DNA from: Bacillota bacterium
GTDB lineage: Bacteria > Bacillota > Limnochordia > Darwinibacteriales > DTU012
Direction: 5' to 3'
Assembly: GCA_012837335.1 (NCBI GenBank)
Contig: DURM01000050.1
Coordinates: forward strand, 1-40,711
DNA: 40,711 nt
Shown here: positions 1 through 40,711 of the stretch, in pieces
Numbering within the stretch: position 1 is the first letter of the stretch
Layout of the letters: each line of letters opens with the position of its first letter
The notes under the pieces: model-generated
Seen by the model: the letters and a program-made list of their open reading frames with translations, nothing else
The model's database searches: none
What the model was told of the DNA's origin: nothing
Program-made: the position numbers and the translations under genes

Positions 1-1
1 T

Positions 2-325
2 GGACTCAGCATTCAAGAAATATACGGGATTGAGCATCTGCAGAAACTAGAGGATCTTGATTTAAGTTCCAACCTGATTTCTGATATCAGTTACCTGATT
101 GATCTGCAAAAACTTCGGAACCTTAATTTAGGCAACAACCAAATCACCAATATCAGTGCCCTGGCAGCGCTGCCAAAGCTGACAAACATCAATTTGGAGG
201 GCAATCTCATCGCCGATATCTCACCGCTAGTGATGAACACTGAGTTAGGTGTGGGGGTACAGATCGACCTGCGGCACAACAATCTCGGTTTAACTCCCGG
301 CTCAGAGAATATGAAGGATCTTTAA
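2..325 (+). CDS. LRR (internalin-like) protein, 3' part, 5' end outside window, ends at in-frame TAA
   Basis: The frame is open from the left edge and encodes 22-residue internalin-type leucine-rich repeats (LxxLxxLxLxxNxIxDISxL), then a C-cap-like stretch reading NNLGLTPGSENMKDL before TAA at 323-325. The same frame continues past the stop into another LRR unit (332-1300). The C-caps of the other LRR proteins in this window continue as L(L/E)xRG(V/A) at this point, so the stop sits inside a conserved element. A CAA (Gln) to TAA change would explain it. The best reading is that this and the next entry are one gene interrupted by a nonsense mutation, sequencing error or read-through stop. Function: probably an exported protein-binding or adhesion surface. 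The signal peptide would lie outside the window. Confidence 0.7.
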   Translation, partial: GLSIQEIYGIEHLQKLEDLDLSSNLISDISYLIDLQKLRNLNLGNNQITNISALAALPKLTNINLEGNLIADISPLVMNTELGVGVQIDLRHNNLGLTPGSENMKDL

Positions 326-331
326 ACCCTC

Positions 332-1300
332 TTGGATCGTGGGGCAGCGGTATTATACGAACCGCAGCATTCATCTGTGGTGTTTGATGATCCTTGGCTG
401 GAGCAGGTAGTCCGGGATGCAGCCGGTAAGCCTGATGGGGAGCTTGTGTCCACTGATGTTTGGGGAATTAATGACCTAAACGGCGATGAAATGGGGATTT
501 CATCCCTAAGTGGCATCGAGCATTTACAGAACCTCCGGTTTCTTTCCTTGTATGACAATCAAATTGCAGATTTAGCTCCCCTGTCCAAGCTGAAAAGCCT
601 GCAGTGGCTGCTGTTAACTAGAAACCAGATTCGCGACCTAAGCAGTCTGGCAGAACTCACTAATCTCCAAATCCTGTTGTTGGGCGCAAATCAGATCAGC
701 AGTATCGCTGATCTGGCGGGGCTTCGAAGTTTAGAAGCGCTGGCAGTTAGTGATAACTACATTCACTACATCTCGCCGCTGGCAGGGATGACTAATCTGC
801 GCCATCTGGATATCGCTTCCAATCCCATCGCAGACATCAGTGTTTTGGCTGGTCTAACAAAGCTGGAGGTGCTCGTTTTAGATAGAATCCTGACTTCTGA
901 TTTAAGTGTCCTAGCTGACTTAACTCAACTAAAAAGCCTTTATGCAGCCCAAAGCTACATCACCGATCTGAGTCAGCTGGCACGGTTGACTGACCTAGAA
1001 ATTCTTCTTCTGTACGGGAATCGGATTGAGGATATTAGTCCCCTCGCTGAGCTAGTGAATCTGGAGCGGCTGGATCTCTCTGATAATCATATAACAGACA
1101 TTGAAGCCCTTTCTGAGTTGAAGGAGCTGGTATGGCTCATGCTTGATTTCAATCAAATCAGCGATATCAGTGTCCTGCTCCAATTAACCAGTTTGGAGCA
1201 GGTCAATATTAGGGGCAATAATCTCGATTTAACCCCAGGCTCGGCTGCTCTGCAGATCATTGGGGAGCTTGAGGGACGAGGAGTCCAGGTGCTGTACTGA
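332..1300 (+). CDS. LRR (internalin-like) protein, continuation after the in-frame stop
   Basis: It lies in the same frame as the preceding LRR fragment, six bases after its TAA. It opens with the end of the previous C-cap (LDRGAAVLY), then an N-cap module beginning FDDPWLEQVVRDAAG, like the FADPNLEAAVRKA start of the LRR protein at 30372. About ten 22-residue repeats follow, and it closes with NNLDLTPGSAALQIIGELEGRGVQVLY. It has no signal peptide, so as a free protein it would stay in the cytoplasm, which argues that it is the second half of a longer secreted multi-module protein. If translated separately it could restart at TTG 332 after the AAGGA at 314-318 (13-base spacing, weak) or at ATG 491. 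An intrinsic terminator follows. Confidence 0.75.
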   Translation: MDRGAAVLYEPQHSSVVFDDPWLEQVVRDAAGKPDGELVSTDVWGINDLNGDEMGISSLSGIEHLQNLRFLSLYDNQIADLAPLSKLKSLQWLLLTRNQIRDLSSLAELTNLQILLLGANQISSIADLAGLRSLEALAVSDNYIHYISPLAGMTNLRHLDIASNPIADISVLAGLTKLEVLVLDRILTSDLSVLADLTQLKSLYAAQSYITDLSQLARLTDLEILLLYGNRIEDISPLAELVNLERLDLSDNHITDIEALSELKELVWLMLDFNQISDISVLLQLTSLEQVNIRGNNLDLTPGSAALQIIGELEGRGVQVLY

Positions 1301-1311
1301 TATTGATTTGC

Positions 1312-1343
1312 AAAGCCCTGCGGTCAACTCGCAGGGCTTTTTT
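1312..1343 (+). terminator. Intrinsic terminator after LRR gene
   Basis: An 11-bp perfect stem, AAAGCCCTGCG with CGCAGGGCTTT, and a 7-base loop are followed by a T-run. It begins 11 bases after the LRR stop codon. Confidence 0.9.
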
Positions 1344-1348
1344 CCTTA

Positions 1349-1385
1349 AAAATGCGCCCTGCTTGCCGAAAGCAGGGCGCATTTT
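1349..1385. terminator. Second, bidirectional terminator-like hairpin
   Basis: A 16-bp perfect stem (1349-1364 with 1370-1385; core ATGCGCCCTGCTT) encloses a 5-base loop and has A/T ends on both sides. It follows directly behind the LRR terminator, giving strong insulation before the methylase gene. Confidence 0.75.
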
Positions 1386-1404
1386 GCAGGTGAATAATAA
1401 TACT

Positions 1405-1432
1405 ATATCGAAATATATTTACAAATCGATAT
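1405..1432. promoter_or_regulatory. Inverted repeat upstream of dam gene (possible operator)
   Basis: ATATCGA (1405-1411) and TCGATAT (1426-1432) form a perfect 7-bp inverted repeat with a 14-base AT-rich spacer, about 40 bases before the methylase start. It could bind a regulator. No partner or clear -35/-10 pair was recognised. Confidence 0.3.
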
Positions 1433-1472
1433 CCTCAGTCAAACTGCGGGATTGGGAGAAGGGGTGACCGAG

Positions 1473-2393
1473 GTGAACATACTGGTACAGGCGAAACCCT
1501 TTCTGAAATGGGTCGGGGGCAAAACGCAGCTGCTTCCTGAGCTGACGAAGCGGCTGCCTCGGCAGATTAAGGAATCAGGTGTGATCAAAAGATATGTGGA
1601 ACCGTTTGTAGGCGGGGGAGCCTTTTTCTTTCATCTGAAAAGCAGGTTTATGATTGAAGATGCTTACTTAATGGATATTAATCAAGAGTTAATGCTGGGC
1701 TATCAGGTTGTGCAGCGGGAGCCGGATGCTTTGATCCAACAGCTATCCCGTTTGGAACAGCACTATCTGGAATTAGACCAAGAAAGGCGGAAGGAATATT
1801 ACTACACCATCCGCGACCGCTATAACAGGCAGAAGTGCAGAATTGATTTTCAGACTTTCACCACAGATTGGATTATCCCCGCAAGTTATCTGATCTTTTT
1901 AAATAAGACCTGCTACAACGGCTTGTATCGCCAGAACCAAAGGGGAGAATTCAATGCTCCCCACGGCCGATATGATTATCCCACAATCTGTGATTCGGAG
2001 AACATTAAAGCTGCCAGTCAAGCGCTTACCGGTGTAAACCTGATCTGCGGCGATTTTTACAGATCCAGACCATTTATTGATCAAAACACGCTTGTCTACT
2101 TTGATCCACCTTATCGGCCCCTTACCCGGACCTCCCGTTTTACCAATTACAGCAGCATTGATTTTACTGATGACGATCAGATCCGCTTAGCCGAGTACTT
2201 CCGGGAATTAGATGGGATTGGAGCCGCATTGCTGCTCAGCAACTCTGATCCAAAGGTGAGCGATCCCGATGATGAATTTTTTGATAAGCTCTACCAGGGA
2301 TTTATAATCGACCGAGTTTATGCCAAACGCAGTATCAACTGCGATGGCAGCGGCAGGGGCGAGATCACTGAGCTGGTCATCAGGAATTCTTAA
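1473..2393 (+). CDS. dam: DNA adenine methyltransferase (D12 class, Dam/M.DpnIIA type)
   Basis: An N6-adenine DNA methyltransferase of the D12 family, probably methylating GATC as Dam and DpnM do. Visible motifs are the N-terminal PFLKWVGGKTQLLPEL block, the S-adenosylmethionine motif YVEPFVGGGAFFF and the catalytic DPPY at about residues 211-214 (VYFDPPYRPL). The length (306 residues) is normal for the family. I prefer GTG 1473 because AGAAGGGG (1457-1464) lies 8 bases upstream; the frame is open to TTG 1452, and GTG 1464 is too close to that site. No restriction endonuclease gene is next to it, so it looks like an orphan, perhaps with a housekeeping or epigenetic role. GATC specificity is inferred from overall resemblance only. 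Confidence 0.9.
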   Translation: MNILVQAKPFLKWVGGKTQLLPELTKRLPRQIKESGVIKRYVEPFVGGGAFFFHLKSRFMIEDAYLMDINQELMLGYQVVQREPDALIQQLSRLEQHYLELDQERRKEYYYTIRDRYNRQKCRIDFQTFTTDWIIPASYLIFLNKTCYNGLYRQNQRGEFNAPHGRYDYPTICDSENIKAASQALTGVNLICGDFYRSRPFIDQNTLVYFDPPYRPLTRTSRFTNYSSIDFTDDDQIRLAEYFRELDGIGAALLLSNSDPKVSDPDDEFFDKLYQGFIIDRVYAKRSINCDGSGRGEITELVIRNS

Positions 2394-2394
2394 C

Positions 2395-2430
2395 AAGACT
2401 CTGGAATTATCTGTTTCGGAGTCTTTTTTT
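2395..2430 (+). terminator. Intrinsic terminator after dam
   Basis: The stem AAGACTCTGGAA with TTTCGGAGTCTT (two G-T pairs) is followed by a run of eight Ts, directly after the methylase stop. Confidence 0.85.
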
Positions 2431-2504
2431 TATTACATAGGAATTGTTAGTTGCGATGGTTAACCAAGGGGTATAGTGCGAAAATTAGAGCAAGGGGTAG
2501 TGCC

Positions 2505-4358
2505 ATGGCTTCCTTGGGAAAATCGGCTGTAAAGATTATGGTTGTAATGCTTTTGTTGGGCGCGGCAAATAGTGCTCATGCTTTGGGCACACTAGATTTA
2601 ACCGCTTGGACACCGGAGCAGGGAGTAACTGCCCTTGATGGTACATGGGAGTTTTATTGGCAGGCTCTGCTGGAACCGGACGATATTGCAGCCGGAGTCA
2701 GTTTGCCGGTAAACTACATTGATGTTCCCGGCAGCTGGAACAATGAAATCATTGCTGGGAAAAAGCTTTCCGGCTCAGGATATGCTACCTATCGGCTACT
2801 GTTTGAGGTGGATACTTCAGATAAACTAGCGCTGAAGCTGCCGCGGATGATGACCGCCTATCGACTCTATCTCAACGGCGAGCAGGCTGCCGCCAGTGGT
2901 GTGGTGGGAACTGATCGAGCTTCAATGTCTCCCCAATATCTGCCGCAGGCTGTAGTTTTTACTCCAAAGCAGGGAGAAAATGAGCTGATTGTTCAAGTCT
3001 CAAACTTCTATCACCGCAGTGGAGGTATCTTGGAGAGCATTGTCCTTGGCAGTGGGAAACAGATCATGGATCAGCGCTTCCGCAGCGTTGCTTATGAGCT
3101 GTTTGCTTTTGGCTGCTTATTTACAATGGGACTTTACCACCTAACGATTTACTTTTACCGGAAGAAGGAAGTCTATCCTTTGTATTTTGGGATTTTTTGC
3201 CTGCTTGTCGGCATTAGGACCCTGATTGTGGGTGAGCGGTTCTTGATCTATCTCTTTCCAGCCTTAAACTGGGAGTTTGTCCATAAGATTCAGACTTTGA
3301 CGTATTATCTAGGGGTGCCGGCAATCCTTAAGTTTTTCCACGCGGTATTTTCCGATTTATATAATGCAAAAGTGGTGAAGCTTGCCGGTTTTTTCTCCGG
3401 TTTTTTCACCCTGCTGGTTATCGTCACACCGGTCCGCGTTTTCAGTGTAATTAATCCGGTATATCAGGTTTTCACTTTCGCTGTGATCGCCTATCTCTTA
3501 CACAATTCTTTCAGAGCTCTGCACTCACGCGAAGAGGGAAGCGCGTTGATTATAGCGGGGGCCTTGGCTTTAATTCTGACTGCGATTAATGACATCCTCT
3601 ATTTGAGTATCTGGCTTAACGATAATCGCCTGGCTTTTTTACGGTCATTTGTCAAAACCGATAATCTGTCAACTACTGGTCAGCTTATCTTCCTTTTTGC
3701 CCTGGCAGTCGTGATGGCTAACAAGTTTTCTCTTGCTCACCAGAGAGAAGAAGAGATGGTTCTGCACTTAGATCGACTGGTCCATGACCGGACAATGGCG
3801 TTAGCAAAATCTCAGCGTGAACTGGAGGAAGCTAACCGGACACTGCGGATGATATCGCGCAAAGATCCAGCTACCGGACTGTGGAACCGGAGATACTACG
3901 ATGAAGTGATGGAGATCGAGTGGAGCCGCTGCCAGCGGTATGAGCGATCCATTGCCATGATGATCATTGATATCGATTACTTTAAAAATTATAATGACTG
4001 CTACGGGCATTTATCAGGAGATGACTGTTTGGTTACGATTGCTGAATGCCTTACCAATGTTTTTCAGCGCTCAACTGATCTGGTGGTTCGCTACGGCGGT
4101 GAGGAGTTTGTGGTGGTAATGCCGGAGCAGAGCTTTGACCAAGCGATGCGAATGGGTGAATTGGTCTGTGAAAAAGTTAAGGATCTGCAAATCCCTCATT
4201 CATGTTCACCCATCAGTTCTTGGGTAACGGTTAGTATCGGTGTTTCCGCTCTGATACCTGCGGAGACTAACAGCTACCAGGACTTATTTGAAGCTGCTGA
4301 CCAAGCGCTGTATGAGGCCAAAGCGGCCGGACGGGATCAAGTTAGAGGAATTCGGTAA
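2505..4358 (+). CDS. Membrane diguanylate cyclase: 7TM-DISM sensor with GGDEF domain
   Basis: It likely makes c-di-GMP from two GTP in response to an extracytoplasmic signal. The order is signal peptide (MASLGKSAVKIMVVMLLLG..., cleavage near AHA), extracellular jelly-roll-like sensor (about 30-190), seven-helix 7TMR-DISM membrane region (about 195-405), a short coiled-coil linker (about 410-450) and GGDEF (about 455-617). The active-site loop is GGEEF at 531-535, and RSTD at 522-525 sits exactly five residues before it, so the product-inhibition I-site is intact. Start ATG 2505 is chosen because AAGGGG precedes it at normal distance and it gives a proper signal peptide; the frame is open to TTG 2451. 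No c-di-GMP receptor is adjacent, and the sensed ligand (often a carbohydrate in DISMED2-type proteins) cannot be told. Confidence 0.9.
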   Translation: MASLGKSAVKIMVVMLLLGAANSAHALGTLDLTAWTPEQGVTALDGTWEFYWQALLEPDDIAAGVSLPVNYIDVPGSWNNEIIAGKKLSGSGYATYRLLFEVDTSDKLALKLPRMMTAYRLYLNGEQAAASGVVGTDRASMSPQYLPQAVVFTPKQGENELIVQVSNFYHRSGGILESIVLGSGKQIMDQRFRSVAYELFAFGCLFTMGLYHLTIYFYRKKEVYPLYFGIFCLLVGIRTLIVGERFLIYLFPALNWEFVHKIQTLTYYLGVPAILKFFHAVFSDLYNAKVVKLAGFFSGFFTLLVIVTPVRVFSVINPVYQVFTFAVIAYLLHNSFRALHSREEGSALIIAGALALILTAINDILYLSIWLNDNRLAFLRSFVKTDNLSTTGQLIFLFALAVVMANKFSLAHQREEEMVLHLDRLVHDRTMALAKSQRELEEANRTLRMISRKDPATGLWNRRYYDEVMEIEWSRCQRYERSIAMMIIDIDYFKNYNDCYGHLSGDDCLVTIAECLTNVFQRSTDLVVRYGGEEFVVVMPEQSFDQAMRMGELVCEKVKDLQIPHSCSPISSWVTVSIGVSALIPAETNSYQDLFEAADQALYEAKAAGRDQVRGIR

Positions 4359-4442
4359 TAATGATCCTGGGTTGGGGCAGGAACTCAGCCATGGCTGGAT
4401 AAGTAGCATTAGATAAAATAAATTTGATATAACGGGAGAGAA

Positions 4443-5729
4443 ATGATGCAGAATTCCTTCTTTTATGCCAGCCGCTATATGGCGAAATGGCTGTTTTTAG
4501 CTGTGTTAGTCGGCATCGGCGGTGGATTGGCAGCCGTAGTATTAAACAGTGCGATTGATTTTGTGACCGATTTGAGTGCAGCCATACCCGTATGGCTTTC
4601 CCCAGCAGTTGGCGCCGCGCTGATAGTAATTATCTACGCATACTGGGATCGCCAGGCAGCCGGTTCGGGAACCAACCACTATCTGTATGCTGTCAATATC
4701 GATAATGGTGATATGCGGTTTAGGACTTTATTCAGTAAGATTGCGGCTACTGCTGCCACTTTGGGGTTTCGCGGCAGTGGCGGCGTCGAAGGACCGATGG
4801 TTGTGATCGGGGGCAGTTTAGCGAAAGGATTATCGCGGATTCCATTTATTGGGAAGCTGCTTGATGACGATGATTTTCGCCTGCTTGCCATCGGCGGTGC
4901 AGCCGGTGCGGTTGGAGCTGTGTTCCGGTCCCCACTAGGGGGAGGCATTTTTGTTGTCGAGGTCTTATACCGGACATCCCTGCACTACCATGATCTTTTC
5001 CCGGCAGTGCTGTCCTCGACCATGGGTTTTGTTGCCTACTGCAGGTTCGCTTCAGGAACACCGCTGTTTATGATTCCTGATTACCTGCCCGATGCAGTCC
5101 ATGTGCCTTGGTATATTGTTTCCGGATTGATCAGCGGCGCAATTGCTTTTCTATTTATGATTATCTTTGGTATGATTAAGCGGCAGATGCAGAGGATTGC
5201 CTTCCCCTTTCCGCGTCCGATTATCGGAGGAGTCCTAACCGGATTAGTGCTGCTGTGGGTGCCGGCTGTAGGTGGAACCGGTTCTGAAGTTATTCAGCAG
5301 CTGATAACTGAATCCCAATCATGGGTCCTGCTGCTGGCGCTGTTAGTCGGTAAAATCCTGGCCACTTCCTTTACTGTTGGTTCAGGTGGAAGCGGCGGTT
5401 TGGTGATTCCCGCGCTCTTTATTGGGGCTGTTTCAGGCAACTGGTTAGCAAGTTTTACAGCCGGGGGCGATCCGAATCTGACTGCCAGCCTGGTTGTATC
5501 GGGAATGGCGGCAAGTTTAGCTTCGATAGCTAATGTTCCCATTGCTGCTGCGGTTATGCTGATTGAAATGGTAGGGATGAACTTAGGAATACCCGTTGTA
5601 TTAGGCAGTATCATTGGCTACGCGGTGGGCAGAAGCCGCACGGTTTATGATACTACCAGCCAGACCGAAGTAGAATTTGTGGAAGCTCAGCGCTTCCGCA
5701 AAAGGGATCGGGATACAGAAGAGCATTAA
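4443..5729 (+). CDS. CLC-family chloride channel or Cl-/H+ antiporter
   Basis: A 428-residue integral membrane protein with the CLC architecture and no C-terminal CBS domains. Recognisable signatures are AAGSGTNHYL (in place of GSGIP), GSGGVEGPMVVIGGS (G-x-E-G-P; the glutamate corresponds to the gating Glu of the family) and GSGGSGGLVIPALFIGA (the G-x-F/V-x-P anion site). The conserved K/R of GK/REGP is replaced by Val, and the IP of GSGIP by TN, so ion selectivity should not be assumed. ATG 4443 has GGGAGAG just upstream. It is monocistronic, with a terminator directly after it. Confidence 0.9.
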   Translation: MMQNSFFYASRYMAKWLFLAVLVGIGGGLAAVVLNSAIDFVTDLSAAIPVWLSPAVGAALIVIIYAYWDRQAAGSGTNHYLYAVNIDNGDMRFRTLFSKIAATAATLGFRGSGGVEGPMVVIGGSLAKGLSRIPFIGKLLDDDDFRLLAIGGAAGAVGAVFRSPLGGGIFVVEVLYRTSLHYHDLFPAVLSSTMGFVAYCRFASGTPLFMIPDYLPDAVHVPWYIVSGLISGAIAFLFMIIFGMIKRQMQRIAFPFPRPIIGGVLTGLVLLWVPAVGGTGSEVIQQLITESQSWVLLLALLVGKILATSFTVGSGGSGGLVIPALFIGAVSGNWLASFTAGGDPNLTASLVVSGMAASLASIANVPIAAAVMLIEMVGMNLGIPVVLGSIIGYAVGRSRTVYDTTSQTEVEFVEAQRFRKRDRDTEEH

Positions 5730-5737
5730 ATCAAATT

Positions 5738-5771
5738 TACCCCCTAAGGTGATAGAACAGGGGGTATTTTT
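5738..5771 (+). terminator. Intrinsic terminator after CLC gene
   Basis: The 8-bp stem TACCCCCT with AGGGGGTA and a 13-base loop is followed by TTTTT. Confidence 0.9.
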
Positions 5772-5937
5772 GATTAATCCAGGATACCAGTAGAAAAACC
5801 TATTAAGAGATAGTTGTCTGTTGTGAAAATATGGCAGAAACTTCTTGAAAATGGAAGAATCTTACTATCTATGATCTAAGCAGTTGTATTTATCAGACTG
5901 CGGCTCTATCAAAAGACACGGAAAAGGAGATGAAAAA

Positions 5938-7233
5938 ATGAGTTTTCGCGGTAAGTCAATCGCACTAGTTTTGCTGTTGGTTGTTATGTTAAGTGGATGT
6001 CTGGGTGGCGGCGCAGGTAAATCTGGACCAAAATTCAATCTCGAAGTTTATGTGAGCGGACAGGGTTCAGTAAACCCCAAGGCTGGCGCCACCAGTATAC
6101 CCAGCGATACCTTGGTAACCATTGAAGCCATTCCCGCATCTGGGTGGGAATTCAGCTATTGGATCGGTGATGTCAGTGACCCTTATTCACCTAAAACAGA
6201 GATTATGATGGATGAGGATAAGTCAGTCACAGCTGTAATGTACAGCGAAGAGGAAAGCATATTTTTCGAGACCAAAGATAGTTCTGGAGCCATCGTACCA
6301 GGGGTATCGTTGATGTTAACGGACAGCACCGGAAGCGTTACTACTAACAGCAGAGGTTTTGCAGTTGTAAACACCACCGCAGCGAGTACCATTGTTACTG
6401 GCGTTATGGATGGTTTTGTGGTAGAACCGACTCCTTTGGTCGTGCAAAAAGGTGATCGCATTTCATTTACCCTTAGTGAGGGATCAGTACCTCTTGTGTT
6501 CACGGCCGAACTAACAATTAACCATACTGTCTTTAAGGATACAGCAAAGCTCAATCCATTTTCATCGGCTAAGATTCGCGAGGCGATGAACTGGCTGATT
6601 GATAGAGAGTATATTGTCAGCAGCATCTACACTGATCACAGTCCATTGACAACAGTAGTAGTGCCAGATACCTTTGAGTACGAGCTTATGCTCGATACGA
6701 TAGAGGCGCTGGAACAAAAGTACAGTTTTGATGCTGCCAAGGCTGAAGCGGTGATTCACGCCGAAATGGAGCAGCTTGGTGCTGAGTTAGTTGGTGGCAT
6801 CTGGCACTATAAGGATGAACCCGTGGAAGTAAAATTCCTCATCCGTGATGATGAAGTTCGCACGAAATTAGGCGATTATATAGCGGATCAGTTAAAGAAT
6901 GTTGGTTTTGCTGTTGAAAGGATCTACTTAAATGGAGGCCAAGCTGTCCCTATTTGGATGAATGGTGACCCAACAGATGGCAAGTGGAACTTGTATACCG
7001 GTGGTTGGATGGTCTCAAAAAATTATTTAAGCCATCACCTTCTGAAGCAGTTTCACACGCCAGGCAGCCTAGGGCGTTTGGGGGAAGCTTACACTCATAA
7101 TCCAGAGTTGATTGAGGTAGTAGATAGGTTGAATGGACCGTTTAATTCGGTGGAGGAGCGGAAGGAAGTGCTCAAACAAAGTCTTGAATTATCACTTCAA
7201 GATTCGGTCAGGGTTTGGTTGGTTTATCAGTAG
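5938..7233 (+). CDS. Lipoprotein: InlB-like repeat fused to partial family-5 solute-binding protein
   Basis: A 431-residue lipoprotein; the lipobox LSGC puts the lipidated Cys at about residue 21. Next come an InlB B-repeat-like domain (about 33-90: GQGSVNPKAG...VTIEAIPASGWEFSYW), a beta-sandwich-like region (about 95-170), then about 225 residues resembling only the central and C-terminal part of DppA/OppA-type binding proteins (NPFSSAKIREAMNWLIDREYIVSSIY...). The family is normally 500-600 residues, and the first lobe with its ligand-proximal N-terminus is missing. Start ATG 5938 is set by AAGGAGAT six bases upstream; the frame is open to 5884 but lacks a ribosome site there. No permease or ATPase is adjacent, so a peptide-transport role is doubtful. 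Confidence 0.8.
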   Translation: MSFRGKSIALVLLLVVMLSGCLGGGAGKSGPKFNLEVYVSGQGSVNPKAGATSIPSDTLVTIEAIPASGWEFSYWIGDVSDPYSPKTEIMMDEDKSVTAVMYSEEESIFFETKDSSGAIVPGVSLMLTDSTGSVTTNSRGFAVVNTTAASTIVTGVMDGFVVEPTPLVVQKGDRISFTLSEGSVPLVFTAELTINHTVFKDTAKLNPFSSAKIREAMNWLIDREYIVSSIYTDHSPLTTVVVPDTFEYELMLDTIEALEQKYSFDAAKAEAVIHAEMEQLGAELVGGIWHYKDEPVEVKFLIRDDEVRTKLGDYIADQLKNVGFAVERIYLNGGQAVPIWMNGDPTDGKWNLYTGGWMVSKNYLSHHLLKQFHTPGSLGRLGEAYTHNPELIEVVDRLNGPFNSVEERKEVLKQSLELSLQDSVRVWLVYQ

Positions 7234-7252
7234 ATCAATAAATCACACGCGG

Positions 7253-7282
7253 AACCCCGGTGGCTGCAGCACCGGGGTTTTC
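7253..7282 (+). terminator. Intrinsic terminator
   Basis: The 10-bp perfect stem AACCCCGGTG with CACCGGGGTT and a 7-base loop is followed by TT, 20 bases after the lipoprotein stop. It separates that gene from the barrel gene. Confidence 0.85.
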
Positions 7283-7408
7283 GGTTACTATTTGGTCCCA
7301 GAGATTCCCTTAATTAGAAAATTAATCAGAACAGAAAGGATTGAGAATAGCGAGATCGAAGTAATAATCATGGTCACTCTTTACATAATTGAAAGCGAGG
7401 TGTAGTCC

Positions 7409-8122
7409 GTGGTAAGTACACGGAGCTTAGCTGCGGCACTGATTATTACGCTGCTGGTCTCAATTCAAGTTAGTGCGATCACGCCTGATCGCGGTTTGGA
7501 GAATCCTCTGTTATTATCTGAGATTGGTTATGGTTCGTTAGTTTATGGCAGTTTTAATTTGGACACACAGCATTACTTAGTATCCTACGCTGAGTATGAT
7601 GTATTTGCAGAAGGGCATGGTGCTTTTATTTACCAGGTCGGCCAGGATGATGAAGCCGATATTTTCTCCTTTGTGGGTACTAAGGAGCTGGATCATACTC
7701 AGGTGGGATTTACACTTCACAGATTTTCTAATCCGGTGTCCGAATGGCTGGTAGATCTGGGAGTTGCTTATACAGCTGGAGACCTGGTCGCTCGGGTAGC
7801 GGTCCACTCCATCCCATTAAGTGACATCGAACAGATTCACGAACGGAGCAGTATTTCAGTTGGCGCAGCTGTAAACTTAGCAGACCTAGTATTGGTCGGA
7901 CTCGATGCTCGGCTGCAGGAGCAGCAGTACGAGGGTTATGTGGTCTTGGAACCTCGACCTGACTTCACCCTGAGATTTAGTCTGCGCAGTAATGCCGACA
8001 AGTGGGATAAAGCTGGTTTCGATCTCTGGTACACTAGGGATCGCTTGATCGGGCATGTTGCTGTGGTGATGAGCCAGAATTGGCAGCGGGACATTCGTCT
8101 TGGTTTTGGAATTAGATTTTAA
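7409..8122 (+). CDS. Exported beta-rich protein, putative outer-membrane beta-barrel
   Basis: A 237-residue protein with an N-terminal signal peptide (LAAALIITLLVSIQVSA) and a body of alternating short beta segments with Gly/Tyr turns. It ends DIRLGFGIRF: Phe is last and Ile, Phe, Leu and Ile stand at -3, -5, -7 and -9. This is the pattern of the outer-membrane beta-signal read by BamA in diderm bacteria. GTG 7409 is preceded by GAGGTG at a 6-base spacing. I recognise no named family. The strand count (roughly 10-12) fits a small porin or OmpA-like barrel, but this is inference from pattern. Terminators on both sides indicate its own transcript. Confidence 0.6.
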   Translation: MVSTRSLAAALIITLLVSIQVSAITPDRGLENPLLLSEIGYGSLVYGSFNLDTQHYLVSYAEYDVFAEGHGAFIYQVGQDDEADIFSFVGTKELDHTQVGFTLHRFSNPVSEWLVDLGVAYTAGDLVARVAVHSIPLSDIEQIHERSSISVGAAVNLADLVLVGLDARLQEQQYEGYVVLEPRPDFTLRFSLRSNADKWDKAGFDLWYTRDRLIGHVAVVMSQNWQRDIRLGFGIRF

Positions 8123-8152
8123 AGCACCAACCCTCATGGTTGCTGCTTTTTT
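8121..8152 (+). terminator. Intrinsic terminator after barrel gene
   Basis: The stem AAAGCACCAACC with GGTTGCTGCTTT (one mismatch) and a 5-base loop runs into TTTTT. The first arm begins one base before the stop codon ends. Confidence 0.85.
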
Positions 8153-8234
8153 GTTGTTCAATTTGTCACAATCTTGCCGCTCTGTCATTTGATAGTGGTT
8201 AATGTTCATTTAAATAATTTTATGAATTTTTATG

Positions 8235-8263
8235 TGGAAATCTAGACTTGTTTATGGTATTAT
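8235..8263 (+). promoter_or_regulatory. Sigma-A-type promoter of the V-ATPase operon
   Basis: TGGAAA (4 of 6 to TTGACA), a 17-base spacer and TATTAT (5 of 6 to TATAAT). The predicted start is near 8270, giving a leader of about 57 bases before ntpF. Confidence 0.5.
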
Positions 8264-8326
8264 CATGCTTAGATACCAGTTAAAACCGCTGCTGTAGTAA
8301 ATTTTTAAGGAAACGGAGGTAGTTAA

Positions 8327-8653
8327 GTGTCGAGCGAAATTATTCAATCCGTTATGTCGGCTGAGGCACAGGCCGAAGCGATTCGCAAACAGGCCGAAAC
8401 CGAAGCTCAGGAAATAATCGCTGAAGCCTACAGCCAAGCCGATGAGCTGGAGAAACAGCTGATCCGGAATGCTGAAGCCGAAGCTGAGAAGATTATTGCC
8501 GATGCTCGCAGATCAGCTGAGGAAGCGACAGCCAAACTGCAGGTCGAAACTAAAGCTGAATGCGACAAGATCAGAGCCGAAGCAGCAGCTCGCCTAGACC
8601 AAGCCGTTGAACTTATTATAGAGAAGGTAGTGAACGCGCATGGCGGTCGTTAG
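8327..8653 (+). CDS. ntpF: V-type ATPase peripheral stalk subunit (NtpF / G-like)
   Basis: A 108-residue protein that is almost entirely charged alpha helix (EAQAEAIRKQAETEAQEIIAEAYSQADELEKQL...), with Ala/Glu heptad-like spacing. It pairs with subunit E to form the outer stalk that holds the catalytic head still. It is the first gene of an operon in the order F-I-K-E-C-G-A-B-D known from Enterococcus hirae ntp. GTG 8327 has GGAGG about eight bases upstream. Sequence alone is low-complexity coiled coil; the assignment rests on position and length. Confidence 0.85.
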   Translation: MSSEIIQSVMSAEAQAEAIRKQAETEAQEIIAEAYSQADELEKQLIRNAEAEAEKIIADARRSAEEATAKLQVETKAECDKIRAEAAARLDQAVELIIEKVVNAHGGR

Positions 8654-10610
8654 CATGAACAAGCTCATGCTGGTTGGTTTAAACGCCGATAAAAACCAGA
8701 TCCTGTCTGAACTGATGACTCTGGGCGTTGTTGAAATAACTTCCCACGATTTAACCAGTTCGGAATGGATATCCCAGTGGTCGCACCTCGTTACCGAAGA
8801 GGACCGCAGCGATGCCATTGAAGCTTTAAACGGCCAAATTGAGCAGACAGCAGCAGCTTTAGGAAGACTAGCCCGGTACAATGGCGGGAAAAAGCCTCTT
8901 TTTGCCGCTAAGAGATCAGTATCGGTCAGCGAATTTGCAGCAGTAGAAACTGAGCACGCAAGGTTACAGGAAATTGTCACGGATATCCTCCGTCTTGGCA
9001 GGGAGCAGCAGGAACTCCAGAATCAGCGCAACAAAGCTGAAAATCTGATTGCATCTCTTCAACCGTGGCAGCCATTAGATATTCCTCTTAATTTTAAAGG
9101 CACCGAATATACAAAAGTTGTACTAGGTGTTTTACCTCCATCTGTTGATGCAGAAAAAGTCAAATCTGAATTAACATCCGAAGTACCCGCAAGCTATCTA
9201 GAAGTAGTTACTCACGATAAATTCCAGCAGTATGTATTTTTAATCTATCATCACCAACTGCAGAGCGCAGTTGACAATGTGTTGAAAAACTTTGACTTTG
9301 TCCCGGTTAGTTTCAGCGGCATGACGGGAACCGCGGCGGAGCGAATTCGCGAAGCTGAGCAGGAAGTTAAAGCTCTTGACCGCGCGTATCAAGAAAAAGA
9401 AGCAGCGATAGCCGCTTATGCTGTGGAAAAATTTAATTTAGAGCTCTATTACGATTATCTCACCGGTCAGCGGGATAAAGAAACCGCGTTAGAAACTTTG
9501 ACCAATACTGAAAGCGTCTTTTTAATCGAAGGATGGCTGCCGGCAGAGCTCAGCGATGAGATCAAACGCCGCCTTAATGAGCAGTGGACCTGTGTTGTGG
9601 AAATCAGTGAACCGGCAGAGGACGAAGAGTTTCCCGTACTGCTGGAAAACAGCAGCCTCGGCGCCAGTGTTGAGGGCATTACCGCTATGTACGGGCTGCC
9701 AAACTGCCGCGAACTCGATCCCAACACCATAATGGCTCCCTTCTTCATCGGCTTTTTTGGTTTGATGCTGGGAGATGGCGGATACGGAGTGGTCATGACT
9801 CTTGCCGCCTTATTTGCCCTGTGGAAGTTCGATTTTGATGCGAATATGAAGAAATACGCCAAACTGGTTCTGTACTGCGGCATTGCCACTATGTTCTGGG
9901 GCTTGATGTTTGGCAGCTGGTTTGGAATCGAGTATTTCGGCGAAAGGCCCTTATGGCTTAATCCGACTAAAGAACCGGAAGAAATGCTCAAGTGGTCCCT
10001 CTTGTTTGGGGTACTCCATATCTATGTGGGCATTGCAGTTAGGGGAGTAAACCACATCCGCAACGGCAAGTACATCGATGTTTTATGGGATGTAGTGGCC
10101 TGGTATGTGCTGTTTACCGGATTTGTCTTTGTGGTGCTGCCTTTCGTGCCCGCCATGACCTTAGAGGATACCACCTTCTGGGTGGATTTGGGTAAAAAAA
10201 TGATGGCAGTTGGCGCAGTCGTTCTGATCTTAACTCAAGGGAGGGAGAATAAGGGCATAATATCCAAATTAGTGTCAGGTGTCGGCAGTCTCTATGACCT
10301 AGTGAGTTTCCTAAGCGATGTGCTGTCCTATTCCAGGTTGTTAGCCTTGGGTCTGGCTACTTCAATCATTGGTACCATTGTCAATCAAATTGCCACAATG
10401 GCCGGTCTGAACAACATTTTTAAGATATTAGTTGCAGCGGTAATCGCGATAATTGGCCACAGCCTGAATTTTGCAATCAACGCGCTCGGTGCTTATGTGC
10501 ACTCAAGCCGGCTGCAGTACATTGAGTTTTTCGGGAAGTTTTATCAAAGTGGAGGCAAGCCCTTCAAGCCTTTAAAGTACAAGACTAAGTATGTCAATTT
10601 AAAAAACTAG
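8640..10610 (+). CDS. ntpI: V-type ATPase subunit I (a subunit, ion channel half)
   Basis: A 656-residue subunit forming the stator half-channels next to the K ring. Residues 1-330 are a cytoplasmic dumbbell with coiled coil. Residues 350-630 hold the membrane helices, including MAPFFIGFFGLMLGDGGYG and the conserved LSYSRLLALGLA segment, whose Arg is the essential stator arginine of the family. It overlaps ntpF by 14 bases, so translation is probably coupled. ATG 8640 fits the GAGAAGG upstream; ATG 8655 is an alternative start five codons later. Confidence 0.95.
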   Translation: MAVVSMNKLMLVGLNADKNQILSELMTLGVVEITSHDLTSSEWISQWSHLVTEEDRSDAIEALNGQIEQTAAALGRLARYNGGKKPLFAAKRSVSVSEFAAVETEHARLQEIVTDILRLGREQQELQNQRNKAENLIASLQPWQPLDIPLNFKGTEYTKVVLGVLPPSVDAEKVKSELTSEVPASYLEVVTHDKFQQYVFLIYHHQLQSAVDNVLKNFDFVPVSFSGMTGTAAERIREAEQEVKALDRAYQEKEAAIAAYAVEKFNLELYYDYLTGQRDKETALETLTNTESVFLIEGWLPAELSDEIKRRLNEQWTCVVEISEPAEDEEFPVLLENSSLGASVEGITAMYGLPNCRELDPNTIMAPFFIGFFGLMLGDGGYGVVMTLAALFALWKFDFDANMKKYAKLVLYCGIATMFWGLMFGSWFGIEYFGERPLWLNPTKEPEEMLKWSLLFGVLHIYVGIAVRGVNHIRNGKYIDVLWDVVAWYVLFTGFVFVVLPFVPAMTLEDTTFWVDLGKKMMAVGAVVLILTQGRENKGIISKLVSGVGSLYDLVSFLSDVLSYSRLLALGLATSIIGTIVNQIATMAGLNNIFKILVAAVIAIIGHSLNFAINALGAYVHSSRLQYIEFFGKFYQSGGKPFKPLKYKTKYVNLKN

Positions 10611-10622
10611 GAGGTTGTGAAT

Positions 10623-11096
10623 ATGGAATTCTTACAGGGAGATCTCATTGGTAACATTTTAGCAGTTTTGGGAGCAGTATTTGCCTTTATTATTACGGGA
10701 ATCGGCTCAGCCAGAGCAGTTGGTGCCGGTGGTCAAGCAGGTGCCGGTGTCTTGACTGAAGACCAGGATAAGTTTGTTCCGGTCATGATTCTCCAGGCTC
10801 TGCCCAGTACTCAAAACATTTACGGTTTCGTTATCGCGTTCTTGATTATCGGTAAGATCATTATCGGTGAACCTCTTGATTTCGGTGCAGGTTTGACCCT
10901 CTTCTTGGCATCACTGCCAGTTGGTATTGTCGGCTATGTGTCAGCAGTTCTGCAGGGTCGCGTGTCTGTAGCCGGTATTCACATGGTAGCTAAACAGGCT
11001 GAAGGTATGATTAAGGGTGTCGTACTGGCGCTGATGGTTGAGATGTTTGCGATTCTCTCATTGATCATCTCGATTCTGATCATTGGTAAGGCTTAA
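10623..11096 (+). CDS. ntpK: V-type ATPase subunit K (proteolipid ring), Na+-type ligands
   Basis: A 157-residue four-helix double-hairpin proteolipid of the rotor ring. The Na+-ligand set of E. hirae NtpK (Leu61, Thr64, Gln65, Gln110, Glu139) is matched by Leu60, Thr63 and Gln64 (ALPSTQNIYG), Gln111 (AVLQGRVSVAG) and Glu140 (LMVEMFAIL). The enzyme therefore most likely moves Na+ rather than H+. As in NtpK, only the second hairpin carries the carboxylate. ATG 10623 is chosen over GTG 10617 because AGGAGG (10609-10614) lies eight bases before it; that site overlaps the ntpI stop codon. Confidence 0.95.
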   Translation: MEFLQGDLIGNILAVLGAVFAFIITGIGSARAVGAGGQAGAGVLTEDQDKFVPVMILQALPSTQNIYGFVIAFLIIGKIIIGEPLDFGAGLTLFLASLPVGIVGYVSAVLQGRVSVAGIHMVAKQAEGMIKGVVLALMVEMFAILSLIISILIIGKA

Positions 11097-11122
11097 TATA
11101 CGCATAAGGAAGTGTCCTGAAG

Positions 11123-11722
11123 ATGACAGGAGTAGAGCAACTAACAAGTAAAATTATAGAAGATGCAAAACTAAGAGCTGCTGAAAGAAAAAAGCAAGCT
11201 GAGGAGGAAAAAGCAGCGATTCTGGAGCAGACCCGGGAAAGAGCGCAGGTAGAGTGCGATAAAATCACCGCTGAAGCTAAAGCGCGCGGTGAAGAACTCT
11301 ACAACCGCTTGATTTCTGTTGCCCAGCTCAATGCCCGCAAAGAAAAGCTGCAGGCGAAGCAGGATGTGATTGCCTCCGCTTTTGACCAAGCTCTGGCCAA
11401 GCTCCGCTCCCTTCCGGATGATCGGTATTTTGATCTGATCAAAGACTTAATCGTCCAGGGCAGCACAACGGGCTCAGAGCAGATTATTTTATCCGAAGCT
11501 GACCACAAGCGCCTGCCGGAGGGTTTTTTGGAGCAAGTTAATGCTGTGGTTAAAGAGAAGGGTCTTTCCGGTTCACTTAAACTGGCGCAGGAGACTGGGC
11601 CGATTCAGGGTGGAGTGATTCTCAAGGCCGGAAATATTACGGTCAATTACACCTTCGAAGCGCTGCTGAAGCAGAATTACGACCAACTTGCCATGGAAGT
11701 AGCCGGTTTGTTATTCTCTTAA
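11123..11722 (+). CDS. ntpE: V-type ATPase subunit E (peripheral stalk)
   Basis: A 199-residue stalk subunit: a long N-terminal charged helix (about 1-90) and a compact C-terminal domain (about 95-199) that docks on the A/B head. Length and placement after ntpK match the family. The ribosome site AAGGAAGTG is weak and about 10 bases away, so coupled translation is possible. Confidence 0.93.
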   Translation: MTGVEQLTSKIIEDAKLRAAERKKQAEEEKAAILEQTRERAQVECDKITAEAKARGEELYNRLISVAQLNARKEKLQAKQDVIASAFDQALAKLRSLPDDRYFDLIKDLIVQGSTTGSEQIILSEADHKRLPEGFLEQVNAVVKEKGLSGSLKLAQETGPIQGGVILKAGNITVNYTFEALLKQNYDQLAMEVAGLLFS

Positions 11723-11743
11723 TTTGAAAATGAGGGAAGCGAA

Positions 11744-12754
11744 ATGATACAGTCTATGGATACCAAATATGCATATGCGGTTGGGCGCATTCGTGCCATT
11801 GAGCAGCGGATGCTGAGCCGCGCTGCGCTGGAGCGGATGATTGAAGCCGATTCAGCCGAGGATGCGTTTAGAATCTTAAGGGAGGCGAATTATGGCTTTT
11901 CAGCCGGTGAGAGCACTGCTTTAAGCTACGAGCAGGTTCTTAATGAAGAGCTGGTTAAAGTCTATAATTTGCTGATGGAGATTGCTCCGGATCCGAAAGC
12001 GTTTGATCTGTTTTTTATCAAGAACGACTACCACAACTTCAAAGTATTTTTGAAGGCAGAACTCTCTAATCAGGAAATGGCAGAGCAGTATTTAGCCGAG
12101 CCCAGCTTATTTAATCCGGATCAAGTAGCGGCGATGTTTAGAGAGCGGGATTTCTCCAATCTGCCACAATCGATGCAGGCGGCGATTGATGCCTGTTTCG
12201 ATGCTTTCAGCAAAACAGCGGATCCCCAGCTGATTGACATCATTCTTGACCAGGCACTCCACAGCGATATGCTGGCGCTTGCCAAACAACTGAAGAACTC
12301 ATTTGTGAGCCAGATTGTAAGTTCTACGCTTGACCTGGTTAATTTGAAGATTGTGCTCCGCACAAAGCTGATCAATCAAGATTGGGAGTTTTTGGAGCGC
12401 TTCTTGATTCCCGGCGGCAGTTTTGGCTCCAAGTTTTACCAAGGGCTTTTGGAGCTGGAATTTGACCAGTTTCCCCCAGCGTATGAGGAAACCCCATACC
12501 ATCAGCTCTTGGCAGATAGTATGCGGAAATTTAAAGCTTCCAACAGTCTCGCCGGATTCGAAATGCTCTGCGATAACTACCTGATGGATCTGCTTAAGAA
12601 AACCAAGTTTGCCATATTTGGTATCGAACCGCTGGTTACATACTTGCTGGCGAAAGAGCTGGAAGTGAAAAATGTCCGGATTATTATGGTAGGTAAGATA
12701 AACCAATTAGCACAAGATGTCATCAGGGAAAGGCTGAGGGAAACCTATGTATAA
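11744..12754 (+). CDS. ntpC: V-type ATPase subunit C (d subunit, central stalk-ring adaptor)
   Basis: A 336-residue helical funnel protein linking the K ring to the D/F central shaft. It carries the family's opening TKYAYAVGRIRAIEQRMLS and the closing EVKNVRIIMVGKINQLAQDVIRERLRETYV, in which the KN(V/I)RI element is typical. AGGGAAG is five bases before ATG 11744. Its 3' end overlaps the next gene by eight bases. Confidence 0.95.
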   Translation: MIQSMDTKYAYAVGRIRAIEQRMLSRAALERMIEADSAEDAFRILREANYGFSAGESTALSYEQVLNEELVKVYNLLMEIAPDPKAFDLFFIKNDYHNFKVFLKAELSNQEMAEQYLAEPSLFNPDQVAAMFRERDFSNLPQSMQAAIDACFDAFSKTADPQLIDIILDQALHSDMLALAKQLKNSFVSQIVSSTLDLVNLKIVLRTKLINQDWEFLERFLIPGGSFGSKFYQGLLELEFDQFPPAYEETPYHQLLADSMRKFKASNSLAGFEMLCDNYLMDLLKKTKFAIFGIEPLVTYLLAKELEVKNVRIIMVGKINQLAQDVIRERLRETYV

Positions 12755-13067
12755 AATCGGTGTAATCGGTGATAAGGACAGTATTCTCGGCTTTAAGGCC
12801 ATCGGGATGACTGTATTTCCAGTTGAAGATTCGTCCGCAGCCAAAGCAGCCCTGGAAGAACTAGCCCGCGAGAAGTACGCTGTTGTGTACATCACTGAGC
12901 AGATGGCGCAGGAGATTGGCGAAACCATTGATAAGTACAAGGACGAAATGGTACCGGCCATCATTTTGATACCCAGTAGTCAAGGTTCGCTGGGGATTGG
13001 CATGCGCAATTTAAGAAGCTCAGCCGAACGGGCGATAGGAGCAGACATCCTGTTCAGAGACGAATAG
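12747..13067 (+). CDS. ntpG: V-type ATPase subunit F (NtpG, central stalk)
   Basis: A 106-residue Rossmann-like subunit that binds subunit D in the rotating shaft. MYKIGVIGDKDSILGFKAIGMTVFPV is the family hallmark (GD-DSxxGFxxxG), followed by YAVVYITEQMAQEIGETI. It is named ntpG in E. hirae but is called F in most databases. The start overlaps ntpC by eight bases, which suggests translational coupling. Confidence 0.95.
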   Translation: MYKIGVIGDKDSILGFKAIGMTVFPVEDSSAAKAALEELAREKYAVVYITEQMAQEIGETIDKYKDEMVPAIILIPSSQGSLGIGMRNLRSSAERAIGADILFRDE

Positions 13068-13099
13068 GCGTAATATGGTGCGAAAGAGGGTAGGCGATT

Positions 13100-14869
13100 A
13101 TGAGTCACGGAAGAATTGTCAAGGTATCAGGTCCCTTGGTTGTTGCCGAAGGTATGCAGGATGCCAATATGTTTGACGTGGTTCGCGTAAGCGAACAGCG
13201 TCTGATTGGTGAAGTCTTAGAGATGCGGGGCGATCGGGCCTCGATTCAGGTATACGAAGAAACAGCTGGTTTGGGACCGGGCGAACCTGTTTACTCAACT
13301 GGGGCACCATTAAGTGTGGAGCTAGGCCCCGGTTTAATCGGCACAATCTTCGATGGAATTCAGCGTCCTTTAGAGACCATCCGCCGGATGGTGGGCAGCA
13401 ACATCACTAGAGGAATTGACGTAGATTCCCTTGAACGGAATAAACGCTGGAAGTTCGAGCCGGTTGTTGAACCTGGAGCCAAGGTTACTGCTGGAGATAT
13501 TATCGGGAAAGTGCAGGAAACCGAGATTGTGGAGCACCGGATCATGGTGCCACCTCGTGTAGCCGGTACAATTGAAGAAATCTACTCCGGTGAGTTTACA
13601 ATTGCTGAAACTGTAGCCAAGCTGAGAACGGACAGCGGTGAATTAGTAGAACTAACGATGATGCAGAAATGGCCGGTTCGCGTCGGCCGTCCCTATAAAG
13701 AAAAATTGGCTCCAACCGAGCCTTTAATTACCGGACAGCGGGTAATCGACACCCTCTTTCCCATTGCTAAAGGTGGAGTGGCTGCTGTTCCGGGACCTTT
13801 TGGAAGCGGTAAGACAGTGGTGCAGCACCAGCTGGCGAAATGGGCTGACGCTGATATCGTAGTGTACATCGGCTGCGGAGAGCGGGGCAATGAAATGACT
13901 GATGTATTAAACGAGTTCCCGCAGCTGAAAGATCCGCGCACCGGCGAATCGCTCATGAAGCGGACCGTCCTAATTGCCAATACATCAGATATGCCGGTAG
14001 CGGCCCGGGAAGCTTCGATCTACACCGGAATTACCATCGCTGAGTATTTCCGGGATATGGGCTACAGCGTAGCATTAATGGCTGATTCCACTTCCCGCTG
14101 GGCAGAGGCACTGCGGGAAATGTCAGGACGCCTGGAAGAAATGCCTGGTGAAGAAGGTTACCCGGCGTATTTGGCCTCCCGCTTAGCTCAGTTCTATGAA
14201 CGAGCAGGCAGAGTAATCAGTCTCGGCACAGAAGGCCGCGAAGGGGCTTTAACTGCAATCGGAGCGGTTTCTCCGCCGGGCGGTGACTTGTCGGAGCCGG
14301 TAACCCAGGCAACCTTGAGAATTGTGAAGGTTTTCTGGGGCTTGGATTCAAGCCTGGCGTACCGCCGCCACTTCCCGGCAATCAACTGGCTGAACAGCTA
14401 TTCCTTGTATCTGGATCAGCTGGAGCAGTGGCAGAGTGAAAGTATTGCCAGAGATTGGCCGAAGATCCGCCGGGATATTATGCGGATCCTTCAGGAAGAA
14501 GCGGAACTTGAGGAAATCGTGCGCCTGGTAGGTATTGACTCCCTGTCGCCGCTGGAGCGGGTGACCTTAGAAGCAGCAAGGTCAATCAGGGAAGACTACC
14601 TCCATCAGAACTCTTTCCACGATGAGGATACTTATACATCGCTTCAGAAGCAGTATCGGATGCTGAAGCTGATTATGGGTTATTACTACAAAGCAGTAGA
14701 AGCGGTAGATGCGGGTATTTCAATTAACAAGATCTTTGCGATTCCGGTCAGAGAGCGAATTGGCAGAGCTAAGTATGTTCCGGAAGCGCAGATGGATCAA
14801 GTCTTTGGAGAAATTGAAACTGAGCTGAATCAGCAGTTTGAAGCACTGGCAGCAGAGGAGGTGGGCTAG
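13100..14869 (+). CDS. ntpA: V-type ATPase catalytic subunit A
   Basis: A 589-residue catalytic subunit that binds and hydrolyses ATP. The P-loop GPFGSGKT is at 232-239, with the A-specific bulge region before it ([12 protein letters not shown], about 155-170). [15 protein letters not shown] carries the catalytic Glu, and [27 protein letters not shown] is intact. All catalytic motifs are present at normal length. The preceding gap is 32 bases, with AGGG before ATG 13100. Confidence 0.97.
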
Positions 14870-14870
14870 G

Positions 14871-16250
14871 ATGCTGAAAGAATATAAAACCATTTCGGAA
14901 ATCGCAGGTCCTTTGATGCTTGTGCAAAATGTTGAAGGCGTAAAATACGAGGAATTAGGCGAGATTGAGCTGCCAAACGGTGATATCCGCTTGTGTAAAG
15001 TGCTGGAAGTTGATGAGGGCAATGCCCTGGTGCAGCTGTTTGAAAGCTCAGCGGGAATTAACGTTGCTCAAAGTAAGGTGCGCTTTTTAGGCAAGGGTAC
15101 TGAGCTTCCTGTTTCCATAGATATGCTGGGGAGAGTTTTCACAGGCTTGGGACGCCCGGCCGACGGAGGACCGGAAATTATTCCGGAAGCGCGCCTGGAT
15201 ATTAACGGTATTCCGATCAACCCGGCAGCTAGGGACTATCCTTCCGAGTTTATTCAAACCGGAGTTTCGGCGATTGACGGACTGAACACCTTAGTTCGGG
15301 GCCAAAAACTGCCGATCTTTTCCGGATCCGGACTGCCCCACGCCCAGCTGGCCGCCCAGATTGCCCGTCAATCAAAGGTATTAGATGACCAGAGCAAATT
15401 TGCGGTAGTATTCGCAGCGATTGGAATTACCTTCGAAGAAGCGGATTTCTTCATCAGCGACTTTATCCGCACCGGCGCGATTGATCGGTCGGTGGTGTTT
15501 ATTAACCTAGCTGATGACCCGCCGATTGAGCGGATTTCTACACCGCGGATGGCCTTAACAGCTGCGGAATACCTGGCGTTTGAAAAGGATATGCATGTGC
15601 TGGTAATCCTTACCGATATTACCAACTATGCGGAAGCGCTGCGGGAGGTTTCAGCAGCGAGGAAAGAGGTTCCGGGACGGAGAGGTTATCCTGGATATTT
15701 GTATACCGACTTAGCCACAATTTATGAAAGAGCAGGCCGCAAGAAGGACAGCAATGGCAGTATCACTTTAATTCCGATATTGACCATGCCTGAGGATGAC
15801 AAGACCCATCCGGTTCCGGACTTAACAGGCTACATTACCGAAGGTCAGATTATCCTCAGCCGGGAACTGCACCGCAAGGGCATTGAGCCGCCCATCGATG
15901 TGCTGCCATCCCTGTCAAGGTTGAAAGACAAGGGTATCGGCGCAGGCAAGACGCGCGAAGATCACGCGGACGTGATGAACCAGCTCTTTGCCGCTTATGC
16001 TAGTGGTAAAGAGGCTAAGGAATTAGCGGTAATCCTTGGCGAAGCCGCGTTGACCGAGATGGATAAGCTCTACGCTGAGTTTGCGGATCAGTTCGAGGAA
16101 AGATATGTTTCCCAAGGATTCCACGAGGATAGAACTATTGAGGAAACAATGGAGCTGGGTTGGGAACTCTTGAGAATTCTGCCAAGAGCTGAGCTTAAGC
16201 GGATTCGCGATGAATATCTAGATAAGTATCTCCAAAGAGGAGAGGATTAG
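14871..16250 (+). CDS. ntpB: V-type ATPase regulatory subunit B
   Basis: A 459-residue nucleotide-site partner of subunit A, alternating with it in the head. It starts [26 protein letters not shown] as the family does. The P-loop position reads [16 protein letters not shown] with no GKT, as expected for non-catalytic B. The C-terminus is normal. ATG 14871 is chosen because AGAGGAGGTG lies eight bases upstream; the frame extends to TTG 14838, inside ntpA, without family similarity. One base separates it from ntpA. Confidence 0.97.
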
Positions 16251-16922
16251 ATGGCTGTTCTCAATGTAAATCCCACTCGGATGGAGCTGTCAAAGCTGAA
16301 GAAGCGGCTGACAGTAGCCCGCAGAGGCCATAAGCTCTTAAAAGATAAACGCGATGAGTTGATGAAGATCTTTCTGGAGGTTGTCAGGAAGAACAAGGAG
16401 ATGCGGGAAAAGGTTGAAAAGCTTTTAACCGAATCCTATCAGAGTTTCTTGGTAGCCAGAGCGGTCATGTCTTCAGAAGTGCTCGAGGCAGCGCTGATGG
16501 TTCCCAAGCAGAGGGTAGAGCTGGATGTAGATACCGTCAATCTGATGAGTGTTCACGTCCCAAGGTTTAAGTACACAGAAATTGGCAGCGATGATGAAAA
16601 TATCTACCCCTATGGATTTGCCTCGACTTCCAGTGATTTAGATCGCTCCATGCAGATTTTAGCGTCTGCTCTGCCATTTATGCTGGAGCTGGCGGAAAGT
16701 GAGAAATCAGCGCAGCTGCTAGCCCAGGAAATTGAGAAAACCAGAAGACGAGTAAACGCCCTAGAGTATGTGCTCATTCCTCAGCTTGAAGAAACAATCA
16801 AGTACATTACCATGAAGCTTGAGGAAAATGAGCGGGGCAACATCACCCGCCTAATGAAGGTTAAGGACATGATGCTGGAGCAGACGTATAAATACCGCGA
16901 GAGATTAAAGACGCAGAGTTGA
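16251..16922 (+). CDS. ntpD: V-type ATPase subunit D (central rotor shaft)
   Basis: A 223-residue long antiparallel coiled-coil rotor axle. N-terminal [33 protein letters not shown] and C-terminal [33 protein letters not shown] are the diagnostic segments. ATG 16251 follows the ntpB stop directly, with AAGAGGAGAGG inside the end of ntpB. It is the last gene of the operon; the small H and J subunits of E. hirae are not present here. Confidence 0.96.
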
Positions 16923-16933
16923 ATACAGGAGAG

Positions 16934-16960
16934 AATCACAGGATGCATACCTGTGATTTT
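16934..16960 (+). terminator. Terminator of the V-ATPase operon
   Basis: The 9-bp perfect stem AATCACAGG with CCTGTGATT and a 7-base loop is followed by TTTT minus one base. It lies between two convergent genes. Confidence 0.8.
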
Positions 16961-16977
16961 CTGCTATTTGCAGGCAT

Positions 16978-17718
16978 TTACCGCAAACTTTGGGGATTAT
17001 GGCACACCTTGGCCATATCAAAGGATAAACCGGGGAAGTCCGGATGTTCAAAGATGGTGTTGGTTGCCGTCAGCAGCATGTAGTTCTTATCCTTTAACTT
17101 AAATGCTTCAATCGTTTCTTCATTGGGATTGACTATCCAATAATGCAGAACACCATATTGACGGTATACCTCTAGCTTCTGAATTCGGTCTCTGCGGATA
17201 CCTGATTTGGATAATACTTCAACGACCAATAAAGGGGATAAGTCAATATACTCGGCACTTGTCAGCTGATTTATATCTGCGATATATAATAAATCTGGCT
17301 GAACTACGGTGTGTTTTGAGAAAACAACATCAAGGGGTGCAGCAAACACTTCCCCTTGGGGATTGATTTCCCGAAAATAGTCTTTTAAGATGCTGTAGAG
17401 GTTGAGGCAGACCCGCTGATGATGAATAACCGGAGAGGGCTGCCGGATTAGAACACCATCAATCAGCTCATAGGAGTAACCAGGTTCTTCTGGCAGCTGA
17501 GCATATTCATGGTATGTGACTTTACCTTGGGATGCATACGGCATGCTTTCTTCACGTACCGAGAGTGCATCCAATACTGCCTTCTGATCATAGCGATACT
17601 GCCGTTTTCCCAGCTTCACTGTGGGAATACTGCCCTCGCGTGTATAGCGCCAGATAGTTTCCACAGACAGATTGAGAGCAGCAGCCAACTCTTGCGCAGT
17701 TAACAGTTTTTTGTCCAC
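16978..17718 (-). CDS. Excisionase-type HTH fused to Uma2-family (DUF820) PD-(D/E)XK nuclease-like domain
   Basis: A 246-residue protein. Residues 1-52 form a MerR/excisionase-type helix-turn-helix (TAQELAAALNLSVETIWRYTREGSIPTVKLGKRQYRYD). Residues about 62-235 are a Uma2/DUF820 domain with an intact nuclease core: VVQPDLLYI (Asp) and LLVVEVLSKSG (Glu-x-Ser/Lys). Uma2 proteins are mostly stand-alone and of unknown target; here the HTH would place the putative nuclease on a DNA site. GTG 17718 is preferred because AGGAGG is eight bases upstream; the frame opens at 17727, too close to that site. No transposon or phage genes adjoin it. It is convergent with the V-ATPase operon. Confidence 0.85.
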   Translation of the reverse strand: MDKKLLTAQELAAALNLSVETIWRYTREGSIPTVKLGKRQYRYDQKAVLDALSVREESMPYASQGKVTYHEYAQLPEEPGYSYELIDGVLIRQPSPVIHHQRVCLNLYSILKDYFREINPQGEVFAAPLDVVFSKHTVVQPDLLYIADINQLTSAEYIDLSPLLVVEVLSKSGIRRDRIQKLEVYRQYGVLHYWIVNPNEETIEAFKLKDKNYMLLTATNTIFEHPDFPGLSFDMAKVCHNPQSLR

Positions 17719-17855
17719 AGCCAGCACCTCCTGTCAATAATATACAAGAAATAGTAACTAGAATTAAGTTTTAAAGGTGTTGGTTGAGATGGTGTCGACC
17801 GAGAGCGAAAGGATAAATATAGACTGACCAGATATTGAAAAGTGGGGAGAGGTTA

Positions 17856-18626
17856 ATGTTGGAACAATGGAATGCTGTCAGCACACTGGTGCCGTATTTG
17901 AAGCGGGATCCAGCTGTGCGTGCAATCTTTCTTAAAGGTTCATTGGCTCGGGGAGACGGAGACGCTTATTCAGATGTTGATTTATACTGCCTAGTTCATG
18001 AACAAGAATTAGAACGCTTCTTAGGTAGTCGGCTAGAGTATTTAAAGCAGTACAAGGAGCTGCTTTATTGGTCCGAAGCAAACTTTGTCGGACCACAAAT
18101 AGTTGCGGTATTTGCAAATGGTTTGCATTTGGATTTATACACTGTAACAGCAAGCACACTTCAGCAGACTGATGCGGTTAAAGTACTGTACGATCCGGAA
18201 GGGCTTCTCGCTGACTTCCATGGCAGCTCTTTTGAAGTAAGTAAGGCTGAGGTAGTAAGAACCTTTGGAAGTTTAACCTTTTCATTATTGGAGTTTGAGA
18301 CAGCTTACAAGCGCGGCAATTTAGTGTGGGCATCAAGATTAGCAAGTCATATCAGTGGAGACCTAGTACTTATGCTCCGGCATATCTATGATCCTGAACA
18401 TGCGCAGCTGGGTTTTAAGAAGATTAACGACTATTTACCAGAGTACGTTTATGGAGCTTTAAGTGATGCATTGGATGGAATCAGCCCAACCAATCTGCCT
18501 GTCGGTTTACTGAAATTATTAGAGTTACTGGAAGATGCAATTCCTTTGCTGCCCGTTGATGTAAGGGATGGGCTGAACATGCCATTTTATGATTTTATGG
18601 CGGCAAGAATTCGGTCTCTGGGATAA
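17856..18626 (+). CDS. Nucleotidyltransferase-domain protein (aminoglycoside-type / MNT-like fold)
   Basis: A 256-residue protein with the polymerase-beta nucleotidyltransferase signature FLKGSLARGDGDAYSDVDLYCLV near residues 30-52 (GSxARG...DxDL), so it probably transfers a nucleotide to a small molecule, RNA or protein. The remainder is helical, as in ANT/AadK-like enzymes. It is not clearly a named resistance enzyme. ATG 17856 has GGGGAGAGG just before it; the frame opens at TTG 17835 without a ribosome site. It stands alone; the next gene has its own promoter. Confidence 0.75.
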   Translation: MLEQWNAVSTLVPYLKRDPAVRAIFLKGSLARGDGDAYSDVDLYCLVHEQELERFLGSRLEYLKQYKELLYWSEANFVGPQIVAVFANGLHLDLYTVTASTLQQTDAVKVLYDPEGLLADFHGSSFEVSKAEVVRTFGSLTFSLLEFETAYKRGNLVWASRLASHISGDLVLMLRHIYDPEHAQLGFKKINDYLPEYVYGALSDALDGISPTNLPVGLLKLLELLEDAIPLLPVDVRDGLNMPFYDFMAARIRSLG

Positions 18627-18698
18627 AGCTGCCATATCAAAGTGCAAATACTTCGCCGTTTTTTTCTTCAATAGCTTAGATTATTTGGCATAAAGTTA

Positions 18699-18727
18699 TT
18701 GCTCATTATCCCGCAGGATAATATAAT
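18699..18727 (+). promoter_or_regulatory. Sigma-A promoter for the DUF6904-like gene
   Basis: TTGCTC, a 17-base spacer and a perfect TATAAT (18722-18727). The predicted start at about 18734 lies after all earlier in-frame start codons, which fixes the gene start at ATG 18762. Confidence 0.75.
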
Positions 18728-18761
18728 GAGGTTAAGGTTAGGGGAAGGAGATACCACACAC

Positions 18762-19532
18762 ATGATTTCCATAGTAAACACCCCAAATTTCACGGGAGTC
18801 ACCATTCGCGGTGACTATTATGATCTGTATAACTTAGTTCAGGCGCTGTACGAAATAGCCATTAGTGAGTTTTCCGAGAAACACCAGGAGTATATTGATA
18901 TGTCCCTGCGGGTACTTAGTGTCTGTTATGATATTAGACATGCTTTCATGGCCCACAGGGATATTTATTTAGTCGACAACAATATGACTGAAGAAAAAAT
19001 GAAGTGGCATTCTTTGATTGTGCCTAAAACCAATGTGTATTACAGCTGCAACTGTCTTTATCCCGAGATGTTTTATCTGATGTTGGTCCTTAATGACCTG
19101 GTTAAACTGCGGATAAAAGATATGACCAAGAGCAAAGATGTTTATGTTGGAGCCCTTAATGGCAAAGCGGTTTGGGATGAAACAATTGCGGTAATCAGGC
19201 AGTTTCAAGCGGCTTTTGCTAAATGTGTGAAAGAAACCCTAGCTCCCGCCACCTACACAAGATGGCTGAATCTCATGAATCAAAATTATATTGGGTTAGA
19301 TGAGATGCTCTTTCAGTATCTAGACCGCTTAAATATTGAATTCATTAAGATGAGCAGAGAGAGACGCGCCAAAAGTGTGTTTACGATGGCAAGACGGATC
19401 GCAGAGTTTCGCACTGATCCAGAATATCAGATCATGGAAAGAGCAGTCTTTGACGCTGCTAAGGAACACGGCTGGCATCTAGAAGAGGTACATTTTGTAG
19501 ATGATGAGTATCCTGAGGAGTGGGAATGGTAG
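18762..19532 (+). CDS. Conserved hypothetical protein, resembles DUF6904
   Basis: A 256-residue cytoplasmic protein beginning MISIVNTPNFTGVTIRGDYYDLYNLVQALYEI and containing LRVLSVCYDIRHAFMAHRDIYLVDNN and SCNCLYPEMFYLMLVLNDLV. To my recollection this N-terminal arrangement matches the uncharacterised DUF6904 family of Firmicutes; the match is from memory only. There is no signal peptide and no membrane helix, and the C-terminus is acidic (DDEYPEEWEW). Start ATG 18762 follows AAGGAG and a promoter that excludes the earlier starts. Function unknown. Confidence 0.7.
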   Translation: MISIVNTPNFTGVTIRGDYYDLYNLVQALYEIAISEFSEKHQEYIDMSLRVLSVCYDIRHAFMAHRDIYLVDNNMTEEKMKWHSLIVPKTNVYYSCNCLYPEMFYLMLVLNDLVKLRIKDMTKSKDVYVGALNGKAVWDETIAVIRQFQAAFAKCVKETLAPATYTRWLNLMNQNYIGLDEMLFQYLDRLNIEFIKMSRERRAKSVFTMARRIAEFRTDPEYQIMERAVFDAAKEHGWHLEEVHFVDDEYPEEWEW

Positions 19533-19631
19533 CGAATTATCGGGTTTCGCTTTGGGATACTATTTCCCTTAAATAAGTGATAGAATATAGGTGTTGATTA
19601 AAAAATCTAAAATTTATAGGGAGGGATGCCG

Positions 19632-21446
19632 TTGGATATGCAGGATAATCCAAAAAAACCGCTGTTATATTATTACCTGATTGCCATTGCTATCATTTTC
19701 CTGTTCAACGCCTTTATTCTACCTACTTATATGAAAATGCAGATTACCCAGGTAGACTACGGGACTTTTCTTAAGCTGATTGAATCCGGGCATGTTACTA
19801 GTGTGGAGGTGCAGGATACCCTGATCGCCTTTACCGCTGTCGACGAACAGGGTAAAGAGGATGTATATGTTACCGGCAGAATGGACGACCCCGATTTAGT
19901 CAACCGTTTATACAATGCTAATGTGAAGTTTGGCAAGGTCATACCGAAGGAAAACTCACCCCTGGTAAATTTCATTCTGTCCTGGATTTTACCCATGGTG
20001 ATTTTTATCGGTCTCGGCCAATTCCTGATCAAGAAGCTGGGAGCGAAAATCGGCGGTTTCGGCAATGCCATGTCTTTTGGCCGCAGCAACGCGAAGATTT
20101 ATGTGGAGGCCCAAACGGGCATATCTTTCAACGATGTAGCCGGTCAGGATGAGGCCAAGGAGGCGCTGCAGGAAGTGATTGATTTCCTCCACGATCCGTC
20201 GCGGTATACTGCTATTGGCGCAAAGATTCCGAAGGGTGTGCTGCTGGTAGGACCGCCGGGAACCGGGAAAACGCTGCTTGCCAAAGCGGTAGCCGGTGAA
20301 TCAAAAGTTCCGTTCTTTTCCATCTCCGGCTCCGAGTTTGTGGAGATGTTTGTGGGCCTGGGTGCAGCCAGAGTGCGGGATCTCTTTAAGCAGGCCCAGG
20401 AAAAAGCACCCTGCATCGTGTTTATTGATGAGATCGATACCATCGGCAAGAGCAGAGGTTCCGGTGAGGTTGGCGGTAATGATGAGCGTGAGCAAACTCT
20501 CAACCAGCTGCTTACTGAGATGGACGGTTTTAACGCTGAAAAAGGGGTAGTTATTCTAGCTGCTACTAACCGTCCCGAAACTCTTGATAAAGCGCTGCTG
20601 CGGCCGGGCAGGTTTGACAGGCGTGTTCCGGTGGAACTTCCGGATCTGCAGGGAAGGGAAGCGATTCTTCAGGTTCATGCCAAGAATGTTAAGATGGGTA
20701 ATGATATCGATTTTAACGCCATTGCCCGCGCTACCCCGGGTGCTTCGGGAGCAGACTTGGCAAACATCATTAACGAGGCTGCTCTGCGGGCAGTCAGAAT
20801 GGGCAGGACCTATGTCACCCAAAGCGACTTAGAGGAATCAGTGGAGGTTGTGATTGCCGGTTATGAGCGGAAAAACGCTGTTATCTCCATGAAAGATAAG
20901 CTGACGATTGCTTATCATGAAATCGGCCACGCTTTGGTAGCTGCCAAGCTTAAGCATTCATCTCCGATTCATAAGATTACTATTGTCCCCCGCACATCAG
21001 GTGCGTTAGGGTTTACGATGCAGATTGACGAAGGCGAGCGGATTTTGATGTCCAAGGATGAGGCTTTGGATCGAATCACTTCGCTGTTAGGCGGCCGCTC
21101 TGCTGAAGAAGTAGCTCTGGGAAGCATTACCTCAGGCGCTTCTAATGATATCGAGCAGGCTACTAAGATTGCCCGGGCAATGGTGACCCGCTTCGGTATG
21201 AGTGAAGAATTTGATATGATGGCCTTAGAAACTGTAACCAACCAGTACCTTGGGGGAGATACATCTCTGATTGTTTCCGGAGAGACCGCCTCCCGAATCG
21301 ATGCAGAAGTGCTGAAGATCATTAAGCTCTGCCATCAAAGAGCCATCAATATTTTAGAAGAAAACAAAGATAAGCTCCATGAGCTCACTAAAGTGCTGCT
21401 TGAAAAAGAAACTCTTTCGGGATCAGAGTTTATGGAGATGCTGTAA
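19632..21446 (+). CDS. ftsH: ATP-dependent zinc metalloprotease FtsH
   Basis: A 605-residue membrane-anchored AAA+ protease that extracts and degrades membrane and short-lived cytoplasmic proteins. Two membrane helices (about 8-30 and 108-132) frame a small extracytoplasmic domain. The AAA module follows (Walker A GPPGTGKT 207-214, Walker [13 protein letters not shown], second region of homology RPGRFDRR), then the protease with HEIGH at 429-433 (usually HEAGH; both His and the Glu are kept). The start is ambiguous. ATG 19626 touches the GGGAGGG ribosome site (19619-19625), so TTG 19632 (6-base spacing) or ATG 19638 is more likely. The C-terminus is short, without the usual flexible tail. A terminator follows. 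Confidence 0.95.
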
Positions 21447-21449
21447 TCG

Positions 21450-21483
21450 AAAATCCTCCGGTAGAAGCTCCGGAGGATTTTTG
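21450..21483. terminator. Bidirectional terminator between ftsH and the CNNM/CorC gene
   Basis: The 12-bp perfect stem AAAATCCTCCGG with CCGGAGGATTTT and an 8-base loop is flanked by As and Ts. It serves both convergent genes. Confidence 0.9.
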
Positions 21484-22839
21484 TCATTCTGCTTCTGATT
21501 TAGATGTGGATTTTCCTTCCTGTTCTTTATCAGCAAGGTAGACAACAGCGGTCTCTAACCGGCGTTTTTTAATTTTGGTAACCTTAATACTCAATCCGTA
21601 TTCTTCAAGCTCCGGCGTGCTGCCGTCGCTCGGGATTGTGCCTAGCAGACCAAAGACAAAACCGCCAAAAGTATCATAATCGTCCTCAGGAAGTTCAACG
21701 CCGAGATGTTCTGCCACTTCATCCAGGGGCGCCGGACCACGGATCCGCCAAGTTTGGGAATCGATCCGCTCGATCAAAGGCGCCTCTCTGGGAATGGTGT
21801 CATCGTCTTCTAAGTCTCCAACCAGCTGTTCCAGCAGGTCGTTCATAGTAATGATTCCGCTCATGCCGCCGTAATCATCCAAAACAATAGCAAAATGGTT
21901 GCGGGATTTCTGCATATTGCGGAACAGCACATCCGCCCTCACTGATTCAGGAACAAAAAAGGGGGCGTGGACCGCTTTCTTCATGACATTTTCCCTGGAT
22001 CTATTTTTCAAGCGGAGATAATCTTTGGTTTTCAGAACTCCGATGATATGGTCGGGACTTTCTGAGCAGATGGGATATGCTGAATAGCGGCTCTGCAGGA
22101 TTGTCTGCTCCCACTGCTCATCGGTTTCATCGAGCCACAGCAGGGACACCTCAACGCGGTGAGTCATGATTTCCCCTGCAGATATATCATCAAACTCAAA
22201 AACATTTTTGATCATGCTTTCTTCCGATGGCAGGATTGTGCCCCTTGCCTTGGCTGCTTCCAGCATTAAGCGGATTTCTTCTTCAGTATTATCCGCCTGG
22301 GAAGCATGGGGATCAATGCCGAAGAGACTGAGAAGCCCATTGGTGGATACCGTAAACAGCCACACTACCGGGGTAAAAATGCGCGCAACAGTATAAATCA
22401 GTCCGGACATGGATAAAGCAATCTGTTCAGCCTTTTCCATGGCAATGCGCTTGGGAATCAGTTCTCCTAAAAGTACAGTAAAATAGGTTAAGAGCAGTGT
22501 AATAATGGTAACTGATAACAGGCTCACCAGAAAGCGGGGCGCGTTGATGCCGATGCTGACAAACCAGGCTGTCAGCCGACCAGAAAAGTTTTCGGTAGCA
22601 ACAGCTGAGCTGAGTAGATTGATTAACGTGATTCCCACTTGAATGGTGGCCAGAAAAATGGACGGCTGTTCGGTTAGTTTGGAAAGTCGCAGAGCCCGCT
22701 TATCTCCTTCGGCTTTAAGCTGGGCAAGTTTGTTGCTGTTCATTGTCAGCACTGCGATTTCAGCTCCAGCAAATACTGCGTTTAGCAAGATGAAAATGAA
22801 TTGAAGCAGAAATAACAAAAACAAAGGGCTTTCCGTCAA
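21484..22839 (-). CDS. CNNM/DUF21-CBS-CorC family divalent cation (Mg2+) transporter
   Basis: A 451-residue membrane protein often labelled hemolysin C-like. Residues 1-190 are the DUF21/CNNM membrane domain (AGAEIAVLTMNSNKL, ELIPKRIAMEKAEQIA). Residues about 205-335 are a CBS pair (IMTHRVEVSLLWLDE, VLDDYGGMSGIITMNDLLEQLVGD), and about 345-430 is the CorC/HlyC C-terminal domain. Relatives such as S. aureus MpfA and the CNNM family export Mg2+; others are linked to Co2+ tolerance. TTG 22839 is preceded by AGGAGG with an 8-base spacer. The gene has a 240-base leader with its own promoter, a small reading frame and a terminator, so its expression is probably attenuated by a signal, plausibly Mg2+. 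Confidence 0.92.
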   Translation of the reverse strand: MTESPLFLLFLLQFIFILLNAVFAGAEIAVLTMNSNKLAQLKAEGDKRALRLSKLTEQPSIFLATIQVGITLINLLSSAVATENFSGRLTAWFVSIGINAPRFLVSLLSVTIITLLLTYFTVLLGELIPKRIAMEKAEQIALSMSGLIYTVARIFTPVVWLFTVSTNGLLSLFGIDPHASQADNTEEEIRLMLEAAKARGTILPSEESMIKNVFEFDDISAGEIMTHRVEVSLLWLDETDEQWEQTILQSRYSAYPICSESPDHIIGVLKTKDYLRLKNRSRENVMKKAVHAPFFVPESVRADVLFRNMQKSRNHFAIVLDDYGGMSGIITMNDLLEQLVGDLEDDDTIPREAPLIERIDSQTWRIRGPAPLDEVAEHLGVELPEDDYDTFGGFVFGLLGTIPSDGSTPELEEYGLSIKVTKIKKRRLETAVVYLADKEQEGKSTSKSEAE

Positions 22840-22912
22840 AGCGATAACCTCCTGAAATCTGTTCGTTTTAGTTTAAGCAGTTCCAACACAAACATAACAG
22901 CAACCGAGATTA

Positions 22913-23056
22913 TCATAATAAAAAAACACATAACAACAAGGACAATGCATAATTGTCCCGCGTTATGTGTTTATAACTTTTATGTAAAAGCGTATAGATA
23001 CAGGAAAATCTGATCGTCCACCGATTCGGAGGCTCCGGATCATAATTTTCTCTCAT
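22913..23056 (-). CDS. Candidate leader peptide (47 codons) with acidic/proline run, MgtL-like
   Basis: The frame starts ATG 23056 and reads MRENYDPEPPNRWTIRFSC..., ending with TGA 22915-22913. The D-P-E-P-P codons are at 23041-23027. Enterobacterial MgtL peptides also open with alternating acidic residue and proline followed by an Arg/aromatic segment, and ribosomes destabilise on such nascent chains when Mg2+ is low. The frame contains the entire terminator hairpin (22972-22924) and stops just past its U-run, so a translating ribosome would melt it. The ribosome site is weak (GGTG eight bases upstream, or AAAGG at 15), and the start overlaps the stop of an upstream 5-codon frame (ATGA). Translation is unproven. 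Confidence 0.5.
   Translation of the reverse strand: MRENYDPEPPNRWTIRFSCIYTLLHKSYKHITRDNYALSLLLCVFLL
22921..22972 (-). terminator. Intrinsic terminator inside the CNNM/CorC leader
   Basis: Outer stem of 11 bp (AAACACATAAC with GTTATGTGTTT), an internal loop and an inner stem of 7 bp (GGACAAT with ATTGTCC). On the minus strand this is followed by a run of Ts. No minus-strand gene lies upstream for it to terminate, so it acts as an attenuator or ends a small RNA of about 155 bases. Confidence 0.85.
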
Positions 23057-23083
23057 AATAGGAGCACCATACCTTTCACCATA

Positions 23084-23111
23084 ATAATAGCATATTCTGG
23101 ATAAAAGTCAA
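23084..23111 (-). promoter_or_regulatory. Promoter of the CNNM/CorC leader
   Basis: On the minus strand, TTGACT (23111-23106), a 16-base spacer and TATTAT (23089-23084). This is a good sigma-A match, with the start predicted near 23078-23080. Confidence 0.7.
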
Positions 23112-23131
23112 TTCAGCTGCTGGTAGATCCT

Positions 23132-23139
23132 GCCGATAT
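23132..23139 (+). promoter_or_regulatory. Sigma-D (sigma-28) -10 element for flagellin
   Basis: GCCGATAT is the -10 form typical of flagellar sigma-28 promoters. The -35 (TAAA consensus) is poor: TTCA at a 16-base spacing, or TAAA 26 bases away. The transcript would have only about 11 untranslated bases, including GGGTGA as ribosome site. Confidence 0.5.
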
Positions 23140-23157
23140 AGATAGTGGGTGAACCTT

Positions 23158-23967
23158 ATGCGAATCTACACGAATATCATGGCAATCAATGCTTATCGCA
23201 ATGTTAATCTCAGATACAGCGCGCTGATGAAATCTATGGAGCGGCTGTCTTCAGGGCTGCGCATCAACCGCGCTGCTGATGATCCAGCGGGACTGGCCAT
23301 CAGTGAGCGGATGCGGGCGCAGATTCGCGGCTTAAAGCAGGCATCCCGCAATGCCCAGGACGCTATTTCCATGCTTCAGGTGGCAGAAGGAGCTATGAAT
23401 GAGACCAGCGCAATTTTGCTGCGGATTCGCGAACTGACTGTGCAGGCAGCAACCGGCACAAATTCCGAATCAGATTTGGAATCAATTCAATTTGAAATTG
23501 AACAGCTGATCGAGGAAATCAGCCGCCTAGCTAAAGACACCAATTTTAACACCCTGCACATGTTTGCTTCCGAAGAAGGCTCCAGCTATAAGATCCAAAT
23601 TGGGGCCAATGCCGGCCAGCACATGACAATCAGTTTTTCGAACATGAGCGCGGAAGCCCTGGGAATAGCTGATATTGATGTTCGTCAGGATCCTGATGGA
23701 GCCATGGAGCTAGTGGATCAAGCGATTGAGCGCACTGCTTCTGAGCGGAGCCGGATTGGCGCGTATCAAAACCGGCTGGAGCATACTATCAGCAATCTGG
23801 ATCAGACTGCGATCAATCTCCAGGCAGCAGAATCACGGATTCGCGATGCCGATATTGCGGAAGAAATGATGAACTACACCAAGAATCTACTGCTTCTGCA
23901 GGTGGCAGTGGCAATGCTTGCCCAGGCAAATCTGGCACCGATGATGGTGCTCCAATTGTTAATGTGA
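23158..23967 (+). CDS. hag: Flagellin (minimal, D0-D1 only)
   Basis: A 269-residue flagellar filament subunit. N-terminal MRIYTNIMAINAYRNVNLRYSALMKSMERLSSGLRINRAADDPAGLAISERMRAQIRGL and C-terminal RIRDADIAEEMMNYTKNLLLLQVAVAMLAQANLAPMMVLQLLM are the paired D0/D1 helices. The middle is only about 110 residues, so no D2/D3 surface domain is present. This is near the lower size limit for flagellins. ATG 23158 gives the canonical MRI start; the frame opens at GTG 23149. It is monocistronic, with no other flagellar gene in the window, and divergent from the CNNM/CorC leader. Confidence 0.95.
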   Translation: MRIYTNIMAINAYRNVNLRYSALMKSMERLSSGLRINRAADDPAGLAISERMRAQIRGLKQASRNAQDAISMLQVAEGAMNETSAILLRIRELTVQAATGTNSESDLESIQFEIEQLIEEISRLAKDTNFNTLHMFASEEGSSYKIQIGANAGQHMTISFSNMSAEALGIADIDVRQDPDGAMELVDQAIERTASERSRIGAYQNRLEHTISNLDQTAINLQAAESRIRDADIAEEMMNYTKNLLLLQVAVAMLAQANLAPMMVLQLLM

Positions 23968-23980
23968 ATGTGAGCGAATC

Positions 23981-24008
23981 GAGCCCGGAATTTTTCCGGG
24001 TTCTTTTT
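23981..24008 (+). terminator. Intrinsic terminator after flagellin
   Basis: The stem GAGCCCGGAA with TTCCGGGTTC (one G-T pair) and a 3-base loop is followed by TTTTT. Confidence 0.9.
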
Positions 24009-24064
24009 ATTTTGCCGGGGGACATATATATTTGCAAATGCGCCTATCGTTGGACTACTCATAT

Positions 24065-24094
24065 TTGACAAACTTCCGTTAGACGGGCTATAAT
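24065..24094 (+). promoter_or_regulatory. Sigma-A promoter of the galactan utilisation operon
   Basis: A perfect TTGACA, an 18-base spacer and a perfect TATAAT. The predicted start near 24101 leaves about 160 untranslated bases before the binding-protein gene, room for an operator or leader; I found no convincing operator or catabolite (cre) site there. Confidence 0.8.
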
Positions 24095-24263
24095 TTTGTT
24101 AGGAAAAGGCAAATAACCGATCTAAATATGCACTTTATGCAAACTAATTGTTGAGGCAGCAGACTTGAGAATATTTACTTGGTGGTGTTGCCTGGCAGAA
24201 ATCTTTCGCGAGTGGTGCAGTGAAGTGATGGCAGAGCACAACTAACTAGAAGGGGGATTTTGA

Positions 24264-25445
24264 ATGAGTCGGAGACTTCTGGCTGTTATCTGCGGGTTAT
24301 TATTAGTCTTTTCTGTAAGTGCTGTTGGTTTTGCTAACGAAGTAACTCTTACTGTGTGGGAATCAACCGGCGGACCAGATGAGTTTATTAAGCAGGCCGG
24401 AGAGGCGTTCACTAAGCTTTATCCCCACATTAAAATCAATTATGTTAACGTTGAGCTTGGGGATTCCACCGGTCAGATTGCTTGGGACGGGCCGGCCGGT
24501 GTAGGTCCGGATCTGTTTGCCGCACCCCATGACAAACTGGGTGAACTAGTTGTGGGCGGCCACGTTATGCCGACCGCTGATCCTGACGAAGTGGGAGCGC
24601 AAGTATTAGAGTCCTGCCGCACTGCCCTTACATACGACGGAGTAATGTATGGTTATCCTGTATCGGCAGAGACCTATGCGCTGTTCTACAACAAAGCCCT
24701 GATCAGCGAAGATGAAGTGCCTAAAACTTGGGAAGAGCTGAAAGAATTCTCCCGGAAGTTTAATGAAGCTAATCCGGGTAAATACGGCTTCATCATGGAC
24801 GTGGGCAATGGCTACTACACCATTATCTTTACCACCAGCCAGGGCAACCGTCTCTTTGGTCCTGATGGCACTGATACCGAAAATACCAATATCAACTCGC
24901 CAGCTTCAGTTGAAGGCATGAAGTTTTTCCAAAGCTTAAGAGAAATTCTGGATGTGCCGGCAGCTGACCTTACCACTTCGATTGGCGACAGTGTATTTGC
25001 CAGCGGTGGGGCAGCCATGTACATTACCGGTTTGTGGAATGTAGCCAACTTTGAAAAAGCCGGACTAGAATTCGGTGTAGCACCTCTGCCGGCTCTGCCT
25101 GGTGAAGATACACCTCCTGCATCTTTCTCCGGTACCAGAGCAATGTTTGTTTCGGCTTACAGCTATAATATCGAGGAAGCAGAGCTCTTTGCTAGGTTCT
25201 TAATTTCCGAAGAAATGCAGAGACTGCGCTTTGATATTACCGGCACTGTTCCGGCAATTCCTTTGGAAGTCGAAAGTCCATACATTGAAGGTTTCTTAAC
25301 CCAGCTTGAATATGCGTTCCCTATGCCCTCAATTCCTCAAATGAGCGCTTATTGGGATGCGATGAACGCTGCCAGTGCCAATATTTGGGACGGGGCAGAT
25401 GTTCAAGCTGAGCTGGACGCTGCCAATATGGCGATTCTCCAGTAA
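24264..25445 (+). CDS. ganS: Sugar ABC transporter substrate-binding protein (MalE/GanS-like), non-lipidated
   Basis: A 393-residue family-1 extracellular binding protein, probably for galacto-oligosaccharides because it heads an operon with two permeases and a GH53 galactanase. The signal peptide (about 1-24, ...VSAVGFA) ends in a signal-peptidase-I site. The only early Cys (residue 10) sits in the hydrophobic core and is not a lipobox. The mature domain shows the family features WESTGGPDEFIKQAGEAFTKLYPHIKINYV, VGPDLFAAPHDKLGELV and YGYPVSAETYALFYNKAL. AAGGGGG lies seven bases before ATG 24264. Bacillus GanS is a lipoprotein, so the missing anchor is notable and would fit a periplasm. Confidence 0.88.
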   Translation: MSRRLLAVICGLLLVFSVSAVGFANEVTLTVWESTGGPDEFIKQAGEAFTKLYPHIKINYVNVELGDSTGQIAWDGPAGVGPDLFAAPHDKLGELVVGGHVMPTADPDEVGAQVLESCRTALTYDGVMYGYPVSAETYALFYNKALISEDEVPKTWEELKEFSRKFNEANPGKYGFIMDVGNGYYTIIFTTSQGNRLFGPDGTDTENTNINSPASVEGMKFFQSLREILDVPAADLTTSIGDSVFASGGAAMYITGLWNVANFEKAGLEFGVAPLPALPGEDTPPASFSGTRAMFVSAYSYNIEEAELFARFLISEEMQRLRFDITGTVPAIPLEVESPYIEGFLTQLEYAFPMPSIPQMSAYWDAMNAASANIWDGADVQAELDAANMAILQ

Positions 25446-25516
25446 TCAAACCTATTCAGAGGGTATCACATCGATACCCTCCTTCCATATTGATCTTACC
25501 TTGAGGAGGTGCTGCA

Positions 25517-26836
25517 GTGGCGACCTCAATAAACTTAAAGCCCCAGGCAGCTGCTGAAGACAGCAGGAAAAAGGTGCTGATCAGTTCAATTTTGTTCATG
25601 GGCTTAGGACATATTTTGTTTCTTAAGCAGTACATCAAAGGCCTTTTTTACGCTGCTGTTGAGGTTGTCTTTTTAGTGTTCCTGCCGAAGATAATCACAG
25701 CTTTAGGCAATCTGCAGACGCTTGGCGTACCCCAGCCTCATCTGCCCATCAGAGAGCGGGATAATTCGATTTTTATGCTGATTGACGGAGTAGTGGCCTG
25801 CGCTGTGATTGCGATTTTTATCAGCATTTATATTATTTCAGTGAGAAATGCCCTGTCCGAATATGAAGAATCACGAGTGAGAAGAATTGGAATCAGAGAA
25901 AGCATTAACAGAGCTTTTCCGATTTTAGGCTTAACCCCCAGTATCGGTCTGATTCTCTTTTTTGTAGTTGTACCTCTGGTGTTTTCCGCCTGTGTAGCTT
26001 TCACCAACTACTCATCGCCGCGGAACATCCCGCCCAACAACACGGTGGACTGGGTAGGCATTCAGAACTTTAAAACTCTGTTCGGCGGCAGCAAGACTTG
26101 GACGCAGGCTCTAGGCAGAGTTGCCGCCTGGACTTTAATCTGGGGGGCATTAGCGACAGCGACCTGCTATTTCGGTGGCATGCTGATGGCGGTAATACTG
26201 CAGGAGAGCCGGCTGAAAATAGCGCCTCTTTTCCGGACTATCTTCATCCTGCCTTATGCAATTCCCTCGGTGATCAGTATGCTGGTCTGGCAGAACTTGT
26301 TAAATGGGACGTTCGGTACCATTAACAGGACTCTGAAAGCGTGGGGAATCATTGAAAAAACCATACCTTGGCTCGGAGATCCGACCATGGCCAAGTTCAC
26401 CGCGGTGATGATCAATCTCTGGGCAGGTTTCCCTTACTTTATGCTGTTAGTAACCGGCAGCATGTCGGCAATTTCCAAGGATATTTACGAAGCTGCCCAG
26501 ATTGATGGAGCAGGGAGATTTCAAGTGTTTCGCCGCATCACGCTGCCGATTGTGCTGTACCAGACCGCGCCCCTGATTATTATGTCGTTTACCCACAATG
26601 TCAATAACTTTGGGGCGATCTTCTTCTTAACCGGAGGCGGACCAGTAGTTCCGGATTCAACAGTCACCAGCGCCGGCGGTACCGATATTCTGGTTACCTG
26701 GATTTATAAGCTTACCGTTAACCTCATGCAGTACCACTACGCATCAGTTCTGGCAGTGATGATCTTTGTATTCCTTGCCCCACTGGCAGTTGTCAATCTC
26801 CGCCGTACCAGATCCTTTAGGGAGGGGGAGCTGTAG
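25517..26836 (+). CDS. ganP: Sugar ABC transporter permease, MalF/GanP type
   Basis: A 439-residue inner-membrane permease with about eight helices. The EAA loop EAAQIDGAGRFQVFRRITLP, which docks the ATPase, is intact (about 327-346). An extra N-terminal segment with two predicted helices (SSILFMGLGHILFLKQYIKGLFYAAVEVVFLVFLP) precedes the transporter core, as in other MalF-type proteins. GTG 25517 follows GAGGAGGTG by five bases. The gap to ganS is 71 bases. No ATPase gene is present, so a shared MsmX-type ATPase encoded elsewhere is expected. Confidence 0.93.
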   Translation: MATSINLKPQAAAEDSRKKVLISSILFMGLGHILFLKQYIKGLFYAAVEVVFLVFLPKIITALGNLQTLGVPQPHLPIRERDNSIFMLIDGVVACAVIAIFISIYIISVRNALSEYEESRVRRIGIRESINRAFPILGLTPSIGLILFFVVVPLVFSACVAFTNYSSPRNIPPNNTVDWVGIQNFKTLFGGSKTWTQALGRVAAWTLIWGALATATCYFGGMLMAVILQESRLKIAPLFRTIFILPYAIPSVISMLVWQNLLNGTFGTINRTLKAWGIIEKTIPWLGDPTMAKFTAVMINLWAGFPYFMLLVTGSMSAISKDIYEAAQIDGAGRFQVFRRITLPIVLYQTAPLIIMSFTHNVNNFGAIFFLTGGGPVVPDSTVTSAGGTDILVTWIYKLTVNLMQYHYASVLAVMIFVFLAPLAVVNLRRTRSFREGEL

Positions 26837-27673
26837 ATGAAAGAGAAGGCCAGAATCAATCTCAATACAATTATTGTGTTGGTGTTTTTAATCATCTGCA
26901 CGATTGGGGTTTTGTACCCGGTTGTGTATATCGTAAGCGCAGCCTTTACTCCCGGATCAACAATTGCGCTGAACATTGTGCCCTTCGGAGATGGCTTTAC
27001 TTTGGAGCATTTTAAACATCTGTTTCAAAACACCAATTATCCGCTGTGGTTTAAAAACACCTTTATAATTGCAATTTCAACCAGCATCAGTACGGTGGTG
27101 CTGGCATCTTTGGGAGCGTATGTGTTTTCCCGCTTCCGCTTTACTTTAAAAAAGAGTTTGATGACAGCGCTGCTAATTCTGCAAATTTTTCCCTCGTTTA
27201 TTGGGATGGTAGCGATTTATGTAATTCTGCTTCGCATCGGCGGACTGGACACTCTCTGGGGTTTGGTGCTAGTATATGTAGCAGGCAACATTCCTTACAA
27301 TACGTGGCTGGTCAAAAGCTATATCGACACTATTCCCAGAAGTCTTGATGAAGCGGCGATTATCGATGGTGCCAGCCATTTTAAAACCTATCTGCGGATT
27401 ATCCTGCCGGCAGCTAGGCCAATCTTGACATTCCTGGCCATTGCCAGCTTTACAGCGCCGTGGATGGATTTTATCTTTCCTAAGCTGGTGCTCCGCTCAT
27501 CTCACAAGCAGACATTAGCCTTAGGATTGTTCAGCTTTGTAACCGATAAGAAGAATGAGTTTACCGTATTCGCGGCCGGTGCACTTTTGGTTGCCGTTCC
27601 GTTTATTATCTTCTTTATCGCCACTCAAAAACTCTTGATTGAGTCTTTGGGGGCTGCTGCGGTGAAAGAATAA
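26837..27673 (+). CDS. ganQ: Sugar ABC transporter permease, MalG/GanQ type
   Basis: A 278-residue partner permease with six helices and the EAA motif EAAIIDGASHFKTYLRIILPAARP. Its ATG follows the stop of the MalF-type gene with no gap, and the ribosome site AGGGAGGGGG lies inside that gene, so the two are translationally coupled and form a heterodimer. Confidence 0.95.
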   Translation: MKEKARINLNTIIVLVFLIICTIGVLYPVVYIVSAAFTPGSTIALNIVPFGDGFTLEHFKHLFQNTNYPLWFKNTFIIAISTSISTVVLASLGAYVFSRFRFTLKKSLMTALLILQIFPSFIGMVAIYVILLRIGGLDTLWGLVLVYVAGNIPYNTWLVKSYIDTIPRSLDEAAIIDGASHFKTYLRIILPAARPILTFLAIASFTAPWMDFIFPKLVLRSSHKQTLALGLFSFVTDKKNEFTVFAAGALLVAVPFIIFFIATQKLLIESLGAAAVKE

Positions 27674-29653
<1,980 letters not shown>

Positions 29654-29696
29654 GCTTTAGATTGAACATAATGTAATAAGAAATGGAGAACTGATA

Positions 29697-30290
29697 ATGA
29701 AAAAGAACACAGCTTTTATTATTGTAGTGATTACAGCCGCAGCACTGGTGGGCTGTTCTAGTCCACTGTTAGTTAATCGGGAAGGAGTAGCTCCTTATAA
29801 ATTAACCGCAAGCGAGCTGGAGCTGCTCCAGTCACTTGGTTTAGACAATGACGTTAACCTTATTTCCTTCAAAGCGCCTCAGTCAGCCCGCAGCCTGGCA
29901 GTGGGCGTGTATATTCTCGGCGATGATGGAAACTGGATCGCTAGCGGTGGAGGCAGAGTCTTACTAGGGGATGATGATACCGACCGACTCGAAGGCACCC
30001 TGGCTGTGATTTTCAGGGAAGATTACGCTCTCGAGTTCCATATTAATACTAAAGGCAGAGCCTCATACACAACCAATAAGCTTGATCTAGATCTGGAGAT
30101 GCTTTTATCGTCGCGCTCTTTTCTCAGCGATTACCGGGAGATCGAGCTCAATCAAGAGATCCCGGTTGCAGTTATGGCATACACCAGCGGTACATCCCTG
30201 AGAGCTTTCGGGGTAGATAATTTCTTTACTCCGGAAGTGTTTGCTGGCGCTGATCTCGTTCAAGCAGTCACCCTAACGTTCACAGAATGA
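29697..30290 (+). CDS. Lipoprotein of unknown function
   Basis: A 197-residue lipoprotein; the signal peptide MKKNTAFIIVVITAAALVGC has lipobox LVGC with Cys20. The mature part is beta-rich with no family I recognise (VGVYILGDDGNWIASGGGRVLLGDDDTDRLEGTLAVIF). It lies 43 bases after the galactanase without a terminator between, so it is probably the last gene of that operon. It may hold the system at the cell surface, but this is only contextual. Confidence 0.75.
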   Translation: MKKNTAFIIVVITAAALVGCSSPLLVNREGVAPYKLTASELELLQSLGLDNDVNLISFKAPQSARSLAVGVYILGDDGNWIASGGGRVLLGDDDTDRLEGTLAVIFREDYALEFHINTKGRASYTTNKLDLDLEMLLSSRSFLSDYREIELNQEIPVAVMAYTSGTSLRAFGVDNFFTPEVFAGADLVQAVTLTFTE

Positions 30291-30314
30291 TCAGCAATCG
30301 ATTCGGTTATAAGC

Positions 30315-30350
30315 GGCTGTTGGGACTATGGTTTCAGCAGCCCTTTTTTT
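30315..30350 (+). terminator. Terminator of the galactan operon
   Basis: The 8-bp stem GGCTGTTG with CAGCAGCC (one G-T pair) and a 12-base loop is followed by seven Ts. Confidence 0.85.
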
Positions 30351-30371
30351 AAATGCGAAAGAAGGGTGGAG

Positions 30372-31376
30372 ATGAAAGTGAAGCGGGTCTTAGTGATCTT
30401 GATGCTTATTATGCTGGCATCTGGTGTCCAGGCAGAAGTTGAATTTGCTGATCCAAACCTAGAAGCAGCGGTTAGGAAAGCCATCAATAGAGATTTTGGT
30501 GATCTAACCGAAACTCATGTAAAGAACATCAGCAGTTTAGACCTAATTGGTGAGGACATCAAGACCCTAGCCGGCATCGAGCACCTAGTATCACTGGATA
30601 GACTCGGCTTGTACGGCACTCAAGTCGCTGACTTATCGCCGCTTGCCGCTCTAAAAAATCTGCGCCACCTTGAAATACTTTATAACCGTTCTCCGAAGCT
30701 AATGGGCGTTGAAGCCATAGGCGAACTGGCATCATTAACCACGCTGGCACTGTCTGGGCTTAATCTCAGCGATATTTCGTTTTTAAGCGGGCTGAAAAAT
30801 CTTTATTGGCTGGAGCTGAGAGACAATGAGATAATTGATATCAGTCTGCTGCAGCATCTTAACAACTTAGTGAAGCTGGATCTAAGCCTCAACTTGATTG
30901 ATGATATCAGTCCCCTTGCAGAGCTGATAGAGCTTCAGTATCTGGACTTAGCTTGGAACTTCTTCTTTGAACTGGATGCTTTGGTCCATTTATCCAACCT
31001 TACCACACTTGTACTCAGCGGTACTGATCTCACAGATCTATCCGTCCTTAAAGTTTTTGATCAGCTGACTATAATTAGGTTAGACAATTGCGGACTTAAT
31101 GATATCAGTGATCTGGCCGAACTTAAGGAGCTAAAAATTGTTCAACTGAGCATGAACGAAATTAGGGACATCAGCTCGTTGGCTGAGCTGAAAGGTCTTG
31201 AAGAGCTGGATTTGTTTGGGAACCGAGTAAGTGATATTACTCCACTTTTGGAGATGCCTAATCTTACCAGAGTTGACTTAAGTCTCAATCCGTTAAGTCT
31301 CGATGATCAACAGACGTTGGATGTGGTAACTAAGCTTTTGGACCGAGGAGTATATATCCGCAATACATTTGAATAA
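30372..31376 (+). CDS. Secreted leucine-rich-repeat (internalin-like) protein
   Basis: A 334-residue protein with a signal peptide (RVLVILMLIMLASGVQA) and an N-cap (FADPNLEAAVRKAINRDFG). About ten 22-residue LRRs of the xLxxLxxLxLxxNxIxDIS type follow, with C-cap LNPLSLDDQQTLDVVTKLLDRG. It has no membrane anchor, sorting motif or dockerin. The same family as the broken LRR gene at the left edge of the window. ATG 30372 is chosen next to AAGGGTGG; GTG 30366 and GTG 30378 are alternatives. It probably binds protein or polysaccharide outside the cell. Confidence 0.85.
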   Translation: MKVKRVLVILMLIMLASGVQAEVEFADPNLEAAVRKAINRDFGDLTETHVKNISSLDLIGEDIKTLAGIEHLVSLDRLGLYGTQVADLSPLAALKNLRHLEILYNRSPKLMGVEAIGELASLTTLALSGLNLSDISFLSGLKNLYWLELRDNEIIDISLLQHLNNLVKLDLSLNLIDDISPLAELIELQYLDLAWNFFFELDALVHLSNLTTLVLSGTDLTDLSVLKVFDQLTIIRLDNCGLNDISDLAELKELKIVQLSMNEIRDISSLAELKGLEELDLFGNRVSDITPLLEMPNLTRVDLSLNPLSLDDQQTLDVVTKLLDRGVYIRNTFE

Positions 31377-31462
31377 TTTACTTCCACAGCTTATAATGAT
31401 TATAGCTTTTATGTTTTTTACCAAAAAATATAATTGAAGGGGAGTAAGTCAGACTGAGACCA

Positions 31463-34400
31463 ATGATGAAGCTTAATAATACAAATGAAGTGATTTCACT
31501 AGATCGGACTGTCTATCCGCTGGTGGTAGGCAATACCAGCAAATTTACCTTTGATGACTGGGAAACGTCCGGAAGCACAGTTCAGCTGCGCGCACTGGTT
31601 AAACATCCTACATATACAGATGAAGACGTGGTCTGGACGTCAGAGGATCCGGAAATTGCTGTTGTGGAAAACGGATTGGTGCGGGGCCGCACGACCGGAT
31701 TCACTAAGATTGCAGCTTCCCTGCCATCAGGGGATGTGGCTGTCTGCCATATTTCTGTCATTGACAACATCACCCGCTCGACCGTGATGTATCTGAATTT
31801 AAATGCCGATACCCTCACTTTGGCTAAAGGCAGTGGGGCGGTTTTAACACCCATTATGTACCCTGAAGATGTTTTGGGTAACGGTGCCATGAACCGGGAA
31901 GTGGCTTGGGAAAGCTCTAACCCCAGTGTTGTTTCTGTTGATGAGCTTGGTAAGGTTGAAGCACTCAGCCTAGGTGAAGCAGTGATTACCGCTAGATCTA
32001 AGGATGTGGGGCGGACTGCAGTCTGCCGGGTAGTTGTGAGCGAAGAACCAATTGCGGTACAGGGAATAGCTGTGCCGGAAACCGCTCATTATGCTCTGAC
32101 AGCCGGTGAACAGCTGCAGCTTAACGCTGAGATATTGGGTGGAGAGAGCCGCTTGATCTGGCGCTCCATGAACAGCTTTATTGCCGATGTGGATCAAAAC
32201 GGCTTAGTCACCGCTTATTCGAACGGTAAGGTAGATATTCTGGTTACAGCGGAGTTAGGCGGTTATACTGAGAGATTTACGCTTGAAGTCCAAGAACCGC
32301 AGGCAGCTGTTGAGTCGGTTAACATCAATAAAAAGAACATTAACCTGGTTATAGGCAGTACTAAGCATATTACCGCCACGGTCAGTCCTGCCTGCATTTT
32401 GGATAAGCAGATTACCTGGAGCAGTTCCAATCCTGAGGTAGTGGAAGTTATTGAAGTTGAAGATACTGTTTACGGAGCAGCTCAGGTAAGCTTAAAAGCA
32501 GTAGGAGTGGGCACTGCGGTAGTGACAGCTGCTAGTGAAGGCAAGACCGACAGCTGCGCTGTTGCTGTCAGTGCAGCTTTTGTTCCGGTAAGCAGGATAG
32601 AGCTGGAATCTGAATTAGAGCTGGCCCTTGACCAGGTGTATCAGCTGCAGGCGCAAGTTAATAGTGATGCTGTGGAGCCGCTCCTTGGCTGGTTGATTAC
32701 TGACCGCAATAAAGCGACGATCAACCAGGAAGGAATAGTCAAAGGCTATCAGCCTGGGGCGGTAAAGGCTTATGCAATCGCTTTAGATTCCCTCACTGCT
32801 GAGCAGAAGGCTGTTTTTGATGAGTTAAAGTCTGCTCGGAGCATTGCCGGTGATGCTGGACTTTCGGAGCGGCTGCAGCAGCTGTTAGCAGCGGAGAATG
32901 TAACCTACAGCGAATGTGCAGTAACGGTGCAGAATTCATCGCCTTATCTGCGCAACCTTCACGCACCTCAGGAAGCGGTTACTGATTCGTCCGTTAACCT
33001 GCTTTGGAATAGAGCTTCCATGTTAGATGCTGAGGGTCTCAGCGCTTATGAGGTTTATCGCGATGGCATCATGGTTGCGGTAACCCAGAAGCTCGGCTGT
33101 ACTGTCAAGGATCTTGATCCCCAGACTGAGTATACATTTACTGTGAAAGCGATCAACTCTGACTTAGATGAGCTGGTCAATGAAACAATTACCGTTAAGA
33201 CAAAACCCGCTCCCACAAAGGTAATCAATGTTATGGACGCTCCTTATAATGCGGTGGGTAACGGCCGCGTCATGGATACACTGGCCATTCAGCGGGCGAT
33301 TAACGACTGTCCGGAAGGCGGTAAAGTTGTGCTTCCGGAAGGGTATGTGTTCTATTCTGGGGCTCTGTTTTTAAAGAGCAATATGACTTTCCAGGTAGAC
33401 GGCATATTAATCGGCAGCACTGATCCAAAGGATTATCCCCTGATGATTACCAGATGGGAAGGCTGGCGCAAGCTGGAACAGCCAGCAGAAAAGTGGGCTA
33501 ACTCCACTTCGCCCCATGACCACAATGTCTATGCTCATGCCAGCTTAATTAATGCCGGAGTTTATGATGAGGGCGATCCCGGAGTGATGGGACCCTATAA
33601 TGTATCCAACTTGGTGATCTGCGGCAAAGGCCAAATCAACGGCAATGGCTTCAAACTCGGCTATAACGAAGGCCCGAACCAAAAATCGGGTAACGGTGGT
33701 AAGCCGGTTCCAGAATCAACCAAGCTTAATGCGACTGTGCGGGGCCGGACAATTACCCTGCATAACGCAGAAAATGTCTATGTTGCTGATGTCAATATTG
33801 CCTTCAGTCCATCCTGGACTGTGCACCCGATTTACTGCAATCAGATCACCTTTGACAACATTGAATTGGTATCGAAAGGTGACGGGAAGACCGGAGCTGC
33901 CGATGACTGCACTATTCTCAACGGTGATGGTATTGACCCGGATTCGTCTACGAGGATCAATATTTTTAACTGCTATTTCACTGCCGGTGATGATGCAGTG
34001 GCAATTAAATCCGGCCGCAACCGGGAAGGGAACGAATTAGCCAAGCCGACCGCCTATGTGCGGGTGACTGACTGCGTCAGCAAGGATTCGAAAGGAGCTT
34101 TCTGCATCGGCAGCGAGCAGGCGGCAGGAGCCCATGATATCCTATGGCAGAACTTGACTGTGGATACGATTAACTTATTTGGTTTGTGGATCAAGTGCAA
34201 CGAAGCCCGCGGCGGCAGAATGGAGGACATTCTCTGGAAAGACTGCCGGGTAACCAGGTCGAGCGGTGTGATTTTCATGCAGCTTGACTACAGTTCCAGC
34301 CGAACCAACCCGGCTGATGAACTGCCGGTGATCAGCAATATGGTTTTTGAAAACATCCGCGGCATCGGTCCAAACTTAACCGGCATCCGCTTCAGCGGCA

Positions 34401-34576
34401 TGGAGGGAAGCCCGATTCATGATATTGTCATCCGCGGCTGCAGTTTTGATGAGATTGTCAGTAACGATCCCCGGGCGTTTTGGATCAATTACGGCAGAGA
34501 TTTTGAGCTGATTGATGTCAAACTGCCGGAAGGTTTCGATTGGACCATCACTAACGCAGAGAATATTAAGAAGTAG
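31463..34576 (+). CDS. Multi-domain polygalacturonase: Big_2 repeats, FN3 and GH28
   Basis: A 1037-residue pectin backbone hydrolase. Four clear Big_2 Ig-like domains (about 12-98, 105-195, 198-278, 283-372), a degenerate fifth (about 376-495), an FN3 domain (about 498-582), then GH28 (about 588-1035). GH28 signatures are DGIDPDSS and AGDDAVAIKSGRN (three catalytic Asp), CIGSEQ in place of the G-H-G motif, and WIKCNEARGG, as in exo-acting enzymes. No signal peptide is visible. The nearest ribosome site (GAAGGGGAG ending at 31444) is 18 bases from ATG 31463 but 9 bases from an in-frame CTG at 31454, so a CTG start is possible; TAA at 31445 blocks anything earlier. Confidence 0.9.
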   Translation: MMKLNNTNEVISLDRTVYPLVVGNTSKFTFDDWETSGSTVQLRALVKHPTYTDEDVVWTSEDPEIAVVENGLVRGRTTGFTKIAASLPSGDVAVCHISVIDNITRSTVMYLNLNADTLTLAKGSGAVLTPIMYPEDVLGNGAMNREVAWESSNPSVVSVDELGKVEALSLGEAVITARSKDVGRTAVCRVVVSEEPIAVQGIAVPETAHYALTAGEQLQLNAEILGGESRLIWRSMNSFIADVDQNGLVTAYSNGKVDILVTAELGGYTERFTLEVQEPQAAVESVNINKKNINLVIGSTKHITATVSPACILDKQITWSSSNPEVVEVIEVEDTVYGAAQVSLKAVGVGTAVVTAASEGKTDSCAVAVSAAFVPVSRIELESELELALDQVYQLQAQVNSDAVEPLLGWLITDRNKATINQEGIVKGYQPGAVKAYAIALDSLTAEQKAVFDELKSARSIAGDAGLSERLQQLLAAENVTYSECAVTVQNSSPYLRNLHAPQEAVTDSSVNLLWNRASMLDAEGLSAYEVYRDGIMVAVTQKLGCTVKDLDPQTEYTFTVKAINSDLDELVNETITVKTKPAPTKVINVMDAPYNAVGNGRVMDTLAIQRAINDCPEGGKVVLPEGYVFYSGALFLKSNMTFQVDGILIGSTDPKDYPLMITRWEGWRKLEQPAEKWANSTSPHDHNVYAHASLINAGVYDEGDPGVMGPYNVSNLVICGKGQINGNGFKLGYNEGPNQKSGNGGKPVPESTKLNATVRGRTITLHNAENVYVADVNIAFSPSWTVHPIYCNQITFDNIELVSKGDGKTGAADDCTILNGDGIDPDSSTRINIFNCYFTAGDDAVAIKSGRNREGNELAKPTAYVRVTDCVSKDSKGAFCIGSEQAAGAHDILWQNLTVDTINLFGLWIKCNEARGGRMEDILWKDCRVTRSSGVIFMQLDYSSSRTNPADELPVISNMVFENIRGIGPNLTGIRFSGMEGSPIHDIVIRGCSFDEIVSNDPRAFWINYGRDFELIDVKLPEGFDWTITNAENIKK

Positions 34577-34596
34577 GCTTGACGATCAAATAAAAG

Positions 34597-34634
34597 AGTT
34601 CCGGATTTGCGCTTTAGCTCCGGAACTTTTTTTT
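34597..34634 (+). terminator. Intrinsic terminator after GH28 gene
   Basis: The 9-bp perfect stem AGTTCCGGA with TCCGGAACT is followed by a run of Ts. Confidence 0.9.
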
Positions 34635-34638
34635 AATG

Positions 34639-35739
34639 TTAATGTGCTTTAAAGTTGTAGATAGGTTTGAGGATATCGATTACGTCTGCAGCATCATGGA
34701 TGTTTGCCAAGATTTCATCGATGGGCTTGTAAGCCATGGGAGCTTCATCCAAGGTGGATTTGCCGATGGAGGTGGAATAAACCCCAGCCATTTCATCTCT
34801 AAATTCGGATAGACTGAGCTGTTTTCGCGCCTGAGTGCGAGACAGCAGTCTGCCCGCGCCGTGGGGAGCGGAGTAGTTCCAGTCTGGATTGCCTTTGCCG
34901 ACAGCCAGAATGCTGCCATCCCGCATATTGATGGGAATCAGCACCCGCTCGCCTTTTTGAGCGGAGATTGATCCTTTGCGGAGAATCATGCGCTTGAGAT
35001 CAATATAGTTGTGAATGGTGGTAAAGGCATCGATTACCTTTAAGTCCATGGCTGCTAAGATGACATCAGCCATGGCTTGGCGGTTAAGCTCAGCGTACCG
35101 CTGCATCAGTCCCATGTCGTGGAGGTAATCTTGAAAATCTTGGCCTTCAAGATAGGCCAGATCCCTGGGAATGTTTGCTTTTCCCTTCAGCTTCTGATGG
35201 GCAAGTTTCTGGTAATATTCTGCAACCTGCAGACCGATATTGCGGCTGCCGGAGTGAATCACTAGGTAAAGGCTGCCTTCTGAATCCTGGTTAACTTCAA
35301 TGAAGTGGTTGCCGCCGCCCAGTGTCCCGATGGACAGATAGCCCCGCTCGATATCAACATGCCGACGGCATTTTAAGTCTTCAAGCTTAATATCGGTGCT
35401 GTAGCGGTGCCTGGTTTTTCTAATCTTAAACCCCGCGGGAATACTGCGGTTAATGGTGCGGTCCAGTTTTTCTAGATCCAGATCGATTCGGCCTAATTTG
35501 ACGGTGTACATCCCGCAGCCGATATCGACTCCGACTAAGTTAGGTACTACTTTATCAGTGATCGTCATGGTTGTGCCGATCACACAGCCTGCTCCGGAGT
35601 GGACATCGGGCATGATCCGGATTTTCGAGCCTTGGGTAAACTCTTGGTCGCAGAGCTCTTGAATTTGGGCTCTTGCTTCGTCCTCAAGATTATTGGTAAA
35701 CACTTTGGCGGTGTTATATCTGCCTTTAATTTCGATCAT
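34639..35739 (-). CDS. rtcB: RtcB-family RNA ligase
   Basis: A 366-residue RtcB-type ligase, which joins 2',3'-cyclic phosphate or 3'-phosphate RNA ends to 5'-OH ends with GTP and Mn2+. Metal and active-site motifs are complete: PDVHSGAGCVIG, VGVDIGCGM (metal Cys), GGGNHF, IHSGSRNIG and APHGAGRLLSRTQA with the guanylylated His. It is shorter than E. coli RtcB (408), like other compact bacterial paralogs. ATG 35739 is set by GGGAGGG seven bases before it; the frame runs open to 35793. No archease or RNA cyclase gene adjoins it. Role likely RNA repair. Confidence 0.92.
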   Translation of the reverse strand: MIEIKGRYNTAKVFTNNLEDEARAQIQELCDQEFTQGSKIRIMPDVHSGAGCVIGTTMTITDKVVPNLVGVDIGCGMYTVKLGRIDLDLEKLDRTINRSIPAGFKIRKTRHRYSTDIKLEDLKCRRHVDIERGYLSIGTLGGGNHFIEVNQDSEGSLYLVIHSGSRNIGLQVAEYYQKLAHQKLKGKANIPRDLAYLEGQDFQDYLHDMGLMQRYAELNRQAMADVILAAMDLKVIDAFTTIHNYIDLKRMILRKGSISAQKGERVLIPINMRDGSILAVGKGNPDWNYSAPHGAGRLLSRTQARKQLSLSEFRDEMAGVYSTSIGKSTLDEAPMAYKPIDEILANIHDAADVIDILKPIYNFKAH

Positions 35740-35770
35740 TACACATCCCTCCCAAATACAGTGCCTGTAT

Positions 35771-35779
35771 ATTATACCA
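35771..35779 (-). promoter_or_regulatory. Extended -10 promoter of rtcB
   Basis: The minus strand reads TGGTATAAT, a perfect TATAAT with the extended -10 TGn and no recognisable -35. The start is predicted near 35764, about 25 bases before the ATG. Confidence 0.6.
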
Positions 35780-35788
35780 AAAATGCGC

Positions 35789-35820
35789 AACACCCGATGA
35801 GGTTAATCATCGGGTGTTTT
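35789..35820. terminator. Hairpin terminator between the small exported gene and rtcB
   Basis: The 12-bp perfect stem AACACCCGATGA with TCATCGGGTGTT and a 6-base loop lies just after the stop of the minus-strand gene at 35829. The T-run is better on the plus strand. Confidence 0.75.
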
Positions 35821-35828
35821 AGGTCTAA

Positions 35829-36293
35829 CTATAGATATACATCAATAACCGCCGAAACGCCTACTCCATTCACTCTTTTCATCTCCAGCGGATTGATATT
35901 GTCCACTGGAATCAGCACTGTCAAGCGCATTACTTTCTGCCAATCTGCCTCTACTTGTGCTACAGCCGCTACCTGTTCAACCAGCTCTTTTGGTCCAGAA
36001 ACCTGAGCTGCTCCGATGTATCCTCCGACTCCGCCTTTGGTGCTCAGCTCACCGCTGATAATCGGCACCACTTTGGTGTATTCCCGCATTTCTAAATCAT
36101 TTTGGAAGGTAACGGTGTTGATCACATCGTTGATTTCCGATCCAAATTGATTGACGACGTAGCCGATACCAAACAGCTTAATCAGGGAACCCAGTCCACT
36201 GTCAAATAGGGCGAGCGCCGGCACTGTACTGAACACAACAGCGGTAACCAGTACAGTGGTGATCAGGGTCAGTTTCCGGTTGGTGGTTTTCAC
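35829..36293 (-). CDS. Small exported protein of unknown function
   Basis: A 154-residue protein with signal peptide MKTTNRKLTLITTVLVTAVVFSTVPALA and no lipobox. The mature part has a Gly-rich hydrophobic stretch (LGSLIKLFGIGYVVNQFG) and mixed alpha/beta segments (KVVPIISGELSTKGGVGGYIGAAQVSG, VMRLTVLIPVDNINP). I recognise no family. GTG 36293 follows GGAGG by nine bases. It lies 69 bases downstream of exoA on the same strand and may share its transcript. Confidence 0.75.
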   Translation of the reverse strand: MKTTNRKLTLITTVLVTAVVFSTVPALALFDSGLGSLIKLFGIGYVVNQFGSEINDVINTVTFQNDLEMREYTKVVPIISGELSTKGGVGGYIGAAQVSGPKELVEQVAAVAQVEADWQKVMRLTVLIPVDNINPLEMKRVNGVGVSAVIDVYL

Positions 36294-36362
36294 TATTCTC
36301 AGCCTCCAAATCGTTAGTAGTAATATCTATTCGCAGCGGCTGCAGTTTTGTGTACTTACCGG

Positions 36363-37127
36363 TTAAACAGATAGATCAATCTCCAGTTCCACCGGGCAGT
36401 GGTCGCTGCCCATGACTTGGTCGTGGATAACCGCGTCGATTAATTTGTCTTCCAGCTCTTCGGACACCAAGAAGTAGTCAATCCTCCACCCGATATTCCG
36501 TTCTCGAGCATTGGCAAAATACGACCACCAAGTGTAGGCATCGGTTTTGTCCGGATAGAAGTGCCGGAAGGTGTCGATAAAGCCTGAGTCTAAGAGGGTT
36601 GAGATCTTATCCCGCTCTTCATCGGTAAATCCGGCATTCTTGCGGTTGGTGGCCGGATTCTTTAAATCGATCTCCTTATGGGCTACATTTAAGTCGCCGC
36701 AGACAATAACCGGTCTGTCCTGCTTTAATTCGAGCAGATAATTCCTAAAGTCGTCTTCCCACTCCATGCGGTATTCCAGCCTGGCCAGGCCCCGCTGGGA
36801 ATTCGGTGTATAAACCGTTACAAGGTAAAAATCATTGTATTTAAGAGTAATGACGCGGCCTTCCTGATCGTGTTCCTCCTGATTGATGCCGTAGGAAACG
36901 GATATAGGTTTATGTTTGGTGAAAATCGCGGTGCCGGAATAACCTTTTTTAGTAATTGCGTAGTTCCAAAACTGCTCGTAGCCGGGGAGATCCAGGTCAA
37001 CTTGCCCCGACTGGAGTTTTGTTTCCTGCAGGCAGAAAAAGTCGCTGTCTATTTCATTAAAAAAATCCATAAAGCCTTTCTTGAGGCAGGCTCTCAGTCC
37101 ATTGACATTCCAAGAAATCATTTTCAT
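36363..37127 (-). CDS. exoA: Exodeoxyribonuclease III / AP endonuclease ExoA
   Basis: A 254-residue class II AP endonuclease and 3'-repair exonuclease acting in base-excision repair. It is clearly of Bacillus ExoA type: MKMISWNVNGLRA, FFCLQETKLQSGQVD (catalytic Glu), VTVYTPNSQRGL, CGDLNVAH, ERNIGWRIDYFLVS and MGSDHCPVELEI (catalytic Asp-His) are complete. ATG 37127 gives the standard start with GGGAG 11 bases upstream; the frame opens at 37145. A FUR-family-like box lies about 30 bases upstream of the start. Confidence 0.96.
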   Translation of the reverse strand: MKMISWNVNGLRACLKKGFMDFFNEIDSDFFCLQETKLQSGQVDLDLPGYEQFWNYAITKKGYSGTAIFTKHKPISVSYGINQEEHDQEGRVITLKYNDFYLVTVYTPNSQRGLARLEYRMEWEDDFRNYLLELKQDRPVIVCGDLNVAHKEIDLKNPATNRKNAGFTDEERDKISTLLDSGFIDTFRHFYPDKTDAYTWWSYFANARERNIGWRIDYFLVSEELEDKLIDAVIHDQVMGSDHCPVELEIDLSV

Positions 37128-37153
37128 TTCTGCATCTACTCCCATTCCTATTC

Positions 37154-37179
37154 CTAATTAGATAATGATTACTAATTAG
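37154..37179. promoter_or_regulatory. Paired CTAATTAG octamers enclosing a FUR-family-like box
   Basis: CTAATTAG occurs at 37154-37161 and 37172-37179. Between and across them the sequence AGATAATGATTACTA matches the Fur 7-1-7 consensus TGATAATnATTATCA at 11 of 14 fixed positions (PerR version 10 of 14). It lies between divergent exoA and the small membrane protein gene. Confidence 0.35.
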
Positions 37180-37220
37180 CTTCGGTATTGGAAGCAGGAT
37201 ACCTGCTCCAGAATCTTTTT

Positions 37221-37238
37221 TATCCTCGTGAGAGGATA
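37221..37238. repeat. Perfect hairpin in the exoA/membrane-protein intergenic gap
   Basis: TATCCTC, loop GTGA and GAGGATA form a 7-bp perfect stem with a GNRA-type tetraloop. A second hairpin (AGCAGG, ATA, CCTGCT) is at 37193-37207. Neither has a suitable T-run for a terminator; function unknown. Confidence 0.4.
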
Positions 37239-37291
37239 TTAAACAGCAGTTTCGAAATACATATTAAGTAGAATAGTAAAGGTGGTTGATT

Positions 37292-37639
37292 ATGAACCCT
37301 AGACAAGAAGAATTTCTTAAGAACTTAGGCTCGGGTTTATCGCTGTTTTCGAGCATTATTTTTGCCGCTGTCGCGGTGCTGCTGTTTTTTAAACCCGGGA
37401 CCGATATTCTGCTGAAGCTTGTGGTCGGTGTAATCCTGGTAGGAATTAAGACAACATTGTTTCACTCGCTGATGAAGACACTGCAGGCAAGGGTAAATAA
37501 GCGGTTAGCTGCTGTTTACGTAATTGATGTGATCGGCATGCTGATTATTCTTTTTGCCGGTGTCCCGAAGCTGGCAGCTTTAGGGCTCCTTGTGCTGTGG
37601 GTGGCTGTATCCTTTGGTTTGGCTGTAGCTAAACAATAA
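37292..37639 (+). CDS. Small integral membrane protein, unknown function
   Basis: A 115-residue protein with about four hydrophobic helices (LSLFSSIIFAAVAVLLFF, ILLKLVVGVILVGIKTTLF, VIDVIGMLIILFAG, LGLLVLWVAVSFGLAVA) and a short polar N-terminus. ATG 37292 has AAAGGTGG six bases upstream. The next gene begins about ten bases after its stop, so they form a two-gene membrane unit. No family recognised. Confidence 0.75.
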   Translation: MNPRQEEFLKNLGSGLSLFSSIIFAAVAVLLFFKPGTDILLKLVVGVILVGIKTTLFHSLMKTLQARVNKRLAAVYVIDVIGMLIILFAGVPKLAALGLLVLWVAVSFGLAVAKQ

Positions 37640-37650
37640 TAGTGGAGTTG

Positions 37651-38397
37651 ATGTGCTTGGAATGGTTAATTTGGCTGATTATGAGTGTGTCGTTTGTTTT
37701 TATAGGCTTATCGGTGCATGTGTTTAAGTGGTACTTTTTGATCGCCGGCTATAATACCATGTCTAAGGAAGAAAAGGCTAATGTGGACATTGAGTCGGTG
37801 GCCAGGATCATGGGCTACTGGGGCTATTTTAACGGAGTCCTGTTTTTAATAGTGACGCTTCTGTCTGCTTTAGGAGTAGAATTTGCACCAATGGTCGGGC
37901 TGATTATTTTTGGAGGATCCACAGTGTTCCTGCTGATCTTTCTCCAAAGATATGATCATAATCCGAAAGGAAAGGGTGGGCTGATGAGTAAACGCAGAAA
38001 AGGACAGCAGTTTGGTTCAATTGGCTTTACGATTATCATCCTGGTTGCAGTGGGGCTGCTGATGGTTTATTTCGTGCAGCCGCTTAAGGTAACCATCGAT
38101 GATGTAGGTGTTCGCATTCACGGTATTTATGGTAAGACTTATGAGTGGGATCAGATTGCTAACGCAGAGCTTTTAGATGAGCTGCCGGGAATCTCCCGCC
38201 GAACCAATGGTTCTTCAATCGGTCCTTATCTGCGGGGGCACTTCCGCACCGTTGATTCCGAAGCCCTGCGGCTTTTTGTTAACCGGAGGCAGCCGCCTTT
38301 TATTCGCATTGACAGTGAAGAGGGTACCGTAATATTTAACTTAAAGACTCCGGAAGAAACTAGAGCGGCAGCGGAGGAAATTTTTAGGAGATTATAA
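37651..38397 (+). CDS. DUF3784-like membrane protein with C-terminal PH-like domain
   Basis: About 248 residues. The N-terminal part resembles DUF3784 (FIGLSVHVFKWYFLIAGYNTMSKEEKANVDIESVARIMG), with three helices up to about residue 100. Another helix (IGFTIIILVAVGLLMVYFV) and a cytoplasmic or extracytoplasmic bPH-type beta domain follow (VTIDDVGVRIHGIYGKTYEWDQIANAELLDELP). The start is uncertain: ATG 37651 is 3 bases from GGAG, TTG 37657 is 9 bases, and the frame is open from GTG 37642. Function unknown; DUF3784 is assigned from memory of the motif. Confidence 0.75.
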   Translation: MCLEWLIWLIMSVSFVFIGLSVHVFKWYFLIAGYNTMSKEEKANVDIESVARIMGYWGYFNGVLFLIVTLLSALGVEFAPMVGLIIFGGSTVFLLIFLQRYDHNPKGKGGLMSKRRKGQQFGSIGFTIIILVAVGLLMVYFVQPLKVTIDDVGVRIHGIYGKTYEWDQIANAELLDELPGISRRTNGSSIGPYLRGHFRTVDSEALRLFVNRRQPPFIRIDSEEGTVIFNLKTPEETRAAAEEIFRRL

Positions 38398-38399
38398 GC

Positions 38400-38428
38400 A
38401 AAAGCCAGACGCGAAATCTGGCTTTTCT
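38400..38428. terminator. Bidirectional terminator between convergent genes
   Basis: The 9-bp stem AAAGCCAGA with TCTGGCTTT and a 7-base loop has A and T flanks on both sides. Confidence 0.85.
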
Positions 38429-38429
38429 C

Positions 38430-39194
38430 TTATGATTTTATCTGCTCCATGAGAGCTTGGTGAATAAGGCCATTAGTGGCGGCAATTTCGCCGGCTGTCA
38501 GGTCTAACTCCTCTTTGGAGATGCCCGTTACTGTGGCACCCGCCTCCTGGGCGATTAAGGCGCCGGCAGCCATATCCCAGGGCTTAAGGTGCATTTCCCA
38601 AAAACCATCGAGCCGCCCGCAGGCCACATAGCACAGATCTAAAGCAGCTGAGCCTAAGCGGAGCACTCCCTGCGTCTCTTTAACTAGATTAGCGTATTTA
38701 TCGAGGTTGTTGTTGGGCACAGACATATCATAGGGAAATCCGGTGCAGAGCAGGCTCTGTTTGAGCGTCGGTGTCTGGGATACTTTAATCGGCTCATCGT
38801 TGAGCCAAGCTCCATAACCCTGCTCAGCGGCAAACATTTCGTCAGCAATGGGGTTGTAGACCACTCCGATAATCGGTCGGCCGTTCTCTAACAGGGCAAT
38901 TGAAACCGAAAAGTAGGGCAAGCGGTGAGCAAAGTTGGTGGTGCCGTCTAATGGGTCAATTACCCATAAGTACTGGCTGTCAGGGTTCCCCAGCTTACCT
39001 CCTTCTTCGGTTAAAAGAGCGTGCTGGGGGTAAGCAGTTGTAATGGCTTTAGTCAAGAGCGCTTCAGCAGCTTTATCAGCGTCGGTTACCAGGTCGATTT
39101 CACCTTTATACTCGATCGTAAAATCGCTGTAGAGCTGTTCGCGCAGGATCTTTCCGGCTGCGTAGGCTAAATCCTTAGCATTTTCCAAAAGCAC
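38430..39194 (-). CDS. suhB: Inositol monophosphatase family protein (SuhB-like)
   Basis: A 254-residue Mg2+-dependent, Li+-sensitive phosphatase of the IMPase fold. Metal-binding motifs are complete: LTEEGG (Glu-Glu), WVIDPLDGTTNFAH and LKPWDMAAGALIAQEAG. The substrate could be inositol phosphate, fructose-1,6-bisphosphate or NADP in this family and cannot be fixed from sequence. GTG 39194 is preferred since GAGG lies eight bases upstream; GTG 39203 overlaps that site. It is divergent from the glycerol-1-phosphate dehydrogenase gene. Confidence 0.9.
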   Translation of the reverse strand: MLLENAKDLAYAAGKILREQLYSDFTIEYKGEIDLVTDADKAAEALLTKAITTAYPQHALLTEEGGKLGNPDSQYLWVIDPLDGTTNFAHRLPYFSVSIALLENGRPIIGVVYNPIADEMFAAEQGYGAWLNDEPIKVSQTPTLKQSLLCTGFPYDMSVPNNNLDKYANLVKETQGVLRLGSAALDLCYVACGRLDGFWEMHLKPWDMAAGALIAQEAGATVTGISKEELDLTAGEIAATNGLIHQALMEQIKS

Positions 39195-39282
39195 TGGCTT
39201 CACCTCATTTATGGTAATTAAGTTACATTCTGTGACTCATTGTATCACATATTTATTAGCGATATAAAGAAGGGATGTAAAA

Positions 39283-40614
39283 TTGATAGAATATCTAAAC
39301 CGTCAGATTCACTGCACCTGCGGGCGGGTGCACAGCGCGGAGATCATGATTGTCGAGCTTGGTTCCGGAGCCGCTGCAAAACTGCCCAGCATACTAAGTA
39401 GGCTTGGATTTAATCATCCGTTTGTTCTTGCCGATACCAACACCCATGCTGTGCTTGGAAAGAAGATTCTGCATATTCTAGCAGGAGCAGGAATATTATA
39501 TACCGATTTTGTGCTGGAAGATGAAGAAGTAGTTCCCGATGAGAAAACGATCGGAACTGTGCTGACGCAATTTAACCCCGATTGTGATGTGATTATCGCG
39601 GTCGGTTCAGGGACGATTAATGATATCTGCCGCTACATCAGCCACAGAGTAAAGCTGCCTTACATCAGCGCAGCCACAGCTCCATCCATGGACGGCTATG
39701 CTTCGACGGTGGCACCGCTGATCACAGCTAGTCTTAAAACCACTTATCCTGCCCATGCTCCGGTGGCAATTATTGGCGATGTGGATGTGCTGGCAGAAGC
39801 GCCGCTGCCGATGATCGCAGCGGGTTTTGGAGACATTTTAGGAAAAATTACCTGCCTTGCTGATTGGCAGCTTTCAGCGGTTATCAATGATGAGTATTAC
39901 TGTCCGGAAATTGCCGGTATGATGGAGATCGCTTTGGAAAATACGCTTTCCTGTCTGGAAGGGTTGGCCAAGCGGGATCACCAGGCGGTATATAAGTTGA
40001 TGGAAGCCTTGATTTTAGCAGGGGTCGCTATGAGCTTTGCCGGCAACTCCCGTCCGGCCAGCGGCAGCGAACACCATCTTTCCCACTTTTGGGAAATGGT
40101 GCTGCTCTTTGACAACCGCAAACAGATTCTCCACGGCACTAAGGTGGGAATCGGCACAGTACTGGTGCTGAAGCTGTACCAGATGCTGAAGCGGGAAAAA
40201 CTAGATTTTACCAAATTAAAACAACTACAGCCATTTCAGAATTACGAGGACTGGGAGCAGTCGGTGGGCAAAGCCTTTGGACCGGCAGCCGAGTCGGTGA
40301 TTAAGCTGGAGCAGAATGCGGGTAAGAATCTGCAGGAAAACCGCCTCAAGCGGATTGCTAAAATGGAAGAACGCTGGTCGGAAATTGAAGGCATTATCAA
40401 GGGGATGCCGGAACCGGAATACGCAATAAGGCTGCTGGAAGAGCTGGGAGGACCGACCGCGCCAGAGCAGATCGGCATTGATGGTGAGACAGTTTACAGC
40501 AGTATCCTCTATGCAAAGGAGATCCGCGACCGCTATACAGTGCTGCAGCTGCTGTGGGATTTAGGTCTTTTGGAAGAGTTTGCAAAACTTAACGGAACGT
40601 TTGACAAAAATTAA
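39283..40614 (+). CDS. egsA: sn-Glycerol-1-phosphate dehydrogenase (AraM/EgsA type)
   Basis: A 443-residue NAD(P)-dependent, metal-containing enzyme reducing dihydroxyacetone phosphate to sn-glycerol-1-phosphate. The nucleotide site is VIIAVGSGTINDICRYISH. TAPSMDGYAS and the metal ligands in GFGDILGK (Asp), GSEHHLSH (His) and ILHGTKVG (His) are intact. An N-terminal CxC (IHCTCG) is present. In Bacillus the product feeds heptaprenylglyceryl-phosphate synthesis with PcrB; araM also sits in arabinose operons, which would fit the arabinogalactan genes here. TTG 39283 follows GAAGGG by eight bases. Confidence 0.92.
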   Translation: MIEYLNRQIHCTCGRVHSAEIMIVELGSGAAAKLPSILSRLGFNHPFVLADTNTHAVLGKKILHILAGAGILYTDFVLEDEEVVPDEKTIGTVLTQFNPDCDVIIAVGSGTINDICRYISHRVKLPYISAATAPSMDGYASTVAPLITASLKTTYPAHAPVAIIGDVDVLAEAPLPMIAAGFGDILGKITCLADWQLSAVINDEYYCPEIAGMMEIALENTLSCLEGLAKRDHQAVYKLMEALILAGVAMSFAGNSRPASGSEHHLSHFWEMVLLFDNRKQILHGTKVGIGTVLVLKLYQMLKREKLDFTKLKQLQPFQNYEDWEQSVGKAFGPAAESVIKLEQNAGKNLQENRLKRIAKMEERWSEIEGIIKGMPEPEYAIRLLEELGGPTAPEQIGIDGETVYSSILYAKEIRDRYTVLQLLWDLGLLEEFAKLNGTFDKN

Positions 40615-40629
40615 CAAAGGTAGTATAAT
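40601..40629 (+). promoter_or_regulatory. Perfect consensus sigma-A promoter at the right edge
   Basis: TTGACA (40601-40606), a 17-base spacer and TATAAT (40624-40629): all twelve consensus bases at ideal spacing. The -35 overlaps the last codons of egsA. Transcription is predicted from about 40636. Confidence 0.85.
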
Positions 40630-40643
40630 AAGGTATAGATGTT

Positions 40644-40677
40644 AGACGCTTCCCGGGCAACCGGGTTCGTCTTTTTT
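40644..40677 (+). terminator. Hairpin with T-run right behind the consensus promoter
   Basis: AGACG pairs with CGTCT around an inner CCCGG-GCAA-CCGGG hairpin (40652-40665), followed by TTTTTT. Outer arms GTATAG (40633-40638) and CTATAC (40677-40682) can extend it. It can end egsA transcripts, but also any transcript from the promoter at 40601 after about 40 bases. Confidence 0.75.
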
Positions 40678-40711
40678 CTATACTTTTTTTGAGTATGAGG
40701 CGAGAAGAGAA

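Follow-up and report, generated by a model that had tools for sequence, protein, structure and literature searches.

Which role could an outer-membrane-type beta-barrel have in a Firmicute, and with which partners would it have evolved? The question is raised by one gene in a 40,711-nucleotide stretch of DNA from a member of the class Limnochordia (contig DURM01000050.1; referred to as the window). Protein routes to the cell surface are poorly known in diderm Firmicutes, lineages that matter for the question of an outer membrane in the ancestor of the phylum. We report that the main interest of the gene lies in its operon context and not in the C-terminal ending that first drew attention to it, and we weigh what this context suggests about the function of its product.

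A compact barrel gene with an outer-membrane-type ending

The gene, which we assign to a compact subfamily of small outer-membrane barrels with a predicted FadL/PorV-like fold, covers positions 7409..8122 on the forward strand, starts with GTG and encodes 237 aa. The coordinates agree with those of an earlier note on this DNA, which had described an exported protein with aromatic or hydrophobic residues at positions -1, -3, -5, -7 and -9 from its end. The ending is as described: in the ORF translation, and in a scan of endings, the C-terminal beta-signal IRLGFGIRF (8093..8119, forward strand) has F at -1, I at -3, F at -5, L at -7 and I at -9. An aromatic residue at -1 together with bulky hydrophobic residues at -3, -5, -7 and -9 distinguishes the barrel ORF from all others on the two strands of the window (one of 106 ORFs, minimum length 60 aa) and has a probability of 0.0026 for random draws from the mature protein. 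Barrel homologs keep the ending (GLGFRF, GIGFRF, GVGFQF, GAGFKF), the final residue being L instead of F in five of 12. Export is suggested by a putative signal peptide with a hydrophobic N-terminus, read by eye at about residues 1-23 (...QVSA/ITPDR; 7409..7477, forward strand), where the model described below has pLDDT values <50 at residues 9-21.

Predicted fold

The AlphaFold2 model of the protein, built from an eight-row alignment (pLDDT 85.4, pTM 0.76), predicts 14 transmembrane strands between residues 43 and 236 (7535..8116, forward strand). These are preceded by a predicted N-terminal plug or hatch region, residues 24-42 (7478..7534, forward strand), with two short helices in the model (26-30 and 33-38) and a conserved N32-P33 in the alignment. 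The beta-barrel fold anticipated in the earlier note is thus predicted; its guess of 8-12 strands is not, and a barrel of that size was rejected on the 14 strands of the model.

The top rows of the VIA-align comparison are the FadL-family channels TodX, TbuX and FadL (Z from 22.7 to about 20), the best being TodX/FadL 6z38 (Z 22.7, rmsd 2.5, 207 aligned residues, model residues 24-237). PorV structures align as well (8gl6_F, Z 20.1, rmsd 3.0, 211 aligned residues; 6h3i_F, Z 19.8), as does OmpG (Z 18.4), and among the Foldseek matches listed for the model nearly all are transmembrane beta-barrels. From the alignment with FadL and PorV barrels, which covers 204-211 residues with Z of about 20-23, the 14-stranded barrel is probably closed. 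The model points to a barrel of the FadL/PorV type, with a difference between FadL and PorV rows that is small and singles out neither one.

Among 12 compact barrels P33 is invariant and N32 is present in 11, while the third residue of the motif varies and is not Ala. Model residue 24 aligns to FadL chain residue 25, where the VIA-align ranges start; taking these range ends to be joined without a gap, N32-P33 would fall on FadL N33-P34, the motif positions given in the entry titles of FadL mutants among the matches.

Outer membrane of the host lineage

The genome to which the window belongs (G000) encodes a BamA of 581 aa (POTRA E 4e-22, Omp85 E 3e-45; G000:C76) adjoined by TamB, and also a TolC-type OEP. 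Moreover, 39 of the 40 genomes examined (own genome and relatives) have Omp85. The signal peptide (read by eye), the C-terminal beta-signal and BamA in the genome are together as for an outer-membrane protein inserted by BAM. A search for BamA had been proposed in the earlier note, together with a diderm placement of the organism; the BamA homolog was found, with both POTRA and Omp85 domains, and the diderm reading is supported by the class (Limnochordia), by BamA, TamB and the TolC-type OEP, and by the predicted barrel fold. An outer membrane of Limnochordia, seen by electron microscopy, has already been published (PMC11456536). LpxC was detected in none of ten genomes (own genome and nine relatives; controls positive), and its absence with BamA present suggests an outer membrane without standard LPS in the family of the window organism.

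A five-gene operon in Limnochordia

In relatives with an intact flank the barrel gene is the last of five, the order being secreted subunit 1, secreted subunit 2, an Ig-like chaperone-like protein, a secretin and the barrel; the earlier note does not mention this setting. The secretin directly upstream of the barrel has 405-422 aa (Pfam Secretin E 1e-44) and carries Secretin and Secretin_N domains; at 176.7 bits (L044) and 172.3 bits (L086) it scores below the GspD equivalog cut-off of 351 bits. The chaperone-like protein has at least 508 aa with matches to fn3_5, WxLIP_PGBD or NPCBM_assoc (fn3_5 above cut-off in L044 and L102), and this multi-domain Ig-like protein resembles WxLIP and chaperone domains. 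The two secreted subunits gave no family match. A pilin fold for subunit 2 was considered and rejected (model pLDDT 62; best rows EcpA, Z 7.3, and BPSL1626, Z 7.0, below trust level). In one locus (L057) the subunit genes are preceded by a BTAD regulator, and among the ORFs neighbouring the operon no ATPase or pseudopilin was seen by eye.

To offset the ascertainment of a search with the barrel, a profile census was seeded on the chaperone-like protein, independently of the barrel. The chaperone-like protein scores >200 bits in 21 of 72 class genomes (next best match 96 bits), and a secretin gene adjoins its gene in all 21, including one shrunk to 127 aa (G031), one frameshifted near its end (G048) and one cut by a contig end (G043). 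The barrel comes next after the secretin in 19 of the 20 census genomes with sequence beyond it (G043 was dropped from this tally; three of the 19 barrels, in G016, G044 and G067, are cut by contig ends), G042 being the exception. The gene order is also found in one-contig genomes (G039, G064 and G065), so cultured strains may exist. No account of the five-gene operon was found in the open literature searched, judged mostly by titles and the starts of abstracts, and the set is apparently undescribed.

ORFs resembling a histidine kinase and a LuxR-type response regulator were seen by eye after the operon in several genomes (L085 1355-2890, L088 6966-8497 and L095 6127-7662).

Sequence relatives and family assignment

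A barrel profile search gave matches in 16 of 72 class genomes, and the barrel is present in eight of 40 genomes of relatives (own included). In more distant genomes of the class the barrel at the same position has 286-308 aa and the motif NPAA (invariant in five of five) or NPAG. Comparison of the profiles of the compact and NPA barrel groups gave E 3.4e-5 and 4.9e-5, with probabilities of 72% and 68%. A search for direct sequence relatives among solved structures with the barrel profile gave two matches (E 0.31 and 1.4), both unrelated, and such relatives were therefore discarded.

The window protein has no Pfam or NCBIfam match, PorV_fam and FadL included. Matches to NCBIfam PorV_fam (NF033709; curated cut-off 90 bits) were obtained for the operon-position barrel L089 of a class genome (E 1.8e-4) and for barrel L103 from outside the class (G157, E 5.6e-8), both below the 90-bit cut-off, the best relative scoring 32.7 bits. 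Because these scores lie below the cut-off, we place the protein among compact FadL/PorV-type barrels and outside the curated PorV family. The suggestion of a new small barrel family consequently holds in part: it fits the lack of Pfam and NCBIfam matches, and it is weakened by the predicted FadL/PorV fold and by the existence of relatives.

Erosion of the locus in the window and in other genomes

In the window the barrel gene is preceded by a remnant of the secretin C-terminus, 39 codons and a stop (7286..7405, forward strand), recognised by alignment with the secretins that precede the barrel in relatives. GAGGTG, the likely ribosome-binding site (RBS) of the barrel (7397..7402, forward strand), lies six bases before the start codon and makes up the last two sense codons of the remnant; an RBS of the barrel inside the last secretin codons is seen in several loci. 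Specifically, the 21 bases GAAAGCGAGGTGTAGTCCGTG, reading through the barrel start codon, are all identical to those of relative L002. Of 19 positions that are invariant in nine intact secretins, the remnant keeps 12 and has seven changed, and the window barrel keeps 15 of its 16 invariant positions; the difference in constraint is marginal (Fisher P 0.047; 0.057 and 0.062 with matched genomes). Conserved residues persist in the barrel although only 39 codons of the secretin are left, and it therefore probably still has a job.

The position of the secretin is occupied by a lipoprotein gene (5884..7233, forward strand; InlB-type repeat and the C-terminal part only of an SBP_bac_5 domain). Between it and the remnant is a terminator-like hairpin, CCCCGGTG-GCTGCAG-CACCGGGG followed by TTTT (7255..7277, forward strand; by eye), which overlaps a terminator-scan site at 7271-7285. 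A second scan site, also a terminator-like hairpin, lies just 3' of the barrel gene (8128..8142, forward strand), with two sites found in total versus 1.1 expected by chance. Downstream follows an unrelated V-type ATPase-like operon (8327..16922, forward strand; only its first two genes were family-scanned). The barrel stands here as an apparently retained orphan, the other operon partners not being beside it. Other secretins of the same genome are those of the Tad locus (C19) and of a type B locus (C10; see below).

Among the 16 barrel-bearing class genomes the upstream secretin is intact, as far as the sequence goes, in ten (G005, G007, G012, G014, G016, G050, G051, G052, G053 and G055); the locus is eroded in five, and in one (G058, dropped from the upstream tally) it is cut by a contig end. 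Apart from the remnant in the window (G000), the eroded loci have a shrunken secretin (G031), a frameshifted secretin (G048), a secretin fused to a subunit gene (G028), and a barrel reduced to about 64 codons (G045). MAG assembly errors may account for the G048 frameshift, the G028 fusion and the join in the window. In G031 (G031:C2; L043 7672-8055) the secretin is cut in frame to a signal peptide and the last ~100 residues (127 aa), and the chaperone-like and barrel genes beside it are intact. Such eroded loci amount to natural deletions in which the role of the barrel on its own could be studied.

Loci outside the class

In a sample of the phylum the chaperone-like profile matched 63 of 398 genomes at 1e-10 (own genome and class included). 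Five loci outside the class, picked from strong matches and not a random sample, were examined. Three have a barrel after the secretin: a compact barrel resembling that of the window (G110), the PorV_fam-matching barrel of G157 mentioned above, and an NPAA barrel (G241). The remaining two (G281 and G208) have none. The chaperone-secretin pair without a barrel in G042, G281 and G208 implies that the barrel is not always needed. In G241 a tandem second chaperone-like gene and a truncated 363-aa secretin-like gene are located beside the complete operon (L104 4865-7640).

Candidate role of the barrel

We give an even chance to the reading that the barrel is a FadL/PorV-type partner of the secretin, derived from the five-gene operon, that would collect or anchor surface subunits and is orphaned in the window organism. 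The subunits would enter the periplasm by Sec and be held there by the Ig-like chaperone-like protein, the secretin ring would serve as their outer-membrane gate, and the barrel beside it might collect or anchor the emerging subunits, as PorV/PorP-like barrels do for the type IX translocon. The collector role is drawn from this analogy. In the type IX system the lateral opening of SprA is capped by PorV, which receives cargo (PMC9251779). PorV and the PorP-like proteins, described as FadL-family barrels of 14 strands, bind cargo and have been proposed as its collectors at SprA (PMC9143113). In the window organism the barrel may serve by itself as an anchor or channel in the outer membrane, or may work with another secretin of the genome.

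The fold by itself would also suit an ordinary small solute channel of FadL or OmpG type, for hydrophobic or other molecules, that sits in the operon by chance. FadL-type folds also act as channels for hydrophobic molecules, which counts against the collector reading; the three proteins in the top structural rows are all channels with OmpG close behind, and persistence without a secretin in the window suits a self-sufficient channel. We nevertheless regard a chance placement as unlikely, given that the barrel directly follows the secretin in the 19 of 20 class genomes and three of five loci outside the class, and that the sequence matches obtained point to PorV and not to FadL. A partnership with the secretin could also be structural, the barrel assembling or stabilising the secretin in the manner of a pilotin and collecting no cargo. 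This would agree with the strict adjacency, with the overlap of the barrel RBS and the secretin codons in several loci, and with the short type B secretins in five loci, which also precede a protein with a barrel-like ending. To our knowledge, however, known pilotins are lipoproteins and not barrels, and the survival of the barrel where the secretin is shrunken or gone makes such a function rather improbable.

A further alternative concerns the window organism: its gene may look intact and yet be a decaying relic left after loss of the operon. The near-complete loss of the secretin with its changed invariant positions would fit, as would the absence of the barrel from all four other genomes of the genus and its reduction in G045. 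However, the window barrel has preserved its ORF, its beta-signal, its RBS and 15 of 16 invariant positions, its distances to relatives (0.57-0.75) only slightly exceed those of L002 (0.55-0.70), and the three loci with damaged secretins that were found by the barrel search (window, G031 and G048) all have a whole barrel; we accordingly have little inclination to see it as a relic.

Comparison with known systems

The partner of a secretin proposed here would be most like PorV and PorP/SprF of the type IX system, which share the (predicted) 14-stranded barrel, in part the N-terminal plug with an NP(A) motif (N-P in the compact group, full NPA in operon relatives), the weak PorV_fam matches of the operon relatives and, as the operon suggests for the window family, the position as partner of an outer-membrane translocon. 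The window family differs in having a secretin and not SprA as neighbour, in phylum and in scoring below the curated PorV cut-off, and the window barrel has about 214 mature residues versus 345-367 for the matched PorV chains. SprA_N was matched in none of the 72 class genomes, but the control genomes gave no match either. FadL and TodX reach the highest Z of the structural comparison (22.7), in an alignment that runs from the plug through the last strand, but have 360-444 residues, and the window protein has no FadL sequence match; we know of no FadL/TodX channel with a secretin as neighbour.

Chaperone-usher pili likewise combine secreted subunits, an Ig-like chaperone(-like) protein and an outer-membrane pore, and the best fold rows of subunit 2 (untrusted) are fimbrial subunits. 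The pore of the operon is, however, a secretin, and the usher (PF00577) was found in none of the 72 class genomes (E. coli control positive). Type II, type IV pilus and Tad systems share the Secretin and Secretin_N domains of the gene before the barrel, but the score of the operon secretin falls well short of the GspD and PilQ cut-offs, and the Tad locus of the genome lies elsewhere with a secretin of its own.

A secretin, a chaperone-like protein, a PorV-like barrel and secreted subunits make up a defined and testable candidate for surface export. Tentatively, and with some doubt, we raise the possibility that they form an undescribed outer-membrane export pathway of diderm Firmicutes, with a stand-alone short secretin pore, a WxLIP-type Ig-like periplasmic chaperone, a collecting or anchoring FadL/PorV-type barrel and no dedicated operon ATPase, from which the window barrel would have been freed and repurposed. 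Such a pathway would parallel chaperone-usher and type IX logic alike, with a secretin as its base. If true, FadL-type barrels would have a second translocon as partner, one unrelated to SprA.

The type B set (L033, L035, L036, L038 and L042) consists of a secretin of ~390-405 aa and, directly after it, a 405-562-aa protein with a barrel-like ending; L033 belongs to the same genome as the window (G000:C10). The N-terminus of the L038 partner gives a match to the STN domain of secretins slightly below cut-off (E 3.4e-6), which would fit a secretin-like N-terminal part fused to a putative barrel. Homology between the compact barrel and the type B partner proteins is not claimed (profile comparison probability 5%).

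Other features of the window

Rfam and tRNA scans of the window gave no match, and the promoter scan was uninformative (three sites versus 2.5 expected). Several homologs of the lipoprotein encoded at 5884..7233 are present in the same genome. Synteny of this gene was of no help for dating, since the genes that follow its nearest homolog within the genus (G001, 47%) are different ones. Finally, two adjacent leucine-rich-repeat ORFs at positions 2-1300, one of 107 aa truncated at the start of the window and one of 322 aa, are perhaps one interrupted gene.

Follow-up and report, generated by a model that had tools for sequence, protein, structure and literature searches.

The window analysed here, a stretch of 40,711 nt from contig DURM01000050.1 of a Bacillota bacterium, raises the question of why a short reading frame with an acidic and proline-rich start runs across an intrinsic terminator ahead of a gene for a CNNM/CorC membrane protein. 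A preliminary description made from the sequence alone had proposed a Mg2+-sensing attenuator at this site. Reading the minus strand confirmed its near-consensus promoter, the 47-codon frame opening MRENYDPEPP, the terminator inside this frame and the CNNM/CorC gene (Table 1). We interpret the leader as a translation-controlled transcription attenuator in which a surviving ribosome would turn the CNNM gene on and early ribosome loss would turn it off, with Mg2+ as the signal, and assign this reading a probability of about two in three.

Table 1 Features of the leader locus, in positions of the window.
Feature	Position	Strand	Basis or remark
Promoter, sigma-70-type, TTGACT-16-TATTAT	23084..23111	-	near-consensus, 10/12 matches
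-35 hexamer TTGACT; 16-nt spacer; -10 hexamer TATTAT	23111-23106; 23089-23084	-	
Expected transcription start	~23077	-	
Leader-frame ribosome-binding stretch GAAAGG...GGTG, conserved	23065..23077	-	sequence
Leader frame, 47 codons + stop, ATG at 23056, translation MRENYDPEPPNRWTIRFSCIYTLLHKSYKHITRDNYALSLLLCVFLL	22913..23056	-	
Leader stop codon TGA	22915-22913	-	
Acidic/proline run ENYDPEPP, codons 3-10, proposed ribosome-destabilising sensor	23027..23050	-	Asp/Glu frequencies, pN/pS
Intrinsic terminator, hairpin + T-run, within leader frame	22920..22972	-	dG, covariation
Terminator T-run	22926-22920	-	
AGGAGG, ribosome-binding site of CNNM gene	22848..22853	-	sequence
CNNM/CorC (MpfA/CorB-type) membrane protein, 451 aa, TTG start, regulated gene	21484..22839	-	

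The window protein carries the CNNM/CorC domain set, with matches to Pfam CNNM (DUF21; 5e-48), CorC_HlyC (2e-18) and CBS, of which a single repeat lies above the cut-off, and by its family it probably exports Mg2+. The divergent neighbour of the leader locus is a flagellin gene. The terminator hairpin has a dG of about -22 kcal/mol, and the fold energy of the leader RNA lies 4.2 sd below that of shuffles. The preliminary description had named an Rfam riboswitch as a competing explanation of the leader. This candidate, including the M-box, was rejected, as Rfam covariance models matched nowhere in the window and an Rfam search of the genome did not find the M-box (RF00380).

CNNM relatives were gathered within the class and the phylum and in a public set of species genomes, and their upstream regions were read, yielding 74 regions for comparison. 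An acidic-headed upstream frame precedes 43 of the 50 CNNM genes at ≥42% identity and 10 of the 12 at about 41% identity, and none of the three at 31-33%. Shuffled controls gave acidic frames in 5.7% at ≥42% identity and in about 6-14% over the identity groups. This control is independent of the choice of starts by eye; its count of 43 takes in the spurious L052 and leaves out the curated L042, whose frame is too long. By this measure, the recurrence of the layout ahead of CNNM genes is more than chance. Counting against the reading proposed here, some relatives lack a leader (L047, L048, L052, L056, L059, L062-L064 and L073).

The close relatives show the layout of the window (MTENYDSEPPNLW, MSDNPDPEPSARH, VDDNSDPEPSKW), among them Ruminiclostridium sufflavum (VSDSSDSDSEPPSPQ), Thermoclostridium caenicola (VEDSSVSDIEPPSRK) and Massiliimalia (VDAPSGPDAEPPNRR). 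Where the CNNM proteins are 42-62% identical, shorter leaders are kept (VDDSPFPEQ, MEDADPSGNRR, MDTSDSCPDPAR), and in the clades at ~41% identity the start is acidic with proline scarce or absent (MDDDLGDGDSNN, MDDDIGDEGSS, MEDSFGEEGSS, MEENAGDIRSS). The leader layout thus recurs before CNNM genes in dozens of genomes. It is not a one-off: judged by the counts in the two identity groups and in the paralogous family described below (43/50, 10/12, 7/9), it is common in Clostridia and relatives. In two MAGs labelled Candidatus Epulonipiscium (L030, L024), the leaders form a distinct sub-type, recognisable by an AVPPNE core.

The linkage to CNNM genes appears exclusive in the genomes and loci covered. 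A profile of the leader peptide matched exactly 10 of 73 class genomes, namely those owning this CNNM, and always ahead of it; elsewhere in the 73 genomes there was no clean site, just weak reverse-strand echoes of the palindromic stem. As these leaders were among the sequences used to build the profile, its informative part is the absence elsewhere. In place of a genome-wide control, we used the flanking genes and every terminator-like site in the loci that were retrieved. Of the 506 such sites, 50 are overlapped by an acid-headed frame that has a ribosome site; with four exceptions, these 50 are CNNM leaders. Under a loose criterion, 12 of 103 flanking genes also had an acidic frame, so that this criterion alone is unspecific and the weight lies on terminator overlap and homology. 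Near-consensus hexamer pairs lie 22-48 nt 5' of the leader start in 42 of 43 leaders (the exception, L026, was scored at 72 nt), and an AAAGG/GGTG-like stretch precedes most leader starts.

The frame is open from its start to the 5' arm of the terminator in 41 of 43 curated leaders, compared with 5 and 1 for the other two frames, in a test that can be flattered by the picking of starts by eye. Its middle is variable in sequence and length, and the frame itself is kept. Acidic residues are concentrated at codons 2-10 and rare beyond codon 13, with Asp/Glu at codons 2, 3, 6 and 8 in 56, 70, 65 and 81% of the 43 curated leaders; arginine and lysine come after the acidic/proline stretch. Aspartate and glutamate codons are freely swapped. 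The pN/pS ratio, taken from 16 close pairs that are not all independent, is 0.46 at codons 2-14 versus 0.78 mid-frame, and by this substitution pattern the acidic start is under purifying selection. A ribosome-destabilising start, as proposed in the preliminary description, is strongly supported by these comparisons. Early acidic codons, often acid-x-acid and with proline, in a short upstream frame are the hallmark of destabilisation leaders of the mgtL/mgtQ type and are present here, as is the linkage to a cation transporter gene, the ion specificity being that expected of its family.

Proline behaves differently. It occurs in 47, 44 and 37% of leaders at codons 7, 11 and 12, and the clades at ~41% identity have little or none of it, so that of the acidic/proline run first described the acid is conserved and the proline is not. 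Across the leaders compared, acid, not proline, is the constant feature. This bears on the idea of a classical attenuator responding to proline or aspartate, or of a sensor of charged tRNA-Pro like mgtP. The prolines common at the three codons just named would suit such a device. It is nevertheless very improbable, since clades without proline in the run are still acidic (L067, L071, L074), a stalled ribosome would find no antiterminator to favour, and the regulated gene is not an amino-acid gene.

The terminator hairpin covaries, with two-sided changes in 8 of 17 pairs; none of 500 shuffles scored as high, and slid controls were lower. The automatic hairpin search was wrong for L004 and L042; for these two and several others, the arms were placed manually. 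The consensus fold from an alignment of 25 leaders is the terminator only, with no conserved pause hairpin seen. Pairing of the leader with the 5' arm was at chance over the 43 leaders (mean z 0.09), compared with -4.8 for the terminator's own arms. A trp-type layout with an antiterminator was rejected on these two results. As no antiterminator was detected, the default outcome should be termination, and the visible way to stop it in these sequences is a ribosome on the 5' arm.

Relative to the start of the 5' arm, the stop codon lies between -7 and +126 nt in 43 of 43 curated leaders, usually 8-15 nt 3' of the stem. The preliminary description had the frame exactly covering the terminator, which is true for the window; in some relatives, the frame ends earlier, within the loop or the 5' arm or as much as 7 nt ahead of the hairpin. 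A leader frame that runs into or ends by an intrinsic terminator, as in pyrL-type attenuation, is thus found in 43/43. The features of mgtL proper, a Rho-dependent terminator and alternative folds, were not found: the terminator is intrinsic, and no alternative pairing of the 5' arm rises above chance. A terminator kept with a broken frame, which the preliminary description had considered damaging to its proposal, was seen in no relative. L047 and L048 have lost the leader frame together with the 5' arm of the terminator and retain the 3' arm and T-run, so they are not cases of a terminator standing without the frame.

Two further alternatives concern the end of the peptide. The small protein could itself be the product, a membrane microprotein with the C-terminus LSLLLCVFLL, and the terminator overlap incidental. 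The C-terminus is indeed hydrophobic and conserved, but its sequence is dictated by the terminator stem, and several relatives whose frame ends within or ahead of this stem lack the hydrophobic tail (L018, L023, L027, L029, L044, L053); together with purifying selection that is strongest at the acidic start, this leaves the microprotein with hardly any probability. Alternatively, the C-terminus could act as an arrest peptide that, on sensing a ligand, holds the ribosome on the terminator. The usual position of the stop shortly after the stem fits such a function, and Clostridia have known leaders of the arrest-peptide type (CliM, PMC13183943). The C-termini, however, vary in length and position as explained by the stem, and the conserved, selected part is the N-terminus; we regard arrest as highly doubtful.

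At the level of sequence, the frame, its acidic start, the hairpin, the stop position, the absence of an antiterminator and the exclusive CNNM linkage are established by these comparisons. From the open frame, the stop position, the covarying hairpin and the missing antiterminator it follows that translation should block termination. In the attenuator that we propose, the strong promoter would produce a short leader RNA that is terminated by default. A ribosome on this leader would first meet, within the first dozen codons, the acidic run (often Asp/Glu-x-Asp/Glu and often proline-containing), a context in which the nascent chain destabilises its ribosome. If it survives, it would reach or enter the hairpin and block its folding, and RNA polymerase would continue into the CNNM gene; if it is lost or lags, the hairpin would fold and transcription would end. 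This sign, in which a ribosome completing the frame turns the gene on, was already part of the first proposal of a translation-dependent attenuator and is strongly supported by the comparative data.

The individual steps have precedents. In E. coli, termination at an intrinsic terminator falls from about 90% to under 10% when a stop codon lies 5 bp ahead of it, an effect that depends on translation (PMC4824070), and in cells without EF-P the pyrL terminator works again if ribosomes stall at a polyproline stretch upstream of it (PMC5021804). At low Mg2+, ribosomes drop off at the EPDP of MgtL, and early DxE motifs are destabilising (PMC11282234). By analogy, ribosomes would drop off at the acidic run of the leaders studied here, increasingly so at low Mg2+; our search of the accessible literature found no demonstration of destabilisation by acidic starts in Clostridia. 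Because drop-off has been shown to rise under Mg2+ scarcity for mgtL in enterobacteria, we predict that plentiful Mg2+ keeps the exporter on and that a shortage turns it off. The model also presumes transcription-translation coupling in these organisms. RNA polymerase of B. subtilis reportedly outruns its ribosomes, a behaviour called runaway transcription (cited in PMC9226507), so that the model needs better coupling or polymerase pausing on the leader; otherwise the attenuator would be blunted.

Mg2+ as the signal is suggested by mgtL and by the transporter family. The same attenuator could instead sense general translation capacity, such as ribosome supply, EF-P or ABC-F factors, or drugs. 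Acidic/proline runs are relieved by EttA-type ABC-F proteins (PMC11282234) and by EF-P (PMC5021804), and all of the sequence evidence is equally compatible with this explanation. Against it, a signal related to cations is indicated by the exclusive linkage to CNNM genes, which holds for the two CNNM families of the class, and the precedents of mgtL and mgtQ apply the same chemistry to Mg2+ transporters. We consider a general-capacity sensor unlikely, though by no means negligible.

Among known leaders, pyrL of the E. coli pyrBI operon is similar in that its frame extends into an intrinsic terminator, where a ribosome moving along the frame keeps transcription from ending. Its signal is UTP-dependent polymerase pausing, not nascent-chain stability, it is without an acidic start, and the gene is unrelated. 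The mgtL leader of mgtA in Salmonella and E. coli shares the short frame starting with acidic residues and proline (motif EPDP), the Mg2+ transporter gene downstream and, as proposed for the window leader, a nascent chain that destabilises the ribosome at low Mg2+. It differs in its Rho-dependent terminator and alternative RNA folds, in place of which the window leader has an intrinsic terminator in the frame and no alternative fold, and in its sign: drop-off turns an importer on there and should turn an exporter off here. No sequence kinship between the two is claimed. In the mgtQ leader of Salmonella mgtB, the acidic start of a short upstream frame likewise controls a Mg2+ transporter via translation abortion (PMC8092293), but mgtQ has 8 codons, lies between two genes and acts on translation, and abortion turns the importer on. 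The CorC-domain proteins of Salmonella corC (ybeX) and mgpA (yoaE) are raised by high Mg2+, by a mechanism stated as unclear in a study that describes a destabilising sequence early in CorC, the leader peptide YoaL at mgpA and no intrinsic terminator within a leader frame (PMC12421838). The M-box riboswitch (RF00380) is also a Mg2+-responsive transcription attenuator in Bacillota; unlike the window leader, it is aptamer-based, has no leader peptide and controls importers.

Salmonella aside, our literature search, which covered few subscription journals, did not find a leader peptide ahead of CNNM genes described, and a term search of a study of B. subtilis MpfA under osmotic stress (PMC8844918) found nothing on mpfA regulation. 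The control of Mg2+ export is poorly understood, and these leaders offer a concrete, testable answer. If the proposal is true, the ribosome, itself a large Mg2+ store, would report Mg2+ excess; control by nascent-chain ribosome destabilisation would reach beyond enterobacteria, with the opposite sign; and coupling would persist on these leaders despite its presumed weakness in B. subtilis.

A second CNNM family, which includes the genome's own paralogue, has an acidic-headed upstream frame in 7 of 9 members. The leader frame of this paralogue (L078/L095) encodes VDDPVPRLCMHILFYARTLVNLSKERPIRLLC (L078:1301-1399; G000 contig C66), and its relatives (L096-L101) have acid/proline-headed leaders such as MDDSPLPPRM...RFLC and MDEPPARS...YQLC. 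These frames end 42-65 nt 5' of the CNNM gene, and no terminator was apparent in the leaders examined. The frame end can pair with the CNNM ribosome site at 6 of 7 loci (z -1.9 to -3.8); the seven loci are related, and the test is modest. The pattern suggests the same sensor with a translational output. With confidence a little above even, we extend the interpretation to a widespread class in Clostridia and the like, in which ribosome stability as a Mg2+ sensor would turn Mg2+ exporters on, having evolved independently of mgtL and with the opposite sign, through at least two outputs: a terminator inside the frame, and leader translation that frees the ribosome site in the paralogues. The source genome also has one MgtE importer, and an acidic leader of the CNNM kind was not found ahead of its gene.

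Some leader frames are longer than needed to cross the terminator. In L028 and L031 the frame extends ~50 nt beyond it toward the CNNM ribosome site, and in L041 and L054 it overruns the CNNM start; in these four cases, translational coupling may add to the control. The CNNM proteins themselves, in most loci including the window (22839-22820), often begin with TTG followed by an acidic/proline stretch (LDDNP, LTDDP, LSDSP), and their N-termini resemble the start of their own leaders. By analogy with CorC (PMC12421838), this acidic N-terminus might serve as a second checkpoint.
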